Shown: positions 1-64,000, counted from the stretch's first letter. The stretch: 64,000 nucleotides of DNA from Neomegalonema perideroedes DSM 15528 (GCF_000374145.1 NZ_KB893653.1:1163923-1227922); one strand, 5' to 3'. Notes: a model not told the origin generated them from the letters alone. Numbers and translations: made by a program.

Positions 1-854
1 GCGGAGTCTACGCCAAGATCGGCGCGCCGGGCCTGCCCGATCAGCCCTTGGCCGGACGCGGGCCGGAAGGCGCCCTGTTGGCGGCTTTAGGCGCGGCGGG
101 CGGCAGGCTGAGCCAAGTGCAGGCCGAGAGCCTCGCCGAGGCGCGGGGCGCGCGGCTTCGGGTTCCGGCCCCGCCTGCGCCGCCCGCAGGCGAGCCCTCT
201 CTCCCTGAGCTTTACGCCCAATTGCGCGCGGCCGTGGCGAAGAATCCGAAAGATCCGCAGGGCTTGCGGCTTTTGGCTGGCTTCGGATCGCGGCTCGGCC
301 ATTTTCAGGAGAGCTGGCCCGCCTATCTGGCTTTGGCCGATCTGACCGGGGAGCCCGCCGAAGCCGCCGCCTTGAGGGCGCAGGCGGCGGGCGCCATGGT
401 TCTGGCGGCGGGGGGCTATCTCTCGCCGGAGGCCGATTCCGCCATGGCCGCCGCTCTGCGCGAGGCTCCCGCCGAGGCCGCTTTCGCGCGGGGCCTGCGG
501 CTTCTGGCTCTGGAGGGGGCGGAGGATCCGCGCCGCGCCCAAGAGATCGCCATGGGGCTGCTGGAGGGCGTCGATTTCGCGCCCGCGCCTTCGGCTCAGG
601 AGGTCGCCGCCGCCGAGGCCATGAGCGCCGAGGACCGCGCCGCCATGATCGAGGGCATGGTGGAGGGCCTCGCCGCGCGGCTGGAGGAGGAGCCCCGGAA
701 TCTCGAAGGCTGGATCCGCCTGATCTCCGCTTGGGGCGTCCTCGGCCGCGAAGAGGAGCGCCGCGCCGCTTTGACCTCGGCCCGCGCCGTCTTCGCGGGA
801 GATTCAACCGCCCTCGCGCGCCTCGCCGCCGCCGACCGGGAGTCCGCCCGATGA
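1..854 (+). CDS. ccmI: Cytochrome c biogenesis protein CcmI (C-terminal part; 5' end outside window)
   Basis: The frame is already open at base 3 and begins with a GxPGLPDQPLAGR-like stretch, which is typical of CcmI/CycH just after its membrane part. The rest is Ala/Glu-rich helical repeat sequence (KNPKDPQGLRLLAGF, EEPRNLEGWIRLISAWGVLGR), as in the periplasmic TPR domain that presents apocytochrome c to the haem ligation complex CcmFH. The two N-terminal membrane helices lie upstream of the window. Its stop overlaps the ruvX start by ATGA, so the two are probably translationally coupled. I am fairly sure of the family from the LPDQP motif and TPR layout; the rest of the ccm operon is not visible. 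Confidence 0.8.
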   Translation, partial: GVYAKIGAPGLPDQPLAGRGPEGALLAALGAAGGRLSQVQAESLAEARGARLRVPAPPAPPAGEPSLPELYAQLRAAVAKNPKDPQGLRLLAGFGSRLGHFQESWPAYLALADLTGEPAEAAALRAQAAGAMVLAAGGYLSPEADSAMAAALREAPAEAAFARGLRLLALEGAEDPRRAQEIAMGLLEGVDFAPAPSAQEVAAAEAMSAEDRAAMIEGMVEGLAARLEEEPRNLEGWIRLISAWGVLGREEERRAALTSARAVFAGDSTALARLAAADRESAR

Positions 855-1423
855 GCGACGCGCCCAAATCCCCGGCTCCGCGCCTCATGGCCATGCCCAT
901 GACCATGCCCATGACCATGGAGGAGCTCGCCGAGCTTCTGCCGCCGCGCGGGCCTCTGCTCGGGCTGGACCCCGGCACCAAGACCATCGGCGTGGCGATC
1001 TCCGACGATTCGCGCCGCGCCTCCGCCGCCGTCGAGACCATCCGGCGGGGGAAATTCTCGGAGGACGCGGCGCGTCTGGCGGAGTTCGCCAAGGCGCGGG
1101 GCGTCTGCGGGATCGTGCTGGGCCTGCCGCTGAACATGGACGGAACCGAGGGGCCGCGCGTGCAGTCGGTGCGGGCCTTCGCGCGGAATCTGGCGGCGAT
1201 TCTGCCTCTGCCCATGGCCTTTTGGGACGAACGCCTCTCCACCGCCGCCGTGGAGCGCGCCATGCTGGAGGCCGACCTCACGCGCGGCAAACGCGCCGCC
1301 GTGGTGGATCGGCTGGCGGCGGCCTATATCCTGCAAGGCGCTCTGGACCGGCTGGAGGTTCTGGAGCGCTTCGCCGCCGCAGACTCGGAGGAAGACCCCG
1401 ACGAGGAGGACTTATGGCGCTGA
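851..1423 (+). CDS. ruvX: Putative Holliday junction resolvase RuvX (YqgF)
   Basis: This 190-residue protein has the RNase H-like fold of YqgF/RuvX. The first catalytic Asp sits in LGLDPGTKTIGVAISD, followed by GLPLNMDGTEG, the FWDERLST segment, and a late Asp in VVDRLAAAYIL. The family acts in 16S rRNA 5' end maturation and/or Holliday junction cleavage in the cytoplasm. The start at 851 overlaps the ccmI stop (ATGA). Six further in-frame ATGs lie between 887 and 917 (the coded run MAMPMTMPMTM). Homologues usually begin near EELAELLPP, so translation may really start at one of these. The gene overlaps the DUF1289 gene by 10 bp. Confidence 0.9.
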   Translation: MSDAPKSPAPRLMAMPMTMPMTMEELAELLPPRGPLLGLDPGTKTIGVAISDDSRRASAAVETIRRGKFSEDAARLAEFAKARGVCGIVLGLPLNMDGTEGPRVQSVRAFARNLAAILPLPMAFWDERLSTAAVERAMLEADLTRGKRAAVVDRLAAAYILQGALDRLEVLERFAAADSEEDPDEEDLWR

Positions 1424-1644
1424 ATCCGGAAAGCCCCTGCGTGAACATCTGCGTGATGGACGCGGATTCGGGGCTTTGCGTCGGCTGCCTGAGGAGCATC
1501 GACGAGATCGTCGCCTGGGGAGGGCTTGCGTCGGAGGCCCGGCGCGCCTTGATGAAGGCTCTGCCCGAGCGCAAGGCGCGGCTCGGCGCGCAGGCGCTGA
1601 AGCGGCTGGAGATTCTGAACCGCGCCCGCCCGAACCGCCTCTGA
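1414..1644 (+). CDS. DUF1289 family protein
   Basis: This small 76-residue protein has the DUF1289 cysteine pattern: SPCVNICVMD, then GLCVGCLRSIDEIVAW. Four cysteines in a C-x3-C...C-x2-C arrangement suggest metal or Fe-S binding, but the family has no assigned activity. The ATG at 1414 overlaps the end of ruvX by 10 bp, and the aspartic protease gene starts 9 bp after its stop. This tight packing indicates one transcript. The identification comes from the Cys-motif spacing and the short length. Confidence 0.8.
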   Translation: MALNPESPCVNICVMDADSGLCVGCLRSIDEIVAWGGLASEARRALMKALPERKARLGAQALKRLEILNRARPNRL

Positions 1645-1653
1645 GGAGCCTTC

Positions 1654-2355
1654 ATGACCGCCAACCGCGTCTTTTTGCTCGTGATCTTCGGGCTGGTTCT
1701 CTTTTGGCTGTCGCGGCGCGATCCTGCGGTCCTGTCGAATCCGGACAACATCGTGCGGATGGTCGCGCTTCTGGGCTTTTTGGGGCTCTTCGTCTTCGCT
1801 TGGGGGCGCAATCGTCGTTCGCGCGGCGAGGGCGGGAGAAGCACGGCCCTCATGGCGCTGATTTGGGTGGGGATCTTCGGGGCGCTCATGCTGGGCTATA
1901 ATCTCGTGACCGGCAGCCGCGCCGCCCGCGACGCGGCGGAGTTCGCCAGAATCTCGGGCATGGAGGATCCCGGCTCGGGCGCCCGTCAGGTGACGCTGAT
2001 CAAAGAGCGCGACGGTCATTTCCATGTGGAGGCCCGCGTCAACGGCATGCCGCTGCGCATGATGGTCGACACGGGCGCGACCAGCGTCGCCATTCCCTAT
2101 GAGGATGCGGAGGCGCTCGGGATCTCCACCAGCCGCCTCGCCTACGTCATCGACATCCGCACCGCCAACGGCGTGACCAAAGCCGCGCCCGTGGTGCTCG
2201 AATCTCTGACCCTCGGGCCGATCTCCATGCGCGATCTGCGGGCGACGGTCGCGCAGCCGGGGGCTCTGGAGACGCCTTTGCTGGGTCAGAGCGTGCTGAA
2301 CCGCCTTCAGGGCTATCACGTTCAGGGCGACCGCATGATTCTGACCGGGCGCTGA
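1654..2355 (+). CDS. Membrane-anchored retropepsin-like aspartic protease (TIGR02281 type)
   Basis: This 233-residue protein has three hydrophobic segments (about residues 5-20, 36-50 and 66-82) followed by a soluble retropepsin-like domain. The active-site motif is DTGAT at 139-143, in the context MMVDTGATSVAIP. A later hydrophobic turn, ETPLLGQSVLNRL, matches the flap and second-Gly region of the clan AA single-domain proteases common in alphaproteobacteria. The catalytic domain is probably periplasmic and would act as a homodimer. Its substrate is unknown. It is the last gene before a 82-bp gap to bolA. Confidence 0.85.
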   Translation: MTANRVFLLVIFGLVLFWLSRRDPAVLSNPDNIVRMVALLGFLGLFVFAWGRNRRSRGEGGRSTALMALIWVGIFGALMLGYNLVTGSRAARDAAEFARISGMEDPGSGARQVTLIKERDGHFHVEARVNGMPLRMMVDTGATSVAIPYEDAEALGISTSRLAYVIDIRTANGVTKAAPVVLESLTLGPISMRDLRATVAQPGALETPLLGQSVLNRLQGYHVQGDRMILTGR

Positions 2356-2437
2356 GCCTCCCCTGCAGGAGGGGCGCTTGAAAAGCGGCGCTCCGGGGCC
2401 TAGCTTCAGGCGATGGACGCCGCGCGAGGAGGGAATC

Positions 2438-2683
2438 ATGGCGATGCAGGCCGCTGACATCGAAGCTTTGCTTCGGGAGGCTTTTCCGACGGCCCGGATC
2501 GAGATTCAGGATCTCGCCGGAGACGGAGATCATTACGCCGCCACCATCGAGGCCGAGGAGTTCCGCGGCCTGAACCGCGTGCAGCAGCATCAGCTGGTCT
2601 ATGCGGCGCTCAAGGGCAAGATGGGCGGCGAGCTTCACGCGCTCGCGCTGCAGACCAGCGCGCCCCCCGCCGCCGCCTCGTAA
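2438..2683 (+). CDS. bolA: BolA family protein
   Basis: This 81-residue protein covers a complete BolA fold: a helix (IEALLREAFPTARIEIQDL), a strand pair with DGDHYAATIEAEEFRGLN, and the conserved RVQQHQLVYAALKGKMGGELHAL region. The ATG at 2438 is chosen because GAGGAGGG precedes it and the protein begins as in homologues; an earlier in-frame ATG gives an unlikely 20-residue extension. BolA proteins bind monothiol glutaredoxins through a shared [2Fe-2S] cluster, and the next gene is exactly such a glutaredoxin. Joint work in Fe-S trafficking or iron signalling is therefore a well-supported inference. Confidence 0.92.
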   Translation: MAMQAADIEALLREAFPTARIEIQDLAGDGDHYAATIEAEEFRGLNRVQQHQLVYAALKGKMGGELHALALQTSAPPAAAS

Positions 2684-2744
2684 GGGCGCGGCCGAGACAT
2701 CCCCGCGGACGCCCGAAGGCGCCGCCAGATCAAGGAATTCCGGC

Positions 2745-3122
2745 ATGTCGGAGAATCCCGCCCTCGCCCAGATCGAGGAAATCGTGAAGGGCAACGACGT
2801 CGTTCTGTTCATGAAGGGCGTCAAGACCATGCCGCAATGCGGCTTTTCGGCGAAGGTCGCCCAGATCCTGCAATATCTCGGGGTGGAGTTTAAGGACGTG
2901 AACGTCCTTCAGAGCAACGAGATGCGTCAGGGGATCAAGGATTACGCCGATTGGCCGACCATCCCCCAGCTTTACGTGAAGGGCGAGTTCGTCGGCGGCG
3001 CCGACATCGTGACTGAGATGACCCTCTCCGGCGAGCTGGACCAGCTGCTCGAAGCCAAAGGCGTGGCCTATGACAAGGCCCGCGCCGAGGAGATCCGCGC
3101 CCATAACAAGGCCGCCTCCTGA
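2745..3122 (+). CDS. grxD: Monothiol glutaredoxin, Grx4 family
   Basis: This 125-residue protein has the class II glutaredoxin signature CGFS at residues 32-35, preceded by VVLFMKGVKTMPQ. The WPTIPQLYVKGEFVGGADIV segment that binds glutathione follows. CGFS glutaredoxins hold a glutathione-ligated [2Fe-2S] cluster and pass it to partners such as BolA, which is encoded 61 bp upstream. I chose the ATG at 2745 because family members start with a short helix such as ALAQIEEIVK. A hairpin terminator follows the stop. Confidence 0.95.
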   Translation: MSENPALAQIEEIVKGNDVVLFMKGVKTMPQCGFSAKVAQILQYLGVEFKDVNVLQSNEMRQGIKDYADWPTIPQLYVKGEFVGGADIVTEMTLSGELDQLLEAKGVAYDKARAEEIRAHNKAAS

Positions 3123-3150
3123 GGCTTTCCGCTTCGGACGAGGAAGATCG

Positions 3151-3181
3151 GCCGGGCCTCCGCGAGGAGGTCCGGCTTTTT
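3151..3181 (+). terminator. Rho-independent terminator after grxD
   Basis: An 11-bp stem (GCCGGGCCTCC paired with GGAGGTCCGGC, one G-U pair) closes a GCGA loop and is followed directly by five T on the plus strand. It lies 29 bp after the grxD stop and ends the first plus-strand run. Confidence 0.85.
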
Positions 3182-3202
3182 CATTTCGGCTTCATGACCG
3201 GA

Positions 3203-3634
3203 TCAATCTCCGGCGGCGGCTTCTATGGCCTCCATGTCGTCGTCGGAGAAGCCGAGGTGATGGCCGATCTCATGGATCAGCACATGGGCGATGACGTCGC
3301 CTAAGGTTTCGTCATGCTCGGCCCAGTAATCGAGGATGGGCCGCCGATAGAGCCAGATCAGATTAGGCGAGGCTCCCGTATGCGGCGCCGCCCCGCCCTG
3401 AGGCAGCCCGACGCCGTGGAAAAGCCCGAGAAGATCGAATTCGCTTTCGGCCTCCATGGTCTCCAGCGTTTCGTCGTCGGGGAAATCGGCGATGCGCGAG
3501 ACCACGCCCGCCTTGCGGCAAGCCTCGCGGAAGATCTCCGGCAATTCCGCGAAAACCCGGTCGGCGATGGCCTGAAAGGCCGCCAGATCCGGGGCTTTGG
3601 CGGAGGCCCAATCCTGATGTGAAAGCTCGCCCAT
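3203..3634 (-). CDS. Minimal zincin-type metallopeptidase family protein
   Basis: This 143-residue protein carries HEIGHHLGFSDDDMEAIE near its C-terminus (His121, Glu122, His125). It is the HExxH zinc motif of the small COG3824/PF06262 proteins. The domain is only about 110 residues, as usual for this family, and no signal peptide is seen, so it should be cytoplasmic. The start at 3634 (MGELSHQ) is preferred because GGGAG lies about 8 bp upstream; an ATG ten codons earlier is also open. Substrates are unknown. It stands alone between mcl1 and the grxD terminator. Confidence 0.82.
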   Translation of the reverse strand: MGELSHQDWASAKAPDLAAFQAIADRVFAELPEIFREACRKAGVVSRIADFPDDETLETMEAESEFDLLGLFHGVGLPQGGAAPHTGASPNLIWLYRRPILDYWAEHDETLGDVIAHVLIHEIGHHLGFSDDDMEAIEAAAGD

Positions 3635-3722
3635 CGCCTGCTCCCTGAAGCCTGCGCCAGACAAGGAAAAGGCGCGAGGGGCATCCTGCCCGCCCGCGCC
3701 TTCCTGATCAAGCCGGAGAAGC

Positions 3723-4706
3723 TTAAACCGCCTCGCCCCGGATCACGGCCATCTGCCGCACGATCACCTGAGCCTGACGCGCGGAAGCGATGTCGATCAG
3801 CTTGCCGTCGAGGGTGGCGGCGCCTTGGCCTTGGCGGGCGGCCTCCTCCATGGCGGCGAGGATGCGCTTCGCCTGATTATGGATCGCCTCCGAGGGGGTG
3901 AAGACTTCGTTGGCGATGGCCACCTGTTTCGGATGGATCGCCCATTTGCCCACGCAGCCGAGCGTCGCCGAGCGGGTCGCCTGAGCGCGATAGCCGTCGG
4001 AATCCGAGAAATCGCCGAAGGGGCCGTCCACGGGGAGAAGGCCGTAGGTCCGGCAGGCGGCGACCATGCGCGTGATGGGGTCGTGCCAGGGATCGGCGAA
4101 GAAGAAGCCGCGCGCGCCTTCCGTCTCGGCGGGGGCGAGCATGCCGTAGCCGCTCTGGGTGCCGCCGATGCCGGTGATCTGCATCCCCATCGAGGCCGCG
4201 TAATCGGCCACGCCGAAATGCAGCGCCTTCAGGCGGGGGCTTGCGCCCGCGATCTCCAGCACGTTGGCGGATCCGGCGGCGGTCTCGATGATGGCTTCGA
4301 GCTCCACGCGGCGCTTGCGGCCGATCTCGGCTTCGACGCCCGAGACCACCGCGTCCAGCGCGTAGATGTCCTTGGCGTTGCCCGCCTTGGGCAGCATGAT
4401 CATGTCGAGGCGCTCGCCCGCGCGGGCGATCAGCTCCACGGCGTCGCGGTGCCAGAAAGGCGTGTCCAGACCATTGATGCGCACCGAGAGCGTCTTGGTC
4501 CCCCAGTCGATTTCGGAGACCGCCTTGATGATCGCCTCGCGGGCGGCGGGCTTGTCGTTGGGCGCGACGGAATCCTCAAGATCGAGGGTGATCACGTCGG
4601 CGGCGCTCTGGGCGGCTTTGGCGAAAAGCTCGGGCCGCGAGCCGGGCGCGAAAAGCTGACAGCGATTCGGGCGCGCGGGCGAGGGGGGCTGAACGAGAAA
4701 GCTCAT
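3723..4706 (-). CDS. mcl1: L-malyl-CoA / beta-methylmalyl-CoA lyase
   Basis: This 327-residue member of the HpcH/HpaI (CitE-like) lyases starts with ARPNRCQLFAPGSRPELF and carries TLDLEDSVAPNDKPAAR, SVRINGLDTPFWHRD, GIGGTQSGYGM and GKWAIHPKQVAIANEVF. These segments follow Rhodobacter Mcl1 nearly position by position. That enzyme reversibly cleaves (3S)-malyl-CoA and beta-methylmalyl-CoA to glyoxylate plus acetyl- or propionyl-CoA, using Mg2+ bound by acidic residues of the LEDSV loop. Its presence points to acetyl-CoA assimilation by the ethylmalonyl-CoA pathway. The start has GAGGA a few bases upstream. Confidence 0.93.
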   Translation of the reverse strand: MSFLVQPPSPARPNRCQLFAPGSRPELFAKAAQSAADVITLDLEDSVAPNDKPAAREAIIKAVSEIDWGTKTLSVRINGLDTPFWHRDAVELIARAGERLDMIMLPKAGNAKDIYALDAVVSGVEAEIGRKRRVELEAIIETAAGSANVLEIAGASPRLKALHFGVADYAASMGMQITGIGGTQSGYGMLAPAETEGARGFFFADPWHDPITRMVAACRTYGLLPVDGPFGDFSDSDGYRAQATRSATLGCVGKWAIHPKQVAIANEVFTPSEAIHNQAKRILAAMEEAARQGQGAATLDGKLIDIASARQAQVIVRQMAVIRGEAV

Positions 4707-5004
4707 GAATATCCTCAGGAGTCTGGGGGAGTCTGGGGAAGCTCGGGCGAAGGGGCTGCGATGGGGCGCCGCTTCGGCGCTGCGAAAGCAACATGTCCCC
4801 TGAGGCGCAGGAAGTGAAGAAAGATTCTTTCGCAGATATGGAGAAAGCCGCGTCGACTTTCGTCGCAGGAGGAGAGTTTCGGGGCCGCAAGGCCACGGAA
4901 ATCAGCGACTTGAGATCAAATCTCCCCTGCGCGTCTTGCATATGCGCCGTAAGTAAGGTTTAGCTGCGTTCAGCACGCGAGGCTCCGGAGAATAAGGTTT
5001 GACG

Positions 5005-6480
5005 ATGAAGAACGTTCGATTGCTGGCGCTCGCCGCCGCCACGATTCTCAGCGGCTGCGCGCAAGGCGGCGTCGATCCTTTCGCGGGAGCCTCCGCGCCG
5101 CCGCCCGCCGACGAACCGCAATATTTCGTGCGCTATCCCGACGGGACCATCGCGCCGGTCGCGCCCTCCGTGGTGGCGGGCTTCGGGACGCCTCCGGGGG
5201 CGGGGGTGGTCTATGCGCCGCCTTTGCAGATTCCGAATCCCGGCGCGCAGCCCCTCTATCACGCGACGCCGCCCGCTCAGCCCCAGCTTCAGGCCCCCGT
5301 TCAGACCGCCGCGCCTTTCCCGGTCGCGCCCGTCGCGCCTCAGCCCATGGTTCAGGCGCCCGCGTCCTCGCCTCCGCCGGCGCAGACCGCGACGCCGCAG
5401 CCTCGTCCCCGGTTGTCGGGCCCGCCGCAGGTCGCCTATGTCGGGCCGCGTCCTCCCGAGGCCGCGCCGACGCCCTCGCCGATGAACTTCCCGCCCGCCG
5501 CTCCGGCCCCGGCGCTTTCGGCCGCGCCGCAAATGGGCGGCGGCGCGCCGCAGATGGATCCGGCTCTGGCCGAGGCTCTACGCCGTCAGGGCATCGATCC
5601 GAGCGAGGTGGTCGGGCTGGAGTACGACGGCGGCCTCGCGGCGGTTTCTCCGGGCGCCGCTCCGGCTCCCGCGCCCGGCCCCATGGCCGCTTTGACGCCG
5701 CCCGTCTCGCGGGGCATGGCGCCTGTGGCCTCGCCCCGCGACGCCGCTCCCGGCGGCGCCCGCGCTCCTCAGACGCCGCCCGCGCCGCGTCCTGCGGCGC
5801 CGCCGCAGATGGGCGGCGCGCCGCAGATGGATCCGGCTCTGGCCGAGGCTCTGCGCCGTCAGGGCATCGATCCGAGCGAGGTGGTCGGGCTGGAGTATAG
5901 CGGCGGCCTCGCGGCGGTCTCGCCCGGCGCGGCCCCGGCGCCCGCTCCCGCGCGCAGCGCCGGCCCCGTCTCGCGCGAAGGCGCCACGGGCGCGCCCTCC
6001 GCCTCTCCCACGCCCCGCCAGAGCCCCGTCCGGCGTCCGACCCCCGCCGCCCGGCCCGCCGCGCCCGCTCCTGCGCCCGCCGCCCGGACGGCGGCCGCGA
6101 CGCCTCAGCAGCCCGCCGCCGCGCCGCGCGCCCCGGCCATGCCGAGCGCGACGGGAATCGCGGGCAGCTCCTGGCGTCTGGCCATGCTGCGCGGCCAGCC
6201 GGTCGCGCCGGGCGTGGAGCTGCATTTCGACGGCGCCGAGAATTTCGCAGGCGGCTCCGGCCCCTGCAGCCCCTATAGCTTCGACTTCACGGAGGGCGCG
6301 GGCGGCGCTCTGACCGTGGACGGCGTGGGCGCCGATCCGCGCGCCTGCGGCCGCTCCGAAGAGGAAGAGCGCTATTTCACGGCTCTGAACCTGACCAGCG
6401 GCTATCGCATCTCTCCTCAGGGCGAGATGGACCTGCTCGGAGCGGGCGGGGTGCTTCTGGCGCGCTTCCAGCCGCTCTGA
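5005..6480 (+). CDS. Pro/Ala-rich META-domain lipoprotein with an internal duplication
   Basis: The 491-residue product starts with MKNVRLLALAAATILSGC, a lipoprotein signal with Cys18 as the lipidated residue. Residues about 30-380 are low-complexity Pro/Ala sequence, likely unfolded and spanning the periplasm. This part holds two near-identical copies of a segment with ALRRQGIDPSEVVGLEY. The last 110 residues (from GIAGSSWRLAMLRGQP to GVLLARFQPL) look like a META/HslJ domain with two Cys (PCSPYSF, DPRACGR) that could pair. A weak promoter candidate lies at 4936-4964 (TTGCAT, 17 bp, TTTAGC). The function is unknown; an envelope-stress or adhesin-linked role is only a guess from the family. 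Confidence 0.7.
   Translation: MKNVRLLALAAATILSGCAQGGVDPFAGASAPPPADEPQYFVRYPDGTIAPVAPSVVAGFGTPPGAGVVYAPPLQIPNPGAQPLYHATPPAQPQLQAPVQTAAPFPVAPVAPQPMVQAPASSPPPAQTATPQPRPRLSGPPQVAYVGPRPPEAAPTPSPMNFPPAAPAPALSAAPQMGGGAPQMDPALAEALRRQGIDPSEVVGLEYDGGLAAVSPGAAPAPAPGPMAALTPPVSRGMAPVASPRDAAPGGARAPQTPPAPRPAAPPQMGGAPQMDPALAEALRRQGIDPSEVVGLEYSGGLAAVSPGAAPAPAPARSAGPVSREGATGAPSASPTPRQSPVRRPTPAARPAAPAPAPAARTAAATPQQPAAAPRAPAMPSATGIAGSSWRLAMLRGQPVAPGVELHFDGAENFAGGSGPCSPYSFDFTEGAGGALTVDGVGADPRACGRSEEEERYFTALNLTSGYRISPQGEMDLLGAGGVLLARFQPL
5541..5950 (+). repeat. Intragenic direct repeat, two copies about 137 bp, offset 273 bp
   Basis: Copies at about 5541-5677 and 5814-5950 are nearly identical at the DNA level. 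They encode the same peptide core (PQMDPALAEALRRQ, then GIDPSEVVGLEY and GGLAAVSPGAAPAPAP). The offset of 273 bp is a multiple of three, so the frame is kept. Only a few bases differ, mostly third positions, which indicates a recent duplication or gene conversion within the Pro/Ala-rich part of the lipoprotein gene. Confidence 0.9.
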
Positions 6481-6508
6481 GGCGTCTTCTGACGAGCAGC
6501 GAAGATCG

Positions 6509-6535
6509 GGCGGGGGCTTCGGCCTCCGCCTTTTT
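6509..6535 (+). terminator. Rho-independent terminator after the META lipoprotein gene
   Basis: A GC-rich stem (GGCGGGGGC with GCCTCCGCC, two G-U pairs) closes a TTCG tetraloop and is followed by TTTTT. It lies about 30 bp after the stop codon. Confidence 0.8.
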
Positions 6536-6627
6536 CATGGGCGGGCTTCAGGGGGGGCGGGCTTCAGACGGGCGGGGCGCGGATCTTTAACGCCTTTCAG
6601 GCAGGATGCGGCTTCAACGCGGCTTTC

Positions 6628-6731
6628 AGAGCGCTTTCCGATCCTCTCGGATCGTTCAAAACGCTCCGAGCTTTGATGTGGTCGCATTTTCACGATGCGA
6701 AGTCTGGTCGGCTTCGCTGGAAAATGCTCTA
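6628..6731. repeat. Composite intergenic hairpin repeat, locus 1
   Basis: This element of about 100 bp has two imperfect hairpins. The 5' half begins AGAGCGCTTTCCGATC and closes with GATCGTTCAAAACGCTC. The 3' half opens GCATTTTCACGATGCGAAG and closes CTTCGCTGGAAAATGCTCT. The same two-part architecture recurs at 55563-55763, and the 3' half alone recurs in tandem at 16077-16248. Arms carry paired changes (GCATTTTC/GAAAATGC here, GCGTTTTC/GAAAACGC elsewhere), which argues that the folded form matters. It ends 25 bp before the Mrr-like gene. Confidence 0.75.
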
Positions 6732-6756
6732 GGGGGAGCTTTCAGCTCAGGGGCGG

Positions 6757-7599
6757 ATGTGGAGCAGGCTCAGCCTTTTCGTCAGGACCATGTTTCGGAT
6801 CGCGCTTTTGGGCCTGATCTGCGCCCTCGCCGCGAGCATGGCGCGGGGGCGGGGCCTCGGTCCTGACGCTCTGTGGCTCGGTCTGAGCCTCCTCGGCATG
6901 GCGGCGGCGGCTCTGAGTCCGCTTTGGGCTTGGCTCTGGGGGCGGCGCGGACGCCGCGAGTCTCTGGAGGCCCGCAAAAGCGCCGAGCGCGCGCGCCTCC
7001 TCGCCGAGGCCGACCGCCATCGCGCCGCTCTGACGCGCAATCTGGCGCGGGCGGTCAAACGCAACGACTATGGCGCCGTGACCTCCGACAAGACCCCCGA
7101 GGCGTTGGAGGAGTTCTTCGCCAGCGTGAAGCTCGATTTCGCGCTCATCGACCGCGCCGAGGCTTCGGCTCTGGTCTCCGGGCGGCTGTCGGCGCGCAAA
7201 AAAGAGCCGCGCAGGCCCTCTTTCGACCCCGAGGCCCTGCCGGGCGACGGCCACGCCTTCGAGGCTTGGGTGGCGGAGGCTTTATCCGGCTTCGGCTGGA
7301 AGGCGCAGACCACGCCCGGCTCCGGGGATCAGGGGCTGGACGTCATCGCCCGCCGCAACGGCAAGACGCTCGGCGTGCAATGCAAGCTCTATAAATCGCC
7401 CATCGGCAATAAGGCGGTTCAGGAGGCCCATGCGGGCAAGGCCTTCCATGGCGTGGACGCGGCGGCGGTCATGTCCAACGCCGCCTTCACGCCGAGCGCG
7501 CGGGCTCTGGCCGAGGCCACGGGGGTGAAGCTCTTCTCCCCGCACGACATTCCCGAGCTTTATGAAAAGACCTTCGGCGCGCGGCGACGCTCGGCCTGA
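6757..7599 (+). CDS. Membrane-anchored Mrr-like restriction endonuclease family protein
   Basis: This 280-residue protein has two hydrophobic segments (about residues 12-30 and 38-60), then a charged helix, then a PD-(D/E)XK nuclease domain of the Mrr_cat type. Catalytic candidates are Glu169 (GHAFEAWVAEAL), Asp191 and Asp195 (GSGDQGLDVI) and Gln208-Lys210 (GVQCKLYK), all intact. Family members cut modified or foreign DNA, but membrane-tethered versions have no agreed role. The start at 6757 follows GGGGCGG closely; an ATG at 6790 (MFRIALL) is a workable alternative that keeps most of helix 1. There is no methylase or other restriction gene nearby, so a lone enzyme is inferred. Confidence 0.75.
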   Translation: MWSRLSLFVRTMFRIALLGLICALAASMARGRGLGPDALWLGLSLLGMAAAALSPLWAWLWGRRGRRESLEARKSAERARLLAEADRHRAALTRNLARAVKRNDYGAVTSDKTPEALEEFFASVKLDFALIDRAEASALVSGRLSARKKEPRRPSFDPEALPGDGHAFEAWVAEALSGFGWKAQTTPGSGDQGLDVIARRNGKTLGVQCKLYKSPIGNKAVQEAHAGKAFHGVDAAAVMSNAAFTPSARALAEATGVKLFSPHDIPELYEKTFGARRRSA

Positions 7600-7608
7600 T
7601 CCGCGATG

Positions 7609-7642
7609 AAAACCCCCGCCTTCCTGCGAAGGCGGGGGTTTT
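7609..7642. terminator. Bidirectional terminator between the Mrr-like gene and acnA
   Basis: A 14-bp perfect stem (AAAACCCCCGCCTT with AAGGCGGGGGTTTT) closes a 6-base loop. T-runs lie on both strands, so it can serve the two convergent genes. Confidence 0.9.
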
Positions 7643-7672
7643 CGGATTCGGCCGCTCAGAAGACGGGCGGGA

Positions 7673-10387
<2,715 letters not shown>

Positions 10388-10557
10388 TGCGTCCCCCGGC
10401 TGGGTGCGGGCCCGGCGGCCCTGTGGGCGGCCCGACGCCCTCCTGCGGCGATCAGGGGACGTTGCGCGGCGGCTGGGCGCTTTGTTTTCCTGCGACGAAA
10501 GAATGAGGAAAAAAGGCGCGGCCGCGCTTCGGAACCTGCGGCCTCTATCGCGCATTT
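10388..10557. other. acnA upstream region without a gene (gap is 10388-10703)
   Basis: No credible coding frame lies between acnA and the tRNA-Pro terminator. The gap holds the palindrome at 10558-10576 and a possible acnA promoter overlapping it on the minus strand (TTGCGC, 17-bp spacer, GATAGA), followed by an A/T-richer leader. Nothing else is recognised in it. Confidence 0.5.
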
Positions 10558-10576
10558 CCTATTGCCGCGCAATAGG
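10558..10576. promoter_or_regulatory. 19-bp palindrome upstream of acnA, candidate operator
   Basis: The sequence CCTATTGCCGCGCAATAGG has perfect 7-bp arms (CCTATTG/CAATAGG) around CCGCG. On the minus strand the TTGCGC inside it could serve as a -35 element with GATAGA 17 bp downstream. That would place a regulator on the acnA promoter. The binding protein is not identified; an iron- or carbon-responsive factor is a guess from the target gene. Confidence 0.4.
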
Positions 10577-10648
10577 ATTCGGGGAAGCGGCGACCTCGCG
10601 CAAGATTGATGTGCGACGGATTTCGTCAGGAATTTCAAGGGAGAAATG

Positions 10649-10690
10649 AAAAAGGCCCTTGCCCGGAACGCTCTCCGGAGAGGGGCCTTT
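10649..10690 (-). terminator. Terminator after tRNA-Pro
   Basis: On the minus strand, AAAGGCCC and GGGCCTTT pair around an inner hairpin (CTCCGGAG), and five T follow. It begins 14 bp after the tRNA-Pro 3' end. Confidence 0.75.
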
Positions 10691-10703
10691 CAAGCGAAGC
10701 GGA

Positions 10704-10780
10704 TGGTCGGAGTAGCGTGATTCGAACACGCGGCCTCTACTTCCCGAAAGTAGCGCTCTACCAGGCTGAGCTATACTCCG
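10704..10780 (-). tRNA. tRNA-Pro(CGG), CCA encoded
   Basis: The reverse complement folds as a complete cloverleaf. The acceptor is CGGAGTA/TACTCCG with the C1-G72 pair typical of bacterial tRNA-Pro. The D arm has AGCTCAGCCTGGTAGAGC. The anticodon loop is TTCGGGA, giving anticodon CGG for codon CCG. The T arm has the GTTCGAATC loop. The discriminator is A and CCA is encoded. Confidence 0.97.
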
Positions 10781-10796
10781 TCTCGCTTGGCGGCGG

Positions 10797-10825
10797 CTTA
10801 TATCGGGGCTTTCGGCGCAGCGCAA
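10797..10825 (-). promoter_or_regulatory. Candidate sigma70 promoter of tRNA-Pro
   Basis: On the minus strand TTGCGC is followed by exactly 17 bp and then TATAAG. The -10 box ends 16 bp before the tRNA 5' end, which leaves a short 5' leader for RNase P. Confidence 0.55.
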
Positions 10826-10988
10826 GGGCTTTTCGATCTTGTCGCGGCGCGATGTGGCGGGAAAGCTGCGCGGCGCGTCCCCGGCCCCCGGCTTGATGGC
10901 GGGATATGGGGGATTTGAAGCGGACGCCGGCTCCGGCGCGCCGCCGCCGAATTTCTCTGAAAACTCTGCGCGCGCCTCAGGAGAGGGC

Positions 10989-11017
10989 TTGTCAGCCTGC
11001 GATGATCCGACTAGGTT
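10989..11017 (+). promoter_or_regulatory. Candidate sigma70 promoter of tRNA-Gln
   Basis: TTGTCA is followed by a 17-bp spacer and TAGGTT, ending 10 bp before the tRNA-Gln 5' end. Spacing and position fit a tRNA promoter; the -10 match is only partial. The rest of the 10826-10988 stretch shows nothing recognisable. Confidence 0.4.
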
Positions 11018-11027
11018 GCGCGCGCCT

Positions 11028-11102
11028 TGGGGCGTAGCCAAGCGGTAAGGCAGCGGATTTTGATTCCGCCATGCGGAGGTTCGAATCCTCCCGCCCCAGC
11101 CA
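11028..11102 (+). tRNA. tRNA-Gln(TTG), CCA encoded
   Basis: The cloverleaf has acceptor TGGGGCG/CGCCCCA with discriminator G, a D arm AGCCAAGCGGTAAGGCAGC without a long loop, and a T arm with GGTTCGAATCC. The anticodon loop TTTTGAT gives anticodon TTG for codon CAA. CCA is encoded at 11100-11102. Confidence 0.97.
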
Positions 11103-11223
11103 AAATTCCAGATGAGCGTCGGGATCTTGTTCGGGAGGCGGCGAAAGCCTCCGCTTTCCCGATTCGCCGCTGGTCGCGCGCGGCGCCTTCTTCTCCTCCC
11201 AGCGCAAGGCGAGAATCCTCCGG

Positions 11224-11583
11224 ATGTTGATCCTTGAAAACGTCATCAGCGACCGCGGATCCAAATACGCGGTCTCCGGCGCGCCCTGCGCCTCCGAGGA
11301 GGAGGCGAAAGCCCTGCTGAAGGATCTGAAGCGCCACAAGAAATTCGCCAAAGCCACGCATAACTCATGGGCGCTTCTGCTCGACGAGGCGCAGATCAAA
11401 AACGACGACGGCGAAGCCGGGGCCGGACTCGTCATCCTGCGCATGCTCGACAGAGCCCAATTGCGCGGACATCTCGTCGTCGTGACCCGCTGGTTCGGCG
11501 GCAAGCATCTCGGCGGGGACCGCTTCCGCCATGTGCAGGAGGCGGTGCGGATCTATCTGGAGGCGCGGGCCGGAGGCGCTTGA
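11224..11583 (+). CDS. IMPACT/YigZ N-terminal-domain (UPF0029) protein, single domain
   Basis: This 119-residue protein matches the N-terminal half of YigZ/IMPACT proteins: RGSKYAVSGAPC, a central DDGEAGAGLVILRML and LVVVTRWFGGKHLGGDRF. The typical second domain (DUF1949) is absent, so the protein is about 80-90 residues shorter than E. coli YigZ. In IMPACT relatives this domain takes part in translation control, while in bacteria the role is unclear. The gene lies downstream of tRNA-Gln and convergent with rpsU. The ATG start has only a poor ribosome binding site, so its exact position is uncertain. Confidence 0.75.
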   Translation: MLILENVISDRGSKYAVSGAPCASEEEAKALLKDLKRHKKFAKATHNSWALLLDEAQIKNDDGEAGAGLVILRMLDRAQLRGHLVVVTRWFGGKHLGGDRFRHVQEAVRIYLEARAGGA

Positions 11584-11629
11584 CTGGAGGCGCTTGAACG
11601 GCCCCGGTCCTCAGAGGAATCCGGATATG

Positions 11630-11656
11630 AAAAAGCCCCCGGCGGAGGCCGGAGGC
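11630..11656 (-). terminator. Terminator of rpsU
   Basis: On the minus strand GCCTCCGGC pairs with GCCGGGGGC (one G-U pair) around a CTCC loop, followed by five T. It lies about 40 bp after the rpsU stop. Confidence 0.75.
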
Positions 11657-11698
11657 GATCAGGACGCGGTCTGGCGCGTCGATTTCAAGCTTGAAAGC

Positions 11699-11905
11699 TT
11701 ACGCCGCGCCTTCGCGCTGCGCTTTCTTGCGCGCCAGCTTGCGCGCGCGACGGATGGCCTCCGCCTGCTCACGCGCCCGCTTTTCGGAGGGCTTTTCGAA
11801 ATGCTGCCGAAGCTTCATCTCACGGAAAATACCCTCGCGCTGCATCTTCTTCTTAAGAGCCTTCAGCGCCTGATCGACGTTATTGTCGCGAACCAGAACC
11901 TGCAC
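11699..11905 (-). CDS. rpsU: 30S ribosomal protein S21
   Basis: This 68-residue basic protein begins [20 protein letters not shown] and continues with [21 protein letters not shown], the standard S21 sequence. S21 binds the 30S platform and helps initiation. The start is GTG at 11903-11905. It is a single-gene unit with its own terminator and is divergent from COQ9, separated by about 96 bp of AT-richer sequence. Confidence 0.96.
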
Positions 11906-12001
11906 CTAACTTCACCGTCCTTCCAGGCTGATCTCGAATTTTCAGAATAGGGGCGCTATATATCAACGGTCTTGAGAAATTCCAACCCCCGTGAGGCCCG
12001 C

Positions 12002-12688
12002 ATGTCCGAAATCGAGCTTTTGCGGCGCCTCGCCGAGGCGGCCGCGCGTCACGCCCCCTTCGACGGCTGGTCTGAGAAGGCTTTCGCCGCCGCCGCGCGC
12101 GATTGCGGGATCTCCGAAGCCGAGGCGCGTCTGGCCGCGCCGCGCGGAGCTCCGGATCTGGCGGCGGCCTTCCATCGCGCCGCCGACGCCGAGATGCTGC
12201 GGCGCTTGGGCGGGGCGGATCTCTCGCGGCTGAAGTTCCGCGAGCGCGTGGCTTGGGCGGTGCGGCTGCGTCTGGAGATCGTCGCGCGCGACCGCGAGGC
12301 CGTGCGTCGGGCCGCCGCCTTCTACGCCCTGCCGACCCACGCCGCCGAAGGCGCCAAGCTGGTCTGGGAGACCTGCGACGCCATCTGGACCGCGCTCGGC
12401 GACGCTTCGCGCGATTACAACTGGCATACGAAGCGCCTGACCCTCATGGGAGTCTACGGCGCGACGCTGCTGGTCTGGCTCAACGACGAATCGGAGGATC
12501 AGGCCGAAACCTGGGCCTTCCTCGACCGCCGCATCGAAGAGGTGATGCAGGTGGAGAAGCTCAAAGCTTCGGCGCGCAGGAATCCTGCGGCCCGTCTGCT
12601 GCTGACGGGGCCGCGTCTGGCGCTTTCCTTTCTGAAGGCGCCAAGCGGACGCGCGGCGCCGCCGGCCGGAAGCTGGCCGGGCGCCTGA
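12002..12688 (+). CDS. COQ9 family ubiquinone biosynthesis protein
   Basis: This 228-residue protein fits the bacterial COQ9 family (TetR-like fold binding isoprenoid lipids). Characteristic stretches are WSEKAFAAAARDCGIS near the N-terminus, a middle WAVRLRLEIV, and VWETCDAIWTALGD with SRDYNWHTKRLTLMGVYGATLLVWLND. COQ9 helps COQ7 hydroxylate the ubiquinone ring. UbiE and UbiB are also in the window, although not in the same operon. I chose the ATG at 12002 over an upstream TTG because homologues start with a short ELL-type helix. Confidence 0.88.
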   Translation: MSEIELLRRLAEAAARHAPFDGWSEKAFAAAARDCGISEAEARLAAPRGAPDLAAAFHRAADAEMLRRLGGADLSRLKFRERVAWAVRLRLEIVARDREAVRRAAAFYALPTHAAEGAKLVWETCDAIWTALGDASRDYNWHTKRLTLMGVYGATLLVWLNDESEDQAETWAFLDRRIEEVMQVEKLKASARRNPAARLLLTGPRLALSFLKAPSGRAAPPAGSWPGA

Positions 12689-12745
12689 TCTCGCCGCTCA
12701 AGCCCGACCGGCCGATCCCGGCCGCCGGGTTTCGACCGGACGACG

Positions 12746-12970
12746 TCAATTTCCTGTGGCCGGATGCCGCGGCCAAGGCCGATTGCGCTGCAATCCGGGG
12801 CGTGTGAAATCGACCGGCCCCTCAAGTCCGGGGGCCGACCGCGGGGGGAGGATTCGGGGCTCCAGCCCCCCCACGACATGAGGCGCGAGCTGCGCGAGGC
12901 GCAGGTCGTCGCGAGACGCCGCGCCGGAAGGCGCGGCGAGACAGAAGGCTATGGCCAAGACGCACAGCAT
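12746..12970 (-). CDS. Possible small exported protein (weak call)
   Basis: A 74-residue frame starts MLCVLAIAFCLAAPSGAAS, which reads like a Sec signal peptide with cleavage near Ala16-Ala18, then DDLRLAQLAPHVVGG. CGGAG lies about 9 bp before the ATG. The C-terminal half is Pro/Arg-rich and unlike a folded protein, and no family is recognised. It faces COQ9 and could be a chance frame in GC-rich DNA or a decayed gene. Confidence 0.22.
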   Translation of the reverse strand: MLCVLAIAFCLAAPSGAASRDDLRLAQLAPHVVGGLEPRILPPRSAPGLEGPVDFTRPGLQRNRPWPRHPATGN

Positions 12971-13438
12971 TGAAGATGCTCCGCTTCAGAGCGCCGCCCC
13001 CTGATTGACGGCAACACAAAGTTGAAAACGATATTCTTGGTTATTTTTCAGAGTAAAAATTTCCGATTCGTTAACCCCTTGGTCAAGTCGAAATCTTTTC
13101 AAGCCATGAGACAAAATGACGCATATGCGGAATTTGATCCTTTGTGAAGAATTTTCACCCCCCGATTCCGTCCTGAATCATTTGTGATTCGCTTTCCGCG
13201 AGTTTCTGGAGAATGAAAACTCTTATGACGTGAGGTTGCGGTGCGGGATATTCACTCTTAAAAGGGGTTGATTTCAGGTCGCTATTCTATAGGTAGAGGG
13301 GGCGTCCCCGCGCGCTTCTCCGAAGCTCCGCAGCAGATTCGCGCTTGAGGGGGCGTTTCGCCGCGCTGCGGGAACTTGGCGAATCTTCACTGGAATTCGG
13401 CCTTGGGCCGCGTTGCGGAACAGGGTAGAAGGTGGCGT
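12971..13438. other. AT-rich intergenic region with clustered GANTC sites before rnd
   Basis: I see no gene in this stretch. From about 13010 to 13290 the base composition drops sharply compared with both flanks. It holds four GANTC sites (13065, 13164, 13175, 13186), a perfect 6-bp inverted repeat GAATCA-TTTG-TGATTC at 13175-13190, a short GTGAA/TTCAC repeat and a TATAGG near 13288. A promoter or small RNA is plausible, but no consensus -35/-10 pair at good spacing was found. Confidence 0.4.
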
Positions 13439-14641
13439 ATGCGTTTCATCAAGACCAAGACGGATCTTCAGGCGCTCTGCGACGAGTATCGCGCGGCGCC
13501 CTATGTGACCCTCGACACCGAATTCATGCGCGAACGGACCTATTGGCCCATCCTCTGCCTCGTGCAGATCGCGCGCCCGCCCCTGCCGGGAGAAACCCCC
13601 GAGGCCCATGAGGCTCAGGGCGCGGCTCTGATCGACCCTATGGTCGCGGAGATGGATCTCGCGCCGCTCTTCGAGCTGATGCGCGATCCTCAGGTGATCA
13701 AGGTCTTCCACGCCGCCCGTCAGGATCTGGAGATCTTCAGCCTGCTCGGCGGGCTGGTGCCCGCGCCGCTGATGGACACGCAGGTCGCGGCCATGGTCTG
13801 CGGCTTCGGCGAGCAGGCGAGCTACGAGACCCTCGCCCGCGACCTCGCGGGGGCGCAGGTGGACAAATCCCTGCGCGGCTCCGACTGGAGCGCCCGCCCG
13901 CTCTCGCAGCGGCAATTGATCTACGCCGTCTCCGACGTGACCCATCTGCGGGTGATCTACGAGAAGCTGACGGCCCGAATCGCCAAGGCCGACCGGCTGG
14001 AATGGATCTCCGAGGAGATGGCCGCTCTGGCCGATCCGGCGCAGCATCGGGCCGATCCTGAAGAGGCGTGGCGGCGGATCCGTCTGCGCAATCCGAACGG
14101 CCCGGCGCTCTCGGCGCTGCGCGAGCTGGCCCGCTGGCGCGAGGAGGAGGCGCAAAAGCGCAATCTGCCCCGCGGACGCGTCCTCAAGGACGAGACCCTC
14201 GCCGAATTGGCCCAGCTCAAGCCGAAGACCATCGAGGATCTCGGCCGCAGCCGCGCCTTCCAGCGCGACAACCGCTCCTCGGAGACGACTCAGGCCGTGC
14301 TCAAGGCGATCAAGGTCGGCCTCGCCCTCCCCAAGGCCGATTGGCCGGTTCAGGAGGAGACCCTCAAGCTCGACGCCAAAGCCTCCGCGCTCGCGGAGCT
14401 GCTCCGGGTGCTGCTGCGCGCCCGCGCGGCGGATCTTGACGTGGCGGCCAAGCTTATGGCCCAATCCGCCGACATCGACCGGCTCGCTCTGGAGGAGGAG
14501 CCGGACGTGCCCGCCTTGCGCGGATGGCGCCGCGAGGTCTTCGGAGAAGAGGCCCTGAGGCTCAAACGCGGCGAAATCGCGCTGACCGCCGGTCCGCAGG
14601 GAATCGTGGTGGCGGAGCTTAAGCCCCCGACCGGGGCCTGA
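13439..14641 (+). CDS. rnd: Ribonuclease D
   Basis: This 400-residue 3'-5' exoribonuclease of the DEDD family trims tRNA precursors and other structured RNAs. Exo I is VTLDTEF (Asp26, Glu28), Exo II is in KVFHAARQDLEIF, and Exo III is IYAVSDVTHL (Tyr and Asp). An HRDC-like helical region follows, with WREEEAQKRNLPRGRVLKDETL and LAQLKPKTIEDL. The ATG at 13439 has GAAGGTGG just upstream and gives the usual MRFIKTKTDL start; an upstream in-frame start would add 21 unconserved residues. dacC begins 29 bp after its stop. Confidence 0.95.
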   Translation: MRFIKTKTDLQALCDEYRAAPYVTLDTEFMRERTYWPILCLVQIARPPLPGETPEAHEAQGAALIDPMVAEMDLAPLFELMRDPQVIKVFHAARQDLEIFSLLGGLVPAPLMDTQVAAMVCGFGEQASYETLARDLAGAQVDKSLRGSDWSARPLSQRQLIYAVSDVTHLRVIYEKLTARIAKADRLEWISEEMAALADPAQHRADPEEAWRRIRLRNPNGPALSALRELARWREEEAQKRNLPRGRVLKDETLAELAQLKPKTIEDLGRSRAFQRDNRSSETTQAVLKAIKVGLALPKADWPVQEETLKLDAKASALAELLRVLLRARAADLDVAAKLMAQSADIDRLALEEEPDVPALRGWRREVFGEEALRLKRGEIALTAGPQGIVVAELKPPTGA

Positions 14642-14670
14642 GGACGCGCAAGAATGAGGATGAGGCCGTC

Positions 14671-15990
14671 ATGCGCGTCTTGATGCGCCGCGCGCTTTGG
14701 GCGCTGCTGGCCGCCTGCGGGCTTTTGGCGCCGCTGGGCGGCGCGACGCGTCTCGCCGTCGAGGTGGAGAGCGGCCGAATCCTGCTGGAGGAGGCCGCCG
14801 ACGCGCCGCGTTATCCGGCCTCGCTCACCAAGATGATGACCGTCTACCTCGCCTTCGAGGCGATGGAGAAGGGCGAGATCGCGCCGGACGACAAGATCAA
14901 GATCTCGCGCCGCGCCGCCGGACAGACTCCGGTGAAGATCGGCTTCCGGACCGGCGCGGAGCTGCGCTTCGGCGACGTGCTGGCCGCCGCCGCCGTGGCC
15001 TCGGCCAACGACGCCGCCGTGGCGGTGGCCGAAGCGGTGGCGGGCTCCGAAGAGGCCTTCGTGGCGCGGATGAACGCCGCCGCCGTTCGGCTCGGGCTGA
15101 CGAACACCCGATTCGTCAACGCCTCCGGCCTGCCGGGCGCGGGGCAGAGCACCACCGCCCGCGACATGGCTTTGCTCGGGGCGGCGCTGCTGCGCGACCA
15201 TCCCAAGCGTTCGGAGCTGTTCAATCAGCGCTCGGGGCGTCTGGCGGGCAAGAGCTATCAGACCACCAACACCATCCTCGGCTTTCCGGGGGGCTTCGGG
15301 CTCAAGACCGGATTCACCTGCGCGGCGGGCTATAACGTGGTGGGCGCGGTGGAGCGCGGCGGGCGCAAGGTGATTCTCGTCACGCTCGGCAATCCGAGCC
15401 GTCCGGCGCGCACCCGCGACGCGCAGGACATCATCCGCAAGGCCCTCGCCGCGACGCCCGGCGCGCTTTTGACGCCCGCCGTCGGCCGCGCGGGCGCTCC
15501 GGCGGATCTCAACGTCTGCGTCGGGGCGAAAGACCCCGAGATTCGCCGCGGCACCCGCGAATGGGGCGTCGGAGTCAGCGCCGACACTCTGGAGATCGTG
15601 TCCGAAGAGGTTTATCGCGCGCCCGGAGGCGGCTATCAGCCTTCGGCCGCCGCGCCGGAATACATGCTCTCCGCGCCGCCGCAGGGCTCCTACGAGCCGG
15701 CGCGCCCGCCGGCGCCGCCGCCTTTGGGCGGCTGGGCGCTGCATCTGGGCAGCGAGGCCAACGAGACCGCCGCCCGGATGCTCGTCCAGCAGGTGACGGC
15801 CAGTTTCGGTGCGGGAATCCCGCATATCGAGGCCCGCGCGCGGGATGGGCGCTGGAATATGGTCGTCCATAGCCTGCCCGACCAGAAGACCGCTCTTCAG
15901 ATCGGCCAGAGGCTCCAGACTCAGGGGCGCTACGCCCTCGTGCTGACCCCCGACACCCTGACCAACGCCGCGGCCCGCTGGCGGCGCTGA
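14671..15990 (+). CDS. D-alanyl-D-alanine carboxypeptidase (peptidase S11), SPOR-like C-terminus
   Basis: This 439-residue exported penicillin-binding protein trims the terminal D-Ala of peptidoglycan stem peptides. The Sec signal covers residues 1-25. The three active-site motifs are intact: SLTK at 51-54, SAN at 111-113 and KTG at 212-214. After the catalytic domain comes a Pro-rich linker (about 330-350) and a terminal 90 residues starting GGWALHLGSEANETAARML. That part resembles a divergent SPOR domain, which would bind denuded septal glycan. It is probably cotranscribed with rnd, and a terminator follows. Confidence 0.9.
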   Translation: MRVLMRRALWALLAACGLLAPLGGATRLAVEVESGRILLEEAADAPRYPASLTKMMTVYLAFEAMEKGEIAPDDKIKISRRAAGQTPVKIGFRTGAELRFGDVLAAAAVASANDAAVAVAEAVAGSEEAFVARMNAAAVRLGLTNTRFVNASGLPGAGQSTTARDMALLGAALLRDHPKRSELFNQRSGRLAGKSYQTTNTILGFPGGFGLKTGFTCAAGYNVVGAVERGGRKVILVTLGNPSRPARTRDAQDIIRKALAATPGALLTPAVGRAGAPADLNVCVGAKDPEIRRGTREWGVGVSADTLEIVSEEVYRAPGGGYQPSAAAPEYMLSAPPQGSYEPARPPAPPPLGGWALHLGSEANETAARMLVQQVTASFGAGIPHIEARARDGRWNMVVHSLPDQKTALQIGQRLQTQGRYALVLTPDTLTNAAARWRR

Positions 15991-16020
15991 AGGCCCTCTC
16001 CCCCTGTTTGAAGCTGGAAA

Positions 16021-16053
16021 GGCTCCCTCCGCGCGGCGCGGGCGGGGCCTTTT
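16021..16053 (+). terminator. Terminator after the D,D-carboxypeptidase gene
   Basis: GGCTCCCTCCGCGC pairs with GCGCGGGCGGGGCC (one mismatch, two G-U pairs) and is followed by TTTT. It starts 31 bp after the stop codon. Confidence 0.6.
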
Positions 16054-16076
16054 CGTCTGAGGCGCGGCGCTTGAGC

Positions 16077-16248
16077 GTGTTTTCACGACGCGAAGCCGCT
16101 TCGGCTGCGCTGGAAAACGCTCTCCGTTTTCGCCGGGCCGCGTTTTCACGACGCGAAGCCGCTTCGGCTGCGCTGGAAAACGCTCTCGGTTTTCGCCGGG
16201 CCGCGTTTTCACGACGCGAAGCCCTTCGGCTTCGCTGGAAAACGCTCT
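16077..16248. repeat. Three tandem hairpin repeats with 63-bp period, locus 2
   Basis: Three copies of a unit of about 46 bp lie at roughly 16077-16123, 16140-16186 and 16203-16248, with TTTTCACGACGCGAAG at 16080, 16143 and 16206. Each unit has arms GCGTTTTC and GAAAACGC and an inner stem of GCGAAGCC with GGCT(T/G)CGC. The third unit is a perfect inner palindrome. Spacers contain CCGTTTTCGCCGGG or a close variant. These are the 3' halves of the composite repeats at 6628 and 55563. It lies between a terminator and sufE. Confidence 0.85.
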
Positions 16249-16286
16249 ATGCCTGCGGACCCGACGACCCGTGAAGGAGATTCGCC

Positions 16287-16748
16287 ATGACGACCGCCCG
16301 CTTTGAGGAATTGGCGGAGGATTTCGCCCTGTTCGACGATTGGGAGGATCGGTATTCGGCGGTGATCGATCTGGGCAAGGCCATGCCGCCTTTGCCCGAG
16401 GCCGCCAAGACCGAAGCCGCCAAGGTGCGCGGCTGCGCGAGTCAGGTCTGGCTCGTCATGGGCGCGCGGCCCGGCCCGGACGGCGCGGCGCGTCTGACCA
16501 TCGAAGGCGACAGCGACGCCCATATCGTGCGCGGGCTGGTGGCGGTGATGCGCGCGCTTTACGAGGGCCTGACCCCTGAAGAGGCCCTCGCCGTGGATCC
16601 TCAGGCGGCTTTGCGGCGGCTGGGGCTGGCCGATCATCTCAGCAGCCAGCGCAGCAACGGCGTGCGGGCCATGGCGGAGCGCATTCGGGCTCAGGCCGCC
16701 GCTTTGCAGAGCGCCTCCGCCCCGGGCGGCGGCGGCGCAGGCGGATAG
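16287..16748 (+). CDS. sufE: SufE family cysteine desulfurase sulfur acceptor
   Basis: This 153-residue protein has the SufE fold sequence: FALFDDWEDRYSAVIDLGK, PPLPEAAKTEAAKVRGCASQVW with the sulfur-accepting Cys50, then LTIEGDSDAHIVRGLVAVM and a C-terminal SSQRSNGVRAM. It takes persulfide from SufS and passes it to the Fe-S scaffold. No other suf gene is nearby, which is common when sufE is unlinked. A GGAG-type site precedes the ATG. The tandem hairpin repeats end 39 bp upstream. Confidence 0.93.
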   Translation: MTTARFEELAEDFALFDDWEDRYSAVIDLGKAMPPLPEAAKTEAAKVRGCASQVWLVMGARPGPDGAARLTIEGDSDAHIVRGLVAVMRALYEGLTPEEALAVDPQAALRRLGLADHLSSQRSNGVRAMAERIRAQAAALQSASAPGGGGAGG

Positions 16749-16759
16749 GGCGAAGCGGG

Positions 16760-16864
16760 TCAGAAGGGCGGCGGCGCGCGCAAAATCGTCTCGGCGAGGG
16801 CCAAAGCGGAATCAAGCGTCAGGCCGATCTGGATAGCGATAAGACGAATTAAAAACCGTTCCAT
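16760..16864 (-). CDS. Possible 34-residue hydrophobic peptide (weak call)
   Basis: On the minus strand an ATG at 16864 opens 34 codons encoding MERFLIRLIAIQIGLTLDSA followed by LALAETILRAPPPF and a stop. The N-terminal half is amphipathic or membrane-like. AAAGAG lies a few bases upstream of the ATG, and the upstream DNA is AT-rich and promoter-like. It is too short to test by composition. No family is recognised. It would be transcribed divergently from the SIR2-TPR gene. Confidence 0.3.
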   Translation of the reverse strand: MERFLIRLIAIQIGLTLDSALALAETILRAPPPF

Positions 16865-17138
16865 GTTTTTCTCTTTATGAGACATAATGAACTGTTAATT
16901 TGTTCTGTCATGGAACTTTTAACCGGTCAATAACTATCTATGTAAACTTTCGTATGCAGACTGTTTTTTCTTGCCCCAATTTCGCCCCGCTGATGTAATG
17001 TTCGCGACATCGGGAAAAGGCCCCGATCCCGCCGCGACGCGCCTTCGCGCGCAGCGGTCCAGACAAGACGGGTGGAGCAGTGTGGCGGGCGTCGTCGGAT
17101 CCCAAGACTGAACGCGGCGAAGCCCGCGGAGGACGGTC
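16865..17138. promoter_or_regulatory. AT-rich divergent control region before the SIR2-TPR gene
   Basis: This stretch has no convincing gene. It is AT-rich from about 16840 to 16990. It holds an 8-bp inverted repeat, GTTCCATG at 16858-16865 and CATGGAAC at 16909-16916. It also holds a near match to the CtrA site, TTAA-CCGGTCA-ATAA at 16919-16933. No well-spaced sigma70 promoter was found by eye. The sites could control the small minus-strand frame, the SIR2-TPR gene, or both. Confidence 0.35.
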
Positions 17139-20100
17139 ATGACGGCTGCGTCTTCAGGCGCCGGATTGCGCCGCATTTCAGCCTTCGAATTCGTCCGTCG
17201 CCTGCGGCGGGCGCTGGAGAGGCGCGAGGGTCGTTTCGCGTGGTTCCTCGGCGCGGGCTGCTCGACCGGCTCGGGCGTGCCGGACGCCGCCGCCGCCGCG
17301 CGGCTTTGGCTGCGCGAGCTGAAGCATCTGGAGACGGGATCCGGCGAGGGCGTGGAGGCTTGGGCCTCGGAGCGTTTTTACGGCTTCGATCCGGCCGATC
17401 CGGCCGCCGTCTACGGCAAAGTCCTCGACGATCTTTTCCACACCGAACAGGACCGCGCCCGCGAGATCGAGCGGCTGGCGGCCCTCGGCGAGCCCGGCTT
17501 CGCCTACGCCACCCTCGCGCAGCTCATGACTCACGAGGTCTGGGGCGAGGCCTGCAATTTCGCGCTCACCGCCAATTTCGACGATCTCGCCGCCGACGCT
17601 CTTTATCTTTACGGCGCGCGCAAGCCCCGCGTGCTGACGCATGAATCCTTCGGCCCCCGGATGCGGCTCTCCAGCCTGCGCCCGACGGTGGTGAAGCTGG
17701 CCGGAGACGCCCATTTCGGCGCCGGTCTGGATGCGAATCGCCTGCGCTTCGCGCCGGATCTGCGCGAGCGGGTGGGGGCCAACCTCGCCGACCGCACTTT
17801 GGTCTTCCTCGGCTATGGCGGACGCGATTCCGCCGTGGCCGACCTCATGCGCGGCCTGCCCGACGGCGCTCCGAGCGGCGGCGTGTATTGGGTGAACGCC
17901 GCGCCGCCGGGCGAGGCTCTGGCGGAATGGCTGGCCGAGCGCAAGGCGCTCTGGGTGACCCAGGGCGATTTCGAGGAATGGGCCTGGCTGGTCCGCCGCG
18001 AATTCGACTTGCCCGAGCCGCGGCCTCTGCGGCTGGAGGCGGCTTTGCGCGCCTACGCCCGCCAGAACGCCGAACTCGCCGACCGCGCGGAGCTGCGCCG
18101 CAAGGTGGCCGAGGGCGAAGCCGCCGCCGCCCGGGCCGTCGCGCCCGCGCCGCCGCCGCCCGCGCCTCCTCCTTCTTCGGAGCCTTCGGCGGCGGAGGGC
18201 GGCGAGGAGGCGGGCAGGGGGCCGCGTCTGATCGCCCCCGCCACGCGCTTTCGGCCCGCCATGCGGCCCGAGCCTGAAATCCGCGATCCCGAGCCCTCCG
18301 CCGCGCCGGAGTCGTCTCCGGCGTCTTTCGAGCCGGAGGCCGCCGCGCCGCCTCCGCCCCCGGAGGAGCCGCTCTTCGCCTTCCCGACGGAGGACGCCCT
18401 CTCGCCGGAGGAGGAGGAGGCCGCCGATCTGGCGCGTCTGAATCTGCCGCCCGCTCCGCGCCGCCTTCTGGCGCGCGAGGCCGCCTTAGAGGGCGAACGC
18501 CGCTTTCAGGAGGCTCTGCGCGCCCATCCGCGCGACGCGGGGCTGATGGCGCGCTACGCCGAATTCCTCGCGGTGGGCCGCCGCGACGACAACGCCGCCG
18601 AGCATTATTTCAACCGCGCCCTCGACGCGGATCCCAACGACGCCGATTCCCTGCGGCTCTTCGCGGAATTCCTCTGGCGCCGCCGCGGCGACCGGACGCG
18701 GGCCGAGGATTGCTTCCGGCTGGCGCTCAACGCCGATCTCTCTTCTCCCGAGACGCTTTGCGCCTATGGCGAATTCCTCGCCGAGGCTCAGGCCGCGCTC
18801 GACGCCGCCGAGGACTGCTTCCGCCTCGCGGGCGAGATCGATCCGCGCCGCGCCGACACGCTCCGCCGCACCGCCGCCTTCCTCGCGCTGCGGCGCGGAG
18901 AGGAGGAGGCCGCGCTCTCGCTGCTCAAGCTGGCGGCGGCGACCGGAGATCCGGCCTCGCTGGTCGCTCTGGCGCGGCATCTGGCCGAGCGCCGGGGCGA
19001 CGTGGAGGGCGCCGACCGCGCCTTGCTGGAGGCTCTGGAGGCCGCGCCGCAGGATCCGGCGGTCTGGCGGGCGCGGGGCGAATTCCTCGCCGCCCGGCGC
19101 GGCGACGCCGACGGCGCCCGCGAGGCTTTCGAGCGCTCCATCGCGCTGGATCCGCGCGATCCGGCGGCTCAAATCGCCTGCGGGCGCTTCCTGCGGACGC
19201 AAGGCGCGCTCGACGCCGCCGAGGAGCGCTTGTCCCGCGCCGTGGCGCAGGATCCCGGCGCCGCCGAATCTCTGGCCGCCCTCGCCGAATTTCAGGAGGA
19301 GGCCCGGGGCGATCTCGACGCCGCCGAGGATCTGTATCGCCGCGCCTCCCGCAGCGCCCCCCGCGACGGGCTCGCCCGCGCCAATTACGCCGATTTCCTC
19401 GCCCGCGCCCGCAACGCCCTCGACGCCGCCGAGGCGGGCTTCCGCAAGGCTCTGGCCGCCGATCCGCATAATCTGGCGGCGCAGCGCATGTACGGCGCCT
19501 TCCTCGCCCAGAGGCGCGGCGAATGGGGGCGGGGTCTGGAGATTCTGCGCGCCGCCGTCGACTCCGCTCCGGGCGACGCCGCTTTGCGGCGCGATCTGGC
19601 GCGGGCTCTGGCGCTGGTCCCCGCCGAGCGCGAGGCCGCCCGCGCCGCCTTCGAGGCGGCTTTGGCCCTCGCGCCTTTCGACGCGCGTCTGGCGGCTTCG
19701 GCGGCGGCCTTCCACGCCGCGACGGGCGACCGCTCCGCCGCCGAGGCGCTGTATCGCCGGGCTCTGGAGGGCGACGGGCTCGAATCGGAGATCTTCGCCG
19801 AGGCCGCCGCCGCCTTCTTCGCCCAAGGCCGCCGCGCCGACGGGCTGCGCACGCTGGACCGCGGCTTCGAGGCCATGGCTCTGGGGCCGGAGGGCGGGCG
19901 GCGGCGTCCGGCTTCGGCGATGCTGGCGCTTTGGCATCTGCGCTACGCCTTCGACGCGCCGCGCCGGGGCGAGGCTCTGAAGGCTTCGTTGGCGCTGATC
20001 CGCACCGGGGCGCGTCTGGAGGCGGGCTTCCTCGACGCGGCTCTGGCTCAGGCCCTGTCGGGCGGCCATCCCGAGCCTGAGACCCTGCGCGCCCTCGCCC

Positions 20101-20153
20101 GCGCCGCCGAGGGCGATCCGCCGCCGCCCGGCCTGCTCTCCGCCGGATTATGA
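17139..20153 (+). CDS. SIR2-like domain protein with long TPR array
   Basis: The 1004-residue protein starts with a SIR2-like NAD-binding domain: FLGAGCSTGSGVPD (GAGCS 38-42), ALTANFDDLAADAL (Asn146, Asp148) and LVFLGYGGRDS (225-231). The expected KLHG motif reads VVKLAGDAHF (186-193), so the His thought to be catalytic is Ala188, with His192 close by. Residues 320-430 are a Pro/Glu-rich linker. From about 440 to 960 run roughly 14 helical repeats of 34-37 residues of the form AEFL....G...AAE..F.RAL..DP. SIR2-TPR proteins are often linked to phage defence by NAD+ loss, but no defence genes flank this one. Its stop overlaps the next start (ATGA). Base use is like its neighbours. Confidence 0.75.
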   Translation: MTAASSGAGLRRISAFEFVRRLRRALERREGRFAWFLGAGCSTGSGVPDAAAAARLWLRELKHLETGSGEGVEAWASERFYGFDPADPAAVYGKVLDDLFHTEQDRAREIERLAALGEPGFAYATLAQLMTHEVWGEACNFALTANFDDLAADALYLYGARKPRVLTHESFGPRMRLSSLRPTVVKLAGDAHFGAGLDANRLRFAPDLRERVGANLADRTLVFLGYGGRDSAVADLMRGLPDGAPSGGVYWVNAAPPGEALAEWLAERKALWVTQGDFEEWAWLVRREFDLPEPRPLRLEAALRAYARQNAELADRAELRRKVAEGEAAAARAVAPAPPPPAPPPSSEPSAAEGGEEAGRGPRLIAPATRFRPAMRPEPEIRDPEPSAAPESSPASFEPEAAAPPPPPEEPLFAFPTEDALSPEEEEAADLARLNLPPAPRRLLAREAALEGERRFQEALRAHPRDAGLMARYAEFLAVGRRDDNAAEHYFNRALDADPNDADSLRLFAEFLWRRRGDRTRAEDCFRLALNADLSSPETLCAYGEFLAEAQAALDAAEDCFRLAGEIDPRRADTLRRTAAFLALRRGEEEAALSLLKLAAATGDPASLVALARHLAERRGDVEGADRALLEALEAAPQDPAVWRARGEFLAARRGDADGAREAFERSIALDPRDPAAQIACGRFLRTQGALDAAEERLSRAVAQDPGAAESLAALAEFQEEARGDLDAAEDLYRRASRSAPRDGLARANYADFLARARNALDAAEAGFRKALAADPHNLAAQRMYGAFLAQRRGEWGRGLEILRAAVDSAPGDAALRRDLARALALVPAEREAARAAFEAALALAPFDARLAASAAAFHAATGDRSAAEALYRRALEGDGLESEIFAEAAAAFFAQGRRADGLRTLDRGFEAMALGPEGGRRRPASAMLALWHLRYAFDAPRRGEALKASLALIRTGARLEAGFLDAALAQALSGGHPEPETLRALARAAEGDPPPPGLLSAGL

Positions 20154-21022
20154 GCCGCCTCGCCGAATTTCTGGCGGAAGGCGCCGTGCTGGCCGACGCG
20201 GCCATGGCGACGGCGGCTTTCTCCATGGGGCTCCAGCCGGGGGAATCTCCGGATCTCTGGGCCTTCGCCCATCCTGAGAGGGCGGCGGAGATTCATCGCG
20301 CCCATCGGGCGGCGGGGGCGCGGATCCTCCTCACCCAGAGCTTTGGAGCCAATCGCCGGCGTCTGAAGCCCTTCGGCGCGGAGGATCGCTGCGCGGAGGT
20401 CAACCGCGCGGCGGCGGCGCGCGCCAAGGTCGTCGCGCAAGAGGGCGCGGGCGCGGGCGTCCTCGTGGCGGGCTGCCTCGGGCCGAGCGGAGTCTTCGCG
20501 CTCTCCGCCGATTGGGAGGCGGGATTTTACGAACAAGGCCGCGCTTTGCTGGAAGGCGGGGCGGATCTGCTCTGGGCGGAGACTCTGGGCGATCTGGCGG
20601 AATGGCGGGCGGCGGCTTCGGCGGCGGCGCGTCTGGGGGCGCCTTTCTGCTCCACGCTGAGCTTCGAGGCGCCCGGCGGCCTGACCCGAAACGGCGTCTC
20701 GCCGGAGGAGTTCGTCCGCGCGGCCATGAGCCTGCCCGAGCCGCCTGCGGCTCTGGGCGTGAATTGCGGCGGCGGGCCGGATCAGGTTCTGGAGAGCCTC
20801 GGGCGTCTGGCGCGGACGGCGCCTAAGGCGATCCTCATCGCCAAGCCCTCGGCGGGGCTTCCCCGTCTGGAGGGCGCAGCCGTCGTCTATGACTGGACGC
20901 CGGAGGCGGCGGGGCTCTGGGCGCAAGAGGCCCGGCGGCTCGGCGCGCGGATCCTCGGCGGCTGCTGCGGAACAGAGGCGGCGCATCTCGCCGCCATGGG
21001 CGCGGCGCTGAAGATAAATTAA
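20150..21022 (+). CDS. Homocysteine S-methyltransferase family protein
   Basis: This 290-residue protein fits the zinc-dependent homocysteine/betaine-homocysteine methyltransferases. It has LADAAMATAAFSMGL, ILLTQSFGANRRRL, and the three zinc Cys in LGVNCGGGPDQ and ILGGCCGTEAAH. The methyl donor cannot be told from sequence; glycine betaine, S-methylmethionine or a corrinoid partner are options. The ATG at 20150 overlaps the SIR2-TPR stop by ATGA, so its translation is probably coupled to that gene. It ends in a 2-3 bp overlap with the convergent DsbD-N gene, leaving no room for a terminator. Confidence 0.85.
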   Translation: MSRLAEFLAEGAVLADAAMATAAFSMGLQPGESPDLWAFAHPERAAEIHRAHRAAGARILLTQSFGANRRRLKPFGAEDRCAEVNRAAAARAKVVAQEGAGAGVLVAGCLGPSGVFALSADWEAGFYEQGRALLEGGADLLWAETLGDLAEWRAAASAAARLGAPFCSTLSFEAPGGLTRNGVSPEEFVRAAMSLPEPPAALGVNCGGGPDQVLESLGRLARTAPKAILIAKPSAGLPRLEGAAVVYDWTPEAAGLWAQEARRLGARILGGCCGTEAAHLAAMGAALKIN

Positions 21023-21852
21023 GGCGCGGCGGCCACGAGCTTGATCTCGCCGCGGGCTTCGGCGGCGAAGGGGCCTTCGAGCAGCGTCACCGAGATGGGC
21101 GCGCCCTCCCAATCGCGTTTGCCGAAGGCCATGGCCTGCGCCCGCAGGACCATCCCGCCCTCTTCATGCGAGACCTCCACCGGCCCCACCACCAGCGAGG
21201 GCGGCCCGGCGAAGATCGCCTCCGGCGCCTCGAAGGAGCCGGATTCCGCCAGTTCGATCACGAGGCTGCGCCGGACGCCCTCGCCGATCAGCCGCGCCTC
21301 GCCGAGAGTCACGCCCGCCGCCGCGCCGTCGGGCGGCACGAGGGTTTCGGCCTCGGCGATGCGGCGGCTCTCCTCGACGGAGGCTTGTTCGCCGGTCAGG
21401 CTGCGCTTCAGCTCCAGATCCAGCGGCGTGCAGATGTCGCGGCAGACGCCGAAATAAATCTGCACGTCCAGCTCCACCGGCTTCTCCGGATCTTCGGGCG
21501 TCACGCGGATGGGCAGGGCCACATGCGAATCATAGCCCCAGAATTCGGCGCCCGCGCTCTCCAGCCGCTTGGGGCGCGGCCAGAGCACTTCGGCGCTCTT
21601 CAGATTGGCCGAGGCCGACCAGTCGAATTCCGGCGCCACCCCCGTCGAGCCCGGCGCGCGCCAGTAGGTCTTCCAGCCGTCTTTCAGCTCAATGTCCAGA
21701 GCGGCGCGCAATTCTCCGGTCTCGCGGGCCTCGCCGGCGAGCAGCCTCACCCGCGCCACATCCGCCTCGACCCAGCCTCCGGCGAGGGCGGCGCCCCCTG
21801 TCGCGGAAGTCGGGATGAGCAGGGCGGCGAGCGCGGAGCGGGCGAAATTCAT
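21019..21852 (-). CDS. Exported protein with DsbD/ScsB-type N-terminal domain
   Basis: This 277-residue protein begins MNFARSALAALLIPTSATGG with a Sec signal. It carries the DsbD alpha-like (PF11412) sequence: DIELKDGWKTYWRAPGSTGVAPEFDW, WGYDSHVALPI and the redox Cys pair in YFGVCRDICTPLDLEL. Full-length DsbD/ScsB also has a membrane domain; here only the periplasmic domain exists. A stand-alone thiol-disulfide partner in the periplasm is inferred. The start at 21852 is set by the signal peptide and by GGAG upstream. The stop overlaps that of the convergent methyltransferase gene. Confidence 0.8.
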   Translation of the reverse strand: MNFARSALAALLIPTSATGGAALAGGWVEADVARVRLLAGEARETGELRAALDIELKDGWKTYWRAPGSTGVAPEFDWSASANLKSAEVLWPRPKRLESAGAEFWGYDSHVALPIRVTPEDPEKPVELDVQIYFGVCRDICTPLDLELKRSLTGEQASVEESRRIAEAETLVPPDGAAAGVTLGEARLIGEGVRRSLVIELAESGSFEAPEAIFAGPPSLVVGPVEVSHEEGGMVLRAQAMAFGKRDWEGAPISVTLLEGPFAAEARGEIKLVAAAP

Positions 21853-22091
21853 GGGCGGAGATCCTTGCGGGGAGGCTTGGGCGCGGCTTTCGGAGCGTTT
21901 CACGATTCTCCGGAGCCTCCGCGCTTTGGCGCATGAAGCCGCACCATAAGCCCCGGAACCGTTCACGCAGGCTTCAAATTTCGCGGAGCCGGAATTTCCG
22001 GCCTCTTCTGTCGCATCCGCGCCGCGCCCTCCCGGATCTCCCTGAGCCCCTTGCTCCCTGAGGACGAATCCGTTAGCTCTCATGCGGCGCG
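21853..22091. other. Intergenic region between the DsbD-N gene and the pyrG terminator
   Basis: This stretch carries no gene that I can support on either strand. It must hold the promoter of the minus-strand DsbD-N gene and that of the pyrG transcript or of a short RNA ending at 22130. No clear -35/-10 pair was found, and no secG, often found upstream of pyrG, is present. Confidence 0.4.
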
Positions 22092-22130
22092 ACGCCGGGC
22101 GGCCCATGGCCCCGGCGTTTTTTGTTTTTC
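22092..22130 (+). terminator. Strong terminator or attenuator just before pyrG
   Basis: ACGCCGGG pairs with CCCGGCGT around an 11-base loop containing GGCCCATGGC, and is followed by TTTTTTGTTTTT. The T-run ends 23 bp before the pyrG ATG. No plus-strand gene precedes it within 1 kb, so it either ends a short leader RNA or attenuates pyrG. A regulatory role is inference. Confidence 0.75.
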
Positions 22131-22152
22131 CGGCGCGAAAAAGGCGAGCGAA

Positions 22153-23796
<1,644 letters not shown>

Positions 23797-23822
23797 GCCC
23801 CATCCGAACAAGAGGCCGCCCC

Positions 23823-24659
23823 ATGAGCTTCGATCCCGCCGATCTTCCGCCCGCGCCGGAGCTTGCGGCTTTGCTCGGCCTCGCCGAGCGCCTCGCCGAG
23901 GCGGCGGGGGCGGCCGTCCTCCCCTCTTTCCGCGCCGAGGCGCTGGAGGTGGAGGATAAGCGCCTGCGCGGGGTCTTCGATCCGGTGACCGAGGCCGATA
24001 AGGCGGGCGAGCGGGCCATTCGCGCCCTCCTCGAAGCCGAACGCCCCGAGGATTCCATCTGGGGCGAGGAATACGGCCGCAAAGCCGGGACCAGCGGCTA
24101 TGAATGGATTCTCGACCCCATCGACGGCACGCGGGCCTTCATCTGCGGCTTGGCCCATTGGGGGATCCTCATCGGGCTGTACTGGAGGGGGCGGCCCGTG
24201 GCGGGCGTGATCGGCCAGCCCTATCTGGGCGAGGTCTTTTCGGCGCGTCTGGGCGGCGGGGCCTTCCTGAGTCGGGGCGGCGAGGGGCGCGCCCTGCGGA
24301 CCCGGCCCTGCGCGGCCTTGGGCGAGGCGGTCATGTTCACGACCGATCCCCGCATCTTCGACGCCGTGGCCGGAGAGCGCGCCGCCTATGACGCGCTGGA
24401 GCGCTCCGTGCGTCTGGCGCGCTACGGCGCCGATTGCTACGGCTACGCCATGGTCGCGGCGGGGCAGGCGGATCTCGTGGTGGAGAGCGGGCTCTCGACC
24501 TATGACGTGGCGGCGCTGATCCCCATCCTGACCGAGGCGGGCGGCGTGATCACCGACTGGCGCGGCGGCGATTGCTCTCAGGGCGGACGCGTGGTCGCGG
24601 CGGGAGACGCGCGGCTTCATGCTCTGGCCGTGGCGGAGCTGTCGCGGCTGGCTTTTTAG
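23823..24659 (+). CDS. hisN: Inositol monophosphatase family, probable histidinol-phosphatase HisN
   Basis: This 278-residue Mg2+-dependent phosphatase has the family motifs GEEYGRK, WILDPIDGTRAFICG and, near the C-terminus, STYDVAALIPILTEAGGVITDWRGG. The RAFICG and YGADCYGYAMVAAGQADLVVE segments are closer to the HisN type of histidinol-phosphatase than to SuhB. It would therefore complete histidine synthesis, but inositol-1-phosphatase activity cannot be excluded. It follows pyrG by 26 bp and is convergent with the acetyltransferase gene. Confidence 0.78.
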   Translation: MSFDPADLPPAPELAALLGLAERLAEAAGAAVLPSFRAEALEVEDKRLRGVFDPVTEADKAGERAIRALLEAERPEDSIWGEEYGRKAGTSGYEWILDPIDGTRAFICGLAHWGILIGLYWRGRPVAGVIGQPYLGEVFSARLGGGAFLSRGGEGRALRTRPCAALGEAVMFTTDPRIFDAVAGERAAYDALERSVRLARYGADCYGYAMVAAGQADLVVESGLSTYDVAALIPILTEAGGVITDWRGGDCSQGGRVVAAGDARLHALAVAELSRLAF

Positions 24660-24680
24660 GCGCGGAGGACGCCTTTCGCC

Positions 24681-25433
24681 TCAGGCGGGCGGCGGAGGCG
24701 AGGCGAGGGCGCGCACGGTCTCGTTATTGGCGATCTCGAAACGCGGGAAACGCGCCGGCTTGAGCCGGTTCTCCGCCACGGCCTGCTCCAGAATGTCCAG
24801 CGCCTGCAAGGGCTCGGAATAGCGCAGCCCCGGAAGCGCGCGCCGGTCCAGATCGTAAAGCCACCATTGGAGCTTGAGAAACCGCGCGACGGTCTCCTCG
24901 TCGAAACGCATCCGAATGACTTTGGCGGGCGTCCCGCCCAGCACCGCATAGGGCGGCGCGTCGGCGACGACCACCGCCCCCGCCGCCACCACCGCGCCGT
25001 CTCCGATGGTCACGCCGCGCCGGATATAGGCGCCATGTCCGATCCAGACGTCATGCCCGATCCGGGTGCGCTGATGATTGGTCTCGAAACGCTCCTCGCC
25101 GAGGATTTTTTCATAGCCCGGCGCGTTTCTGAACACGCCGAGATCGCCGAAGGCGAATCCATGGGTGCTCATCCAGTCGGTCGGATGCTCCGGCGGACCT
25201 ATGGTCACGCGATGGGCGAGAGAGCAGAAACGCCCGATGTCGGCGCTGTAGATCAGCGTTTCGGCGTTGCCGTAGCTGAAGGCGCCGATGCGGTTGGAGC
25301 CGCGGAAGATCGTGTTGCGCAAAGAGGCGGGGCGCTCGAAGATCAGCTTCCCCTTGCCCATCCAAAAGGGCCTTTCGCGCTCGGGCAGATCATGCAGACT
25401 CAAGGCGTCGGGCGGCGGCGCGTCGGCGGACAT
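24681..25433 (-). CDS. CatB-type hexapeptide-repeat O-acetyltransferase
   Basis: This 250-residue protein has left-handed beta-helix hexapeptide repeats: [41 protein letters not shown] and [36 protein letters not shown]. These end in the family signature [18 protein letters not shown]. The catalytic His is probably that of the [12 protein letters not shown] segment. Xenobiotic (CatB-like) and polysaccharide acetyltransferases share this pattern, so the substrate is open. It is a single-gene unit between hisN and asd. Confidence 0.85.
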
Positions 25434-25574
25434 CGGAGGACGGGCTCCTGCTGGAAGAGGCGCGGACGGGGAACGCCTGTCGGCATCCTCCGTAAAGCCG
25501 TAAACTTAAAGCGGAACTCAAAAGCCGCAAGCCGCTTTCGGACCGCGCTTGCGGTCAGGCTGGGCGGGAGGCCG

Positions 25575-25620
25575 AAAAAAAACAGCCCCCGAACCATGGA
25601 TGAATCCCGGATCCGGGGGC
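25575..25620 (-). terminator. Terminator of asd
   Basis: On the minus strand GCCCCCGG pairs with CGGGGGC around an inner loop, followed by a G and eight T. It lies 24 bp after the asd stop. Confidence 0.8.
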
Positions 25621-25643
25621 CTCGTCTTCAGAGGAGAGGCGCC

Positions 25644-26684
25644 TCAGGCGGCCTTGCTCTTCTTGTTTTTGCCAAGGCCGCGCTCATTGAGCAATTCGGC
25701 GATCTGCACCGCGTTCAGAGCCGCGCCCTTGAGCAGATTGTCCGAGACGCACCAGAACATCAGGCCGTTGTCGACCGTCGGGTCGACGCGGATGCGGCTG
25801 ACGTAGGTGGCGTAATCGCCCGCCGCCTCGACCGGGGTGGCGTAACCGCCCGCCTCGCGCTTGTCGATCACGAGGATCCCCGGCGCCTCCTCGAAGACCT
25901 CGCGGGCCTCGTCGTCGGTGATGGGATGCTCGAACTCGACCGAAACCGCCTCGGAATGGCCCACGAAGACCGGAACCCGCACGCAGGTCGCCACCAGATC
26001 GATGGAGGGATCGAGAATCTTGCGGGTCTCCGCCGTCATCTTCCATTCTTCTTTGGTGAAGCCGTCCTTCATGAAGACGTCGATATGGGGGATGACGTTG
26101 AAGGCGATCTGCTTGGTGAACTTGGAGGGCTCGACGTCCTTGCCGGGCACGTATTTGGCCTTGGTCTGATCCCAAAGCTCCTCCATCGCCTCCTTGCCCG
26201 CGCCCGAGACCGACTGATAGGTCGAGACGACCACGCGCTTGATGGTGGCGCGGTCGTGCAGGGGCTTGAGCGCCACGACGAGCTGCGCCGTCGAGCAATT
26301 GGGATTGGCGATGATGTTGCGCTTGAAGGCCAGCTCCACCGCGTCGGGATTGACCTCCGGCACGATCAGCGGAACGTCGGGCTCATAGCGGTAATAGGAG
26401 GAGTTGTCGATCACGAGGCAGCCCGCCGCCGCGATCTTGGGGCCGTATTCCTTCGCCACGCCGGAACCCGCCGACATGAGGGCGATGTCCCATCCCGTGA
26501 AGTCGAAATCGTCGATGTCCTGAATCTTGAGCGTTTTATCGCCGAAGCTGACTTCCGCGCCTTTCGAGCGCCGGGAGGCGAGCACCGCGATCTCGTCGAT
26601 CGGGAATTCGCGCTCAGAGAGAACGTTCAGCATTTCGCGGCCCACATTGCCGGTGGCGCCCACGACGGCGACTCGATAACCCAT
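25644..26684 (-). CDS. asd: Aspartate-semialdehyde dehydrogenase
   Basis: This 346-residue enzyme reduces beta-aspartyl phosphate with NADPH on the way to Lys, Thr, Met and diaminopimelate. It has the Rossmann motif VAVVGATGNVGREML, the catalytic Cys130 in NIIANPNCSTAQLV, the substrate-binding YQSVSGAGKEAMEEL and the late RVPVFVGHSEAVSVEF. Length and motifs match the main Gram-negative type. The start at 26684 gives MGYRVAVVGATG with CAGGAG 9 bp upstream; the longer open frame upstream is not coding. It is transcribed alone. Confidence 0.96.
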   Translation of the reverse strand: MGYRVAVVGATGNVGREMLNVLSEREFPIDEIAVLASRRSKGAEVSFGDKTLKIQDIDDFDFTGWDIALMSAGSGVAKEYGPKIAAAGCLVIDNSSYYRYEPDVPLIVPEVNPDAVELAFKRNIIANPNCSTAQLVVALKPLHDRATIKRVVVSTYQSVSGAGKEAMEELWDQTKAKYVPGKDVEPSKFTKQIAFNVIPHIDVFMKDGFTKEEWKMTAETRKILDPSIDLVATCVRVPVFVGHSEAVSVEFEHPITDDEAREVFEEAPGILVIDKREAGGYATPVEAAGDYATYVSRIRVDPTVDNGLMFWCVSDNLLKGAALNAVQIAELLNERGLGKNKKSKAA

Positions 26685-26897
26685 CTCCTCAGACTCCTGA
26701 AAGGGGAATGTCGCCGTTTCTCTACAGGAGAGCCTCGCGCAAGGGAACCGGAATCCGCCGCCCCGTCCTCCCGCTCCCGCGCCGGAAGGTCGCAAGCCCG
26801 CCTGCGAGACGCCGCTTGTCTTCCTCGCGTCATGGCCTAGAAGGAAGAAGCATGGACGCGCCTTGTCTCGGCCCGCCCCGCTTTCAGGATTCCAGAC

Positions 26898-27848
26898 ATG
26901 TTCACTCCGGCCTCCAAGGGCCGCGCAAGCGTCGACACGGTCACGCTTGGCGTCGGCCTCGCCATTTGCGCCTCGCTGCTCTTCGCGGGCCAAGACAGCA
27001 TCTCCAAGCATCTGGCCGATCGCTATGCGCCGGAGTTCTTTCTGGCGATCCGCTTTTGGGCCTTCGCGGGCTTCGCTCTGGTCTTTGCGGCCTTTCGGGC
27101 GCCGGGCGGAATCCGGGGGGCTTTGAAGGCGCCGCGCTCCATCCGGCTGCAAATGGCGCGCGGCGTGCTGATCATCACCGAGATCTGGATCTTCACTTAT
27201 GCGCTGACCTACATCCAGCTCGCCGACCTCATGGCGATCTTCTCCTCCAGCCCGCTGCTGACGACCGCTCTGGCGGCGATCTTCCTCGGCGAGCAGGTGG
27301 GCTGGCGGCGCTGGCTGGCGGTCGGGACGGCGGTGCTGGGCGTGGCGATCATCCTGCAGCCGGGGGCGGGGATTTTCGGCTTCGGCGCTTTGCTCGGGCT
27401 GCTCTCGGCTTTTCTCTACTCCTGCTACACGCTGCTGACCCGCATGACGGGGCGCACGGATTCCATCGAAAGCTCTTTGCTCTACTTCGCCTTGGTGGGC
27501 GCGGTGGCGATGACTCCGGCGGGCTTGTCGGTTTGGGGGGATCAGAACGTCGCGCCGCTGGATTGGTTCTGGATCTTCGTGCTCTGCTGCACGGGGATCG
27601 GGGCGCATTGGGCTTTGACCAAAGCCCTGAGCTGGGCGCCCGCCTCCACTTTGCAGCCTTTCTCCTACATCGGCGTGGCGGGGAGCATCCTCGTGGCGGT
27701 GATCGTGCTCGGCGAGCGGCTGGAGGCCACCACCCTGATCGGCGTGACGCTCATCGTGGCGGCGGGGCTCTACGCGCTCCATCGCGAGCGGATCCGCGCC
27801 AAAGAGGCCAAAGCCGCGGCTCTGGCGGCGGCCCGCGCGGCGGTCTGA
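26898..27848 (+). CDS. EamA/DMT family transporter
   Basis: This 316-residue protein has about ten hydrophobic helices in two EamA halves. The first runs from GVGLAICASLLFAGQDSISK to VGTAVLGVAIILQPG; the second runs from FGALLGLLSAFLYSCYTLLTR to LIVAAGLYALHRERI. The halves carry the family motif of a Gly/Pro-rich end, LGEQVGWRRWLAVG and LGERLEATTLIGV. Such proteins export small metabolites or take up carboxylates; no specificity can be read here. It lies divergent from asd with a 213-bp gap, and creD follows after 78 bp with its own promoter. Confidence 0.85.
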   Translation: MFTPASKGRASVDTVTLGVGLAICASLLFAGQDSISKHLADRYAPEFFLAIRFWAFAGFALVFAAFRAPGGIRGALKAPRSIRLQMARGVLIITEIWIFTYALTYIQLADLMAIFSSSPLLTTALAAIFLGEQVGWRRWLAVGTAVLGVAIILQPGAGIFGFGALLGLLSAFLYSCYTLLTRMTGRTDSIESSLLYFALVGAVAMTPAGLSVWGDQNVAPLDWFWIFVLCCTGIGAHWALTKALSWAPASTLQPFSYIGVAGSILVAVIVLGERLEATTLIGVTLIVAAGLYALHRERIRAKEAKAAALAAARAAV

Positions 27849-27860
27849 TCGGGGGGAAGA

Positions 27861-27889
27861 TTGACGGAGAGGTCGGCCCGCGCTATAAA
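27861..27889 (+). promoter_or_regulatory. Near-consensus sigma70 promoter of creD
   Basis: TTGACG at 27861-27866 and TATAAA at 27884-27889 are separated by exactly 17 bp. This is the best sigma70 match seen in the window. The start of transcription would be near 27896, about 30 bp before the creD ATG and inside the inverted repeat at 27885-27909. Confidence 0.75.
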
Positions 27890-27909
27890 ATGATCATCAT
27901 TCATTTTAT
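27885..27909. promoter_or_regulatory. Candidate repressor operator over the creD -10 region
   Basis: ATAAAATGA and TCATTTTAT form a perfect 9-bp inverted repeat with a 7-bp centre TCATCAT. It overlaps the -10 box and predicted start site, the classic position for repression. The block is strongly AT-rich in GC-rich DNA. The regulator is unknown; CreB-type direct repeats of TTCAC are not seen. Confidence 0.5.
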
Positions 27910-27926
27910 TAAAGCGAGTCGACCCC

Positions 27927-29357
27927 ATGAGCGGCCCCTTTCGCGATCCCGCCTCCGGCCCGCCCGCCGACGACCCGTCTTCGGAGCGCCCCGACCCTTG
28001 GGCGGCGCCTGCGGGCCCCGCCAAGCCGAGCTTCTGGCGCTCGCGGGCGGCGCGCTTTCTGATGCTCGGCCTGATCACGCTGCTGCTCGGCGCGCCCTTG
28101 CTGATGGTGGGGATGATCGGCTCCGAGCGCGAATATCTCCATCGCCAGACGGCGCGCGAGATCGGCGCGGTCTGGGGCGGCCAGCAAACTCTGATCGGCC
28201 CGGCTTTGGTCGTCCCCTTCGACCAGAGAGAGGAGCGGAGCCTCAATTCCGGCGAAGGGCGCCGCACGGAGATCGTCACCACGCGCCGCGCCGCCGTCTT
28301 TCTGCCGCGCGAATTGAGCGTGACGGCCGAGACCGAGGCGGAGATCCGCCGTCGGGGCATTTATGAGACTCCGGTCTATGCGGCTCAGGCGGCGCTTTCG
28401 GGCGAATTCGACGCCGCCCCTTGGGAGGGCTTCTTCGACGACCGCCAGACTCCGCTTTGGGATCGGGCCTTCGTCTCCATCCAGATCTCCGATCCGCGCG
28501 CCTTCCGCGAGAATATGAGCCTGAACTGGGGCGGGCGGAGCCTGAAGCTTCTGCCGGGAGCTTCTCTGAACGGCGCCTCCGGGCTTCATGCGCCGGTGGG
28601 CGATCCCCGGGAGGGCGGCGCCAAGCGCTTCTCGGCGGATCTGGCCTTCAACGGCAGCGACTCGCTGTTCTTCGCGCCGCTCGGCGAGACCAGCCGCGTG
28701 ACGCTCAAAGGCGACTGGCCGCATCCGGGCTTCGGGGGCGCCTTCCTGCCCGTCGAGCGCGAGGTCTCGCCCACGGGCTTCTCGGCCTCCTGGAGCGTGC
28801 CTTATGTGGCGCGCAGCCTGCCGCAAAGCTTCGTCGAAGGCGAAGCCGCGAGCCTCAGCGCCTATGGCGCGGATCATATCTCGGCTTTCGGACTGAATTT
28901 CGCGCAGCCGGCCAGCCCCTATCAGCAGGTCGAGCGGGCGCTGAAATACGGCCTGCTCTTCGTGGCCATGACCCTCGTGACGGTCTTCCTCATCGAAACC
29001 CAAGGAAAGCGCCCGGCCCATGCGGTGCATTATCTGCTGATCGGGCTGGCGCAATGCGTCTTCTTCCTGCTGCTGCTGGCCTTCTCGGAGCATATGGGCT
29101 TTTCGGCCGCCTATGGGATCGCGGCGGCGGCGACCATCGCGCTGATCACGCTTTACGTCTTCACGGGGCTGAAGCTCGGGCGGGCGGGCTGGACGGTCTT
29201 CGGCCTGCTCACGGTGATCTACGCCTTCCTCTATCTGCTGCTGCGCAATCAGGATTACGCCTTGCTGATCGGAGCGGCGGCGGCCTTCGCGGCTCTGGCG
29301 GGGACCATGTGGGCCACCCGCGACGTCGATTGGCGCGCCGCAGCCGGAGAGGAATGA
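27927..29357 (+). CDS. creD: CreD family inner-membrane protein
   Basis: This 476-residue protein has a cytoplasmic Pro-rich N-terminus of about 40 residues and one membrane helix (RFLMLGLITLLLGAPLLMVG). The CreD hallmark GGQQTLIGPALVVPF follows, then a large periplasmic part (NWGGRSLKLLPGASLNGASG, FSASWSVPYVARSLPQSF). It ends with five or six C-terminal helices beginning YGLLFVAMTLVTVFLIETQGKR. CreD is linked to envelope integrity and, in some species, to beta-lactam response through CreBC, which is absent here. It has its own promoter and a palindrome that suggests repression. Confidence 0.88.
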   Translation: MSGPFRDPASGPPADDPSSERPDPWAAPAGPAKPSFWRSRAARFLMLGLITLLLGAPLLMVGMIGSEREYLHRQTAREIGAVWGGQQTLIGPALVVPFDQREERSLNSGEGRRTEIVTTRRAAVFLPRELSVTAETEAEIRRRGIYETPVYAAQAALSGEFDAAPWEGFFDDRQTPLWDRAFVSIQISDPRAFRENMSLNWGGRSLKLLPGASLNGASGLHAPVGDPREGGAKRFSADLAFNGSDSLFFAPLGETSRVTLKGDWPHPGFGGAFLPVEREVSPTGFSASWSVPYVARSLPQSFVEGEAASLSAYGADHISAFGLNFAQPASPYQQVERALKYGLLFVAMTLVTVFLIETQGKRPAHAVHYLLIGLAQCVFFLLLLAFSEHMGFSAAYGIAAAATIALITLYVFTGLKLGRAGWTVFGLLTVIYAFLYLLLRNQDYALLIGAAAAFAALAGTMWATRDVDWRAAAGEE

Positions 29358-29367
29358 GCCTGAAACG

Positions 29368-29394
29368 AAAAAAGCCCCGCGCGAGCGGGGCTTT
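29368..29394. terminator. Terminator between creD and trxA
   Basis: AAAGCCCCGC pairs with GCGGGGCTTT around a short CGA loop (with a possible extra GC pair). A run of six A on the plus strand makes a T-run on the minus strand, so it best serves trxA, with weaker action for creD. Confidence 0.8.
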
Positions 29395-29417
29395 CCATTC
29401 GGGTCGGGAGGCCCTGA

Positions 29418-29747
29418 TCAGGCTTTGGCGATCTCGCCGTCGATCCACTGCTTGAGCGCGCCTTTCGGGGCCGCGCCGACCTTGGTCGAAACGAGCTGGC
29501 CCTTGTTGAAGAGCATCAGCGTGGGAATGCCGCGCACGCCGTATTTCGCGGAAAGCTCGGGATTATCGTCCACGTTGAGCTTGGCGATGGTGACCTTGCC
29601 TTCGAGATCGGCGGCGATCTCTTCGAGCGCCGGAGCGATCTGACGGCAAGGGCCGCACCATTCCGCCCAGAAATCCACGACGACGGGGCCGTCGCTGTTG
29701 AGGACGTTGGTCTCGAAATTCTCGTTGGTGACGGTGACGGTCGCCAT
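29418..29747 (-). CDS. trxA: Thioredoxin
   Basis: This 109-residue thioredoxin has the redox site WCGPC at 30-34 within [20 protein letters not shown], then [25 protein letters not shown] with the cis-Pro and a final [13 protein letters not shown]. It reduces cytoplasmic protein disulfides with electrons from thioredoxin reductase. It is a single gene with a terminator behind it. The start [11 protein letters not shown] is standard. Confidence 0.97.
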
Positions 29748-29837
29748 GGGTCTGACCTCGCGCAGGGCCGCGCCGGAGCGCGCCGCAGGAGATGAATGTT
29801 GCGCAAGAGGTAGGCGCTCGCGGGGCGGGGGTCAAGG

Positions 29838-31217
29838 TCAAGGGGCGGGAGCGAGGGGCTCGCCGGGCTGCGCGCGCTCTTTCGCGACGATCTCGGCGAT
29901 CTTGCGCGTGGCGCGCTTCACCGATTCCGCGCCGCCGACGCCATAAGGGCGCCCGTAGCGATAAGTGTTTGGGAAATAAACGTCGCGGCCTTCGTAGCCG
30001 TAGCCGTTGCGGTTCCGCCATCTTCCGTCGACGTCGACGGCGAAGACCGGCGCTCCCGAGATCGAGGCGAATTCCGTGCCCGTCAGGCCGGGGCCGAGAG
30101 TGGCGGAGCATTGCGCGACCAGAGCATAGAGATTGAACAGATTCTCATAGACGCTCAGCCGGTCCTCGGCGATCACGACGTTTTTGCCATGTTGTTCGAG
30201 ATATTTGCGCTCATGTGGGGAAAGCCCGTGCTGAAAGCAGATTTTGGGAAAGCGGTCGTCGGCGAGAAAACCGCGCAGCTCGGTCGGATGCAGACAACGG
30301 CTCATGCGTCGGGCGTTCATCATATTGGTCCGCCAGTGAAAGGCGCAGGCGCCTTCCCGCAATTCGGGGAAGGCGGCGCGGATTCTTTCGGCGGCCTCTT
30401 GAATCTCCGGCGCCTTCCAGAGCCGCGCCGCGAAGGGAGGAATGCGCTTGCCGACGTGGTTCAGGCAGAAATCAAGCGCATATGGGATGGAGACGAGGTT
30501 TTCCGACGGATCTTTGAGGTCGGTCGATTCCAGAAACTGCGCTTGCGGCAGGACGGCTCGGACGAAAGGCCAAAGGCGCGGCTGACAAACGACCCGAAGG
30601 CTCTCCGCGGCCTCCAATTGGGGAAACAGACCGGCGAGAGTCCTGAGCACGTCCCCCGGTCCGCTGGAGGTCGTGACGACCAGCCTCCGTCCGGCGAGGG
30701 GCTTTTCTTCTCCGCCCCAATTCTCCATCGCGAGTTGGGCGAGGTCCATGCGTCCCATCTGCACGGCGCATTGGAATTGCAGGAAAAAATAATAAGGATG
30801 TTGGGAGATCCGATGCCCCTCCCGCTTCAGATCCCGCAACAGTTCAAAGGCGCGCTCAAGATTCCCCAAGCCGTATTGGGCGTCGGCGATGGCGAAGAGC
30901 GCCGTCGGAGAAGGCTGGATCCGCAGCGCCTCCTCAAGATGCGCAAGGGCCTCCTTGAGGCCGCTCTCTCCGTCGCGCGCGGCGTAGAGCCTGTAAAGGC
31001 CGTATTCCGTGAGGGCGTGGTCCCGGCGTCCGCCCTCCTGCGTCAGAAGCTGGAAGAGCCGCGCGATGGGTTCGGCGTAGCGCGGCGCGAGAAAAGGCTC
31101 CTCATAAGCCTTGACGTCGATCATCTGCTTCATCGCGGCCAGCAGGCTGCGCGTCACGGCCGTCTCCGAGAAGGAGAACGGCGCGGCGGCGGTCGGAGAC
31201 GGAGAAGCGGGGGACAT
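29838..31217 (-). CDS. TPR protein with glycosyltransferase-like C-terminal domain
   Basis: This 459-residue protein has an N-terminal helical part with TPR-like units (LKEALAHLEEALRIQPSPTAL, AIADAQYGLGNLERAFELL). From about residue 175 there is an alpha/beta region, RRLVVTTSSGPGDVLRTLAGLFPQL, ending with ATLGPGLTGTEFASISGAPVFAVD. That end resembles the nucleotide-sugar side of GT-B enzymes such as heptosyl- or O-GlcNAc-type transferases. I do not recognise a named family. Base composition, especially 30100-31200, is visibly poorer in G+C than neighbours, with less biased third positions, which suggests acquisition. The gene stands alone between ubiB and trxA. Confidence 0.55.
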   Translation of the reverse strand: MSPASPSPTAAAPFSFSETAVTRSLLAAMKQMIDVKAYEEPFLAPRYAEPIARLFQLLTQEGGRRDHALTEYGLYRLYAARDGESGLKEALAHLEEALRIQPSPTALFAIADAQYGLGNLERAFELLRDLKREGHRISQHPYYFFLQFQCAVQMGRMDLAQLAMENWGGEEKPLAGRRLVVTTSSGPGDVLRTLAGLFPQLEAAESLRVVCQPRLWPFVRAVLPQAQFLESTDLKDPSENLVSIPYALDFCLNHVGKRIPPFAARLWKAPEIQEAAERIRAAFPELREGACAFHWRTNMMNARRMSRCLHPTELRGFLADDRFPKICFQHGLSPHERKYLEQHGKNVVIAEDRLSVYENLFNLYALVAQCSATLGPGLTGTEFASISGAPVFAVDVDGRWRNRNGYGYEGRDVYFPNTYRYGRPYGVGGAESVKRATRKIAEIVAKERAQPGEPLAPAP

Positions 31218-31302
31218 GAATTCAGCTTTCAGGAAATGGAGAGGACTTCCTCATCCAAAAGCGATTTCCGCCGAATGTCCATGCGCATGGGAGCCTCAGG
31301 CT

Positions 31303-32835
31303 CTAAAAGACCCAGCCTCCCAGAGCCACCAGCCCGCCGCCCAGAGCCGCCGCCGCCAGCCATTCCAGCGCCGGACGCCGGGGCGGGGCGGGTTTGGCGG
31401 GCGGCTCGGCGGCTTCGCGGGCGAAGCGCTCGGCGATCTCCGGCAGGCGCGGCCCGAGCAGCGAGAGCGCCCGCAAAGTCCCCGCGAGATCCCGCGCCAC
31501 GGCGGGCGGAGAAAACTGCTCGCGCATCCAGTTCTCGGCGACGGGCTGGGCCGCCTGCCACATGTTCATATGAGGGTCGAAGCTGCGGGCGACGCCCTCG
31601 ACCATGATCATGGTCTTTTGCAGCAGGATGAGCTGCGGCTGAGTCTCCATGCCGAATTGCTGCGTGACCTCGAAGAGCTGGTTCAGCAGCCGCCCCATGG
31701 AGATGTTTTCCGCCCCGAGGCCGAAGATGGGCTCGCCCACCGCCCGCAAAGCCTGAGCGAAGGCGCCGAGATCCGCGTCTTCGGAGATATAGCCCGCTTC
31801 CCGATGGACCCGCGCCGCGCGGTGATAATCGCGCTTCAGAAAGGAGATGAGGATCTCGGCGTAGAAGCGGCGGGTCATCTGATCGAGACGCCCCATGATG
31901 CCGAAATCCAGCGCCACCAGCCGCCCTTGCGGATCCACCCGCAGATTGCCCTGATGCATGTCGGCGTGGAAGAAGCCGTCATGCAGGGCCTGACGCAGAA
32001 AGCTCTGAATGACGGCCTCGGCGAGATAGGCCATATCCACGCCCCGCGCCCGCAAAGCCGCCAGATCGCGCGCCGGAGTCCCCTCGATCCACTCCATGGT
32101 CAGCACGCGCCGGGAGGTGCGGCTCCAATGGATCGCCGGAGCCCGCATCTTGCCTTCGGCGGCGGCGTTCTCGGCGAATTCCGAGGCCGAAGCCGCCTCG
32201 ATGCGCAGATCCAGCTCAAGACGGGTGGTTTCGTCGAAATTGGCCACCGCCGCCAGCGGCCTCAGCCGCCGCGAGTCGGGCGAAATCCGCTCCAGCCAGC
32301 GGGCGCCGAAGGTGAAGGCGTCGATGTCGCGGCGGAACAGCGCCTCGATGCCGGGACGCAGCACCTTCACCGCCACCGGGCGTCCGTCGGGAAGGCGCGC
32401 CTGATGCACCTGCGCGATGGAGGCCGCCGCCAGAGCCGGGCCGAATTCCGAGAAGATTTCGCCGATGGGGCGGCCGAACTCCGCTTCGATCACCGCCACG
32501 GCCTCCTCCTGCGGGAAGGGCGGGAGGCTGTCCTGAAGCGGCGCGAGAGAGGCGGCGGTCTCGGGGCCGACGATGTCCGGCCGCGTGGCGAGCATCTGGC
32601 CGAATTTGATCGCCGGAGGCCCCAGCGAGGTCAGCGCCCGCACGAGCGGCGCCTCTTCGGGATCTCCCTTGGGGCCGAAAGGCGTCGTCGCCTTCAGCGC
32701 GAGATCGGCGGCCTTGCGGCGCTTGCCCTTGAAGCCCGCCTCGTCGAGGACGGGGCCGAAGGCCTCGGCGCGCGCCATGGCGCCGAGGATCTGCAAAAGC
32801 CGCCAGGCGTGACGAGGCGCGGAGAGCCAGCTCAC
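31303..32835 (-). CDS. ubiB: UbiB (ABC1/ADCK-type atypical kinase) for ubiquinone biosynthesis
   Basis: This 510-residue protein has the UbiB kinase-like signatures: the KxGQ motif in [15 protein letters not shown], the Ala-rich loop [16 protein letters not shown], the ExD in LELDLRIEA, and [25 protein letters not shown]. The C-terminus ends in a hydrophobic tail ([21 protein letters not shown]) that anchors it to the membrane. UbiB is required for aerobic ubiquinone synthesis and may extract lipid precursors by its ATPase activity. I set the start at GTG 32835 because it overlaps the ubiE stop as GTGA and gives [14 protein letters not shown]; upstream codons overlap ubiE further. Confidence 0.93.
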
Positions 32836-33617
32836 AAACGCCAGCCTCCGTGCAGCGCCACCACTCCGGCGGACATGTCCATCCACTCGACGCGGGAGAA
32901 TCCGGCGGCCTCGATCATCCGCGCGAAGCGGCGGCGATCCGGGAATTTGCGGATGCTCTCGACGAGATATTGATAGGACTCGCGGTCGCCGGTCACGACC
33001 TCGCCGATGCGGGGGATGACGTTGAAGCTGTACCAGTCGTAAACCTTGTCGAAGACCGGGGTCTCGACGGGCGAGAATTCAAGGCAGAAGAAGCGTCCGC
33101 CCGGCTTGAGCACGCGATAGGCTTCGGAAAGCGCCTGCTCGATGCGGGTGACGTTGCGGATGCCGAAGGAGATCGTATAGGCGTCGAAGCTCTTATCCGG
33201 GAAGGGCAGGGCCATGGCGTCGCCGCAGACCCAGTCCAGCCCGGCGCGCTCCTGAGCCTCGGCGCGGCGGCGGCCTTCGTTGAGCATCCCGGCGGTCATG
33301 TCGCAGACGGTGGCCGAGGCGCCGCCCTCCTTGCCCTTGAGGCGGTCGAGGAAGCGGAAGGAGATGTCTCCGGTGCCGCCCGCCACGTCGAGGAGCTTCA
33401 TGCCGGGGCGCGGCGCGAGCTTATGAATCAGGGTGTTCTTCCACATCCGATGGACGCCGCCGGACATGAAGTCGTTCATGAGGTCGTAGCGCCGGGCCAC
33501 GCTCTCGAAGACGCCCCGCACCAGCGGCGCCTTTTCGGCTTCGGGCACCTCGCGATAGCCGAAGCTGGCGGTGGATTCGGGATGCGGGTTGGATTGCGTT
33601 TCAGACTTGGGGGTCAT
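32832..33617 (-). CDS. ubiE: Ubiquinone/menaquinone C-methyltransferase UbiE
   Basis: This 261-residue SAM-dependent enzyme adds the C-2 methyl group of ubiquinone. It shows [41 protein letters not shown], the SAM motif [16 protein letters not shown] and [30 protein letters not shown], plus the tail VALHGGWRL. All are diagnostic for UbiE. It overlaps ubiB by four bases, a common alphaproteobacterial pair, and precedes it in transcription. Confidence 0.97.
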
Positions 33618-33726
33618 GACGGCTCCTCCGGGCTTTAGAGCCTTCCCTTAGCCTATGCGGAGGGCTTCGCCCAGAGGGCGCGGCGACGCGCCCGATCAAA
33701 AGAGGCCGGGCGCGAAGACGCGCCTC

Positions 33727-34128
33727 TCAGGCTTTCTTCGTCGGAAACTCGATCGGGCCGCCCTGCTTCTTCCAATCCCCAAAACCTTCCTTCAGATGGG
33801 CGGCTTCGAAGCCCATGTCCTGAAGGGTCGCCGCCGAAAGCGCCGAGCGCCAGCCGCCCGCGCAATGCAGGATGAAGCGCCGGTCCTCGCCGAAGATGGG
33901 CTTGAAATAAGGGCTTTCGGGGTCCACCCAGAACTCCAGCATCCCGCGCGGACAATGGAAGCTGCCCGGAATATAGCCCTCGCGCTCGCGTTCGCGGGGG
34001 TCGCGCAGATCCACGAAGAGCGTCTTCGGATCCGCCAGCAGAGCCACGGCCTCCGGCGTGTCGATCTCCTCGATCCGGGCTTTCGCCGCCGTCACCATCG
34101 CCTTGACGCCCATTTTCAACGGCTTCAT
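33727..34128 (-). CDS. Rhodanese-like domain protein
   Basis: This single rhodanese domain of 133 residues contains LFVDLRDPREREREGYIPGSFHCPRG and the active-site loop ILHCAGGWRSALSAATL with the catalytic Cys. It ends in GFEAAHLKEGFGDWKKQGGPIE. Such proteins carry persulfide in thiosulfate or sulfide handling. The ATG at 34128 (MKPLKMG) is preferred because AAAGGA lies 8 bp upstream; an ATG three codons earlier sits on top of that site. It lies 109 bp upstream of ubiE on the same strand, and the sensor kinase ends 38 bp before it. Confidence 0.88.
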   Translation of the reverse strand: MKPLKMGVKAMVTAAKARIEEIDTPEAVALLADPKTLFVDLRDPREREREGYIPGSFHCPRGMLEFWVDPESPYFKPIFGEDRRFILHCAGGWRSALSAATLQDMGFEAAHLKEGFGDWKKQGGPIEFPTKKA

Positions 34129-34166
34129 GCGGAACATCCTTTCAGCTTCTCAAACAAGGGCCGCGC

Positions 34167-36554
34167 TCAGGCCGAAGCCGTCGCCGCGCCGCCTTTGGCG
34201 CGGGATCCCTTCGGCTTTTTCGCGGGAGGCGACGGCGCAGGCGTGGGCTCCGGCGGCGGAGCGGCTCCGACCTCGGGCGGCTCGCCCGCCGCGGCGCCCA
34301 CGCGCCGCAAAAGAGCCCGCAGCCGCGCCGGAGGCGTCGGTTTCGGCAGATGCCGCACGCCCATGCGCGCCGCCTCGGCGATCACGCCGGGCGAGCGGTC
34401 GGCGGTGGCGAGGATGGCGGGAATCTCCACGCCCGCCGCCGCGCGCAGCGCCGCCACGGCCTTGAGTCCGGTGTCTTCGCCGTCAAGGTGGTAATCGGCG
34501 AGGATCACGTCCGGCGCCATGCCGAGATCCTGCAAAGCCTCCAGCGCCTCGGCGGTGGAGCCGACCGCCAGCACGTCCATGCTCCAGCCCGCCAGCAGCG
34601 CGGTGAGGGCGTGGCGGATTTGGGCGTCGTTCTCGACCACCAGCGCGATGAGCCCATCCTCGCGGCCTTCGGGCTCGGCGCCCTCCGAGGATTCGACGAG
34701 CGGCGGCGCGGCGAGGGGCGCCTCGACCAGCGGCGCCGAGACCGAAAACACCGAGCCCTCGCCGGGCTTGGAGCGCACCTCCAGCGGATGCCCGAGCAGC
34801 CGCGCCGCGCGCTCCACGATGGCCAGCCCGAGGCCCGCGCCGCGCTCTCCGGCGGCGGCGGGATCTTCGATGCGGCGGAACTCCTCGAAGATGGTCTTCA
34901 GATGCTCCGGCGCGACGCCCACGCCGCTGTCCCAGACTTCGATGCGCAATTGCCCGCCCCGGCGCCGGCAGCCGATCACCACGCCGCCCCGCTTGGTGTA
35001 GCGGATGGCGTTGGAGACGAGATTCTGCACGATCCGCCGCAATTGCCCCGGATCGCTCATCACCATGGCGGCGGAGGGCCGCACCTTCAGCTTGAGTCCC
35101 CGCGCCAGAGCCAGAGCGCGGAATTCGTTCTCCAGCGGCGTGAGGATGGCCGCGATGGACATGGGGCGCGGCTCGGCCTCCACGGCGCGGGCGTCGAGCT
35201 TGGAGATGTCGAGCAGGGCGCCCAGAAGATGCTCCACCGAGCGCAGGGCGCTGTCGAGCCGCCGCACCAGCCCCTCCTGAGCGGGCGGCAGCCGCGCCTC
35301 CGAAAGCGAGGCGATGAAGAGCCGCGCCGCGTTCAGAGGCTGCAAAAGATCATGGCTCGCCGCCGCGAGGAAGCGCGTCTTGGAGAGATTGGCCAGTTCG
35401 GCCGCCTCCTTGGCCTTGAGGATCTCCTGAGCCAGCAAGGCGCGCTCCTCGATCTCGCGGCGCAGGGCGGCGTTGAGCTGCGAGAGCTCCGCCGTGCGCT
35501 CGGCGACGCGCTGCTCGAGGGTTTCATTGGCGAGGGCCAACTCGTGGGCGCTGGCGCGTTCGGCGGTGACGTCGGTGAAGCTGATGACGAAGCCCCCGTC
35601 CGGCGACTGGCGGCATTCGGCGATGAGGGCGCGTCCGGCGCGATGGGTCAGCTCCACGGTCAGCGGCGGCGAGGAGCCGCGCGAGCGCACCCATTGCATC
35701 AGCTCGAAAGCGGGCTTGCGCGAGGAGATCAGCCCATGGTCTCCGATATAGCCGATGACCCGCAGGAAGCTCGCGCCGCGCTTGAGCAGATCGAAAGGCA
35801 GATCCAGCAATTCGCGGTAACGGTCGTTCCAGGCCGCCAGCCTATCCGAGGAATCGAAGACGCAGACGCCCTGATTCAACTGATCCAGCGTGGCGCGCAC
35901 CAGCCGGGCCTGTTCGTCGAGCCGCTTGTCGCGCTCCAGCCGCTCCCAGCGGACCATGTCGGTGATGTCGGTCTGGATCACCGCCAGACCGCCGCCGGGG
36001 GTGCGCTGCTCCGAGACCTGAATCCAGCGGTCGCCGCGCAATTCCTGAATATAGGAGGCGTGGTTGCGCTCATGGCGGCTGAGCGCCTGCCCGACCCAAT
36101 CCTCCGGCGTCACGCCGCGATTGAAGACCAGACGCCCCGAGCGCGCCAGAAGCGCGGCGTAGGCCGCGAAGCTCAGGCCCGCGGCGATCTGATGGGCGAT
36201 CTCGGGCGCCATGACCCGGAACCAGCGATTGCACATCACCAGCCGGTCTTCGGAATCGAAGAGCGCGAAGCCCTCGCGCAGGGATTCCACGGCGCCTTGC
36301 AGATTGGCGCGGGCGCGTTCGGCCTCCTCCTTGGCCTCGGCGAGATCGGCGAGGGTCGCCTGAAGATCCAGCGTGCGGGCGCGCACCTGGCTCTCCAGCG
36401 CGATGGCGGTCTGGAAGATCGAATAGGCGCCGCCCGAGAATTCGGTCGAGCGTTCGGCCCGGCCGATCAGAGAGGCGTTGATCTTGCGCAGCCGCGCGTT
36501 CTCCTCCCGCAGAGCGCGGGCCTCGGCGCGCAGGGCTTGGGCTTCAGGGGTCAT
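34167..36554 (-). CDS. PAS-containing hybrid histidine kinase, NahK-type, partner of NosP
   Basis: This 795-residue soluble kinase has an N-terminal coiled coil (RAEARALREENARLRKINASL) and PAS domains at about 105-225 and 235-360. The HisKA box is ASHDLLQPLNAARLF. ATPase motifs are QNLVSNAIRYT, DSGVGVAPEHL and GAGLGLAIVERAARLL. A C-terminal receiver has VILADYHLDGEDTG with its phospho-Asp. There are no membrane helices, so it is cytoplasmic. The ASHDLxQPL type and the FIST neighbour match the NahK/NosP arrangement known from Pseudomonas and Legionella, where NO-bound NosP inhibits the kinase. The start at 36554 overlaps nosP by 11 bp. A Pro/Ala/Lys tail of 35 residues is unusual. Confidence 0.85.
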   Translation of the reverse strand: MTPEAQALRAEARALREENARLRKINASLIGRAERSTEFSGGAYSIFQTAIALESQVRARTLDLQATLADLAEAKEEAERARANLQGAVESLREGFALFDSEDRLVMCNRWFRVMAPEIAHQIAAGLSFAAYAALLARSGRLVFNRGVTPEDWVGQALSRHERNHASYIQELRGDRWIQVSEQRTPGGGLAVIQTDITDMVRWERLERDKRLDEQARLVRATLDQLNQGVCVFDSSDRLAAWNDRYRELLDLPFDLLKRGASFLRVIGYIGDHGLISSRKPAFELMQWVRSRGSSPPLTVELTHRAGRALIAECRQSPDGGFVISFTDVTAERASAHELALANETLEQRVAERTAELSQLNAALRREIEERALLAQEILKAKEAAELANLSKTRFLAAASHDLLQPLNAARLFIASLSEARLPPAQEGLVRRLDSALRSVEHLLGALLDISKLDARAVEAEPRPMSIAAILTPLENEFRALALARGLKLKVRPSAAMVMSDPGQLRRIVQNLVSNAIRYTKRGGVVIGCRRRGGQLRIEVWDSGVGVAPEHLKTIFEEFRRIEDPAAAGERGAGLGLAIVERAARLLGHPLEVRSKPGEGSVFSVSAPLVEAPLAAPPLVESSEGAEPEGREDGLIALVVENDAQIRHALTALLAGWSMDVLAVGSTAEALEALQDLGMAPDVILADYHLDGEDTGLKAVAALRAAAGVEIPAILATADRSPGVIAEAARMGVRHLPKPTPPARLRALLRRVGAAAGEPPEVGAAPPPEPTPAPSPPAKKPKGSRAKGGAATASA

Positions 36555-37848
36555 GCCTCGCCTCGTCCGGCCTTCCCCCATCTTCCTGACGGGCGCCCTC
36601 CAGCCTTCCGAAGCGCGGCGGAGGCTCGGAGAAGGCGATGGCGGTGAAGGTTTGGTTCGCATGGACCGAGCCGAATTGCTCGCCATAGGTGTTGAAGCCG
36701 ACCACCCCGAAGCGCTTCAGCACGTCGGAGAGGCCGCCGCTTTGCTGAGTCTGCTCGGCCTCGATCCGGCGCAGCACGCAGTCGAAGGCGAGGACGCCCC
36801 GGCGGCGGGTTTCGTCGGAGGCGGCGAGACGGCGCTCCAGCTGTTCGGCCATGGGCAGGCCGCGGGCCATGGTCAGCACGAGGCCCTCGTCGATGGCGCA
36901 GTAGAATTTCAGATAACGCCCCTCCACGACTCTTTGCACGGCCCGCACATGATGCGTCCCCCCCACGCGCACCACCAGAGGATGCGCCGCGAAGATGAAG
37001 GGCGAGAGATCCTGCGTCGCCACGCCCACCGCCCGGGCGTATTCCTCGGCGGCGGGGACGGCGTTCAGCTCATGGACGATCCGGCGCTCGGGATCGGCCT
37101 CGGTGACGACGAATTTCACGTCGGTGGGCTCCAGATGGTCGAACTGGACGCCCTCCACTTCGAGATCCGTCTCGACCACGCAGATCAGCCCGGCCTCGGC
37201 GTGGACGCGCCCTTCGGCCAGCAGCCATGTGCGCCCGAAGCTCATGCCGTCGGCGGCGGCTCCGCCGAACAGCGGCGTGCCGCCCAGCGCCGTGCCCGCC
37301 ACCGAGACGAAGGCCTCGACCTGAGTCGACAGCCCGTCCACCAGACAAAGCCCGAAGCGGCGGCCTCCCGGCGGCGGCGCTCCGGCGTAGGGCGCCAGTT
37401 CGCGCCGCAGAAAGGCCTCGCTCTCGCGCATGGTGAAGTCGACGAGGGGAATAAGGCGGCTCGCCGCCAGCCGGAAGCGCCGGGCGTCGAAGGCCACGGC
37501 GAGGATCCCCCCCTCCGAATAGCCCTGAGGCCCGATTTCGCCCGCCGTGGTGCAGCCGAAGATCGGCGGCGCCCCCGGCAGACGCCCCGCCGCCTCGGCC
37601 ACCGCCTGAAAATCATGATGCGAGGAGACGAAGAGCAGCAGAAAAGCCGCCTCGAAGCCGGATTTCGGGCCGAGGACGCCCCAGATCTCCGCCAGAGCCT
37701 GATCGGGGTTCGGATGCTCCGAGGCCGCCGAACGCAGCGCGTTCCCGCCTCCGCCGAGCCTCGCCCCCAGACGCGCGGCGGCGCCCGGCCTTCCCCAGCC
37801 CCCGGCTCCGGCTCCTCCGGCCCTGATCCGGACGGGCAAGGCGGTCAT
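36544..37848 (-). CDS. nosP: FIST-domain sensor, NosP-type nitric oxide sensing protein
   Basis: This 434-residue protein has the FIST-N region (FLLLFVSSHHDFQAVAEA, PIFGCTTAGEIGPQGYSEGGI, LFGGAAADGMSF) and the FIST-C region (GVATQDLSPFIFAAHPLVVRV, DEGLVLTMARGLPMAEQL, VVGFNTYGEQFGSVHANQTFTAIAF). FIST proteins encoded next to NahK-type kinases are haem-based NO sensors called NosP. Several His could ligate haem, but I cannot assign the ligand. The start at 37848 has GGGGAGGA about 7 bp upstream. It overlaps a 34-codon leader frame (ATGA) and the kinase gene (11 bp), so all three look translationally coupled. Confidence 0.82.
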   Translation of the reverse strand: MTALPVRIRAGGAGAGGWGRPGAAARLGARLGGGGNALRSAASEHPNPDQALAEIWGVLGPKSGFEAAFLLLFVSSHHDFQAVAEAAGRLPGAPPIFGCTTAGEIGPQGYSEGGILAVAFDARRFRLAASRLIPLVDFTMRESEAFLRRELAPYAGAPPPGGRRFGLCLVDGLSTQVEAFVSVAGTALGGTPLFGGAAADGMSFGRTWLLAEGRVHAEAGLICVVETDLEVEGVQFDHLEPTDVKFVVTEADPERRIVHELNAVPAAEEYARAVGVATQDLSPFIFAAHPLVVRVGGTHHVRAVQRVVEGRYLKFYCAIDEGLVLTMARGLPMAEQLERRLAASDETRRRGVLAFDCVLRRIEAEQTQQSGGLSDVLKRFGVVGFNTYGEQFGSVHANQTFTAIAFSEPPPRFGRLEGARQEDGGRPDEARHDP

Positions 37849-37949
37849 GGCGCGGTCCTCCCCGAGGGGCGGGCGCGCGGGCTTCTTGCGAATCCTGCGG
37901 ACGCGCCGCCGGGCTCCGGCGAGCGGTCGGTGTGCGGCTGCGCCTTCAT
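37845..37949 (-). CDS. 34-codon leader frame coupled to nosP
   Basis: An ATG at 37949 follows a strong ribosome binding site (AGGGAGGAA, about 6 bp upstream). It opens 34 codons (MKAQPHTDRSPEPGGASAGF, then ARSPRARPSGRTAP) whose TGA overlaps the nosP ATG by four bases. The peptide is Pro/Arg/Ser-rich and has no recognisable domain. Such leaders can couple or tune translation of the next gene. The ribosome binding site and exact overlap are the only support. Confidence 0.4.
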   Translation of the reverse strand: MKAQPHTDRSPEPGGASAGFARSPRARPSGRTAP

Positions 37950-38212
37950 CGGCTTTCCTCCCTGAAGCCCCGGAACTTCGCCCGGGCGCCTTGCTTATGA
38001 TTTTGGATATAGGGCTTTCTGGCAAGAGCTTTGGCGCCGAAGGCGGCCAGAAGCGGCGAATCCGGCTTGAGGAGCGCCCGAAACCCCTCGCGCGGCGGAG
38101 ACGGAGGCGGGCGCGCCCCTCCGAAAGGAGGCGTTCGGGAAGAGGATCAACTCCCCGTTTACACTGCCAGCGTTAAACTCCGTCAGGACGGCAGGGAGGC
38201 CTTGGAGACCAG

Positions 38213-38926
38213 ATGAGCGGCGGAACGGTCTATCAACGTGCGGCGAAACGCCATGCCGTGCTCATCGAGCATCTCAGCGGCGACGCCACGGAGGGGTTTC
38301 TGCTCGTGCCCATCGGCGTGGCGCTGGAGCAATACATCCATCAGATCGAGCATGTCTTCCCGCTGGAGGCTCTGGACGGCCGCCGCCTTTACGTCGCGAT
38401 GAGCGGCGTGAAGTTCATCGCGCCCCGCGAAGACGAAGGCGCGCCGCCTCCGCCTCCGCCCTCCGCCCGCGAGGCCATGCGCGATCCGCCGCCGCCCAAG
38501 CCCTCCGCCGCCTCCCGCTCGCCCGAGGAGAACGCCGCCGTCGCCCGCCGCTTCCAGAGCGTCGACGCCGAGGCCGTCCGCCGCCGCGAGCAGGCCGCCC
38601 GCGAATTGGTCGAGCGCCAGCGCCGCGAGCGTCAGAAGCGCGTCGCCGACGAGCGCCGCCGCCGCCGCGAAGAGGATCCCGACGCCGTGGCCGCGGTGAA
38701 TCTGCTCAGCGTTCCCATAGACGCGCCCATCGAGGAAGTGCAGTCGGCTTACCGGCGCGAGGTGAAGATCTATCATCCCGACCGTCTGCGCGGCTTCGGG
38801 GCGCCTGAGGAGGACATCGCCCGCGCCCATGAGCGCCTGACGGTGCTCAACCGCGCCTATCAGGTGCTGGCCGCTCTGGAGACCGAAGGCGCCGAGGAAG
38901 GCGAGCCCTCCGCCGCGCCTTCCTGA
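38213..38926 (+). CDS. Protein with C-terminal J-domain
   Basis: This 237-residue protein has an N-terminal domain of about 80 residues (YQRAAKRHAVLIEHLSGDAT, EGFLLVPIGVALEQYIHQIE) and a Pro-rich linker. A long Arg/Glu helix (ARELVERQRRERQKRVADERR) follows, then a J-domain at about 160-225: VNLLSVPIDAPIEEVQSAYRRE, then the HPD in IYHPDRLRGFG and LTVLNRAYQVLA. The intact HPD should stimulate an Hsp70 ATPase, probably DnaK. The N-terminal domain is not one I recognise. The gene is divergent from the nosP leader, and the 263 bp between them shows no other gene. Confidence 0.75.
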   Translation: MSGGTVYQRAAKRHAVLIEHLSGDATEGFLLVPIGVALEQYIHQIEHVFPLEALDGRRLYVAMSGVKFIAPREDEGAPPPPPPSAREAMRDPPPPKPSAASRSPEENAAVARRFQSVDAEAVRRREQAARELVERQRRERQKRVADERRRRREEDPDAVAAVNLLSVPIDAPIEEVQSAYRREVKIYHPDRLRGFGAPEEDIARAHERLTVLNRAYQVLAALETEGAEEGEPSAAPS

Positions 38927-38986
38927 GGCCCCGCGCGGAGAGCTAAGGCCCGAAAAGGCCCGGCCGCATGATCAGAGGGACGATAT

Positions 38987-39016
38987 GAAAAGGCCCGGCT
39001 CGCCGCCGGGCCTTTC
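38987..39016 (-). terminator. Terminator of dksA
   Basis: AAGGCCCGGC pairs with GCCGGGCCTT around a short TCGCC loop, with T-rich sequence on the minus strand side. It lies 30 bp after the dksA stop and could also serve the convergent J-domain gene. Confidence 0.75.
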
Positions 39017-39045
39017 CGCATCTGAAGTCAGCTTGGGCCTTGGGC

Positions 39046-39480
39046 TCAATCGTCCCGATAGACCTTCTCCCGGCGCTCATGCGCCTCCTGAGCGGCCAGC
39101 GAGAGGGTGGCGGTGGGGCGGGCGATCAGCCGGCGGATGCCGATGGGCTCGCCGGTGGCTTCGCAATAGCCGTATTCGCCTTCGTCCAGCCTGCGCAGGG
39201 CCGAGTCGATCTTGGAGATCAGCTTGCGCTGACGGTCGCGCGTGCGCAGCTCCAGCGCCCGGTCGGTCTCCTCCGAGGCGCGGTCGGTCAGATCCGGCAC
39301 GTTATGCGTGTCGCTCTGGAGCGTCTCGACGGTGGACTGGCTTTCCTTGAGGATGTCGCGTCTCCACGCGAGCAGGCGCCGCCGGAAATAAACCTGCTGG
39401 CGCGGGTTCATGAACGGCTCTCCTTCGGAGGGCGAATAGGAATCGTCGATGTCGATGATCTCGTTCATCGCGGCTGTCAT
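39046..39480 (-). CDS. dksA: RNA polymerase-binding transcription factor DksA, one-cysteine type
   Basis: This 144-residue DksA/TraR protein modulates RNA polymerase with ppGpp through its secondary channel. The coiled coil has NPRQQVYFRRRLLAWRRDIL and LQSDTHNVPDLTDRASEETDRALELRTRDRQRKL (split at the tip Asp/Ala residues), so the functional tip is kept. The zinc-finger region reads YGYCEATGEPIGIRRL, then RPTATLSLAAQEAHE, retaining one of the four Cys of E. coli DksA. Zinc-poor DksA forms are known in alphaproteobacteria. An ATG at 39468 is an alternative start. GGGAGGAG sits directly before the first ATG. Confidence 0.93.
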   Translation of the reverse strand: MTAAMNEIIDIDDSYSPSEGEPFMNPRQQVYFRRRLLAWRRDILKESQSTVETLQSDTHNVPDLTDRASEETDRALELRTRDRQRKLISKIDSALRRLDEGEYGYCEATGEPIGIRRLIARPTATLSLAAQEAHERREKVYRDD

Positions 39481-39748
39481 CTCCTCCCGCAGCGAGACGC
39501 CGGAGCGGGCTCCGGGCGAGTCGCCGTTAAGCTTTTGGCGCCCCCATAGCGCATCATGGGGCGGAAGTCATCTCCGCCGTCTGAAGCGCCGATGAAACGC
39601 CGATGACGTTCGCGTGAGGGTGAAAATCCCACGCGACGTTGCCTCGTCTCGACGGAGCCCCAAACCTGGCGGCTTGGGAGCCCGTCAAAGGCCGGTCGAA
39701 AGCCCTGAAGCAAGATTCGGGCGAACTTCGGACCGCAGGGTTTAGGGT

Positions 39749-40075
39749 TCAGCCCTCCTCAGACAGAGAAGCTTTCGCTTCGTCGAGGCAGCGCGACATC
39801 TGGGCGCGAATCTCGCTTTCGGACAATCCGGCGCCTTTGGCGTCAAGATCGGCCTTCAGCTTGCGGAACAGATCGTCGTCGCCCTTCTCGCGCATGTCGG
39901 CGAGAATGAGGTCTCCGGCGTAGCTGTCGATCTTCTCCTCGCCCTCGATGCCCAGAGGACCGGCGGCCCAGCGCGCCAGAAGGCGCGTGCGGCGCGCCTC
40001 GGCCTTGAATTGCAGTTCGGCGTCATGGGCGAACTTCGCTTCGAAGGCGTTCTTGCGATCTTCGAGATTCGTCAT
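39749..40075 (-). CDS. DUF1476 / zeta-type F1-ATPase inhibitor subunit
   Basis: This 108-residue protein begins MTNLEDRKNAFEAKFAHDAE and continues with LQFKAEARRTRLLARWAAGPLG and DLFRKLKADLDAKG, the DUF1476 pattern. In Paracoccus denitrificans this family is the zeta subunit that inhibits ATP hydrolysis by F1FO through its N-terminal segment. The start at 40075 matches the conserved N-terminus. It is a single gene. The 267-bp gap before dksA (39481-39748) shows no gene or clear signal. Confidence 0.9.
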   Translation of the reverse strand: MTNLEDRKNAFEAKFAHDAELQFKAEARRTRLLARWAAGPLGIEGEEKIDSYAGDLILADMREKGDDDLFRKLKADLDAKGAGLSESEIRAQMSRCLDEAKASLSEEG

Positions 40076-40281
40076 GCTTACGTTCCCCGGTTGAGCCGCC
40101 CCCACGGGAGACGGCTGGAAGATTCGCGCTTCATATACTCTTTTCCGTCGCGGACGCAAACGCATGGGGCCGCGGGAGCGCGCGCGGATGCAGGATGGAC
40201 AGGCGCGGCGCGGGCGCGTAGCTTGCCGCGAAGGCGAGAGCAGGGCGCTGAAACTTCACGCATATTCTTAGGGATGGCTTT

Positions 40282-43200
40282 GTGATCTCCAGCTTTTCCG
40301 GCCGGTTCCGGCCTTCCGCCGCCGTTCTGGCCGCTCTGCTGTCCGTCCTCGCGGGAGAGGCGGCCGCGGCCGGTCTGGTTCTGGAGACGAACGCCCGCCG
40401 CACGGACGGCGGAGCGCTTTCGCAGCTGGAGGGCGGCGCGCGGCTGGAGGTGGAGGCGCTGTTGCGCAATCCCGGCCCCGAGCCCGTCCGGCTCATCGAG
40501 GCCCGCCTGACCGCCGAAGGCCCCGCCGCCGCGACCGGCGCCGAGGGGCCGGGCGCTCAGGCCGCTGGGCGGGGCGGGCTGAACTGGGGCGCCGAGGGGG
40601 TTTCTCTGGCGCCCGGCGCGAATCTGCCGCTGATCTTCGCGGTGGAGATTCCGCCCGAGGCCGCGCCGGAATCCGACGTGGTGCTGAATTTCTCGGCTCA
40701 GGGGCTCGCGGGCGCCGAGGCGGCGGGCGCGAGCGGGAGCGGCGAGCGCGGGGCCTTGCGGGCCGAAACCGCCATGAGGCTGCGTCTGGCCCCGGTGCGT
40801 CTGGTTCTGGAGCGGGCCTTGCCGCCGGAAAGCTCCAATCCTCTGGTCCATGGCGACGCCCTGCGCGTGATCCTCGGGGCGGAGTTCCCGGCGGGCCGGG
40901 CGCGCGGCGTGACGCTCACCGCCGAGATTCCGCCCTCCGCCCGCGCCGACCAGCCGCCGACCCTCGCCTCGACCATCGGCGCGGATCTGCGCTGCGCGGG
41001 CGGCTCGCCGCCGGAGGCCACCGAGACGGAATTGATCTGGCGTTTGGGCGATTGCCGGCTCGCGCCGGGAGTCTCGGCCGCGGGGCGTCGGGTGGAGCTG
41101 TCCGGGCGCTTCCGGCTGCGCGACGCCGATCCTTTTCAATCGGCGGCGGCCATAGCCGCGCATCGGGCGGGCTTCTTCAGCGCGCGTCTGGAGGCCGAAG
41201 GGCGGGTCATGGGCGAATCGAGCGTCACGGCGCAGATGGGCGGCCCGCTCGTCGCGGGCGAATTGCTGGATCCTCCGCCGCCCTCGGCGCGGCTTTACGA
41301 GGCGGGCGACGTCTTCACGGCGCGTTATGAGCTGCGCAATCTCGGCGACGCTCCGGCGCGGGATCTCGAGATTTGGGTCCGCCCCGACGCCGCTCTGGAC
41401 TGCGCCGCGGCCGACGTGGCTCTGGACCCGGCGAAGGACGCCGAATCCGGGGTCGGCCCCTGCGGGCGCTCGGCGGGGCCGCCGAAGGGCCTTCTGCCCC
41501 CCGGCGGAAGCGCGACGGCGGTGCTGACGGCGCGGGTCCGGGCGGAGGCTTCTTTAGAGGCGCCTTTGCGGATCGGGCTCGACGCCGCCGCTCTCGGAGA
41601 TTCGGGCAAGCCGCCGCGCATCCGCATCCATAGTCTGGAGATGGCGCCGCGTCCGCCCGGCGCGCCGCGTCTGAGCGTCCTCGACGCGGAGGAATGGACC
41701 GAGGCGGGGCCCGGCTTCTTCTTCGCCCGCCCCGGAGACGGCGCCGTTCTGGAGGCCTCCTTCCGGCCGCCCAAAGGCGTGACGCGCGCCGCGCTGGTTC
41801 TGAAGGCGCGGCTGATGGACGAGGGAGACGGCGCCTCCGAGCCCCGGCCGCTCGGGCCTGCGCCTTTGCTCATCGGCGCGCCGGAGCTGACGGCGGATTC
41901 CGTCTTCTGGGAGGAGGAGCCGCCCGGCCCCTCCGCGCCTTTCTCGACGGAGGGCTGGCGGGCTCTGCGGATTCCGCTCGGGGCGCTGCGGACTCCGCCC
42001 GAGGCCGAGGTGCCCGTGGTGCGGGTGCGGATTCCTCTGCGGATCGACTCCGCCGACGAGGCGATTCGCGCGGATCGGCTGATCGATCTGCGCTTATCCT
42101 TGATTCCCGGCGATTCCGCAGGCGAGGCCTCCGGCGGCGTGGAGGCGGAGGAGGGGGTCTTCGTCGAATTGCGCGAGCCCTATCTCGCGCTGACCGCCGC
42201 CACCGGCGATTCGGATCGGGTGATCCGCGCGGGCGAGAGCGCCGAATTCTCAGGCGACCTTTGCAATCTCGGCGAGGCCGAGGCGCGGCGCGTGGCCATG
42301 ACGGTCGATTTCGGCCCCGGCTGGACGCCCGAGGGCCCGCAGGGCGTCCGGCTGCGGCGCAGCGATTCCGACTGGCCGATCCTCGAAGACGCGCCGGTGC
42401 TGCGCGCCGAAGCCGGTTATGATCCGCAGACGCGGCGTCTGACCTTAAGTCCGGGCGAGGACTGGACGGGGAATCTCGGCGCGGCGGAATGCCTGCGCCT
42501 GAGCTTCCTGCTCACCGCGGCCGCCACCGAGGAGGCCATGGACCGCGCGACGCTGTTTCGTCTGCGGCCCTATGAGGCGGGCGGGGCGGCGCGGAGCTAT
42601 GATCCGCCGCCGCCGGTGCGCATCGCTTTGAGCGAGGCGCGTCTGGGGCTGGGGCCGGGCGGCGAGATTCAAGCCTCGCGCGGCGGCGCGCTCATGCTGC
42701 AAGGCGAGTTCCGCGCGCCGGATTCCGGCGGACCCTATGAAATCTCATGGCGCGCGAGTTCGGCGGCGGGGCTGAGATGGCGCGCCTTCGACGGGACGGG
42801 ACGGGTGGCTCTGCCGCCGAAATTCCGTCTGGAGGCGGGCGAGCGCCGCGCCTTCCGTCTGGAGAGCCTGACCCCCGCCGAGGCGAAAGCGGGCTGGACC
42901 GAGACTCTGGCCCTGCGCGCCGAGGCGAAGGATTCCTCCGGCCTTTATCCGGCGGGGGCGCGCTGGGTGATCCGTCTGGAGCGCGACGCCGAGGCCGCCG
43001 AGGCTCTGAAGCCGGTCAAGACCATGGCTCTGGACCGCGATTGCGACGGGGATCTGGCCGACGAAACCCCTCAGGACGCCCTCTTCGAGCGCTTCAAGGA
43101 TCTGCGGGCGGGGGAATGCCTGATCTTCCGCATCCACCTGCGCAACAACGGCGCGACGCCGCTGGAGGACGTGGTGGTGACCGAGACTCCGCAATCGGGC

Positions 43201-43377
43201 CTGCGCTTCATGCCCGGCTCGGCGACCATCGGCCCGACGGCGGAAGGCTTCCTGCTGGAATCGGTGCAGGAGCCGACGCCTCAGGCGCCGCAGATCGTCT
43301 GGAGGTTTCAGGGCTTCCTGCCCTCCGGCGCCGAGGCGGAAGCCCGCTATGAGGCTCAGGCCCCGGGCGCTCAGTGA
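40282..43377 (+). CDS. Large exported protein with repeated beta-sandwich (DUF11/CARDB-like) domains
   Basis: The 1031-residue product starts from GTG with AGGGA upstream and has a Sec signal ending near AGEAAAAG. The mature part is a series of predicted beta-rich segments introduced by phrases such as EALLRNPGPEPVRLIEARL, FTARYELRNLGDAPARDLEIWV and SAEFSGDLCNLGEAEARRVAM. The C-terminus (CLIFRIHLRNNGATPLEDVVVTE, split here) is typical of DUF11 domains. DRDCDGDLADETPQD looks like a calcium-type loop. There is no anchor or sorting signal, so the protein may be secreted or periplasmic. The function is unknown. It is divergent from the DUF1476 gene. Confidence 0.65.
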   Translation: MISSFSGRFRPSAAVLAALLSVLAGEAAAAGLVLETNARRTDGGALSQLEGGARLEVEALLRNPGPEPVRLIEARLTAEGPAAATGAEGPGAQAAGRGGLNWGAEGVSLAPGANLPLIFAVEIPPEAAPESDVVLNFSAQGLAGAEAAGASGSGERGALRAETAMRLRLAPVRLVLERALPPESSNPLVHGDALRVILGAEFPAGRARGVTLTAEIPPSARADQPPTLASTIGADLRCAGGSPPEATETELIWRLGDCRLAPGVSAAGRRVELSGRFRLRDADPFQSAAAIAAHRAGFFSARLEAEGRVMGESSVTAQMGGPLVAGELLDPPPPSARLYEAGDVFTARYELRNLGDAPARDLEIWVRPDAALDCAAADVALDPAKDAESGVGPCGRSAGPPKGLLPPGGSATAVLTARVRAEASLEAPLRIGLDAAALGDSGKPPRIRIHSLEMAPRPPGAPRLSVLDAEEWTEAGPGFFFARPGDGAVLEASFRPPKGVTRAALVLKARLMDEGDGASEPRPLGPAPLLIGAPELTADSVFWEEEPPGPSAPFSTEGWRALRIPLGALRTPPEAEVPVVRVRIPLRIDSADEAIRADRLIDLRLSLIPGDSAGEASGGVEAEEGVFVELREPYLALTAATGDSDRVIRAGESAEFSGDLCNLGEAEARRVAMTVDFGPGWTPEGPQGVRLRRSDSDWPILEDAPVLRAEAGYDPQTRRLTLSPGEDWTGNLGAAECLRLSFLLTAAATEEAMDRATLFRLRPYEAGGAARSYDPPPPVRIALSEARLGLGPGGEIQASRGGALMLQGEFRAPDSGGPYEISWRASSAAGLRWRAFDGTGRVALPPKFRLEAGERRAFRLESLTPAEAKAGWTETLALRAEAKDSSGLYPAGARWVIRLERDAEAAEALKPVKTMALDRDCDGDLADETPQDALFERFKDLRAGECLIFRIHLRNNGATPLEDVVVTETPQSGLRFMPGSATIGPTAEGFLLESVQEPTPQAPQIVWRFQGFLPSGAEAEARYEAQAPGAQ

Positions 43378-43406
43378 GGGGCGCCCAATGACGGGCGCCC
43401 AGTGAC
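43365..43406 (+). repeat. Three 14-bp tandem repeats over the stop of the large exported protein gene
   Basis: GGGCGCTCAGTGAG, GGGCGCCCAATGAC and GGGCGCCCAGTGAC stand in tandem, followed by GGGCGAGG. The first carries the TGA stop codon. Slippage is the likely source; no function is apparent. Confidence 0.6.
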
Positions 43407-43429
43407 GGGCGAGGGGAGGAGGGGCCGCT

Positions 43430-44050
43430 TCAGATGGTCACGGCGATCTGCGCGGCGTCGGCCTCGATGAGGCAGCGGATCTGCGCGTCGAATTTCTGCG
43501 CCAGCAGATAGGCGAGCCGGCAATTGGCCATGCGCGGCTCCAGAAGATTGGGGTCGCCGCCGGTCTCCAGAATCTTGACGGCCTCGGGCATGAGCCGGGC
43601 GCGCGGGCCTTCGGCGGAGATCATCAGATTGATCGCCCCCTCTTTGCGCACGCCCACCCGCAGCACCCCGCCGCGCGGCAGAGCCTCATAGCCGATGAGG
43701 ATGAAGTTCATCAGCAGCCGCACCAGATCCTTGTCGAGCGTCGCCTCCGAGCCGACCCAATGCAGCACGACGCCGGAATCGGCCAAGAGGCCCTCGGTCA
43801 GACGGCGCGGCTCCTCCAGCGAGACGCTTTCCGCGAGGGAGCTGGCGGCGCCGAAGGCCACCCGCATGAATTGCAGCTTGGCCGAGGCGTGGCGGGCGCT
43901 CTTGCGGACGAGGTCTTGCGCTTCGCGGCGGGTCTCTTCGTCGGGATCGTCGTCGAGCAGCTCAAGCCCGTTGTTGACCGCGCCGATGGGGCTGACCAAA
44001 TCATGGCAAAGACGCGAACACAGCAAAGTCGCCAGAGCGAGAGCGGTCAT
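43430..44050 (-). CDS. chpT: Histidine phosphotransferase ChpT
   Basis: This 206-residue protein has the DHp-like helix SRLCHDLVSPIGAVNNGLELL with the phosphorylated His. A degenerate HATPase-like domain follows (LLMNFILIGYEALPRGGVLRVG) and ends RLAYLLAQKFDAQIRCL. ChpT passes phosphate from CckA to CtrA and CpdR, the core cell-cycle or motility phosphorelay of alphaproteobacteria. There is no ATP-binding G-box, as expected. The gene is divergent from the DUF3553 gene. Confidence 0.93.
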   Translation of the reverse strand: MTALALATLLCSRLCHDLVSPIGAVNNGLELLDDDPDEETRREAQDLVRKSARHASAKLQFMRVAFGAASSLAESVSLEEPRRLTEGLLADSGVVLHWVGSEATLDKDLVRLLMNFILIGYEALPRGGVLRVGVRKEGAINLMISAEGPRARLMPEAVKILETGGDPNLLEPRMANCRLAYLLAQKFDAQIRCLIEADAAQIAVTI

Positions 44051-44153
44051 CGGAGATCCTGAACGCGGTGAAGAGCTGACAAAAAGGGCGCGGCTTCCGT
44101 CGACCGCGACCCGCCCCTATGATAGGCGCCGCAACATGAAAGGGGAAGGGCGG

Positions 44154-44330
44154 ATGCGACATCTTCTGGAGCCGGGCGCGCTGGTGAGGCATCCGCGCCA
44201 TCCCGAATGGGGATTGGGTCAGATTCAATCCGTCGCGAGGGACCGGGTGGTGGTCAATTTCGAACAGGCGGGAAAACAGGCTCTGGATCTGAGGAGGGTG
44301 GATCTGGAGTTCGTGGAAAGTGACGCTTAA
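44154..44330 (+). CDS. DUF3553 family small protein
   Basis: This 58-residue protein (MRHLLEPGALVRHPRHPEWG, then LGQIQSVARDRVVVNFEQAGKQ) matches the small DUF3553 family, whose fold recalls CarD/Tudor-like beta domains. The ATG at 44154 has GGGGAAGGG just before it; an ATG six codons earlier is also possible. The role is unknown. recA starts 167 bp downstream on the same strand. Confidence 0.8.
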   Translation: MRHLLEPGALVRHPRHPEWGLGQIQSVARDRVVVNFEQAGKQALDLRRVDLEFVESDA

Positions 44331-44497
44331 ATTTATGATTTGTTCTTGATCGGCGCGAACGGATGGGATACGTCCTTTATGTCCCTCGATCCATGGGGCG
44401 GAGCGCCTCCCCCTCTGCGCTCCGCCCCTCCTCAGCTCCGCCTTGCGGCGTCTTCAGGGACGGACGCCGATTAAGGCTTTGCATTTAGGAACGGGCC

Positions 44498-45589
44498 ATG
44501 TCTCAATCCGCCGCGCAAACTCCGCTCCGCCTCGTCGACAGGGACGTCATGGACAAAGAAAAAGCGTTGGAATCCGCTCTGGCCCAGATCGAGCGCGCCT
44601 TCGGCAAAGGCTCGATCATGAAGCTCGGCCAGAAGGGCGCGGTTCTGGAGATCGAGGCCATCCCGACGGGCTCCATCGGCCTCGACATCGCCCTCGGCAT
44701 CGGCGGCGTGCCCAAGGGGCGCATCATCGAGATCTACGGCCCGGAAAGCTCGGGCAAGACCACCCTCGCGCTGCACATCATCGCCGAAGAGCAGAAACGC
44801 GGCGGAATCTGCGCCTTCGTGGACGCCGAGCACGCCCTTGATCCCTCCTACGCCCGCAAGCTGGGCGCGGACGTCGCCAATCTCCTCATCGCCCAGCCCG
44901 ACGCGGGCGAGCAGGCGCTGGAGATCGCCGACACTCTGGTGCGTTCGGGCGCGGTGAGCGTGGTCGTGGTCGATTCGGTGGCGGCCCTCGTGCCCAAAGC
45001 CGAGCTCGAAGGCGACATGGGCGACGCGCAGATGGGCCTTCAGGCCCGCCTGATGAGCCAAGCCATGCGCAAGCTGACCGCCTCGATCAGCCGCTCGAAA
45101 TGCACCGTGATCTTCATCAACCAGATCCGCATGAAGATCGGCGTGATGTTCGGCAATCCCGAGACCACCACCGGCGGCCACGCCCTGAAGTTCTACGCCT
45201 CGGTGCGCATGGACATCCGCCGCACCGGCGCCATCAAGGACCGCGATCAGACCATCGGCAACACCACCCGCGTGCGCGTGGTGAAGAACAAGGTCGCGCC
45301 GCCTTTCCGCGAAGTCGAATTCGACATCATGTATGGCGAGGGCATTTCGAAGATCGGCGAATTGATCGACTTGGGCGTCAAGGCCGGAATCGTCGAGAAA
45401 TCGGGCTCTTGGTTCTCTTACGACGGCCAGCGCATCGGGCAGGGCCGCGAGAACGTGAAGAACTTCCTCAAGGAAAACGCCTCCATCGCCGAGGCCATCG
45501 AGGGCAAGCTGCGCCAGTCGCACGGCTTGAGCCTCGCCGCGGTCATTCCGGAGGACGAGCGCCCCGTCGACTCCGACGACGAGGGTTGA
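44498..45589 (+). CDS. recA: Recombinase RecA
   Basis: This 363-residue RecA forms ATP-dependent filaments on single-stranded DNA for homologous recombination and LexA cleavage. It has the Walker [12 protein letters not shown], Walker [11 protein letters not shown], the L2 loop [18 protein letters not shown] and the C-terminal acidic end [10 protein letters not shown]. No GTTC-N7-GTTC SOS box was found upstream, although GTTC and GAAC occur 11 bp apart around 44344-44362. A terminator follows. Confidence 0.98.
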
Positions 45590-45650
45590 GCGGCCGCCGT
45601 CGCGCCGGGCGGAGAGCCTCGCGACCTCACGGCTTTGTGATCTTCATGCG

Positions 45651-45682
45651 CCGCCCCAAAGCCTGCTTTGGGGCGGTTCTTT
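45651..45682 (+). terminator. Terminator of recA
   Basis: CCGCCCCAAAG pairs perfectly with CTTTGGGGCGG around a CCTG loop and is followed by TTCTTT. It starts 62 bp after the recA stop. Confidence 0.8.
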
Positions 45683-45835
45683 CGCCATGGCCCGGCTTTT
45701 CGCGTTAAGGAGGGCGCGCAGGTCCGGCGCTCCGCGCCTGCGCGCAGAGCGCTCCGGCCTTGGCCGCGACCTTGATCGCGGCGGGCGCTGAGCGCGCGGC
45801 CGGCTCCGGTCGTCTTTTTCGGGAGGATTTCGTCC

Positions 45836-46396
45836 ATGGGCTCACGTTCCGAGCTTCCGCTCTCCGAAGCCTCGACCCTCGTCGCCTTCTGGCGCGCGGC
45901 GGGCCGCGAGAAATGGTTCACCAAGGACGCCGGATTCGACGCCGAATTCCGCACCCGCTTCTGGGACGCCCATATGGCCGCCGCCGCCCGTCGCTGCGAC
46001 GACTGGATGCGGACCTCCGAGGGCGCCTTGGCGCTGCTGCTTCTGCTGGATCAATATCCGCGCAACAGCTTCCGCGGCACGGCCCATATGTACGCGACCG
46101 ATCCGCTCGGCGTCTTCTTCGCGCGTCAGGCTCTGGAGGCGGGGCTGGATCGTCAGGCGGAGCCGGATTTGCGCGCCTTCTTCTACATGCCCTTCATGCA
46201 TTCCGAGGCTCTGGCCGATCAGGAGCTTTGCGTGAAGCTTTTTGAGGAGATGGGCGGCCCTTCGGTCGCGCACGCCGTGGAGCATCGCGACGTGGTGGCG
46301 CGCTTCGGACGCTTCCCGCACCGCAATTCCATGTTCGGCCGCGAGACCACCCCGCAAGAGGCCGAATTCCTCGCCGAGGGCGGATTTTCCGGCTGA
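45836..46396 (+). CDS. DUF924 family protein
   Basis: This 186-residue alpha-helical protein contains LVAFWRAAGREKWFTKDAGFD, then LLLLDQYPRNSFRGTAHMYATDPL and a late HRDVVARFGRFPHRNSMFGRETT. These are the conserved blocks of DUF924 (TPR-like fold). No biochemical role is established. GGGAGGA precedes the ATG. It lies between recA and the PfpI gene, likely with its own promoter after the recA terminator. Confidence 0.88.
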   Translation: MGSRSELPLSEASTLVAFWRAAGREKWFTKDAGFDAEFRTRFWDAHMAAAARRCDDWMRTSEGALALLLLLDQYPRNSFRGTAHMYATDPLGVFFARQALEAGLDRQAEPDLRAFFYMPFMHSEALADQELCVKLFEEMGGPSVAHAVEHRDVVARFGRFPHRNSMFGRETTPQEAEFLAEGGFSG

Positions 46397-46489
46397 ATCC
46401 GGCGCGCGCGCGCCGCAGAGCGTCATGGCTCCGCGGCGAAGCGCGCGTAAACTGGCCTCCCGAATCGATTCGGTCAGGGAGGACATAAC

Positions 46490-47053
46490 ATGGCGAAGAT
46501 CCTGCTGCTCGCGGGCGACTTCACCGAAGATTACGAGACCATGGTGCCGTTTCAGACCCTGCTCGCCTGCGGACATACGGTCCACGCCGTTTGTCCGGGC
46601 AAGAAGGCGGGCGACAAGGTCGCCACGGCCATTCATGACTTCGAGGGCGATCAGACCTACACCGAGAAGCCCGGCCATAAATTCACGCTCAACGCCAATT
46701 TCGACGAGGCCAAGCCCGAGAGCTACGACGCCCTCGTGATCCCCGGCGGACGCGCGCCGGAATATCTGCGGCTGGATCCGAAGGTTCTGGCGATGGTGCG
46801 GCATTTCTTCGAGGCGAATAAGCCCGTGGCCTCGGTCTGCCATGGCGCGCAGATCCTCGCGGCGGCGGGCGTCCTCAAGGGCCGGACCTGCTCCGCCTAT
46901 CCGGCCTGCCGCCCCGAGGTGGAGCTTTCGGGCGGAGATTACGCCGAGATCGCCGTCGACGACGCCGTGACCGACGGCAATCTGGTGACCGCTCCGGCTT
47001 GGCCCGCCCATCCGGCTTGGCTCAAGCAGTTCATGGCGATTTTGCCCGCCTGA
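46490..47053 (+). CDS. DJ-1/PfpI family protein
   Basis: This 187-residue class I amidotransferase-like protein contains [20 protein letters not shown], the Glu-containing segment near the N-terminus, [19 protein letters not shown] and the nucleophile elbow [19 protein letters not shown]. The family includes deglycase/glyoxalase-like and peptidase-like members, so the substrate is not set. GGGAGG lies about 8 bp before the ATG. It ends at a terminator shared with the TRAP operon. Confidence 0.9.
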
Positions 47054-47056
47054 ATG

Positions 47057-47085
47057 AAAAAGGGCCGCCCTTTCGGGGCGGCCCT
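47057..47085. terminator. Terminator between the PfpI gene and dctP
   Basis: AGGGCCGCCC pairs with GGGCGGCCCT around TTTCGG-type sequence. Five A before the stem give a T-run on the minus strand, so it mainly ends the TRAP operon. Confidence 0.8.
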
Positions 47086-47103
47086 CCGCAGGAGCGCGCG
47101 GCC

Positions 47104-48147
47104 TCAGCCGCAGGCGTAGACGCCGCCCGATTTGGTCAGCACGCCGTTGTAATCCTTGAAGGTCTTCACGACCTTCGCGGTGGTTTCATTGTCTTCGGCG
47201 ACCTCGTCCCAGAAGACCATGGCCGCTTTTTCGATTTCGGCCCATTCGTCGGCGGGCACGGTGGTCAGCTCCAGCTTCTCGCCCTGAGCGCGCAGCTTGG
47301 CCTCGCCGCCCCAATACCATTGATCGCGGTAGTTATGGCCCGCCTGCACGCAGGTCAGCCAGAGATCCTTCAGATGCTGCGGCAGATCGGCCCAACGCTT
47401 CTCATTGACGAACCAGGAGCCGATCCAGGCGCCCGAGATGTTGTTGGTCAGGAAGTATTTCGTCACGTCGGCCCAACCCACCGTGTAGTCCTCGGTGATG
47501 CCGGACCAGGCCATGCCGCTGATCTCGCCGGTCTGGGCCGCGACCTGCACGTCCTCATAGGGAATCGAGACCGGAACCACGCCGAATTGCGTCAGGAAGC
47601 GCCCGGCGGTCGGGAAAGTGTAGAGCCGCAGGCCCTTGAGATCCGCCACCGAGCGGATGGGCGTGCGGGTGTTGAAGTGGCAGGCGTCCTGACCCGCCGC
47701 CGAAAGCCAGACCACGCCGCCCGCTTTGGCGTAGGCGTCGCGCCAAATATCAGCGAGGCCGTATTGGTTGAACAGCACCGGCACGTCGAGGATGCTCTTG
47801 GTGGCGAAGGGGAAATAGCCGCCGAAGATCGAGACCGGAACCGGCGCCGCCATGGAATCGTCGTCGGAATGCACCGCGTCGATGGTGCCGTTTTGCAGAG
47901 CCCGGAAGAGCTCGCCCGTCGGAACCAGCTGATCGGCGTAATAGAGCTCGATCTCCATTTCGCCCTTGGCCGAGCGGTTGAAAAGGTCGATGGCGGGCTT
48001 GGTCACATGGGGGCCGAGCGCCGCCCCGGCGTAGGTCTGAAAGCGCCAGCGGATCGGGGCCTGAGCCAGCACGGCGGGCGCGGCGAGGGCGCTCGCGGCG
48101 ACGCCGAGTCCGGCGGTTTTGATGAAATTGCGGCGATTGGCGGTCAT
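47104..48147 (-). CDS. dctP: TRAP transporter substrate-binding protein (DctP/TAXI-independent type)
   Basis: This 347-residue periplasmic protein has a twin-arginine-like signal (MTANRRNFIKTAGLGVAASA). The DctP fold follows: GPHVTKPAIDLFNRSAKGEMEIELYYADQL (split), LKGLRLYTFPTAGRFLTQFGV and GEISGMAWSGITEDYTVGWADV. It binds an organic anion, with a carboxylate usually held by an Arg, and delivers it to DctQM, encoded upstream. The ligand cannot be told. The start at 48147 has GGGAGA upstream. It is the last gene of the operon, 17 bp after dctM. Confidence 0.92.
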   Translation of the reverse strand: MTANRRNFIKTAGLGVAASALAAPAVLAQAPIRWRFQTYAGAALGPHVTKPAIDLFNRSAKGEMEIELYYADQLVPTGELFRALQNGTIDAVHSDDDSMAAPVPVSIFGGYFPFATKSILDVPVLFNQYGLADIWRDAYAKAGGVVWLSAAGQDACHFNTRTPIRSVADLKGLRLYTFPTAGRFLTQFGVVPVSIPYEDVQVAAQTGEISGMAWSGITEDYTVGWADVTKYFLTNNISGAWIGSWFVNEKRWADLPQHLKDLWLTCVQAGHNYRDQWYWGGEAKLRAQGEKLELTTVPADEWAEIEKAAMVFWDEVAEDNETTAKVVKTFKDYNGVLTKSGGVYACG

Positions 48148-48164
48148 GAGCCGTCTCCCGGGTT

Positions 48165-49490
48165 CTATGAATATACGTAATTGGGCAGCCATGTGGCGAT
48201 GGGCGGATAGAGCGCGATGATGAGCAAGGTCAGCAGCATGATCGCCACGAAGGGCCAGATGGAGCGGTAGATGTCGGGGAGCGTGATCTCAGGCGGCGCC
48301 ATGGCCCGCATGAGGAAGAGGTTATAGCCGAAAGGCGGCGTCACATAGGCCACCTGACAGGTGATGGTGTAGAGCACGCCATACCAGATCAGATCGAAGC
48401 CGAGGGCTCCGGCCAGCGGAATGAAGAGCGGCGCCACGATCACCAGCATGGCGGTGTCGTCGAGGAAGACGCCGAGGATCAGGAAGGCGGCCTGCATCAT
48501 GAGCAGCACCTGCCAAGGCTCCAGTCCCCAGTCGTTGAGAAACAGCCGCTCGACGGACTTCACCGCGCCCAGCCCGTCGAAGACCGCGCCGAAGCAGAGC
48601 GCCGCCATGATCAGCCACATGAACATGCAGCTCACGCCGAGCGTCTTGCGGGCGGTCTGATAGAGCACGTCCCAAGTCAGGCGCCGTCGGATCAGAGCCA
48701 CGAAGGTCGAGGCCGCCGCGCCCACCGCCGCGCTCTCCACGAGGCTGGTGACGCCGGTGAGGAAAAGCCCGGTCATCGAAAAGAAGATGACGAAAGGCCA
48801 GATCCCCGCCTGAAGCGCATGGAGCTTATCGGCGCGGGTGATCTTGGCGCGCTCCTCCTCGGGCATGGGCGGCCCGAGCTCCGGATTCAGCCGGCAGCGC
48901 ACCATGATGTAGAGCAGGAAGAGCGACGCCATGAGCAGGCCGGGAAAGACGCCCGCCATCCAGAGATGGCCCACCGGCTGACGCGCGATCATGCCGTAAA
49001 GCACCAGCACCACGCTCGGCGGCAGCAGGATTCCCAGCGTCGAGCCGCCTTGAATCACGCCTGTGACCATGATCTTGTCATAGCCGCGCCGGAGCAACTC
49101 CGGCAAAGCGATGGTCGCCCCGACCGCCATGCCCGCCACGCTCAATCCGTTAATCGCCGAGATGACGATCATCAGCAGCATGGTGCCTATGGCGAGGCCG
49201 CCCCGGATCGACCCCATCCAGACATGAAACATCCGGTAGAGATCATCCGCGATCCGCGATTCCGCGAGCATATAGCCCATGAAGACGAAAAGCGGCAGCG
49301 TCAGCATGGGATACCAGCGCATCAGCTTCATCGCCGAGGAGAAGGCCATGTTGAAGCTGCCCGTGCCGCCCCAGAGAAACAGCGCCGCCGCCGCTCCCAC
49401 GAAGCCGATCACGGCGAAGACGCGTTGTCCCGTCAGGAGCATGAGCATCATGCTCGAAAACATCAGGGCGGCGATGAGTTCATAGCTCAT
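48165..49490 (-). CDS. dctM: TRAP transporter large permease
   Basis: This 441-residue membrane protein has 12 or more helices. DctM motifs include SAINGLSVAGMAVGATIALPELLRRGYDK (split), GVIQGGSTLGILLPPSVVLVLYG, VESAAVGAAAS and the late FLDDTAMLVIVAPLFIPL with TPPFGYNLFLMR. It moves substrate with Na+ or H+. The ATG at 49490 overlaps the dctQ stop as ATGA, which sets the start over an upstream in-frame ATG. Confidence 0.95.
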   Translation of the reverse strand: MSYELIAALMFSSMMLMLLTGQRVFAVIGFVGAAAALFLWGGTGSFNMAFSSAMKLMRWYPMLTLPLFVFMGYMLAESRIADDLYRMFHVWMGSIRGGLAIGTMLLMIVISAINGLSVAGMAVGATIALPELLRRGYDKIMVTGVIQGGSTLGILLPPSVVLVLYGMIARQPVGHLWMAGVFPGLLMASLFLLYIMVRCRLNPELGPPMPEEERAKITRADKLHALQAGIWPFVIFFSMTGLFLTGVTSLVESAAVGAAASTFVALIRRRLTWDVLYQTARKTLGVSCMFMWLIMAALCFGAVFDGLGAVKSVERLFLNDWGLEPWQVLLMMQAAFLILGVFLDDTAMLVIVAPLFIPLAGALGFDLIWYGVLYTITCQVAYVTPPFGYNLFLMRAMAPPEITLPDIYRSIWPFVAIMLLTLLIIALYPPIATWLPNYVYS

Positions 49491-50041
49491 TCGATGGAGG
49501 CTCCGCGCAGGGTCGCCCAATCGCGGAAGAAGATCGCCGCCGCCTGAAGGAGCGTCAGGAAGATTCCGAAGGTCATGATCAGCTTGACCGGCAACATGGG
49601 CGGACGCCAGGCCGAGAAGCTATGTTCGTTGGTCTGCCAGGCGTAATAGGAGCTGGCCACGCCGCCCGCGAAGAGCAGCCCGAGGAAGAAGATCATCGCC
49701 AGCCCGGTGACGAGATCCACGCCCGCCTTTTTGCGCGGCGTCCAGCGGCTGTAGAGCAGATCCATCCGCACATGCTCGCCTTCCTTCAGCGTCCACGCCC
49801 CGCCGAGCAGGTAATAGGAGACCATGACGAATTGCGCCGCCTCCACCGTCCAGAGCGAGGGGAGGAACCAAGTCTTCATGATCGTGGAGTAGAGCAGAAT
49901 CCCCAGCAAGGCGAAGAGCAGGAACATCGCGAAGATTCCCGTCCAGCGGCTGAGGGAATCCACCCATTTGACGTAAAGCCGGATCGCCTTGGGCATGGGC
50001 GGCCTTTCGGCGGACGGTCGTTGCGACGCGGCTGTCTGCAT
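49487..50041 (-). CDS. dctQ: TRAP transporter small permease
   Basis: This protein has four membrane helices: WTGIFAMFLLFALLGILLYST, a segment around VEAAQFVMVSYYLLGGAWTLKE, LVTGLAMIFFLGLLFAGGV and LIMTFGIFLTLLQAAAIFF. It fits the DctQ family that pairs with DctM. Two starts compete: 50041 (184 residues) with GGAG 5 bp upstream, used here, and 49996 (MPKAIRLYVKW, 169 residues) with only AAAGG. It is the first gene of the Q-M-P operon. Confidence 0.9.
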   Translation of the reverse strand: MQTAASQRPSAERPPMPKAIRLYVKWVDSLSRWTGIFAMFLLFALLGILLYSTIMKTWFLPSLWTVEAAQFVMVSYYLLGGAWTLKEGEHVRMDLLYSRWTPRKKAGVDLVTGLAMIFFLGLLFAGGVASSYYAWQTNEHSFSAWRPPMLPVKLIMTFGIFLTLLQAAAIFFRDWATLRGASIE

Positions 50042-50292
50042 GCGTGCTCCCCCGGCGTCGCCCGTCCCGTCTGGATGGGGAGGATCCGCGCCCGGCCTCC
50101 TTTGTCCCAAAGAGGAAGAAGGGCTGTCAACGCCGCAGCCTTCACCTATGCGGATAAAGCAAAAGCCATGACGAATTTTATGGTTGATTCGGCATCTGCG
50201 CGTTGCGTCGCGCGGGGATGGGTTTATGATCCGCCGCCCTGAATTCTCGCTGATTCTCCCCGCTTCGCAGCCCTCCTGACCGGAGTTCCCGG

Positions 50293-51513
50293 ATGAGCCT
50301 CGCGCCCGCCGATTCTGTCTCTTCCTCCGCGCGTCCCCGGATCCGCTTCCGGGAGAAGCGCGGAGGACGCTTCCTGCGCGAGGGCGCGCCTTGGGCTTAT
50401 CTCGACGAAATCGCCTTCGACCGCCGGACCAAAGCCCTCCCGCCGGGCTCGGTGGCCGTGCTGGAGGACGAGGAGCGCCGCCCCGTCGCGACCGTGGCGC
50501 TGAACGCCGGGACTCAGGTGGCCTTGCGGATGCTCGATCCCGATCCCGAGGCCCAAATCGACGGCGCATGGTTCGCGGCGCGCTTTTCGGCGGCGCGGGA
50601 TCTGCGGGCGCGTCTGATCGGCGGCGAACATTATCGCCTCATCCACGCCGAGGGCGACGGATTGCCCGGCGTGATCGTGGACCGCTTCGGCCCGGCCTGC
50701 GTGGTGCAGGCCAACGCCGCTTGGGCGGAGGCCCATCTCTCCGCCTTGCTGGAGGGGCTCGACGCGGCGCTGGCGCCGGAGGTGGTGGTCCTCAACGACG
50801 ATTCCCGCCTGCGCGCTCTGGAGGGCCTGCCGCCGGGGCGCCGCCTCGTCAAAGGGACGCTCGACGGCCCCGTGGAGGTGCCGCAGAACGGCGCGATCTA
50901 TCTGGCGGATCTGCTCAAGGGGCAAAAGACCGGCTGGTATTTCGACCAGCGTCCCAATCACGCCACCGCCGCGCTTTTGGCCAAGGGCGGGCGGATGCTC
51001 GACGTCTTCGCCCATTCCGGAGGCTTTTCTCTGGCGGCTCTGGCGGCGGGCGCCTCTTCGGCTCTGGCGGTGGATAGTTCGGAATTGGCGCTGGATCTCG
51101 CCCGCGCGGCCGCCGTCCGCAACGGCTTCGGCGAACGCTTCGCCGCCGCCCGCGCCGACGCCTTCGGCGCGATGACGCGTCTGGCGGAGGAGGGCGCCCG
51201 CTTCGAGGTCGTGGTCTGCGATCCTCCGGCCTTCGCGCCCAATCGGGCGGCGCTTGAGGCGGGCCTGCGGGCCTATCGCCGCACGGCGCGTCTGGGGGCG
51301 GCCTTGGTGGAGCCGGGCGGCTTTCTGATGCTCTGCTCCTGTTCTCAGGCGGTGGAGCCGGAGGCTCTGCGCGAAGAGGCTTGGGCGGGCATGCGCGTCG
51401 CGGGGCGGCGGGGGCGTCTGGTCTATTCGGGCCGCGCCGGAGCGGATCACCCGATTCATCCGGCCTTGCCTGAAACGGGCTATCTCAAGACGCTCGCCTT
51501 TCAGCTGGATTGA
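50293..51513 (+). CDS. Class I rRNA methyltransferase of the RlmI type
   Basis: This 406-residue protein has an N-terminal PUA-like domain (GAPWAYLDEIAFDR...LPPGSVAVLEDE), a middle RlmI region (GLPGVIVDRFGPACVVQ, TGWYFDQRPNH) and a Rossmann methyltransferase domain. The SAM motif is LDVFAHSGGFSLAALAAGA and the catalytic-region motif is VVVCDPPAFAPN. A Cys pair in FLMLCSCSQAVEP resembles m5C enzymes. RlmI makes m5C1962 of 23S rRNA; orthology is likely but not certain. It is divergent from dctQ. Confidence 0.88.
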   Translation: MSLAPADSVSSSARPRIRFREKRGGRFLREGAPWAYLDEIAFDRRTKALPPGSVAVLEDEERRPVATVALNAGTQVALRMLDPDPEAQIDGAWFAARFSAARDLRARLIGGEHYRLIHAEGDGLPGVIVDRFGPACVVQANAAWAEAHLSALLEGLDAALAPEVVVLNDDSRLRALEGLPPGRRLVKGTLDGPVEVPQNGAIYLADLLKGQKTGWYFDQRPNHATAALLAKGGRMLDVFAHSGGFSLAALAAGASSALAVDSSELALDLARAAAVRNGFGERFAAARADAFGAMTRLAEEGARFEVVVCDPPAFAPNRAALEAGLRAYRRTARLGAALVEPGGFLMLCSCSQAVEPEALREEAWAGMRVAGRRGRLVYSGRAGADHPIHPALPETGYLKTLAFQLD

Positions 51514-51518
51514 AAAAA

Positions 51519-51545
51519 CGCCGCCCTTCCGAGAGAAAGGCGGCG
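51519..51545. terminator. Hairpin terminator after the RlmI-like gene
   Basis: CGCCGCCCTT pairs with AAGGCGGCG (one bulge) just after the stop codon. Six A precede the stem, so a T-run exists only on the minus strand; termination on the plus strand would be weaker. Confidence 0.4.
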
Positions 51546-51743
51546 TAAGGCGAGCGATCAGGAGACGCTGGACCCGAGGGCGCGGCGGCTCTTGTTCGTT
51601 CAAGGTAAAGAACGGCCTTTAACGGAGCGTGAAGCCGTTTTTCCTTGCGACGGACCTCAGCGCGCTTATATCGCCTTGGAAAGCTTGTTTTCCGCATGTC
51701 CTCCGCCTCTTCAGGGGCCTTTTTCCGTAGACGGAGCCGCGCC

Positions 51744-52979
51744 ATGACCTTTCGCCTCAGCCCCTCCGCTTTCGCGCCGCCTGCGGGTTTGGTCGCGCCC
51801 GGCCTGATTCTGGCTTTGGGGCTGGCTCTGGCCGCGCCCGCGCCGGGCTGGGCTCAGGAGGCCGGAGCGGGGGCGACGATCTCCGATCCCCTCGCGGAGG
51901 ATCCGGCCATGCGCCGCCTCTACGGCGAGCTCCGCGAAGTGCTGGAGCGCGCCGCCGACGCGCGTCGGCGTGCGGCGGAAGGCGGCTCGCAGGTGGTGCG
52001 GCGGCAATTCGGACTCGATTCCGACAGCCGCGCGCGGGAGCTTCTCGGCTCGGCCTTCGGGCTGGTCTCGGAGCTGCCGGTGGTCGAGACCCAAGAGGAG
52101 ATCGCCCGCCGCCGCAAGAACGTCGAGGCCCTGCGCGAGGAGATCGCCCGGCTGCGCGAGCGGCGCATGGCCGCTCCTGAAGACGGCGGCGTGATGAGCA
52201 GCCTCGGGCTGAGCCACGACCGCCAGAGCATCGACGCCGCCATCGCCGAGCTTCAGAACCGCATCCTTGAGAACGAATCCTCGGTGGTGGAGGCTAAGGA
52301 GAAGTTCCGCGCCGCCATGGAGGGCGCCGGGGTGGCGCTCACGCCGGAGGAGGCGGATCTCCTGCTCGACAGCGTGTCGGGCGGAGATCTGACGCGCATC
52401 GCGGCGGCCTATCAGGCGGCGCGCGGGGTGAGCGGACAACTCCGCGCCCTGCTCGACGAATCCGGCGAGGATCTGACTCAGGCCCGCCGCTATTACGGCA
52501 TGCACGCCGCGACCATCGCGCTTCTGGCCGAAGCTCAGACGCAATTCGTCGAGACGGTGGACGAGGGCTATCTGCCCAAGCTCGATCAGATCGAGCAGGA
52601 TCTGCGGGCCGCCCGCGCCGAAACCATGCGGCTGTTGCAGGGCGATCCCTCGCCGGAGCAGAAGCGCGCCCTCGAAGCCAATCTGGAGAGCCAGCGCCTC
52701 GCTTTGGAGGCGGCTTCGGTCTATCGGCGGCATCTCTCGGCCCAGCGCGACGAGATCCGCGCCGAACGCGAGAAGACGCTGCAGGAATTGCGCGTCGCCG
52801 ACAACACCCTGCGCACGGTGGACGCCAGCTTTCAGCTGCGCCGCCTGATGGAGAGCGCCGACCTCTCCTTTGAAGCTCTGCGCAGCATGAAGAGCCCCGG
52901 CCTTGAGCGCATCTTTGAAAATCAGGAGCTGCGCCGCGAATTCGAGGCTCTGACCCGCCGCCTCGCGCCGGGGAGCTGA
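51744..52979 (+). CDS. Exported coiled-coil protein of unknown function
   Basis: The 411-residue product has a Sec signal (LVAPGLILALGLALAAPAPGWA, cut near Ala-Gln). The rest is almost entirely helical and rich in Glu, Arg and Leu, with heptad-like runs such as IARRRKNVEALREEIARLRE, AAIAELQNRILENESSVVEA and RHLSAQRDEIRAEREKTLQE. A long periplasmic coiled coil is expected. I recognise no family. The start at 51744 is set by the signal peptide. The 75-residue gene on the other strand ends 4 bp past its stop. Confidence 0.65.
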   Translation: MTFRLSPSAFAPPAGLVAPGLILALGLALAAPAPGWAQEAGAGATISDPLAEDPAMRRLYGELREVLERAADARRRAAEGGSQVVRRQFGLDSDSRARELLGSAFGLVSELPVVETQEEIARRRKNVEALREEIARLRERRMAAPEDGGVMSSLGLSHDRQSIDAAIAELQNRILENESSVVEAKEKFRAAMEGAGVALTPEEADLLLDSVSGGDLTRIAAAYQAARGVSGQLRALLDESGEDLTQARRYYGMHAATIALLAEAQTQFVETVDEGYLPKLDQIEQDLRAARAETMRLLQGDPSPEQKRALEANLESQRLALEAASVYRRHLSAQRDEIRAEREKTLQELRVADNTLRTVDASFQLRRLMESADLSFEALRSMKSPGLERIFENQELRREFEALTRRLAPGS

Positions 52980-52983
52980 GGGC

Positions 52984-53211
52984 TCAGGCTTTTGGAATCG
53001 GAAGCCCGAGATCCCGCATGACCTCGACCAGATCCGCATAGCGGTCGGGCGGGCATGGATGCATGCGCGCGCCGTCCGGGCTGCGGTTGGGCGCGCGCCT
53101 GAGCGTCAAGCCGTGCTGGGCCTTCACATCCGCGATCCAGCAGGTCTTAGGCTTGGCCTTCTCAGGGAAGCGCGCCTTCACGGCTTCTTGAATCTGCTTA
53201 TAGGTCGCCAT
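52984..53211 (-). CDS. Conserved small protein with KPKTCWIADVK motif
   Basis: This 75-residue protein reads TYKQIQEAVKARFPEKAKPK, then TCWIADVKAQHGL, RRAPNR and a final LVEVMRDLGLPIP. The pattern YKxIQ...KTCWIAxVK...LRxAPNR recurs in small uncharacterised bacterial proteins, so I count it as real, but no function is known. It is probably a DNA- or RNA-associated helical domain, which is a guess. It lies just upstream of comEC on the same strand by 103 bp convergently spaced signals, with no clear shared promoter. Confidence 0.6.
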   Translation of the reverse strand: MATYKQIQEAVKARFPEKAKPKTCWIADVKAQHGLTLRRAPNRSPDGARMHPCPPDRYADLVEVMRDLGLPIPKA

Positions 53212-53314
53212 CGCATCCTCTCTTCGCTTTGCGTCTTGCGCCGCCTGAGGAGCCTTTCCCGAACGGATCGGATCCTGCGGAGTCTATCCGAGACCCGTCT
53301 TGTCGGGCGAGTCT

Positions 53315-55462
53315 CTAACGCCCCCAAGGATCCGCGCGGGTCCAGATTCTCCCCGCGCGGCGGGCGGGCGTGAAGAGCGGCCCCTCCGGCTCGAAGCTCA
53401 CGGCCTGCGCGCCCTCGCGGCGCAGACGCCATGCGGGCAGATGCAGGCAATCCCCCGCGACCCGATCCCAGACCTCGCCCGTCACGAGCAGGGTCTTGGC
53501 CGCGCAAAAAGGCGCGAGAGCCTCCGGCTCCGCCTTCCGAAGCCAGAGGACCACGCGCCAGCCCTCCGGCGCCTCAGCCGCGCAGCTTTCGCCGTCGCAG
53601 AGCCAGCCCGGACGCCCCGCCGCCTCTTCGGGCGTCGCGCCGTCGCCCTCGCGCCGCAGCCAGGCCGAGGCCTCATAGCCCTTGCGCGCGCCATGGCTCA
53701 GCGCCAGAAGCCCGTCGCCGCCGCGCAGGCCCGAAAGCCGCCCTTCGGCGTCGATGAGCAGATCCGGCTTAGGCGCCGCGCTCCAGAGGGCCAGCCCCAG
53801 CCCTAAAGGCGCCAGACCCATGAGCCTCAGCCTGCGGTCGCGCCAGAGGCAGAGCCAGAGCCCGCCGACCGTCGCCAGCCCCAAAGCCCAAGGCGCGGGC
53901 GAGGGCAGGACGGGCGCCGCGCCGGGCAATCCGGCGAAGAACTCCGCCAGCCGGTTCAGCGCCTCCAGACTCCGGCCCAGAGCCCAAAGCGCCGGGGCTT
54001 CGAGGCCGAAAGGCGCGAGAATCGCCGAAGCCGCCAAAGCGGGCATGACGGCGAGGCTCGACAAAGGCGCCGCCGCCAGATTGGCGGGCAGATTATAGAG
54101 CTGAACCCGGTTGAAATAGGCCGCGCCGTAAATCCCCGAGGCCAGCCCCGCCGCCAGACTCATCGTCACAGAGCCGAGCAAAGCGAGAGCCAGCCGCCGC
54201 GCCCATCGGCGGGCCGGGGCCTCGTCCGGCGAGCCCGCGAAGATCCGGCCGATGGGGATGGCCTCGAAGGCCGCGACCAGCGCCGCCGTGGCCGCGAAGG
54301 ACATCTGAAATCCCGGCTCCAGCAGGCTTTCCGGCCGCAAGAGCAGAATGACCAAGGAGGCCGCCGCCAGAGAACGGAAGCTGATCGCCCTTCGGTTCAG
54401 CAGAATGGCGATCATCGCCGTCCCCGACATGACATAGGCTCTTTGGGCGGGGGCGTCCGCGCCGGAGGCCCCGAGATAGAGCGTCGCCGCCGCCAGAGCC
54501 GCCCAAGCCGCCCAAGCCTTGATCGGCCTGCGGGCCGCCAATCCGGGGATCGCCGCGAGGAAGGCCCGCGCCGCGCCGAAGATCAGAGCGGTCATCACCG
54601 CCATATGCGCCCCCGAGATCGAGAGCAGATGCGCGAGGCCGGAATCCCGCAAGGCGATCTCGACGTTCTCCGGCGCGAGCCCCCGCACGCCCACCGAAAG
54701 CGCCGCCGCCACGCCGCCCGTGCGGGGGCCGAGGCGCTCGACGAGGGCCTGAGCGACCTGCGTCCGCCAGCGCGAGAGCCGCGCCCCCGCGTCGAGGTCG
54801 CCGGGCCGGGAGGGGAGAATTTCGAGGCTCGCCGCCCGCGCCGCGCCCACGCCGCCGATTCCCTGAAACCAGACTCTCCGGCCATAATCATAGCCGCCCG
54901 GCAGAGGCGGGCCTCCGGGGGGCGTGAGCCAGGCCGTCAGCTTCAGGCGCTCGCCCGCCTGAACCGCCAGATCGGGCGGGACGCTGACTTGAATCCGCCG
55001 GGGCGTCTTGTCGGGAGAGAGCTTTTCAAAGCTCAGGCGGTCCAGAATCAGCCGACGCCCGCCCTCGGCGCGGAAAAGCGTCGATTCCACGCGGCCCTCC
55101 AGCGCGAAGCTCCCTTGATGCACGAGGATCGGCGCGGCGACCAGCCGCGCGCGGACGGCCGCCGCGCTCCAGCCGAGACAGATCGTCAGCAGCGCCCCCG
55201 CGAGGATCGCCAGCGGGAGGCTTCCGCGCGCCCGCGCCAGAATCCAGAGGCCGAAGGCGAAATAAGCCGCCCCCGTGGTCCAGAGCGGCGGCTCGAAGGG
55301 CGCGGCGAACCAGAGCAGGATTCCGATCCCCACGCCCACCGGAGTCCAGAGCGTCAGCCTGCGCCGCTCCGCCGCCCAAAGCGGCGCCCTTCGCGGCGCC
55401 TCATAGGCGAAGGCCCCGACGAGGGCGCGCGGTTCGGAGCTTTCGGAAGACGCGGCGGACAT
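53315..55462 (-). CDS. comEC: ComEC/Rec2 family DNA uptake channel protein
   Basis: This 715-residue inner-membrane protein has an N-terminal hydrophobic region, a soluble OB-like segment (VHQGSFALEGRVESTLF, RRVWFQGIGGVGAARAASLEI) and the Competence domain (RDSGLAHLLSISGAHMAVMTALIF, GADAPAQRAYVMSGTAMIAIL). The C-terminal 150 residues (PKPDLLIDAEGRLSGLRGGDG, LLVTGEVWDRVAGDCL) follow the alphaproteobacterial form, without a metallo-beta-lactamase domain. ComEC carries single-stranded DNA across the inner membrane in transformation. Other com genes are not in the window, so competence cannot be asserted. Confidence 0.93.
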   Translation of the reverse strand: MSAASSESSEPRALVGAFAYEAPRRAPLWAAERRRLTLWTPVGVGIGILLWFAAPFEPPLWTTGAAYFAFGLWILARARGSLPLAILAGALLTICLGWSAAAVRARLVAAPILVHQGSFALEGRVESTLFRAEGGRRLILDRLSFEKLSPDKTPRRIQVSVPPDLAVQAGERLKLTAWLTPPGGPPLPGGYDYGRRVWFQGIGGVGAARAASLEILPSRPGDLDAGARLSRWRTQVAQALVERLGPRTGGVAAALSVGVRGLAPENVEIALRDSGLAHLLSISGAHMAVMTALIFGAARAFLAAIPGLAARRPIKAWAAWAALAAATLYLGASGADAPAQRAYVMSGTAMIAILLNRRAISFRSLAAASLVILLLRPESLLEPGFQMSFAATAALVAAFEAIPIGRIFAGSPDEAPARRWARRLALALLGSVTMSLAAGLASGIYGAAYFNRVQLYNLPANLAAAPLSSLAVMPALAASAILAPFGLEAPALWALGRSLEALNRLAEFFAGLPGAAPVLPSPAPWALGLATVGGLWLCLWRDRRLRLMGLAPLGLGLALWSAAPKPDLLIDAEGRLSGLRGGDGLLALSHGARKGYEASAWLRREGDGATPEEAAGRPGWLCDGESCAAEAPEGWRVVLWLRKAEPEALAPFCAAKTLLVTGEVWDRVAGDCLHLPAWRLRREGAQAVSFEPEGPLFTPARRAGRIWTRADPWGR

Positions 55463-55562
55463 GGGCGCGGCTCCCTCCCGCCGGATTCAGGGGAGGGGCA
55501 GCATTCACGCCCGCGCCGCGCGCGTCAAGCGGCGGCGGGACGACCGGAGGGCGAAAGGGCTG

Positions 55563-55763
55563 GAGCGTTTTGCGGCCAAACTGGAGGCTGAAACGCTCCG
55601 ACTTCTTTCGCGGCCGCGCTTTCGCGACGCGAGGCCCTTCGGATTCGCTAGGAAACGCTTTAGAGCGTTTTCCGACCAAATCGGGTCGTTCAAACGCTCT
55701 AACTTGTTATTCTGTCGCGCTTTCGCGACGCGAAACCTGTCGGTTTCGCTGGAAAGCGCTTTA
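55563..55763. repeat. Two adjacent composite hairpin repeats, locus 3
   Basis: Two head-to-tail copies of about 100 bp lie at 55563-55661 and 55662-55763. Each has a 5' hairpin (GAGCGTTTTCCGACC with GGTCGTTCAAACGCTC in the second copy) and a 3' hairpin (GCTTTCGCGACGCGA with TCGCTGGAAAGC). The last copy ends on the TTA that is the stop codon of the downstream lipoprotein gene on the minus strand. Sequence and layout match the repeats at 6628 and 16077. No gene lies in the 55463-55760 gap otherwise. Confidence 0.85.
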
Positions 55764-56786
55764 GCGCGCGGCCTGAAGCTCCGCGGGCGATGCGCTCCGC
55801 GCCAGAAGCGGCGTCGCGGGAGGAACGGGCGCGGTCAGCTGCGGCGGCGGCTCGACCAGCTCGGCGTGACGCTCGGCCAATTCCTGCGCCTCGAAGCCGA
55901 CGAGCACGATTCGCTCCTCGCCCTCGGCGTTGCGCAGGAAGGCGCGGCGCGCGACGCGTCCGCGGCGGAAGCCCTCGGCCTGATGGCGGCCGATCCATTT
56001 CGGATCCCGGATCGGCCCCTCCGACAAGAAGGCGAGGGCGGCCACGCCGTCGGGCTCCAGATGCAGCGCGCCTTTCGGGCCGTCGAAGCCGAGCAGCCAG
56101 ACCACCGAGGCGTCCGGCCGATTGGCCACGGCGCGCTCTTCGGCCACGAGGGTCATCTCCTGACGCGCCGCCGGATCGACCAAGGTCGCCGAAACCCCGA
56201 GCGCATAGGAGAAATGCGAGGCCGTCGCCAGAAGCCGGTCGTTCTCCGCGAGGAGGCGGCAGCCGCAATCCTCGCGCCCTTGCAGCGCGGCGAAGCAGCC
56301 TTGCAGCGCCGTGCGGGCGGCGGAGGGATCGTCCGGCCCGCGCCCGAGCGCCAAGGCGGGGCATTGGTCGGCGGGCTCGCCTTGGGCCAAAGCGCGCGGA
56401 CCGAGGGTCTCGACGAAGGCGCGGCCCTGAGGATCGCCGTAGAGCAGCCCGATTTGCGCGGCCTCCAGCCGGGTGGGGCGATAAGCGGCGTCGCTGCGGG
56501 CCAGAGTGGCGGCGTGGCTGACGGCGGCCTCGATTCCGGCGGGGGTCTCGGCGACCACGTCCAGCCGCCGGATGGGGTTGAGGAAGCTCTGACGCGCGGC
56601 GGGCGTGCGAATCGTCTCCGTAAGGAGAGCCTCGCCGCGCAGAGCCTCCGGAGGCGCCTTCGCGCGCGCCGCGCCGCTCCCTAAGACGCCGGAGGCGCCG
56701 CCATGCGCGCATCCGGCGGAGAGAATCGCCAGAAACAGCCAGCCGGACCAGCGAGAAAGGCGCGCGAAAGGAAAGGGCGGGGCCAT
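55761..56786 (-). CDS. Lipoprotein of unknown function
   Basis: This 341-residue protein starts MAPPFPFARLSRWSGWLFLA and has the lipobox ILSAGC, so it is a predicted lipoprotein. Mature sequence includes TPAARQSFLNPIRRLDVVAE, ALQGREDCGCRLLAENDRLL and KWIGRHQAEGFRRGRVARRAF, with no domain that I recognise. The start at 56786 is chosen for the signal peptide; an upstream start would put 46 basic residues before it. Its stop codon lies in the last base triplet of a composite repeat. It is divergent from the cold-shock gene. Confidence 0.65.
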   Translation of the reverse strand: MAPPFPFARLSRWSGWLFLAILSAGCAHGGASGVLGSGAARAKAPPEALRGEALLTETIRTPAARQSFLNPIRRLDVVAETPAGIEAAVSHAATLARSDAAYRPTRLEAAQIGLLYGDPQGRAFVETLGPRALAQGEPADQCPALALGRGPDDPSAARTALQGCFAALQGREDCGCRLLAENDRLLATASHFSYALGVSATLVDPAARQEMTLVAEERAVANRPDASVVWLLGFDGPKGALHLEPDGVAALAFLSEGPIRDPKWIGRHQAEGFRRGRVARRAFLRNAEGEERIVLVGFEAQELAERHAELVEPPPQLTAPVPPATPLLARSASPAELQAAR

Positions 56787-57020
56787 GAAACCAACTCCGG
56801 ATGCGAAAAAGGACTTGCGACGTGCGCGGCGGCGATGATCGTACGGAAGAAAGATTAACCTCAAGGCAACATCTGAAAAGTTAACGCGCTTGTGCGTCGA
56901 AAGGCGTTTTGCGGGGGCGAGCACTTGAACTAAGGTTCATATGGGGCTGCGTATGGGGAGGATCTCCCTCCGGCGCGCGGGTGGATCTGGCGGTTTTGGT
57001 GTGGACGGTTGGCTGAAGGC

Positions 57021-57590
57021 ATGAATGACGACGACGCGAAATCCGCCATGGCGGCGGAACCAGGCGGCACGATCGTCGAAGGCTGGATCAAATGGTATGA
57101 TCCGGGCAAGGGATATGGATTCATGGTGCCCAAAGACGGCGGGTCGGACGTGCTGCTGCACGCCTCCACGCTGAGGGCCGCCGGCGTGCAGACGCTCGTC
57201 GAGGGCGAAGCCGTTTCGGTGGAGGCGGCGCGCAGCGAGCGCGGGCTGCAGGCTCTGCGCATCGTCAAGCTGGACGAGAAGATCCTTCCGCCGCGCGAGC
57301 GGCCTCCGCAGGAAGAGGGCGCGCGTCCCTCCGATTTCGCCGCCGCCGCCGCCGCCGAAGGGCCTTTGATCCCCGCCCGGGTGAAATGGTTCGACAAGAC
57401 CAAAGGCTTCGGCTTCGTGAATCTGCTGGGGCGTCGGGACGACGTCTTCGTGCATATGGAGACTCTGCGGCGCTTCGGCATGCCCGAATTGATCGCGGGA
57501 GAGGCCGTTTTGGTGCGCACCGGCCAAGGGCCGCGCGGGCGCATCACCGTCGAGGTGCGGCCCTGGGAGCATGCTTGTGAGCCGCAATGA
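57021..57590 (+). CDS. Two-domain cold-shock protein
   Basis: This 189-residue protein has two cold-shock (OB-fold) domains: residues about 18-85 (GWIKWYDPGKGYGFMVPKDG, DVLLHASTL) and 115-185 (ARVKWFDKTKGFGFVNLLGR, DVFVHMETLRRFG). The RNP1-like KGYGFM/KGFGFV and RNP2-like VLLHA/VFVHM motifs are intact in both. Such double-CSD proteins bind single-stranded nucleic acid and are common in alphaproteobacteria. Its end overlaps the DUF192 gene by 20 bp, so the two are cotranscribed. Confidence 0.93.
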   Translation: MNDDDAKSAMAAEPGGTIVEGWIKWYDPGKGYGFMVPKDGGSDVLLHASTLRAAGVQTLVEGEAVSVEAARSERGLQALRIVKLDEKILPPRERPPQEEGARPSDFAAAAAAEGPLIPARVKWFDKTKGFGFVNLLGRRDDVFVHMETLRRFGMPELIAGEAVLVRTGQGPRGRITVEVRPWEHACEPQ

Positions 57591-58140
57591 GATCCTGCGG
57601 CGGTCCCTGACGATCGTCGCGACCGCCTTCCTCTGCGCTTCGGAAGCTTTCGTTTCGGGCGGCGCCTCGGCTGAAGCGGCCTCCATCGCCGCCGCGCCGG
57701 ATCCTGAGCCGAATTCCGAACTGGCCGCGCGCGAGGCTCTGGATTGCGCCGCCTCTCAGGGGCGGATCGGCTTCGCCGGGCGCGAGGAGGCGGTCTTCGC
57801 GGTGGAGATCGCCGCCGACGCCGAGACGCAGCGTCAGGGGCTGATGTGGCGCGAGGCTCTGGAGCCGGACGCCGGGATGCTCTTCATCTTCACGCCGCCG
57901 CGGCCCTCGCAATTTTGGATGAAGAACACGCTGATCCCTCTGGACATGATCTTCATCGATCCGCTGGGGCGCATCCAGCATATCGAGCGCGAGGCGGTTC
58001 CGGGCGATCTGGCGCCGAGGGGCCCGGCGCGGGCGGCTTCGGGCGCGGTTCTGGAGATCGCGGGGGGCCGCGCCGCCGAGGTCGGGCTGGAGCTGGGCGA
58101 CGTGGCGCTCTGCCTCGTGGAGGAGCCGAAAAGCCTCTGA
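57571..58140 (+). CDS. Exported DUF192 family protein
   Basis: This 189-residue protein starts with a Sec signal (SLTIVATAFLCASEAFVSGG). The DUF192 blocks follow: FAVEIAADAETQRQGLMWRE, DAGMLFIFTPPRPSQFWMKNT and LIPLDMIFIDPLGRIQHIE. The family is a small periplasmic beta-barrel of unknown function. The ATG at 57571 lies 20 bp inside the end of the cold-shock gene, which indicates translational coupling. Confidence 0.88.
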   Translation: MLVSRNEILRRSLTIVATAFLCASEAFVSGGASAEAASIAAAPDPEPNSELAAREALDCAASQGRIGFAGREEAVFAVEIAADAETQRQGLMWREALEPDAGMLFIFTPPRPSQFWMKNTLIPLDMIFIDPLGRIQHIEREAVPGDLAPRGPARAASGAVLEIAGGRAAEVGLELGDVALCLVEEPKSL

Positions 58141-58220
58141 GAGGCCGTCCGGCGGGCCTTGCGGCGGCTGCGATTCATGAAATCGCGACGAAGCAAAGGC
58201 TTAAAGCCTCGTCTTGATCT

Positions 58221-58241
58221 GAATCGCTCGGAAAACGCTCT
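58221..58241. repeat. Partial, degenerate copy of the hairpin repeat end
   Basis: GAATCGCTCGGAAAACGCTC matches the 3' end of the composite repeats (TCGCTGGAAAACGCTCT) with one inserted base. No full hairpin remains, so this may be a relic or a chance match. Confidence 0.3.
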
Positions 58242-58310
58242 CAAGACGCAGGGCGGCTTCTCCCTCGGATCTCATCCGAAGATCGCGCTGCGACTCTTTC
58301 TGCGATCATG

Positions 58311-58344
58311 AAAAAGCCTCCCCGCCTTGCGACGGGGAGGCTTT
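58311..58344 (-). terminator. Terminator of the DAHP synthase gene
   Basis: AAAGCCTCCCCG pairs perfectly with CGGGGAGGCTTT; a T-run follows on the minus strand. It lies 19 bp after the stop codon and may also act on the DUF192 transcript. Confidence 0.85.
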
Positions 58345-58362
58345 CGCGTTTCGCCTCGGATC

Positions 58363-59757
58363 TCAGCTCGCGGCGGCGAGCCGGGCGCGGCTGCGCTCGG
58401 CTTTGGCGGCCTGAGCGATCTCCTCGAACTCCTCGGCGAGGAGGAAGGCCAACTCCAGCGACTGGCTGGCGTTCAGACGCGGATCGCAGGCCGTATGATA
58501 GCGGTCGGAGAGATTCGCCGCCTTGAGGTCCTGCAAGCCGCCGAGGCATTCCGTCACGTCGGCGCCGGTCATCTCGATATGGGCGCCGCCGGGCTGAGCG
58601 TTCTCGGCGCGGCAGATGTCGAAGAACTCGCGCACTTCCTGCAGGATCCGCTCGAAGGGGCGGGTCTTATAGCCGTTTTCAGCCTTGATGGTGTTGCCGT
58701 GCATGGGGTCGCAGCACCAGACCACCGCCCGGCCCTCGGCCTGCACGCGGCGCACGAGGCTCGGGAGATGCTCTTGCGTCTTGCCCGCGCCGAAGCGGCC
58801 GATCAGCGTAAGGCGTCCCGGCTCGTTTTCGGGGTTCAGCTTGTCGATGAGCTGGATCAACTCGTCGGGCTTGAGGCTCGGGCCGCATTTCAGGCCGATG
58901 GGATTGATCACGCCGCGGCAATATTCGACATGCGCCCCGTCGAGCTGACGGGTGCGGTCGCCGATCCAGAGCATATGCGCCGAACCCGCAAGGGTCTGGC
59001 CGGTGGTGGAGTCCACACGGGTCAGAGCCTGCTCGTAATCGAGCAAAAGCGCCTCATGAGAGGTGAAGAAATCCACCTCATGCAGAGCCGGCGCCTCTGT
59101 GGTCCCCACGCCGCAAGCCTGCATGAAGTCCAGCGCGTCCGAAACCCGCTCGGCGATGCGGCGATAATCCTCGGCGCCTTCGCCGGCGGCGAAGTCGAGG
59201 TTCCACTCCGAGACGCGGCGCATGTCGGCGTAGCCGCCCTTCGAGAAGGCGCGCAGCAGGTTCAGCGTCGCGGCGCTTTGGGTGTAGGCCTCAAGCATCT
59301 TCTCGGGCTTGGGCCGACGGGCCTCGGCGGTGAAGGGCAGATCGTTGATGATGTCGCCGCGATAGCTCGGCAGCTCCACGCCGCCGATGGTCTCGGTGGG
59401 GGCGCTGCGCGGCTTGGCGAATTGCCCCGCCATGCGCCCGACCTTGATCACCGGCTTTTTCGCGCCCCAAGTCAGCACCACGGCCATCTGCAGCAGCACT
59501 CGGAAGGTGTCGCGGACGGCGTTGGCGCGGAAATCGGCGAAGGCTTCGGCGCAATCGCCGCCCTGAAGCAAGAAGGCCTCGCCTTTCGAGGCGGCGGCCA
59601 GGCGCTGTTTGAGGGTGCGCGCCTCTCCCGCAAAAACAAGCGGCGGAAAGCTGGCGAGCTTGTCGGTGACGCCCGCCAGAGCCGCCGCGTCCTCATAGAC
59701 GGGGCTCTGGTGGACGGTGAAATTGCGCCAGCTTTCTTTGCTCCAAGAGGCGGTCAT
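58363..59757 (-). CDS. Class II 3-deoxy-7-phosphoheptulonate synthase
   Basis: This 464-residue plant-type (class II) DAHP synthase condenses erythrose-4-phosphate and phosphoenolpyruvate, the first step of the shikimate pathway. Signature segments are [14 protein letters not shown] (metal Cys), [39 protein letters not shown] and [21 protein letters not shown]. Length is normal. It is transcribed alone with a good terminator. Feedback control cannot be read from the sequence. Confidence 0.95.
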
Positions 59758-59835
59758 GATGGGGTCTCCTGATATCGATCCGAAGGAGATAAGCGTTTTT
59801 CAACGATAAAGAAACCCCGCCTTTCCCGAAACGGC

Positions 59836-60804
59836 TCAGAGGAGAGGAGGCCCCAGCCCCGGCAGATGCTCCACCTCGAAGCCCGCCGCGCGCAAGGCGG
59901 GGGGCTCGGGCGCCTCGCGGGCTTCTCCGGCGCGGAGCCGGACGACGCGGCGGCCCGCTTCGGCGGCGGCGCGCATGAGTCCGGAGGCGTCGTCCGCGCA
60001 GGCGCGGCGCTCGGAATCGCGGCGGGCGATCTCCAGAAAGCCCGGATCCAGCGCGGGATCATGGAGGATCAGATCCGCTTCCTGAAGTCTTTGGGCGGCG
60101 CGCAGGCTGAGGAGGTCCGGCGCCCCCGGCCCCGCTCCGATCACCGCAAGCGCCCCCGGTTCGGCCTCCGGCGCGCGGCCCTCGGCCATGGCGCGGCGCA
60201 TCAGGGCTTCGGCCTCCGCGAGACGCCCTTGCGCCGCCAGACGCCTCGGCTCTCCGGCGAAGGCCCAGAGCCAGAAGCCCCGCCGCGCCTCATGCGGCAG
60301 GCTCTCGGCGAGGGGCGCGCGCAGCTCGGCGGCGAGGGCGACCAAAGCCCCAAGATCAGGCTCCAGAAGGCTTTCGAGGCGCGTCTTGATCCGCCGCGCG
60401 AGGACCGGCGCCGCGCCCTCGGTGCCGATGGCCGCCACCAGAGGCGCGCGGTCCACGAGGGCGGGGGTGAAGAAATCGCAGAGCTCCGGGCGGTCCACCA
60501 CATTGACGAGGGCGCCGCCCGCCCGCGCCAGAGCCGCCAGCCTCGCGTCTTCGGAATCGTCTCCCGTGGCGACGAAGGCGATGCGCGCGCCCTGAAATTC
60601 GGCCTCGGAGCAGAGGCGCGCGGCCCGGCCCGAAGCGACCAGATCGGCGAGTTCTTCATTGAGATCAGCGGCGAAGACCTCGATCTTCACGCAGGATTTC
60701 AGCAAAAGCCGCGCCTTGCGGGCGGCCTCCTCTCCGCCGCCGAGGATCAGGGCGCGCTCGCCCTCCACCTTCACGAACAGCGGGAAGGCTTTCATTTTAT
60801 TCAT
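59836..60804 (-). CDS. cysG: Siroheme synthase-type protein with shortened methyltransferase domain
   Basis: This 322-residue protein has the CysG N-terminal dehydrogenase/ferrochelatase part: MKAFPLFVKVEGERALILGGGEEAARKARLL (split), VVDRPELCDFFTPALVDRAPL and LARRIKTRLESLLEPDLGAL with the dimerisation helices. After residue 215 begins an uroporphyrinogen methyltransferase (SUMT) domain, ALAVIGAGPGAPDLLSLRAAQ, but only about 100 residues remain instead of about 240. Precorrin-2 oxidation and iron insertion are therefore expected, and methylation is not. The start overlaps the upstream gene stop (ATGA), so the two are coupled. Confidence 0.8.
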   Translation of the reverse strand: MNKMKAFPLFVKVEGERALILGGGEEAARKARLLLKSCVKIEVFAADLNEELADLVASGRAARLCSEAEFQGARIAFVATGDDSEDARLAALARAGGALVNVVDRPELCDFFTPALVDRAPLVAAIGTEGAAPVLARRIKTRLESLLEPDLGALVALAAELRAPLAESLPHEARRGFWLWAFAGEPRRLAAQGRLAEAEALMRRAMAEGRAPEAEPGALAVIGAGPGAPDLLSLRAAQRLQEADLILHDPALDPGFLEIARRDSERRACADDASGLMRAAAEAGRRVVRLRAGEAREAPEPPALRAAGFEVEHLPGLGPPLL

Positions 60805-62198
60805 CGGCGGTTCGCCCAAAGCGCTTCGGCGCGGGCCTGAGCCGCCGCCAGATCCGGCGCCGCGCCCGCCGCCAGCAGCGCCAGAGCCGCCGTCCCGACC
60901 GCCACCGACGCCGAGAACTCATCCTCAAGCCGCCCCTCCCAGAGCGCGGCCAGATCCGCCGGATCGCCGCCCTTCTCAGCCGCGAGCCGTCGTTTCTCGC
61001 TCCAGACGGGCGGGGCGGCTTCATCGAGGATCGCGCCCTGTTCGAGGCGGTAAAGCTCGACGGCTTTGGCCGGATGGCGCTCGAATTCGCCGCCGCCGCC
61101 CTTCAGCGCCATGAAGCGGGGTTGTTCGAGCAAAAGCGCGGCGTCGCGCTGCAAGTCTCTGTAAGGCGGATGAAACACGCCCTGAAGGCTGGTCTCGGCC
61201 CCCGAGGGATTCAGCGCCCGCAGACAGGAGTTCACCGGAGAGCGCAGCCCGAAGACCTCGCGCAGCTTCATCAACTCCTGAAATCGGGGATTCAGCGCCG
61301 CCAGAGGCGCGAAGGCGATCCCCTCCGCCGCGAGCGCCGCCTGAGCGGCCTCGGGAGTTTCGGCCACGGCGATTCCCAGCGCCCGCGATCCGGCCTCCGG
61401 CGTGGGGCCGAGCAGCGGCGTCCAGCCATGGAGCAGCACCGGAAGCTCCGCCCGCGCCAGAAGCTTCGCCGAGAGCAGGAACAGCGGCAAGCCCCGGCTG
61501 GCGCCCGCGGCGTAGGCGGGCCAGTCCACCACGGCGCCGATCTCGCGCCAGCCCGGCGCCAGAGTCTCGCGCATGGCCTCGACGATCCCCGTCGCCTCGG
61601 CCGCGTCCTCGCTGCGATAGCGCAGCAGCATGAGCATCGCGCCGAGGGCTTCGGGCTGGGCCTCGCCCGCCAGAGCCAGACGAAAAGCCTCGCGGATCTC
61701 CTCGCGGGTCAGGTGCCGCGATTTCGACGGCCCGCGGCCCAGAGCCGCCACGAAAGGCGCCAGAGCCTTGCGCCGGGGCGCGCCGAGCGCAGGCGCGAAG
61801 GGCCGCCAGAGCTGCGCAGGCTCCAGCCCCCGCGCGCGGCAGAAGGCGCGGGCCTCGGGCGAATCGAGAAGCTGCAAGGCTTCGGGCTCGATCTGCGCCG
61901 CCAGCCCCGCCGCTCCCGCGCCATAGGCCAATTCCGCCAGAGCCGCGCCTTGCGCCGAAATCTCCAAGATCTGCTCTTCGGCGGCCAGAATCTCCACGCC
62001 GCGTCCGTCCTCCAGCTCCAGCAGGTCGCCGGGGAGGGCCTCAAGCGGGGGATCGAAGGCGTAGGAGACCGCTTCCTCGTGAACCGTGAGCAGGCTTCCC
62101 GTCCCGAGCCGCCGCGCCTGATGCGGCAGCGCAGCCACGTCCCAAGCGGTCGGCGGCTTCTCGGCGGCGCGGATCAGGCGGCGGGCGACGAGGTTCAT
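60801..62198 (-). CDS. Apparent UreE-like domain fused to a TrpD2-like phosphoribosyltransferase-fold protein
   Basis: This is a 465-residue protein. Residues 1-145 resemble the UreE metallochaperone: ALPGDLLELEDGRGVEILAAEEQILEIS matches its LRxGDxL..EDG..VxVxAAxE pattern (split here), then ALAELAYGAGAAGLAAQIEP and RGLEPAQLWRPFAPALGA. UreE's HLGNRH metal motif is replaced by YGAGAAG. Residues 150-465 resemble TrpD2/YbiB-type anthranilate phosphoribosyltransferase relatives, with LTREEIREAFRLALAGEAQPEALGAMLMLLRYRSEDAAE (split), LPVLLHGWTPL and NPSGAETSLQGVFHPPYRDL. The start at 62198 has GAGGAG 7 bp upstream. Its stop overlaps the cysG start. The TrpD2 part is more certain than the UreE part. 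Confidence 0.6.
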   Translation of the reverse strand: MNLVARRLIRAAEKPPTAWDVAALPHQARRLGTGSLLTVHEEAVSYAFDPPLEALPGDLLELEDGRGVEILAAEEQILEISAQGAALAELAYGAGAAGLAAQIEPEALQLLDSPEARAFCRARGLEPAQLWRPFAPALGAPRRKALAPFVAALGRGPSKSRHLTREEIREAFRLALAGEAQPEALGAMLMLLRYRSEDAAEATGIVEAMRETLAPGWREIGAVVDWPAYAAGASRGLPLFLLSAKLLARAELPVLLHGWTPLLGPTPEAGSRALGIAVAETPEAAQAALAAEGIAFAPLAALNPRFQELMKLREVFGLRSPVNSCLRALNPSGAETSLQGVFHPPYRDLQRDAALLLEQPRFMALKGGGGEFERHPAKAVELYRLEQGAILDEAAPPVWSEKRRLAAEKGGDPADLAALWEGRLEDEFSASVAVGTAALALLAAGAAPDLAAAQARAEALWANRR

Positions 62199-62227
62199 GG
62201 CGGGCTCCTCACAGAACGGGGGAGCGG

Positions 62228-63166
62228 CTAAAATACCGCCCGCGCGATCAAAAGCCAGATGGGGATGGTCAGCGCGCCCATGAGCGTGCCCACCAGCAGC
62301 GTGGCGGCGGCGACGTCCTGTCCGCGTTTGAAGAGCGTGGCGAAGAGATAGATGTTCAGCCCTCCCGGCGAGGCCGCCACCACCACCGCGATCTTGGCCA
62401 GATCCGGCGGCGCGCGAAAGGCCAGCGTCAGCCCGAGCACGAGCAGGGGATGGAGCATGGTCTTGGTCAGAGCCGCCGAGAAGGCGGGCTTGAGCGAGCC
62501 CATGAGGCGGCTTTGCGCCAAGGCGCCGCCCACGCCGAAGAGCCCCACGGCGGGCGATGCCTCGCCGAGCATGCGCGCGCCCTCCATGATCGGCGAGGGG
62601 ACGGGCAGATTCAGCAGATTGACGATCAGTCCGAGCGCCACGCCCCAGATCAGCGGATTGCGCCACAGCCCTATCCCGACCTCCCTGACGGCGGCGAGGG
62701 CGCCGCGTCCGTCGCGGCGCGAGGTCTCCATCACCAGCGTGCCCACCAGATAGAGCAAAGGCGCGTGAAGTCCGATGATGGCGAAGGCGGGGCCTTCGGC
62801 TTCGGGGCCGAAGGCGCGCACCGAAACCGGATAGCCGATGAAGAGCGAATTGGAGAAGGTGCAGGCGAAGGCGAAGGCGGCGGCCTCGCCGGGCGTCATG
62901 CCGAAGGCTTTGCGGCCCATGGTCATGCCGAAGGCGAAGCTCAGGACGGCGCCGATGTAGAAGGCGCCCACCACGCGCGGATCGAAGGCGACGCCGAATT
63001 CAAGATTCGCCGCGCCGGTGAAGAGCAGACAGGGGCTCGCCACCCGGTTCACGAAGGAGAGCAGGAAATCCAGCCCCGAGGCGGGAAAAAGCCCGGTCTT
63101 CACCGCCAGCCAGCCCCCGGCGAGCAGCGCGAAGATCGGCGCGACGACGATCAGCACCTCGGTCAT
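62228..63166 (-). CDS. AEC family transporter
   Basis: This 312-residue membrane protein has about ten helices in two halves, of the auxin efflux carrier (AEC) type: VLIVVAPIFALLAGGWLAVKTG, FACTFSNSLFIGYPVSVRAFG and the second-half SPAVGLFGVGGALAQSRLMG with the crossover Pro/Gly segments. Bacterial members often move dicarboxylates or malonate; the substrate here is open. It lies 30 bp upstream of the fusion gene on the same strand and may share its transcript, and metG is just upstream. Confidence 0.88.
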   Translation of the reverse strand: MTEVLIVVAPIFALLAGGWLAVKTGLFPASGLDFLLSFVNRVASPCLLFTGAANLEFGVAFDPRVVGAFYIGAVLSFAFGMTMGRKAFGMTPGEAAAFAFACTFSNSLFIGYPVSVRAFGPEAEGPAFAIIGLHAPLLYLVGTLVMETSRRDGRGALAAVREVGIGLWRNPLIWGVALGLIVNLLNLPVPSPIMEGARMLGEASPAVGLFGVGGALAQSRLMGSLKPAFSAALTKTMLHPLLVLGLTLAFRAPPDLAKIAVVVAASPGGLNIYLFATLFKRGQDVAAATLLVGTLMGALTIPIWLLIARAVF

Positions 63167-63208
63167 GAGGCTTCTCTCCTTGCGCCGCGAGGGCTAGGGC
63201 TCCGGCTT

Positions 63209-64000
63209 TCAGGCGGCGCCGCCGCTGAAGCGCGCCTCGAGGGCCTCGCGCTCGGAATCCTCCATCTTGCGGAAGAGGTTCTCCGGCACGGCGAAGGCGT
63301 GGCCCGCCGCAAGGGCGGTCAGCGCCGAGGCGGCGTCCTTGGGCCAAGCCTTCAGCGTCTCCTCGGGCAGGTTCAGCGCCGCGAGGATCTTGCCGGAGGC
63401 CTCCGGGATGAAGGGCGCCGAGAGGATCGCGTAGAGCCGCGCGAGATTCACCCCCACGCGCACCGTCTGAGCGGCGGCGGCGGGATCGGTCTTGAAGCTC
63501 GACCAAGGGGCGGCGCGCTGGAGATAATCATTGCCCAGAGACCAGATCGCCCGCAATTCCGAGGCGGCCTTGCGGATCTCCAGAGCCTCCCAATGGGCGG
63601 CGTAGGCGGTGAGGGCCTTGTCGAGGTTCTCGGTCAATTCGGCTTCGAGCGGGCCGGGGGCGCCGCCTTCAGGCAGGGCCGCGCTTGGAGCGCCTGAAGT
63701 AGAGGGGAATTTCGCGGCGGCGAATTTCGTCACCCGCGAGACGAAATTCCCCAAGACGTCCGCGAGATCCTTATTCAGCGCCGTCTGGAGGACGCCCCAA
63801 GTGAAATCGGCGTCGCTGCCCTCCGGCGCGTTGGAGAGCAGAGTCCAGCGCCAGACGTCGGAATTGGGCAGCACCTCAAGGGCCTGGTCCATGAAGACGC
63901 CGCGCCCCTGGCTGGTCGAGAATTTCCCGCCGTCGTAATTCAGCCAGTTGAAGCCCTTGATGAGATCCACGAGCTTCCAGGGCTCGCCCGAGCCCATGAT
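63209..64000 (-). CDS. metG: Methionyl-tRNA synthetase (C-terminal part; 5' end outside window)
   Basis: The frame is open to the window edge, and the last 264 codons or so are present. It contains the KMSKS-equivalent [18 protein letters not shown], then [22 protein letters not shown] and the anticodon-binding helices [21 protein letters not shown] and [18 protein letters not shown] in place of KMSKS is typical of one MetRS subclass in alphaproteobacteria. The C-terminal dimerisation (Trbp111-like) domain is absent. The rest of the gene, including HIGH, lies beyond base 64000. Confidence 0.95.

What the first reader, a model, noticed from the sequence alone, without database searches (positions are those of the whole stretch)
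17139..21022. SIR2-TPR protein with the catalytic His replaced, coupled to a homocysteine methyltransferase
The sequence shows an intact SIR2 glycine motif (GAGCS 38-42) and TANFDD (144-149), but VVKLAGDAHF where SIR2-like NADases have KLHG. The His used by Dsr2/ThsA-type enzymes is Ala188, with His192 four residues on. About 14 TPR-like units follow. The stop overlaps the start of a zinc homocysteine methyltransferase (ATGA). Known SIR2-TPR proteins work in abortive phage defence, but this one has housekeeping neighbours and native-looking base use. It may be an NAD-derivative sensor or a novel two-gene unit linked to methyl-cycle metabolism.
Basis: partly seen in the sequence, partly recalled or inferred. 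Interest (0 to 1): 0.62.

Follow-up and report, generated by a model that had tools for sequence, protein, structure and literature searches.

The report
Domesticated SIR2-TPR missing its catalytic histidine
An anti-phage-type NAD-cleaving protein appears to have settled permanently beside a methionine-synthesis gene in the deepest-branching relatives of the Rhodobacteraceae, where most copies have lost the histidine thought to be essential for cutting NAD while the rest of the NAD pocket stays under very strong selection, which suggests a new non-defence role.

Summary
The 1004-aa SIR2-TPR protein (17139-20153) has Ala188 exactly where DSR2 has His171. In 6 genera (7 genomes) of one Rhodobacterales family the same gene sits between sufE and the methyltransferase. 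Its SIR2 domains form a 100/100 clade in which the canonical His reads A,A,Y,Y,F,F and only once H; all 18 SIR2 relatives sampled outside that locus keep it. The other pocket residues are retained and His192 (GDAH) is invariant in the clade. Within the genus the SIR2 domain has dN/dS 0.029, as constrained as CTP synthase (0.065). An RpoB tree places carriers at the base of the family: long vertical residence, unlike the plasmid, prophage and virus-borne relatives. The methyltransferase link is weaker: non-carriers have sufE directly beside the same methyltransferase, and in the window's genus it is an orphan split-methionine-synthase subunit under relaxed selection (0.32) with a full MetH present. 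Best reading: a domesticated SIR2-TPR acting as an NAD-ligand-binding scaffold or crippled NADase. An active enzyme with a relocated base is not excluded. Catalysis is untested and the active-site loop was not modelled confidently.

The parts
17139..20153 (+). SIR2-TPR protein, 1004 aa
   Evidence: translation; Pfam SIR2_2 and TPR families; only SIR2_2 match in the genome
17139..18062 (+). SIR2 domain (residues 1-308)
   Evidence: dN/dS 0.029 against congener L009
17250..17264 (+). GAGCS, residues 38-42 (NAD-binding glycine motif), intact
17568..17585 (+). TANFDD, residues 144-149; Asn146 corresponds to DSR2 Asn133
17694..17714 (+). KLAGDAH, residues 186-192: Ala188 at the catalytic-His position, His192 four residues on (invariant in the resident clade)
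17811..17828 (+). GYGGRD, residues 225-230, intact
18069..18449 (+). low-complexity linker, residues 311-437, least constrained part (dN/dS 0.198), mostly disordered in the model
18537..19880 (+). TPR solenoid, 13 helical-hairpin units (residues 467-914)
   Evidence: AlphaFold2 model, pLDDT mostly 80-94; dN/dS 0.11 for residues 438-1004
19911..20108 (+). conserved C-terminal helical cap (residues 925-990), similar sequence in relatives G877 and G1039
20150..21022 (+). MtgE-type homocysteine methyltransferase, orphan and diverging (DAAMAT for DGATGT, C-terminus shortened)
16287..16748 (+). sufE-like gene, conserved upstream neighbour
   Evidence: synteny by tblastn; the name sufE is from knowledge of the family, not from an HMM search here
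16749..17138 (+). intergenic region upstream of SIR2-TPR, 54.9% GC in a 68% GC window; no Rfam hit

Best explanation
A SIR2-TPR gene of the kind carried by plasmids, prophages and defence islands came to lie between sufE and mtgE in an early member of this Rhodobacterales family and has been inherited vertically since (locus, tree and empty site shown; a single insertion is the simplest reading). After that the canonical general-base His was released from selection and became Ala, Tyr or Phe in most lineages, while GAGxS, NFD, K-GD and GY-G-D stayed fixed (shown). Inferred: the pocket still binds NAD+ or an NAD-derived ligand but hydrolyses it slowly or not at all, and the ligand state is passed to partners held by the 13-unit TPR solenoid. 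That makes it an NAD-state sensor or scaffold rather than an abortive-infection executioner. The methyltransferase is a bystander of the insertion site, with a start-stop overlap that arose only in this genus.
For: Canonical His kept in 18 of 18 SIR2 domains sampled outside the locus and in only 1 of 7 inside it; resident clade monophyletic 100/100. It is the only catalytic-motif column invariant outside that breaks drastically inside the clade. SIR2 dN/dS 0.029 in a pair that both have Ala188, against 0.065 pyrG, 0.084 sufE, 0.32 methyltransferase. Carriers are the basal lineages of the family on RpoB, one change of state. Same rnd/sufE/HMT position in every carrier, and sufE adjacent to HMT in non-carriers. 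Relatives elsewhere lie on plasmids or beside integrases, repressors or defence genes. Literature: ThsA N112A and H152A abolish NAD+ cleavage (PMC7272460); DSR2 H171A is catalytically inactive yet its complex was solved with NAD+ bound (PMC10981675); Ala at the equivalent site of Avs5 abolishes defence (PMC12931631).
Against: No activity, binding or expression data. One resident protein (G648, KIHGDAHL) keeps the His. ThsA H152A did not bind NAD+ and lost its normal oligomer, so an Ala may also weaken ligand binding. Avs5 works with Asn at this position, so a missing His does not by itself prove inactivity. His192 is invariant in the clade and could be catalytic; the model has pLDDT below 50 over residues 188-203, so its position is unknown.
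Confidence: 0.5

Rival explanations
1. Still an active NADase, possibly a fixed core defence gene: His192 of the invariant GDAH, or Asn146/Asp148 with water, replaces the lost general base, and the TPR solenoid senses a phage or stress signal.
For: GDAH is invariant in all 7 resident proteins. G648 and the Rhizobium phaseoli plasmid relative carry both His residues (KIHGDAHL, KLHGDAHL), a plausible two-His intermediate state. Avs5 shows the HG His can be replaced. All other pocket residues are retained.
Against: Ala at this site abolishes or reduces activity in ThsA, DSR2 and Avs5. The position wanders between A, Y, F and H, as expected if it is no longer used. The locus is not mobile and residence is old.
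Confidence: 0.3
2. A functional two-gene unit with the homocysteine methyltransferase, linking NAD sensing to methionine or methyl-cycle metabolism.
For: Adjacency conserved in 6 genera; start-stop overlap in both genomes of the window's genus.
Against: The methyltransferase keeps the same neighbours without SIR2-TPR in non-carriers. In this genus its partner MtgC is gone, MetH is present and the methyltransferase is relaxed (dN/dS 0.32) while SIR2 is not. Gaps of about 90-260 bp in other carriers.
Confidence: 0.08
3. A decaying defence gene: the His loss is the first step of pseudogenisation.
For: Variable residue at the catalytic position; gene absent from most of the family.
Against: dN/dS 0.029 in SIR2 and 0.11 in TPR; open frames of about 1000-1200 aa in every carrier.
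Confidence: 0.04

Closest known systems
SIR2-TPR proteins on plasmids, prophages and viruses (Rhizobium phaseoli pRphaR630c, Methylobacterium currus plasmid, Vibrio phage PE elements, Haloferax virus Halfgib1)
   Same: Related SIR2 domain, several annotated or read as followed by TPR; R. phaseoli, M. currus, G877 and G1039 are the nearest on the tree
   Different: They keep the HG histidine; loci inspected are on mobile elements or among unrelated genes and none is next to the methyltransferase
SPARSA SIR2-APAZ (8jl0, 8in8), DSR2 (8k98), ThsA (8wc0)
   Same: SIR2 pocket motifs (profile E 5e-53, 3e-11, 1.5e-6; Foldseek best hit 8jl0 E 2e-7 from a low-confidence model)
   Different: Proven NADases with HG; no TPR solenoid of this kind; linked to Argonaute, phage tail-tube sensing or cyclic ADPR
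Avs5 (PaAvs5-1) with NG in place of HG
   Same: A SIR2 domain that departs from the HG motif said to be absolutely conserved (PMC12931631)
   Different: Asn replaces His and is functional in a STAND ATPase; here Ala/Tyr/Phe in a TPR protein at a fixed chromosomal site
MtgE, homocysteine subunit of the split methionine synthase of roseobacters (PMC12478193)
   Same: The downstream gene is of this type; other carriers keep a stand-alone mtgC, some with a DUF1638-like gene nearby
   Different: In the window's genus it is an orphan with altered DGAxGT motif and no stand-alone MtgC

Membership tests
SIR2_2 (PF13289) | Score above curated cut-off | tested here: met
   33.2 bits against 24.5; 37.4 bits in genome search
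SIR2_2 (PF13289) | GAGxS, NFD and GYxGxD motifs | tested here: met
   All invariant in window, clade and outgroups
SIR2-type NADase (DSR2/ThsA/SPARSA) | Catalytic His of the HG motif | tested here: not met
   Ala188 in the column of DSR2 His171
SIR2-type NADase (DSR2/ThsA/SPARSA) | NAD+ hydrolysis | not testable with these tools
   needs biochemistry
SIR2-type antiphage defence | Mobile or defence-island context, patchy distribution | tested here: not met
   Fixed locus in basal lineages, one state change on RpoB tree
SIR2-type antiphage defence | Protection against phage | not testable with these tools
   needs plaque assays
MtgE split methionine synthase subunit (downstream gene) | Zn-binding Cys motifs (NCG, GGCCG) | tested here: met
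MtgE split methionine synthase subunit (downstream gene) | DGAxGT homocysteine motif and full C-terminus | tested here: not met
   DAAMAT, about 45 aa shorter
MtgE split methionine synthase subunit (downstream gene) | Stand-alone cobalamin protein MtgC in the genome | tested here: not met
   Only B12-binding_2 match lies in a 1284-aa MetH-sized frame; other carriers have frames of 238-374 aa

The most novel reading that the evidence does not exclude
An NAD-cleaving anti-phage effector was domesticated early in a bacterial family into a chromosomal regulatory pseudo-sirtuin: it binds an NAD-derived ligand without cutting it, or cuts it with a base relocated by four residues, and signals through a 13-repeat TPR scaffold.
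Probability: 0.5. Interest if true: 0.75.

Novelty: new variant of a known kind. Interest (0 to 1): 0.55.

Why it matters
The HG histidine has been described as absolutely conserved in Sir2 domains (PMC12931631), with Avs5 the one recent exception found here. A whole clade that gave it up while holding the rest of the pocket under strong selection is a natural experiment on what the His is needed for. It is also a testable case of a bacterial defence NADase becoming a resident cellular gene. G648 (His kept) and the Ala/Tyr/Phe members give ready-made comparisons.

Tried and rejected
Local sequencing or annotation accident: rejected, substitution shared by independent genomes. Pseudogene: rejected by dN/dS. 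Methyl-cycle unit as main function: down-weighted by the sufE-HMT empty site, loss of MtgC, MetH presence and relaxed HMT. Structural placement of His192: AlphaFold2 of the SIR2 domain reached only pLDDT 57 and below 50 in the loop, and the full-length model was no better there, so no claim is made. Foldseek on that model was used only as weak support. IMG/VR scan gave no relatives. Rfam found only a tRNA at 11028-11099, no riboswitch upstream. Promoter scan: one minus-strand match, not informative. Literature search for 'SIR2-TPR' returned nothing.

Full report
What is there. The window holds a 1004-aa SIR2-TPR gene (17139-20153, +) whose stop overlaps the start of a 290-aa homocysteine methyltransferase gene (20150-21022, +) by ATGA. 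Pfam confirms SIR2_2, several TPR models and S-methyl_trans. It is the only SIR2_2 protein in the genome. The genome's nearest named relative is a Neomegalonema MAG (L009, SIR2 domain 98% identical), order Rhodobacterales. A profile of 16 related SIR2 domains aligned to solved structures puts Ala188 in the column of DSR2 His171 and Asn146 in that of DSR2 Asn133.

Relatives in the same place. Genome searches found close relatives (47-53% identity in the SIR2 domain outside the genus) in 6 genera out of 396 sampled: the window's genus (G000, G530), G008, G017, G054, G195, G648. In every one the gene stands between a sufE-like gene and the homocysteine methyltransferase, downstream of rnd. Three non-carriers (G001, G004, G015) have sufE directly before the methyltransferase, about 30-60 bp apart by tblastn ends, with no SIR2 gene between. 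So the SIR2-TPR gene sits inside an older rnd ... sufE - mtgE block, and adjacency to the methyltransferase follows from where it sits. On an RpoB tree the sampled carriers are the basal branches, non-carriers form a 97/93 clade, and presence needs one change (G008 and G530 gave no usable RpoB match). The grouping of G017, G195 and G648 is 100/100 on RpoB and the corresponding SIR2 group is 100/99, which fits vertical inheritance. Whether this is one gain in a carrier clade or ancestral presence with one loss is not resolved.

Relatives elsewhere. Nearest relatives outside the locus are G877 (another alphaproteobacterial family, 594-aa SIR2-TPR), G1039 (another family of the phylum, 858 aa) and plasmid proteins of Rhizobium phaseoli and Methylobacterium currus. 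More distant ones sit beside integrase or repressor genes in Vibrio phage elements and a Haloferax pleolipovirus, beside an integrase on a Pantoea plasmid, or near Qat defence genes on a Rhizobium plasmid. None of these loci has the methyltransferase next to it.

The histidine. In an alignment of 25 SIR2 domains, 18 of 18 outside the locus have His at this position; inside it the residues are A, A, Y, Y, F, F and H (G648). The resident seven are one clade at 100/100 in a tree built without the motif columns, and at least 2 changes of state are needed; two losses with G648 keeping the His, or one loss with regain, fit equally well (parsimony reading, inference). Of the columns invariant outside, G38, A39, G40, S42, Y92, P119, N146, F147, D148, P182, K186, D190, G225, Y226, G228, D230 and W251 are all kept in the clade; only 188 changes drastically, and the other departures are mild (L126M, T144S, L150M, S232A/C, L237M/F). 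His192 is invariant in the clade; among the outgroups only the R. phaseoli protein has it.

Selection. Between the window and L009, both with Ala188, dN/dS is 0.029 for SIR2, 0.198 for the linker and 0.11 for the TPR part, against 0.065 for pyrG, 0.084 for sufE, 0.165 for rnd and 0.32 for the methyltransferase. SIR2 differs from the methyltransferase at P = 4e-9 and does not differ significantly from pyrG (P = 0.07). The domain is functional, not decaying. These are single-pair Nei-Gojobori estimates.

The methyltransferase. It is of the MtgE type, the homocysteine subunit of the split methionine synthase of roseobacters (PMC12478193; assignment by domain, position and similarity to the carriers' proteins). 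In G648 and G054 a DUF1638-like gene and mtgC follow it. In the window's genus the only B12-binding_2 domain lies in a 1284-1290 aa frame, the size of MetH, and the same contig position in G000 carries an S-methyl_trans domain in that 1284-aa frame; no stand-alone MtgC was found. The protein has DAAMAT for DGATGT, lacks about 45 C-terminal residues, but keeps the zinc Cys motifs. So methionine synthesis has probably moved to MetH, while SIR2-TPR is still held tightly. This argues against methyl-cycle coupling as the reason for keeping SIR2-TPR.

Structure. AlphaFold2 was run with four sequences only. The SIR2 model is poor (pLDDT 57; residues 188-203 below 50), so whether His192 can reach the catalytic place cannot be said. 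Foldseek nevertheless ranks SPARSA SIR2 first (E 2e-7) and DSR2 next. The full-length model shows 13 TPR hairpins at pLDDT mostly 80-94 and a C-terminal cap.

Mechanism. Mutating this His to Ala abolishes NAD+ cleavage by ThsA (PMC7272460) and decreases that of DSR2 (PMC10981675), and Ala at the site abolishes Avs5 defence (PMC12931631). DSR2 H171A still yielded an NAD+-bound structure, whereas ThsA H152A did not bind NAD+ and was altered in its oligomer. The most likely reading is therefore a domesticated SIR2-TPR that keeps an NAD-type ligand pocket but not efficient hydrolysis, with the TPR solenoid as partner-binding arm. The main rival is an NADase with another base, His192 or Asn146 with water. 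Shown: locus, phylogeny, substitution, selection. Inferred: ligand binding, loss of hydrolysis, sensor or scaffold role.

Novelty. It is a member of the SIR2_2 family that fails the His criterion of SIR2-type NADases, so it is filed as a variant, not as a DSR2/ThsA-type enzyme. The closest known exception is the NG motif of Avs5. No paper using the term SIR2-TPR was found in the library searched.

Noticed in passing
20150-21022: Orphan, fast-evolving MtgE-type homocysteine methyltransferase in a genus that has a full MetH and no stand-alone MtgC: apparent replacement of a split methionine synthase by MetH.
   Followed up: partly
L010 7980-11471 (G648): The only resident SIR2-TPR with both the canonical His and the +4 His (KIHGDAHL), useful as a natural comparison.
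   Followed up: partly
16749-17138: Intergenic region upstream of SIR2-TPR is 54.9% GC against 68% for the window; may hold a promoter of its own.
   Followed up: partly
L098 6230-7951 (G1248) and L083 (Photobacterium toruni plasmid): SIR2-TPR relatives with HRD in place of HGD (KIHRDL): the glycine after the catalytic His is replaced.
   Followed up: no
L088 4058-7266: Rhizobium ruizarguesonis plasmid SIR2 gene directly followed by a gene annotated nuclease PIN, just downstream of a Qat defence system.
   Followed up: no
11028-11099: tRNA gene (Rfam RF00005) on the + strand.
   Followed up: no
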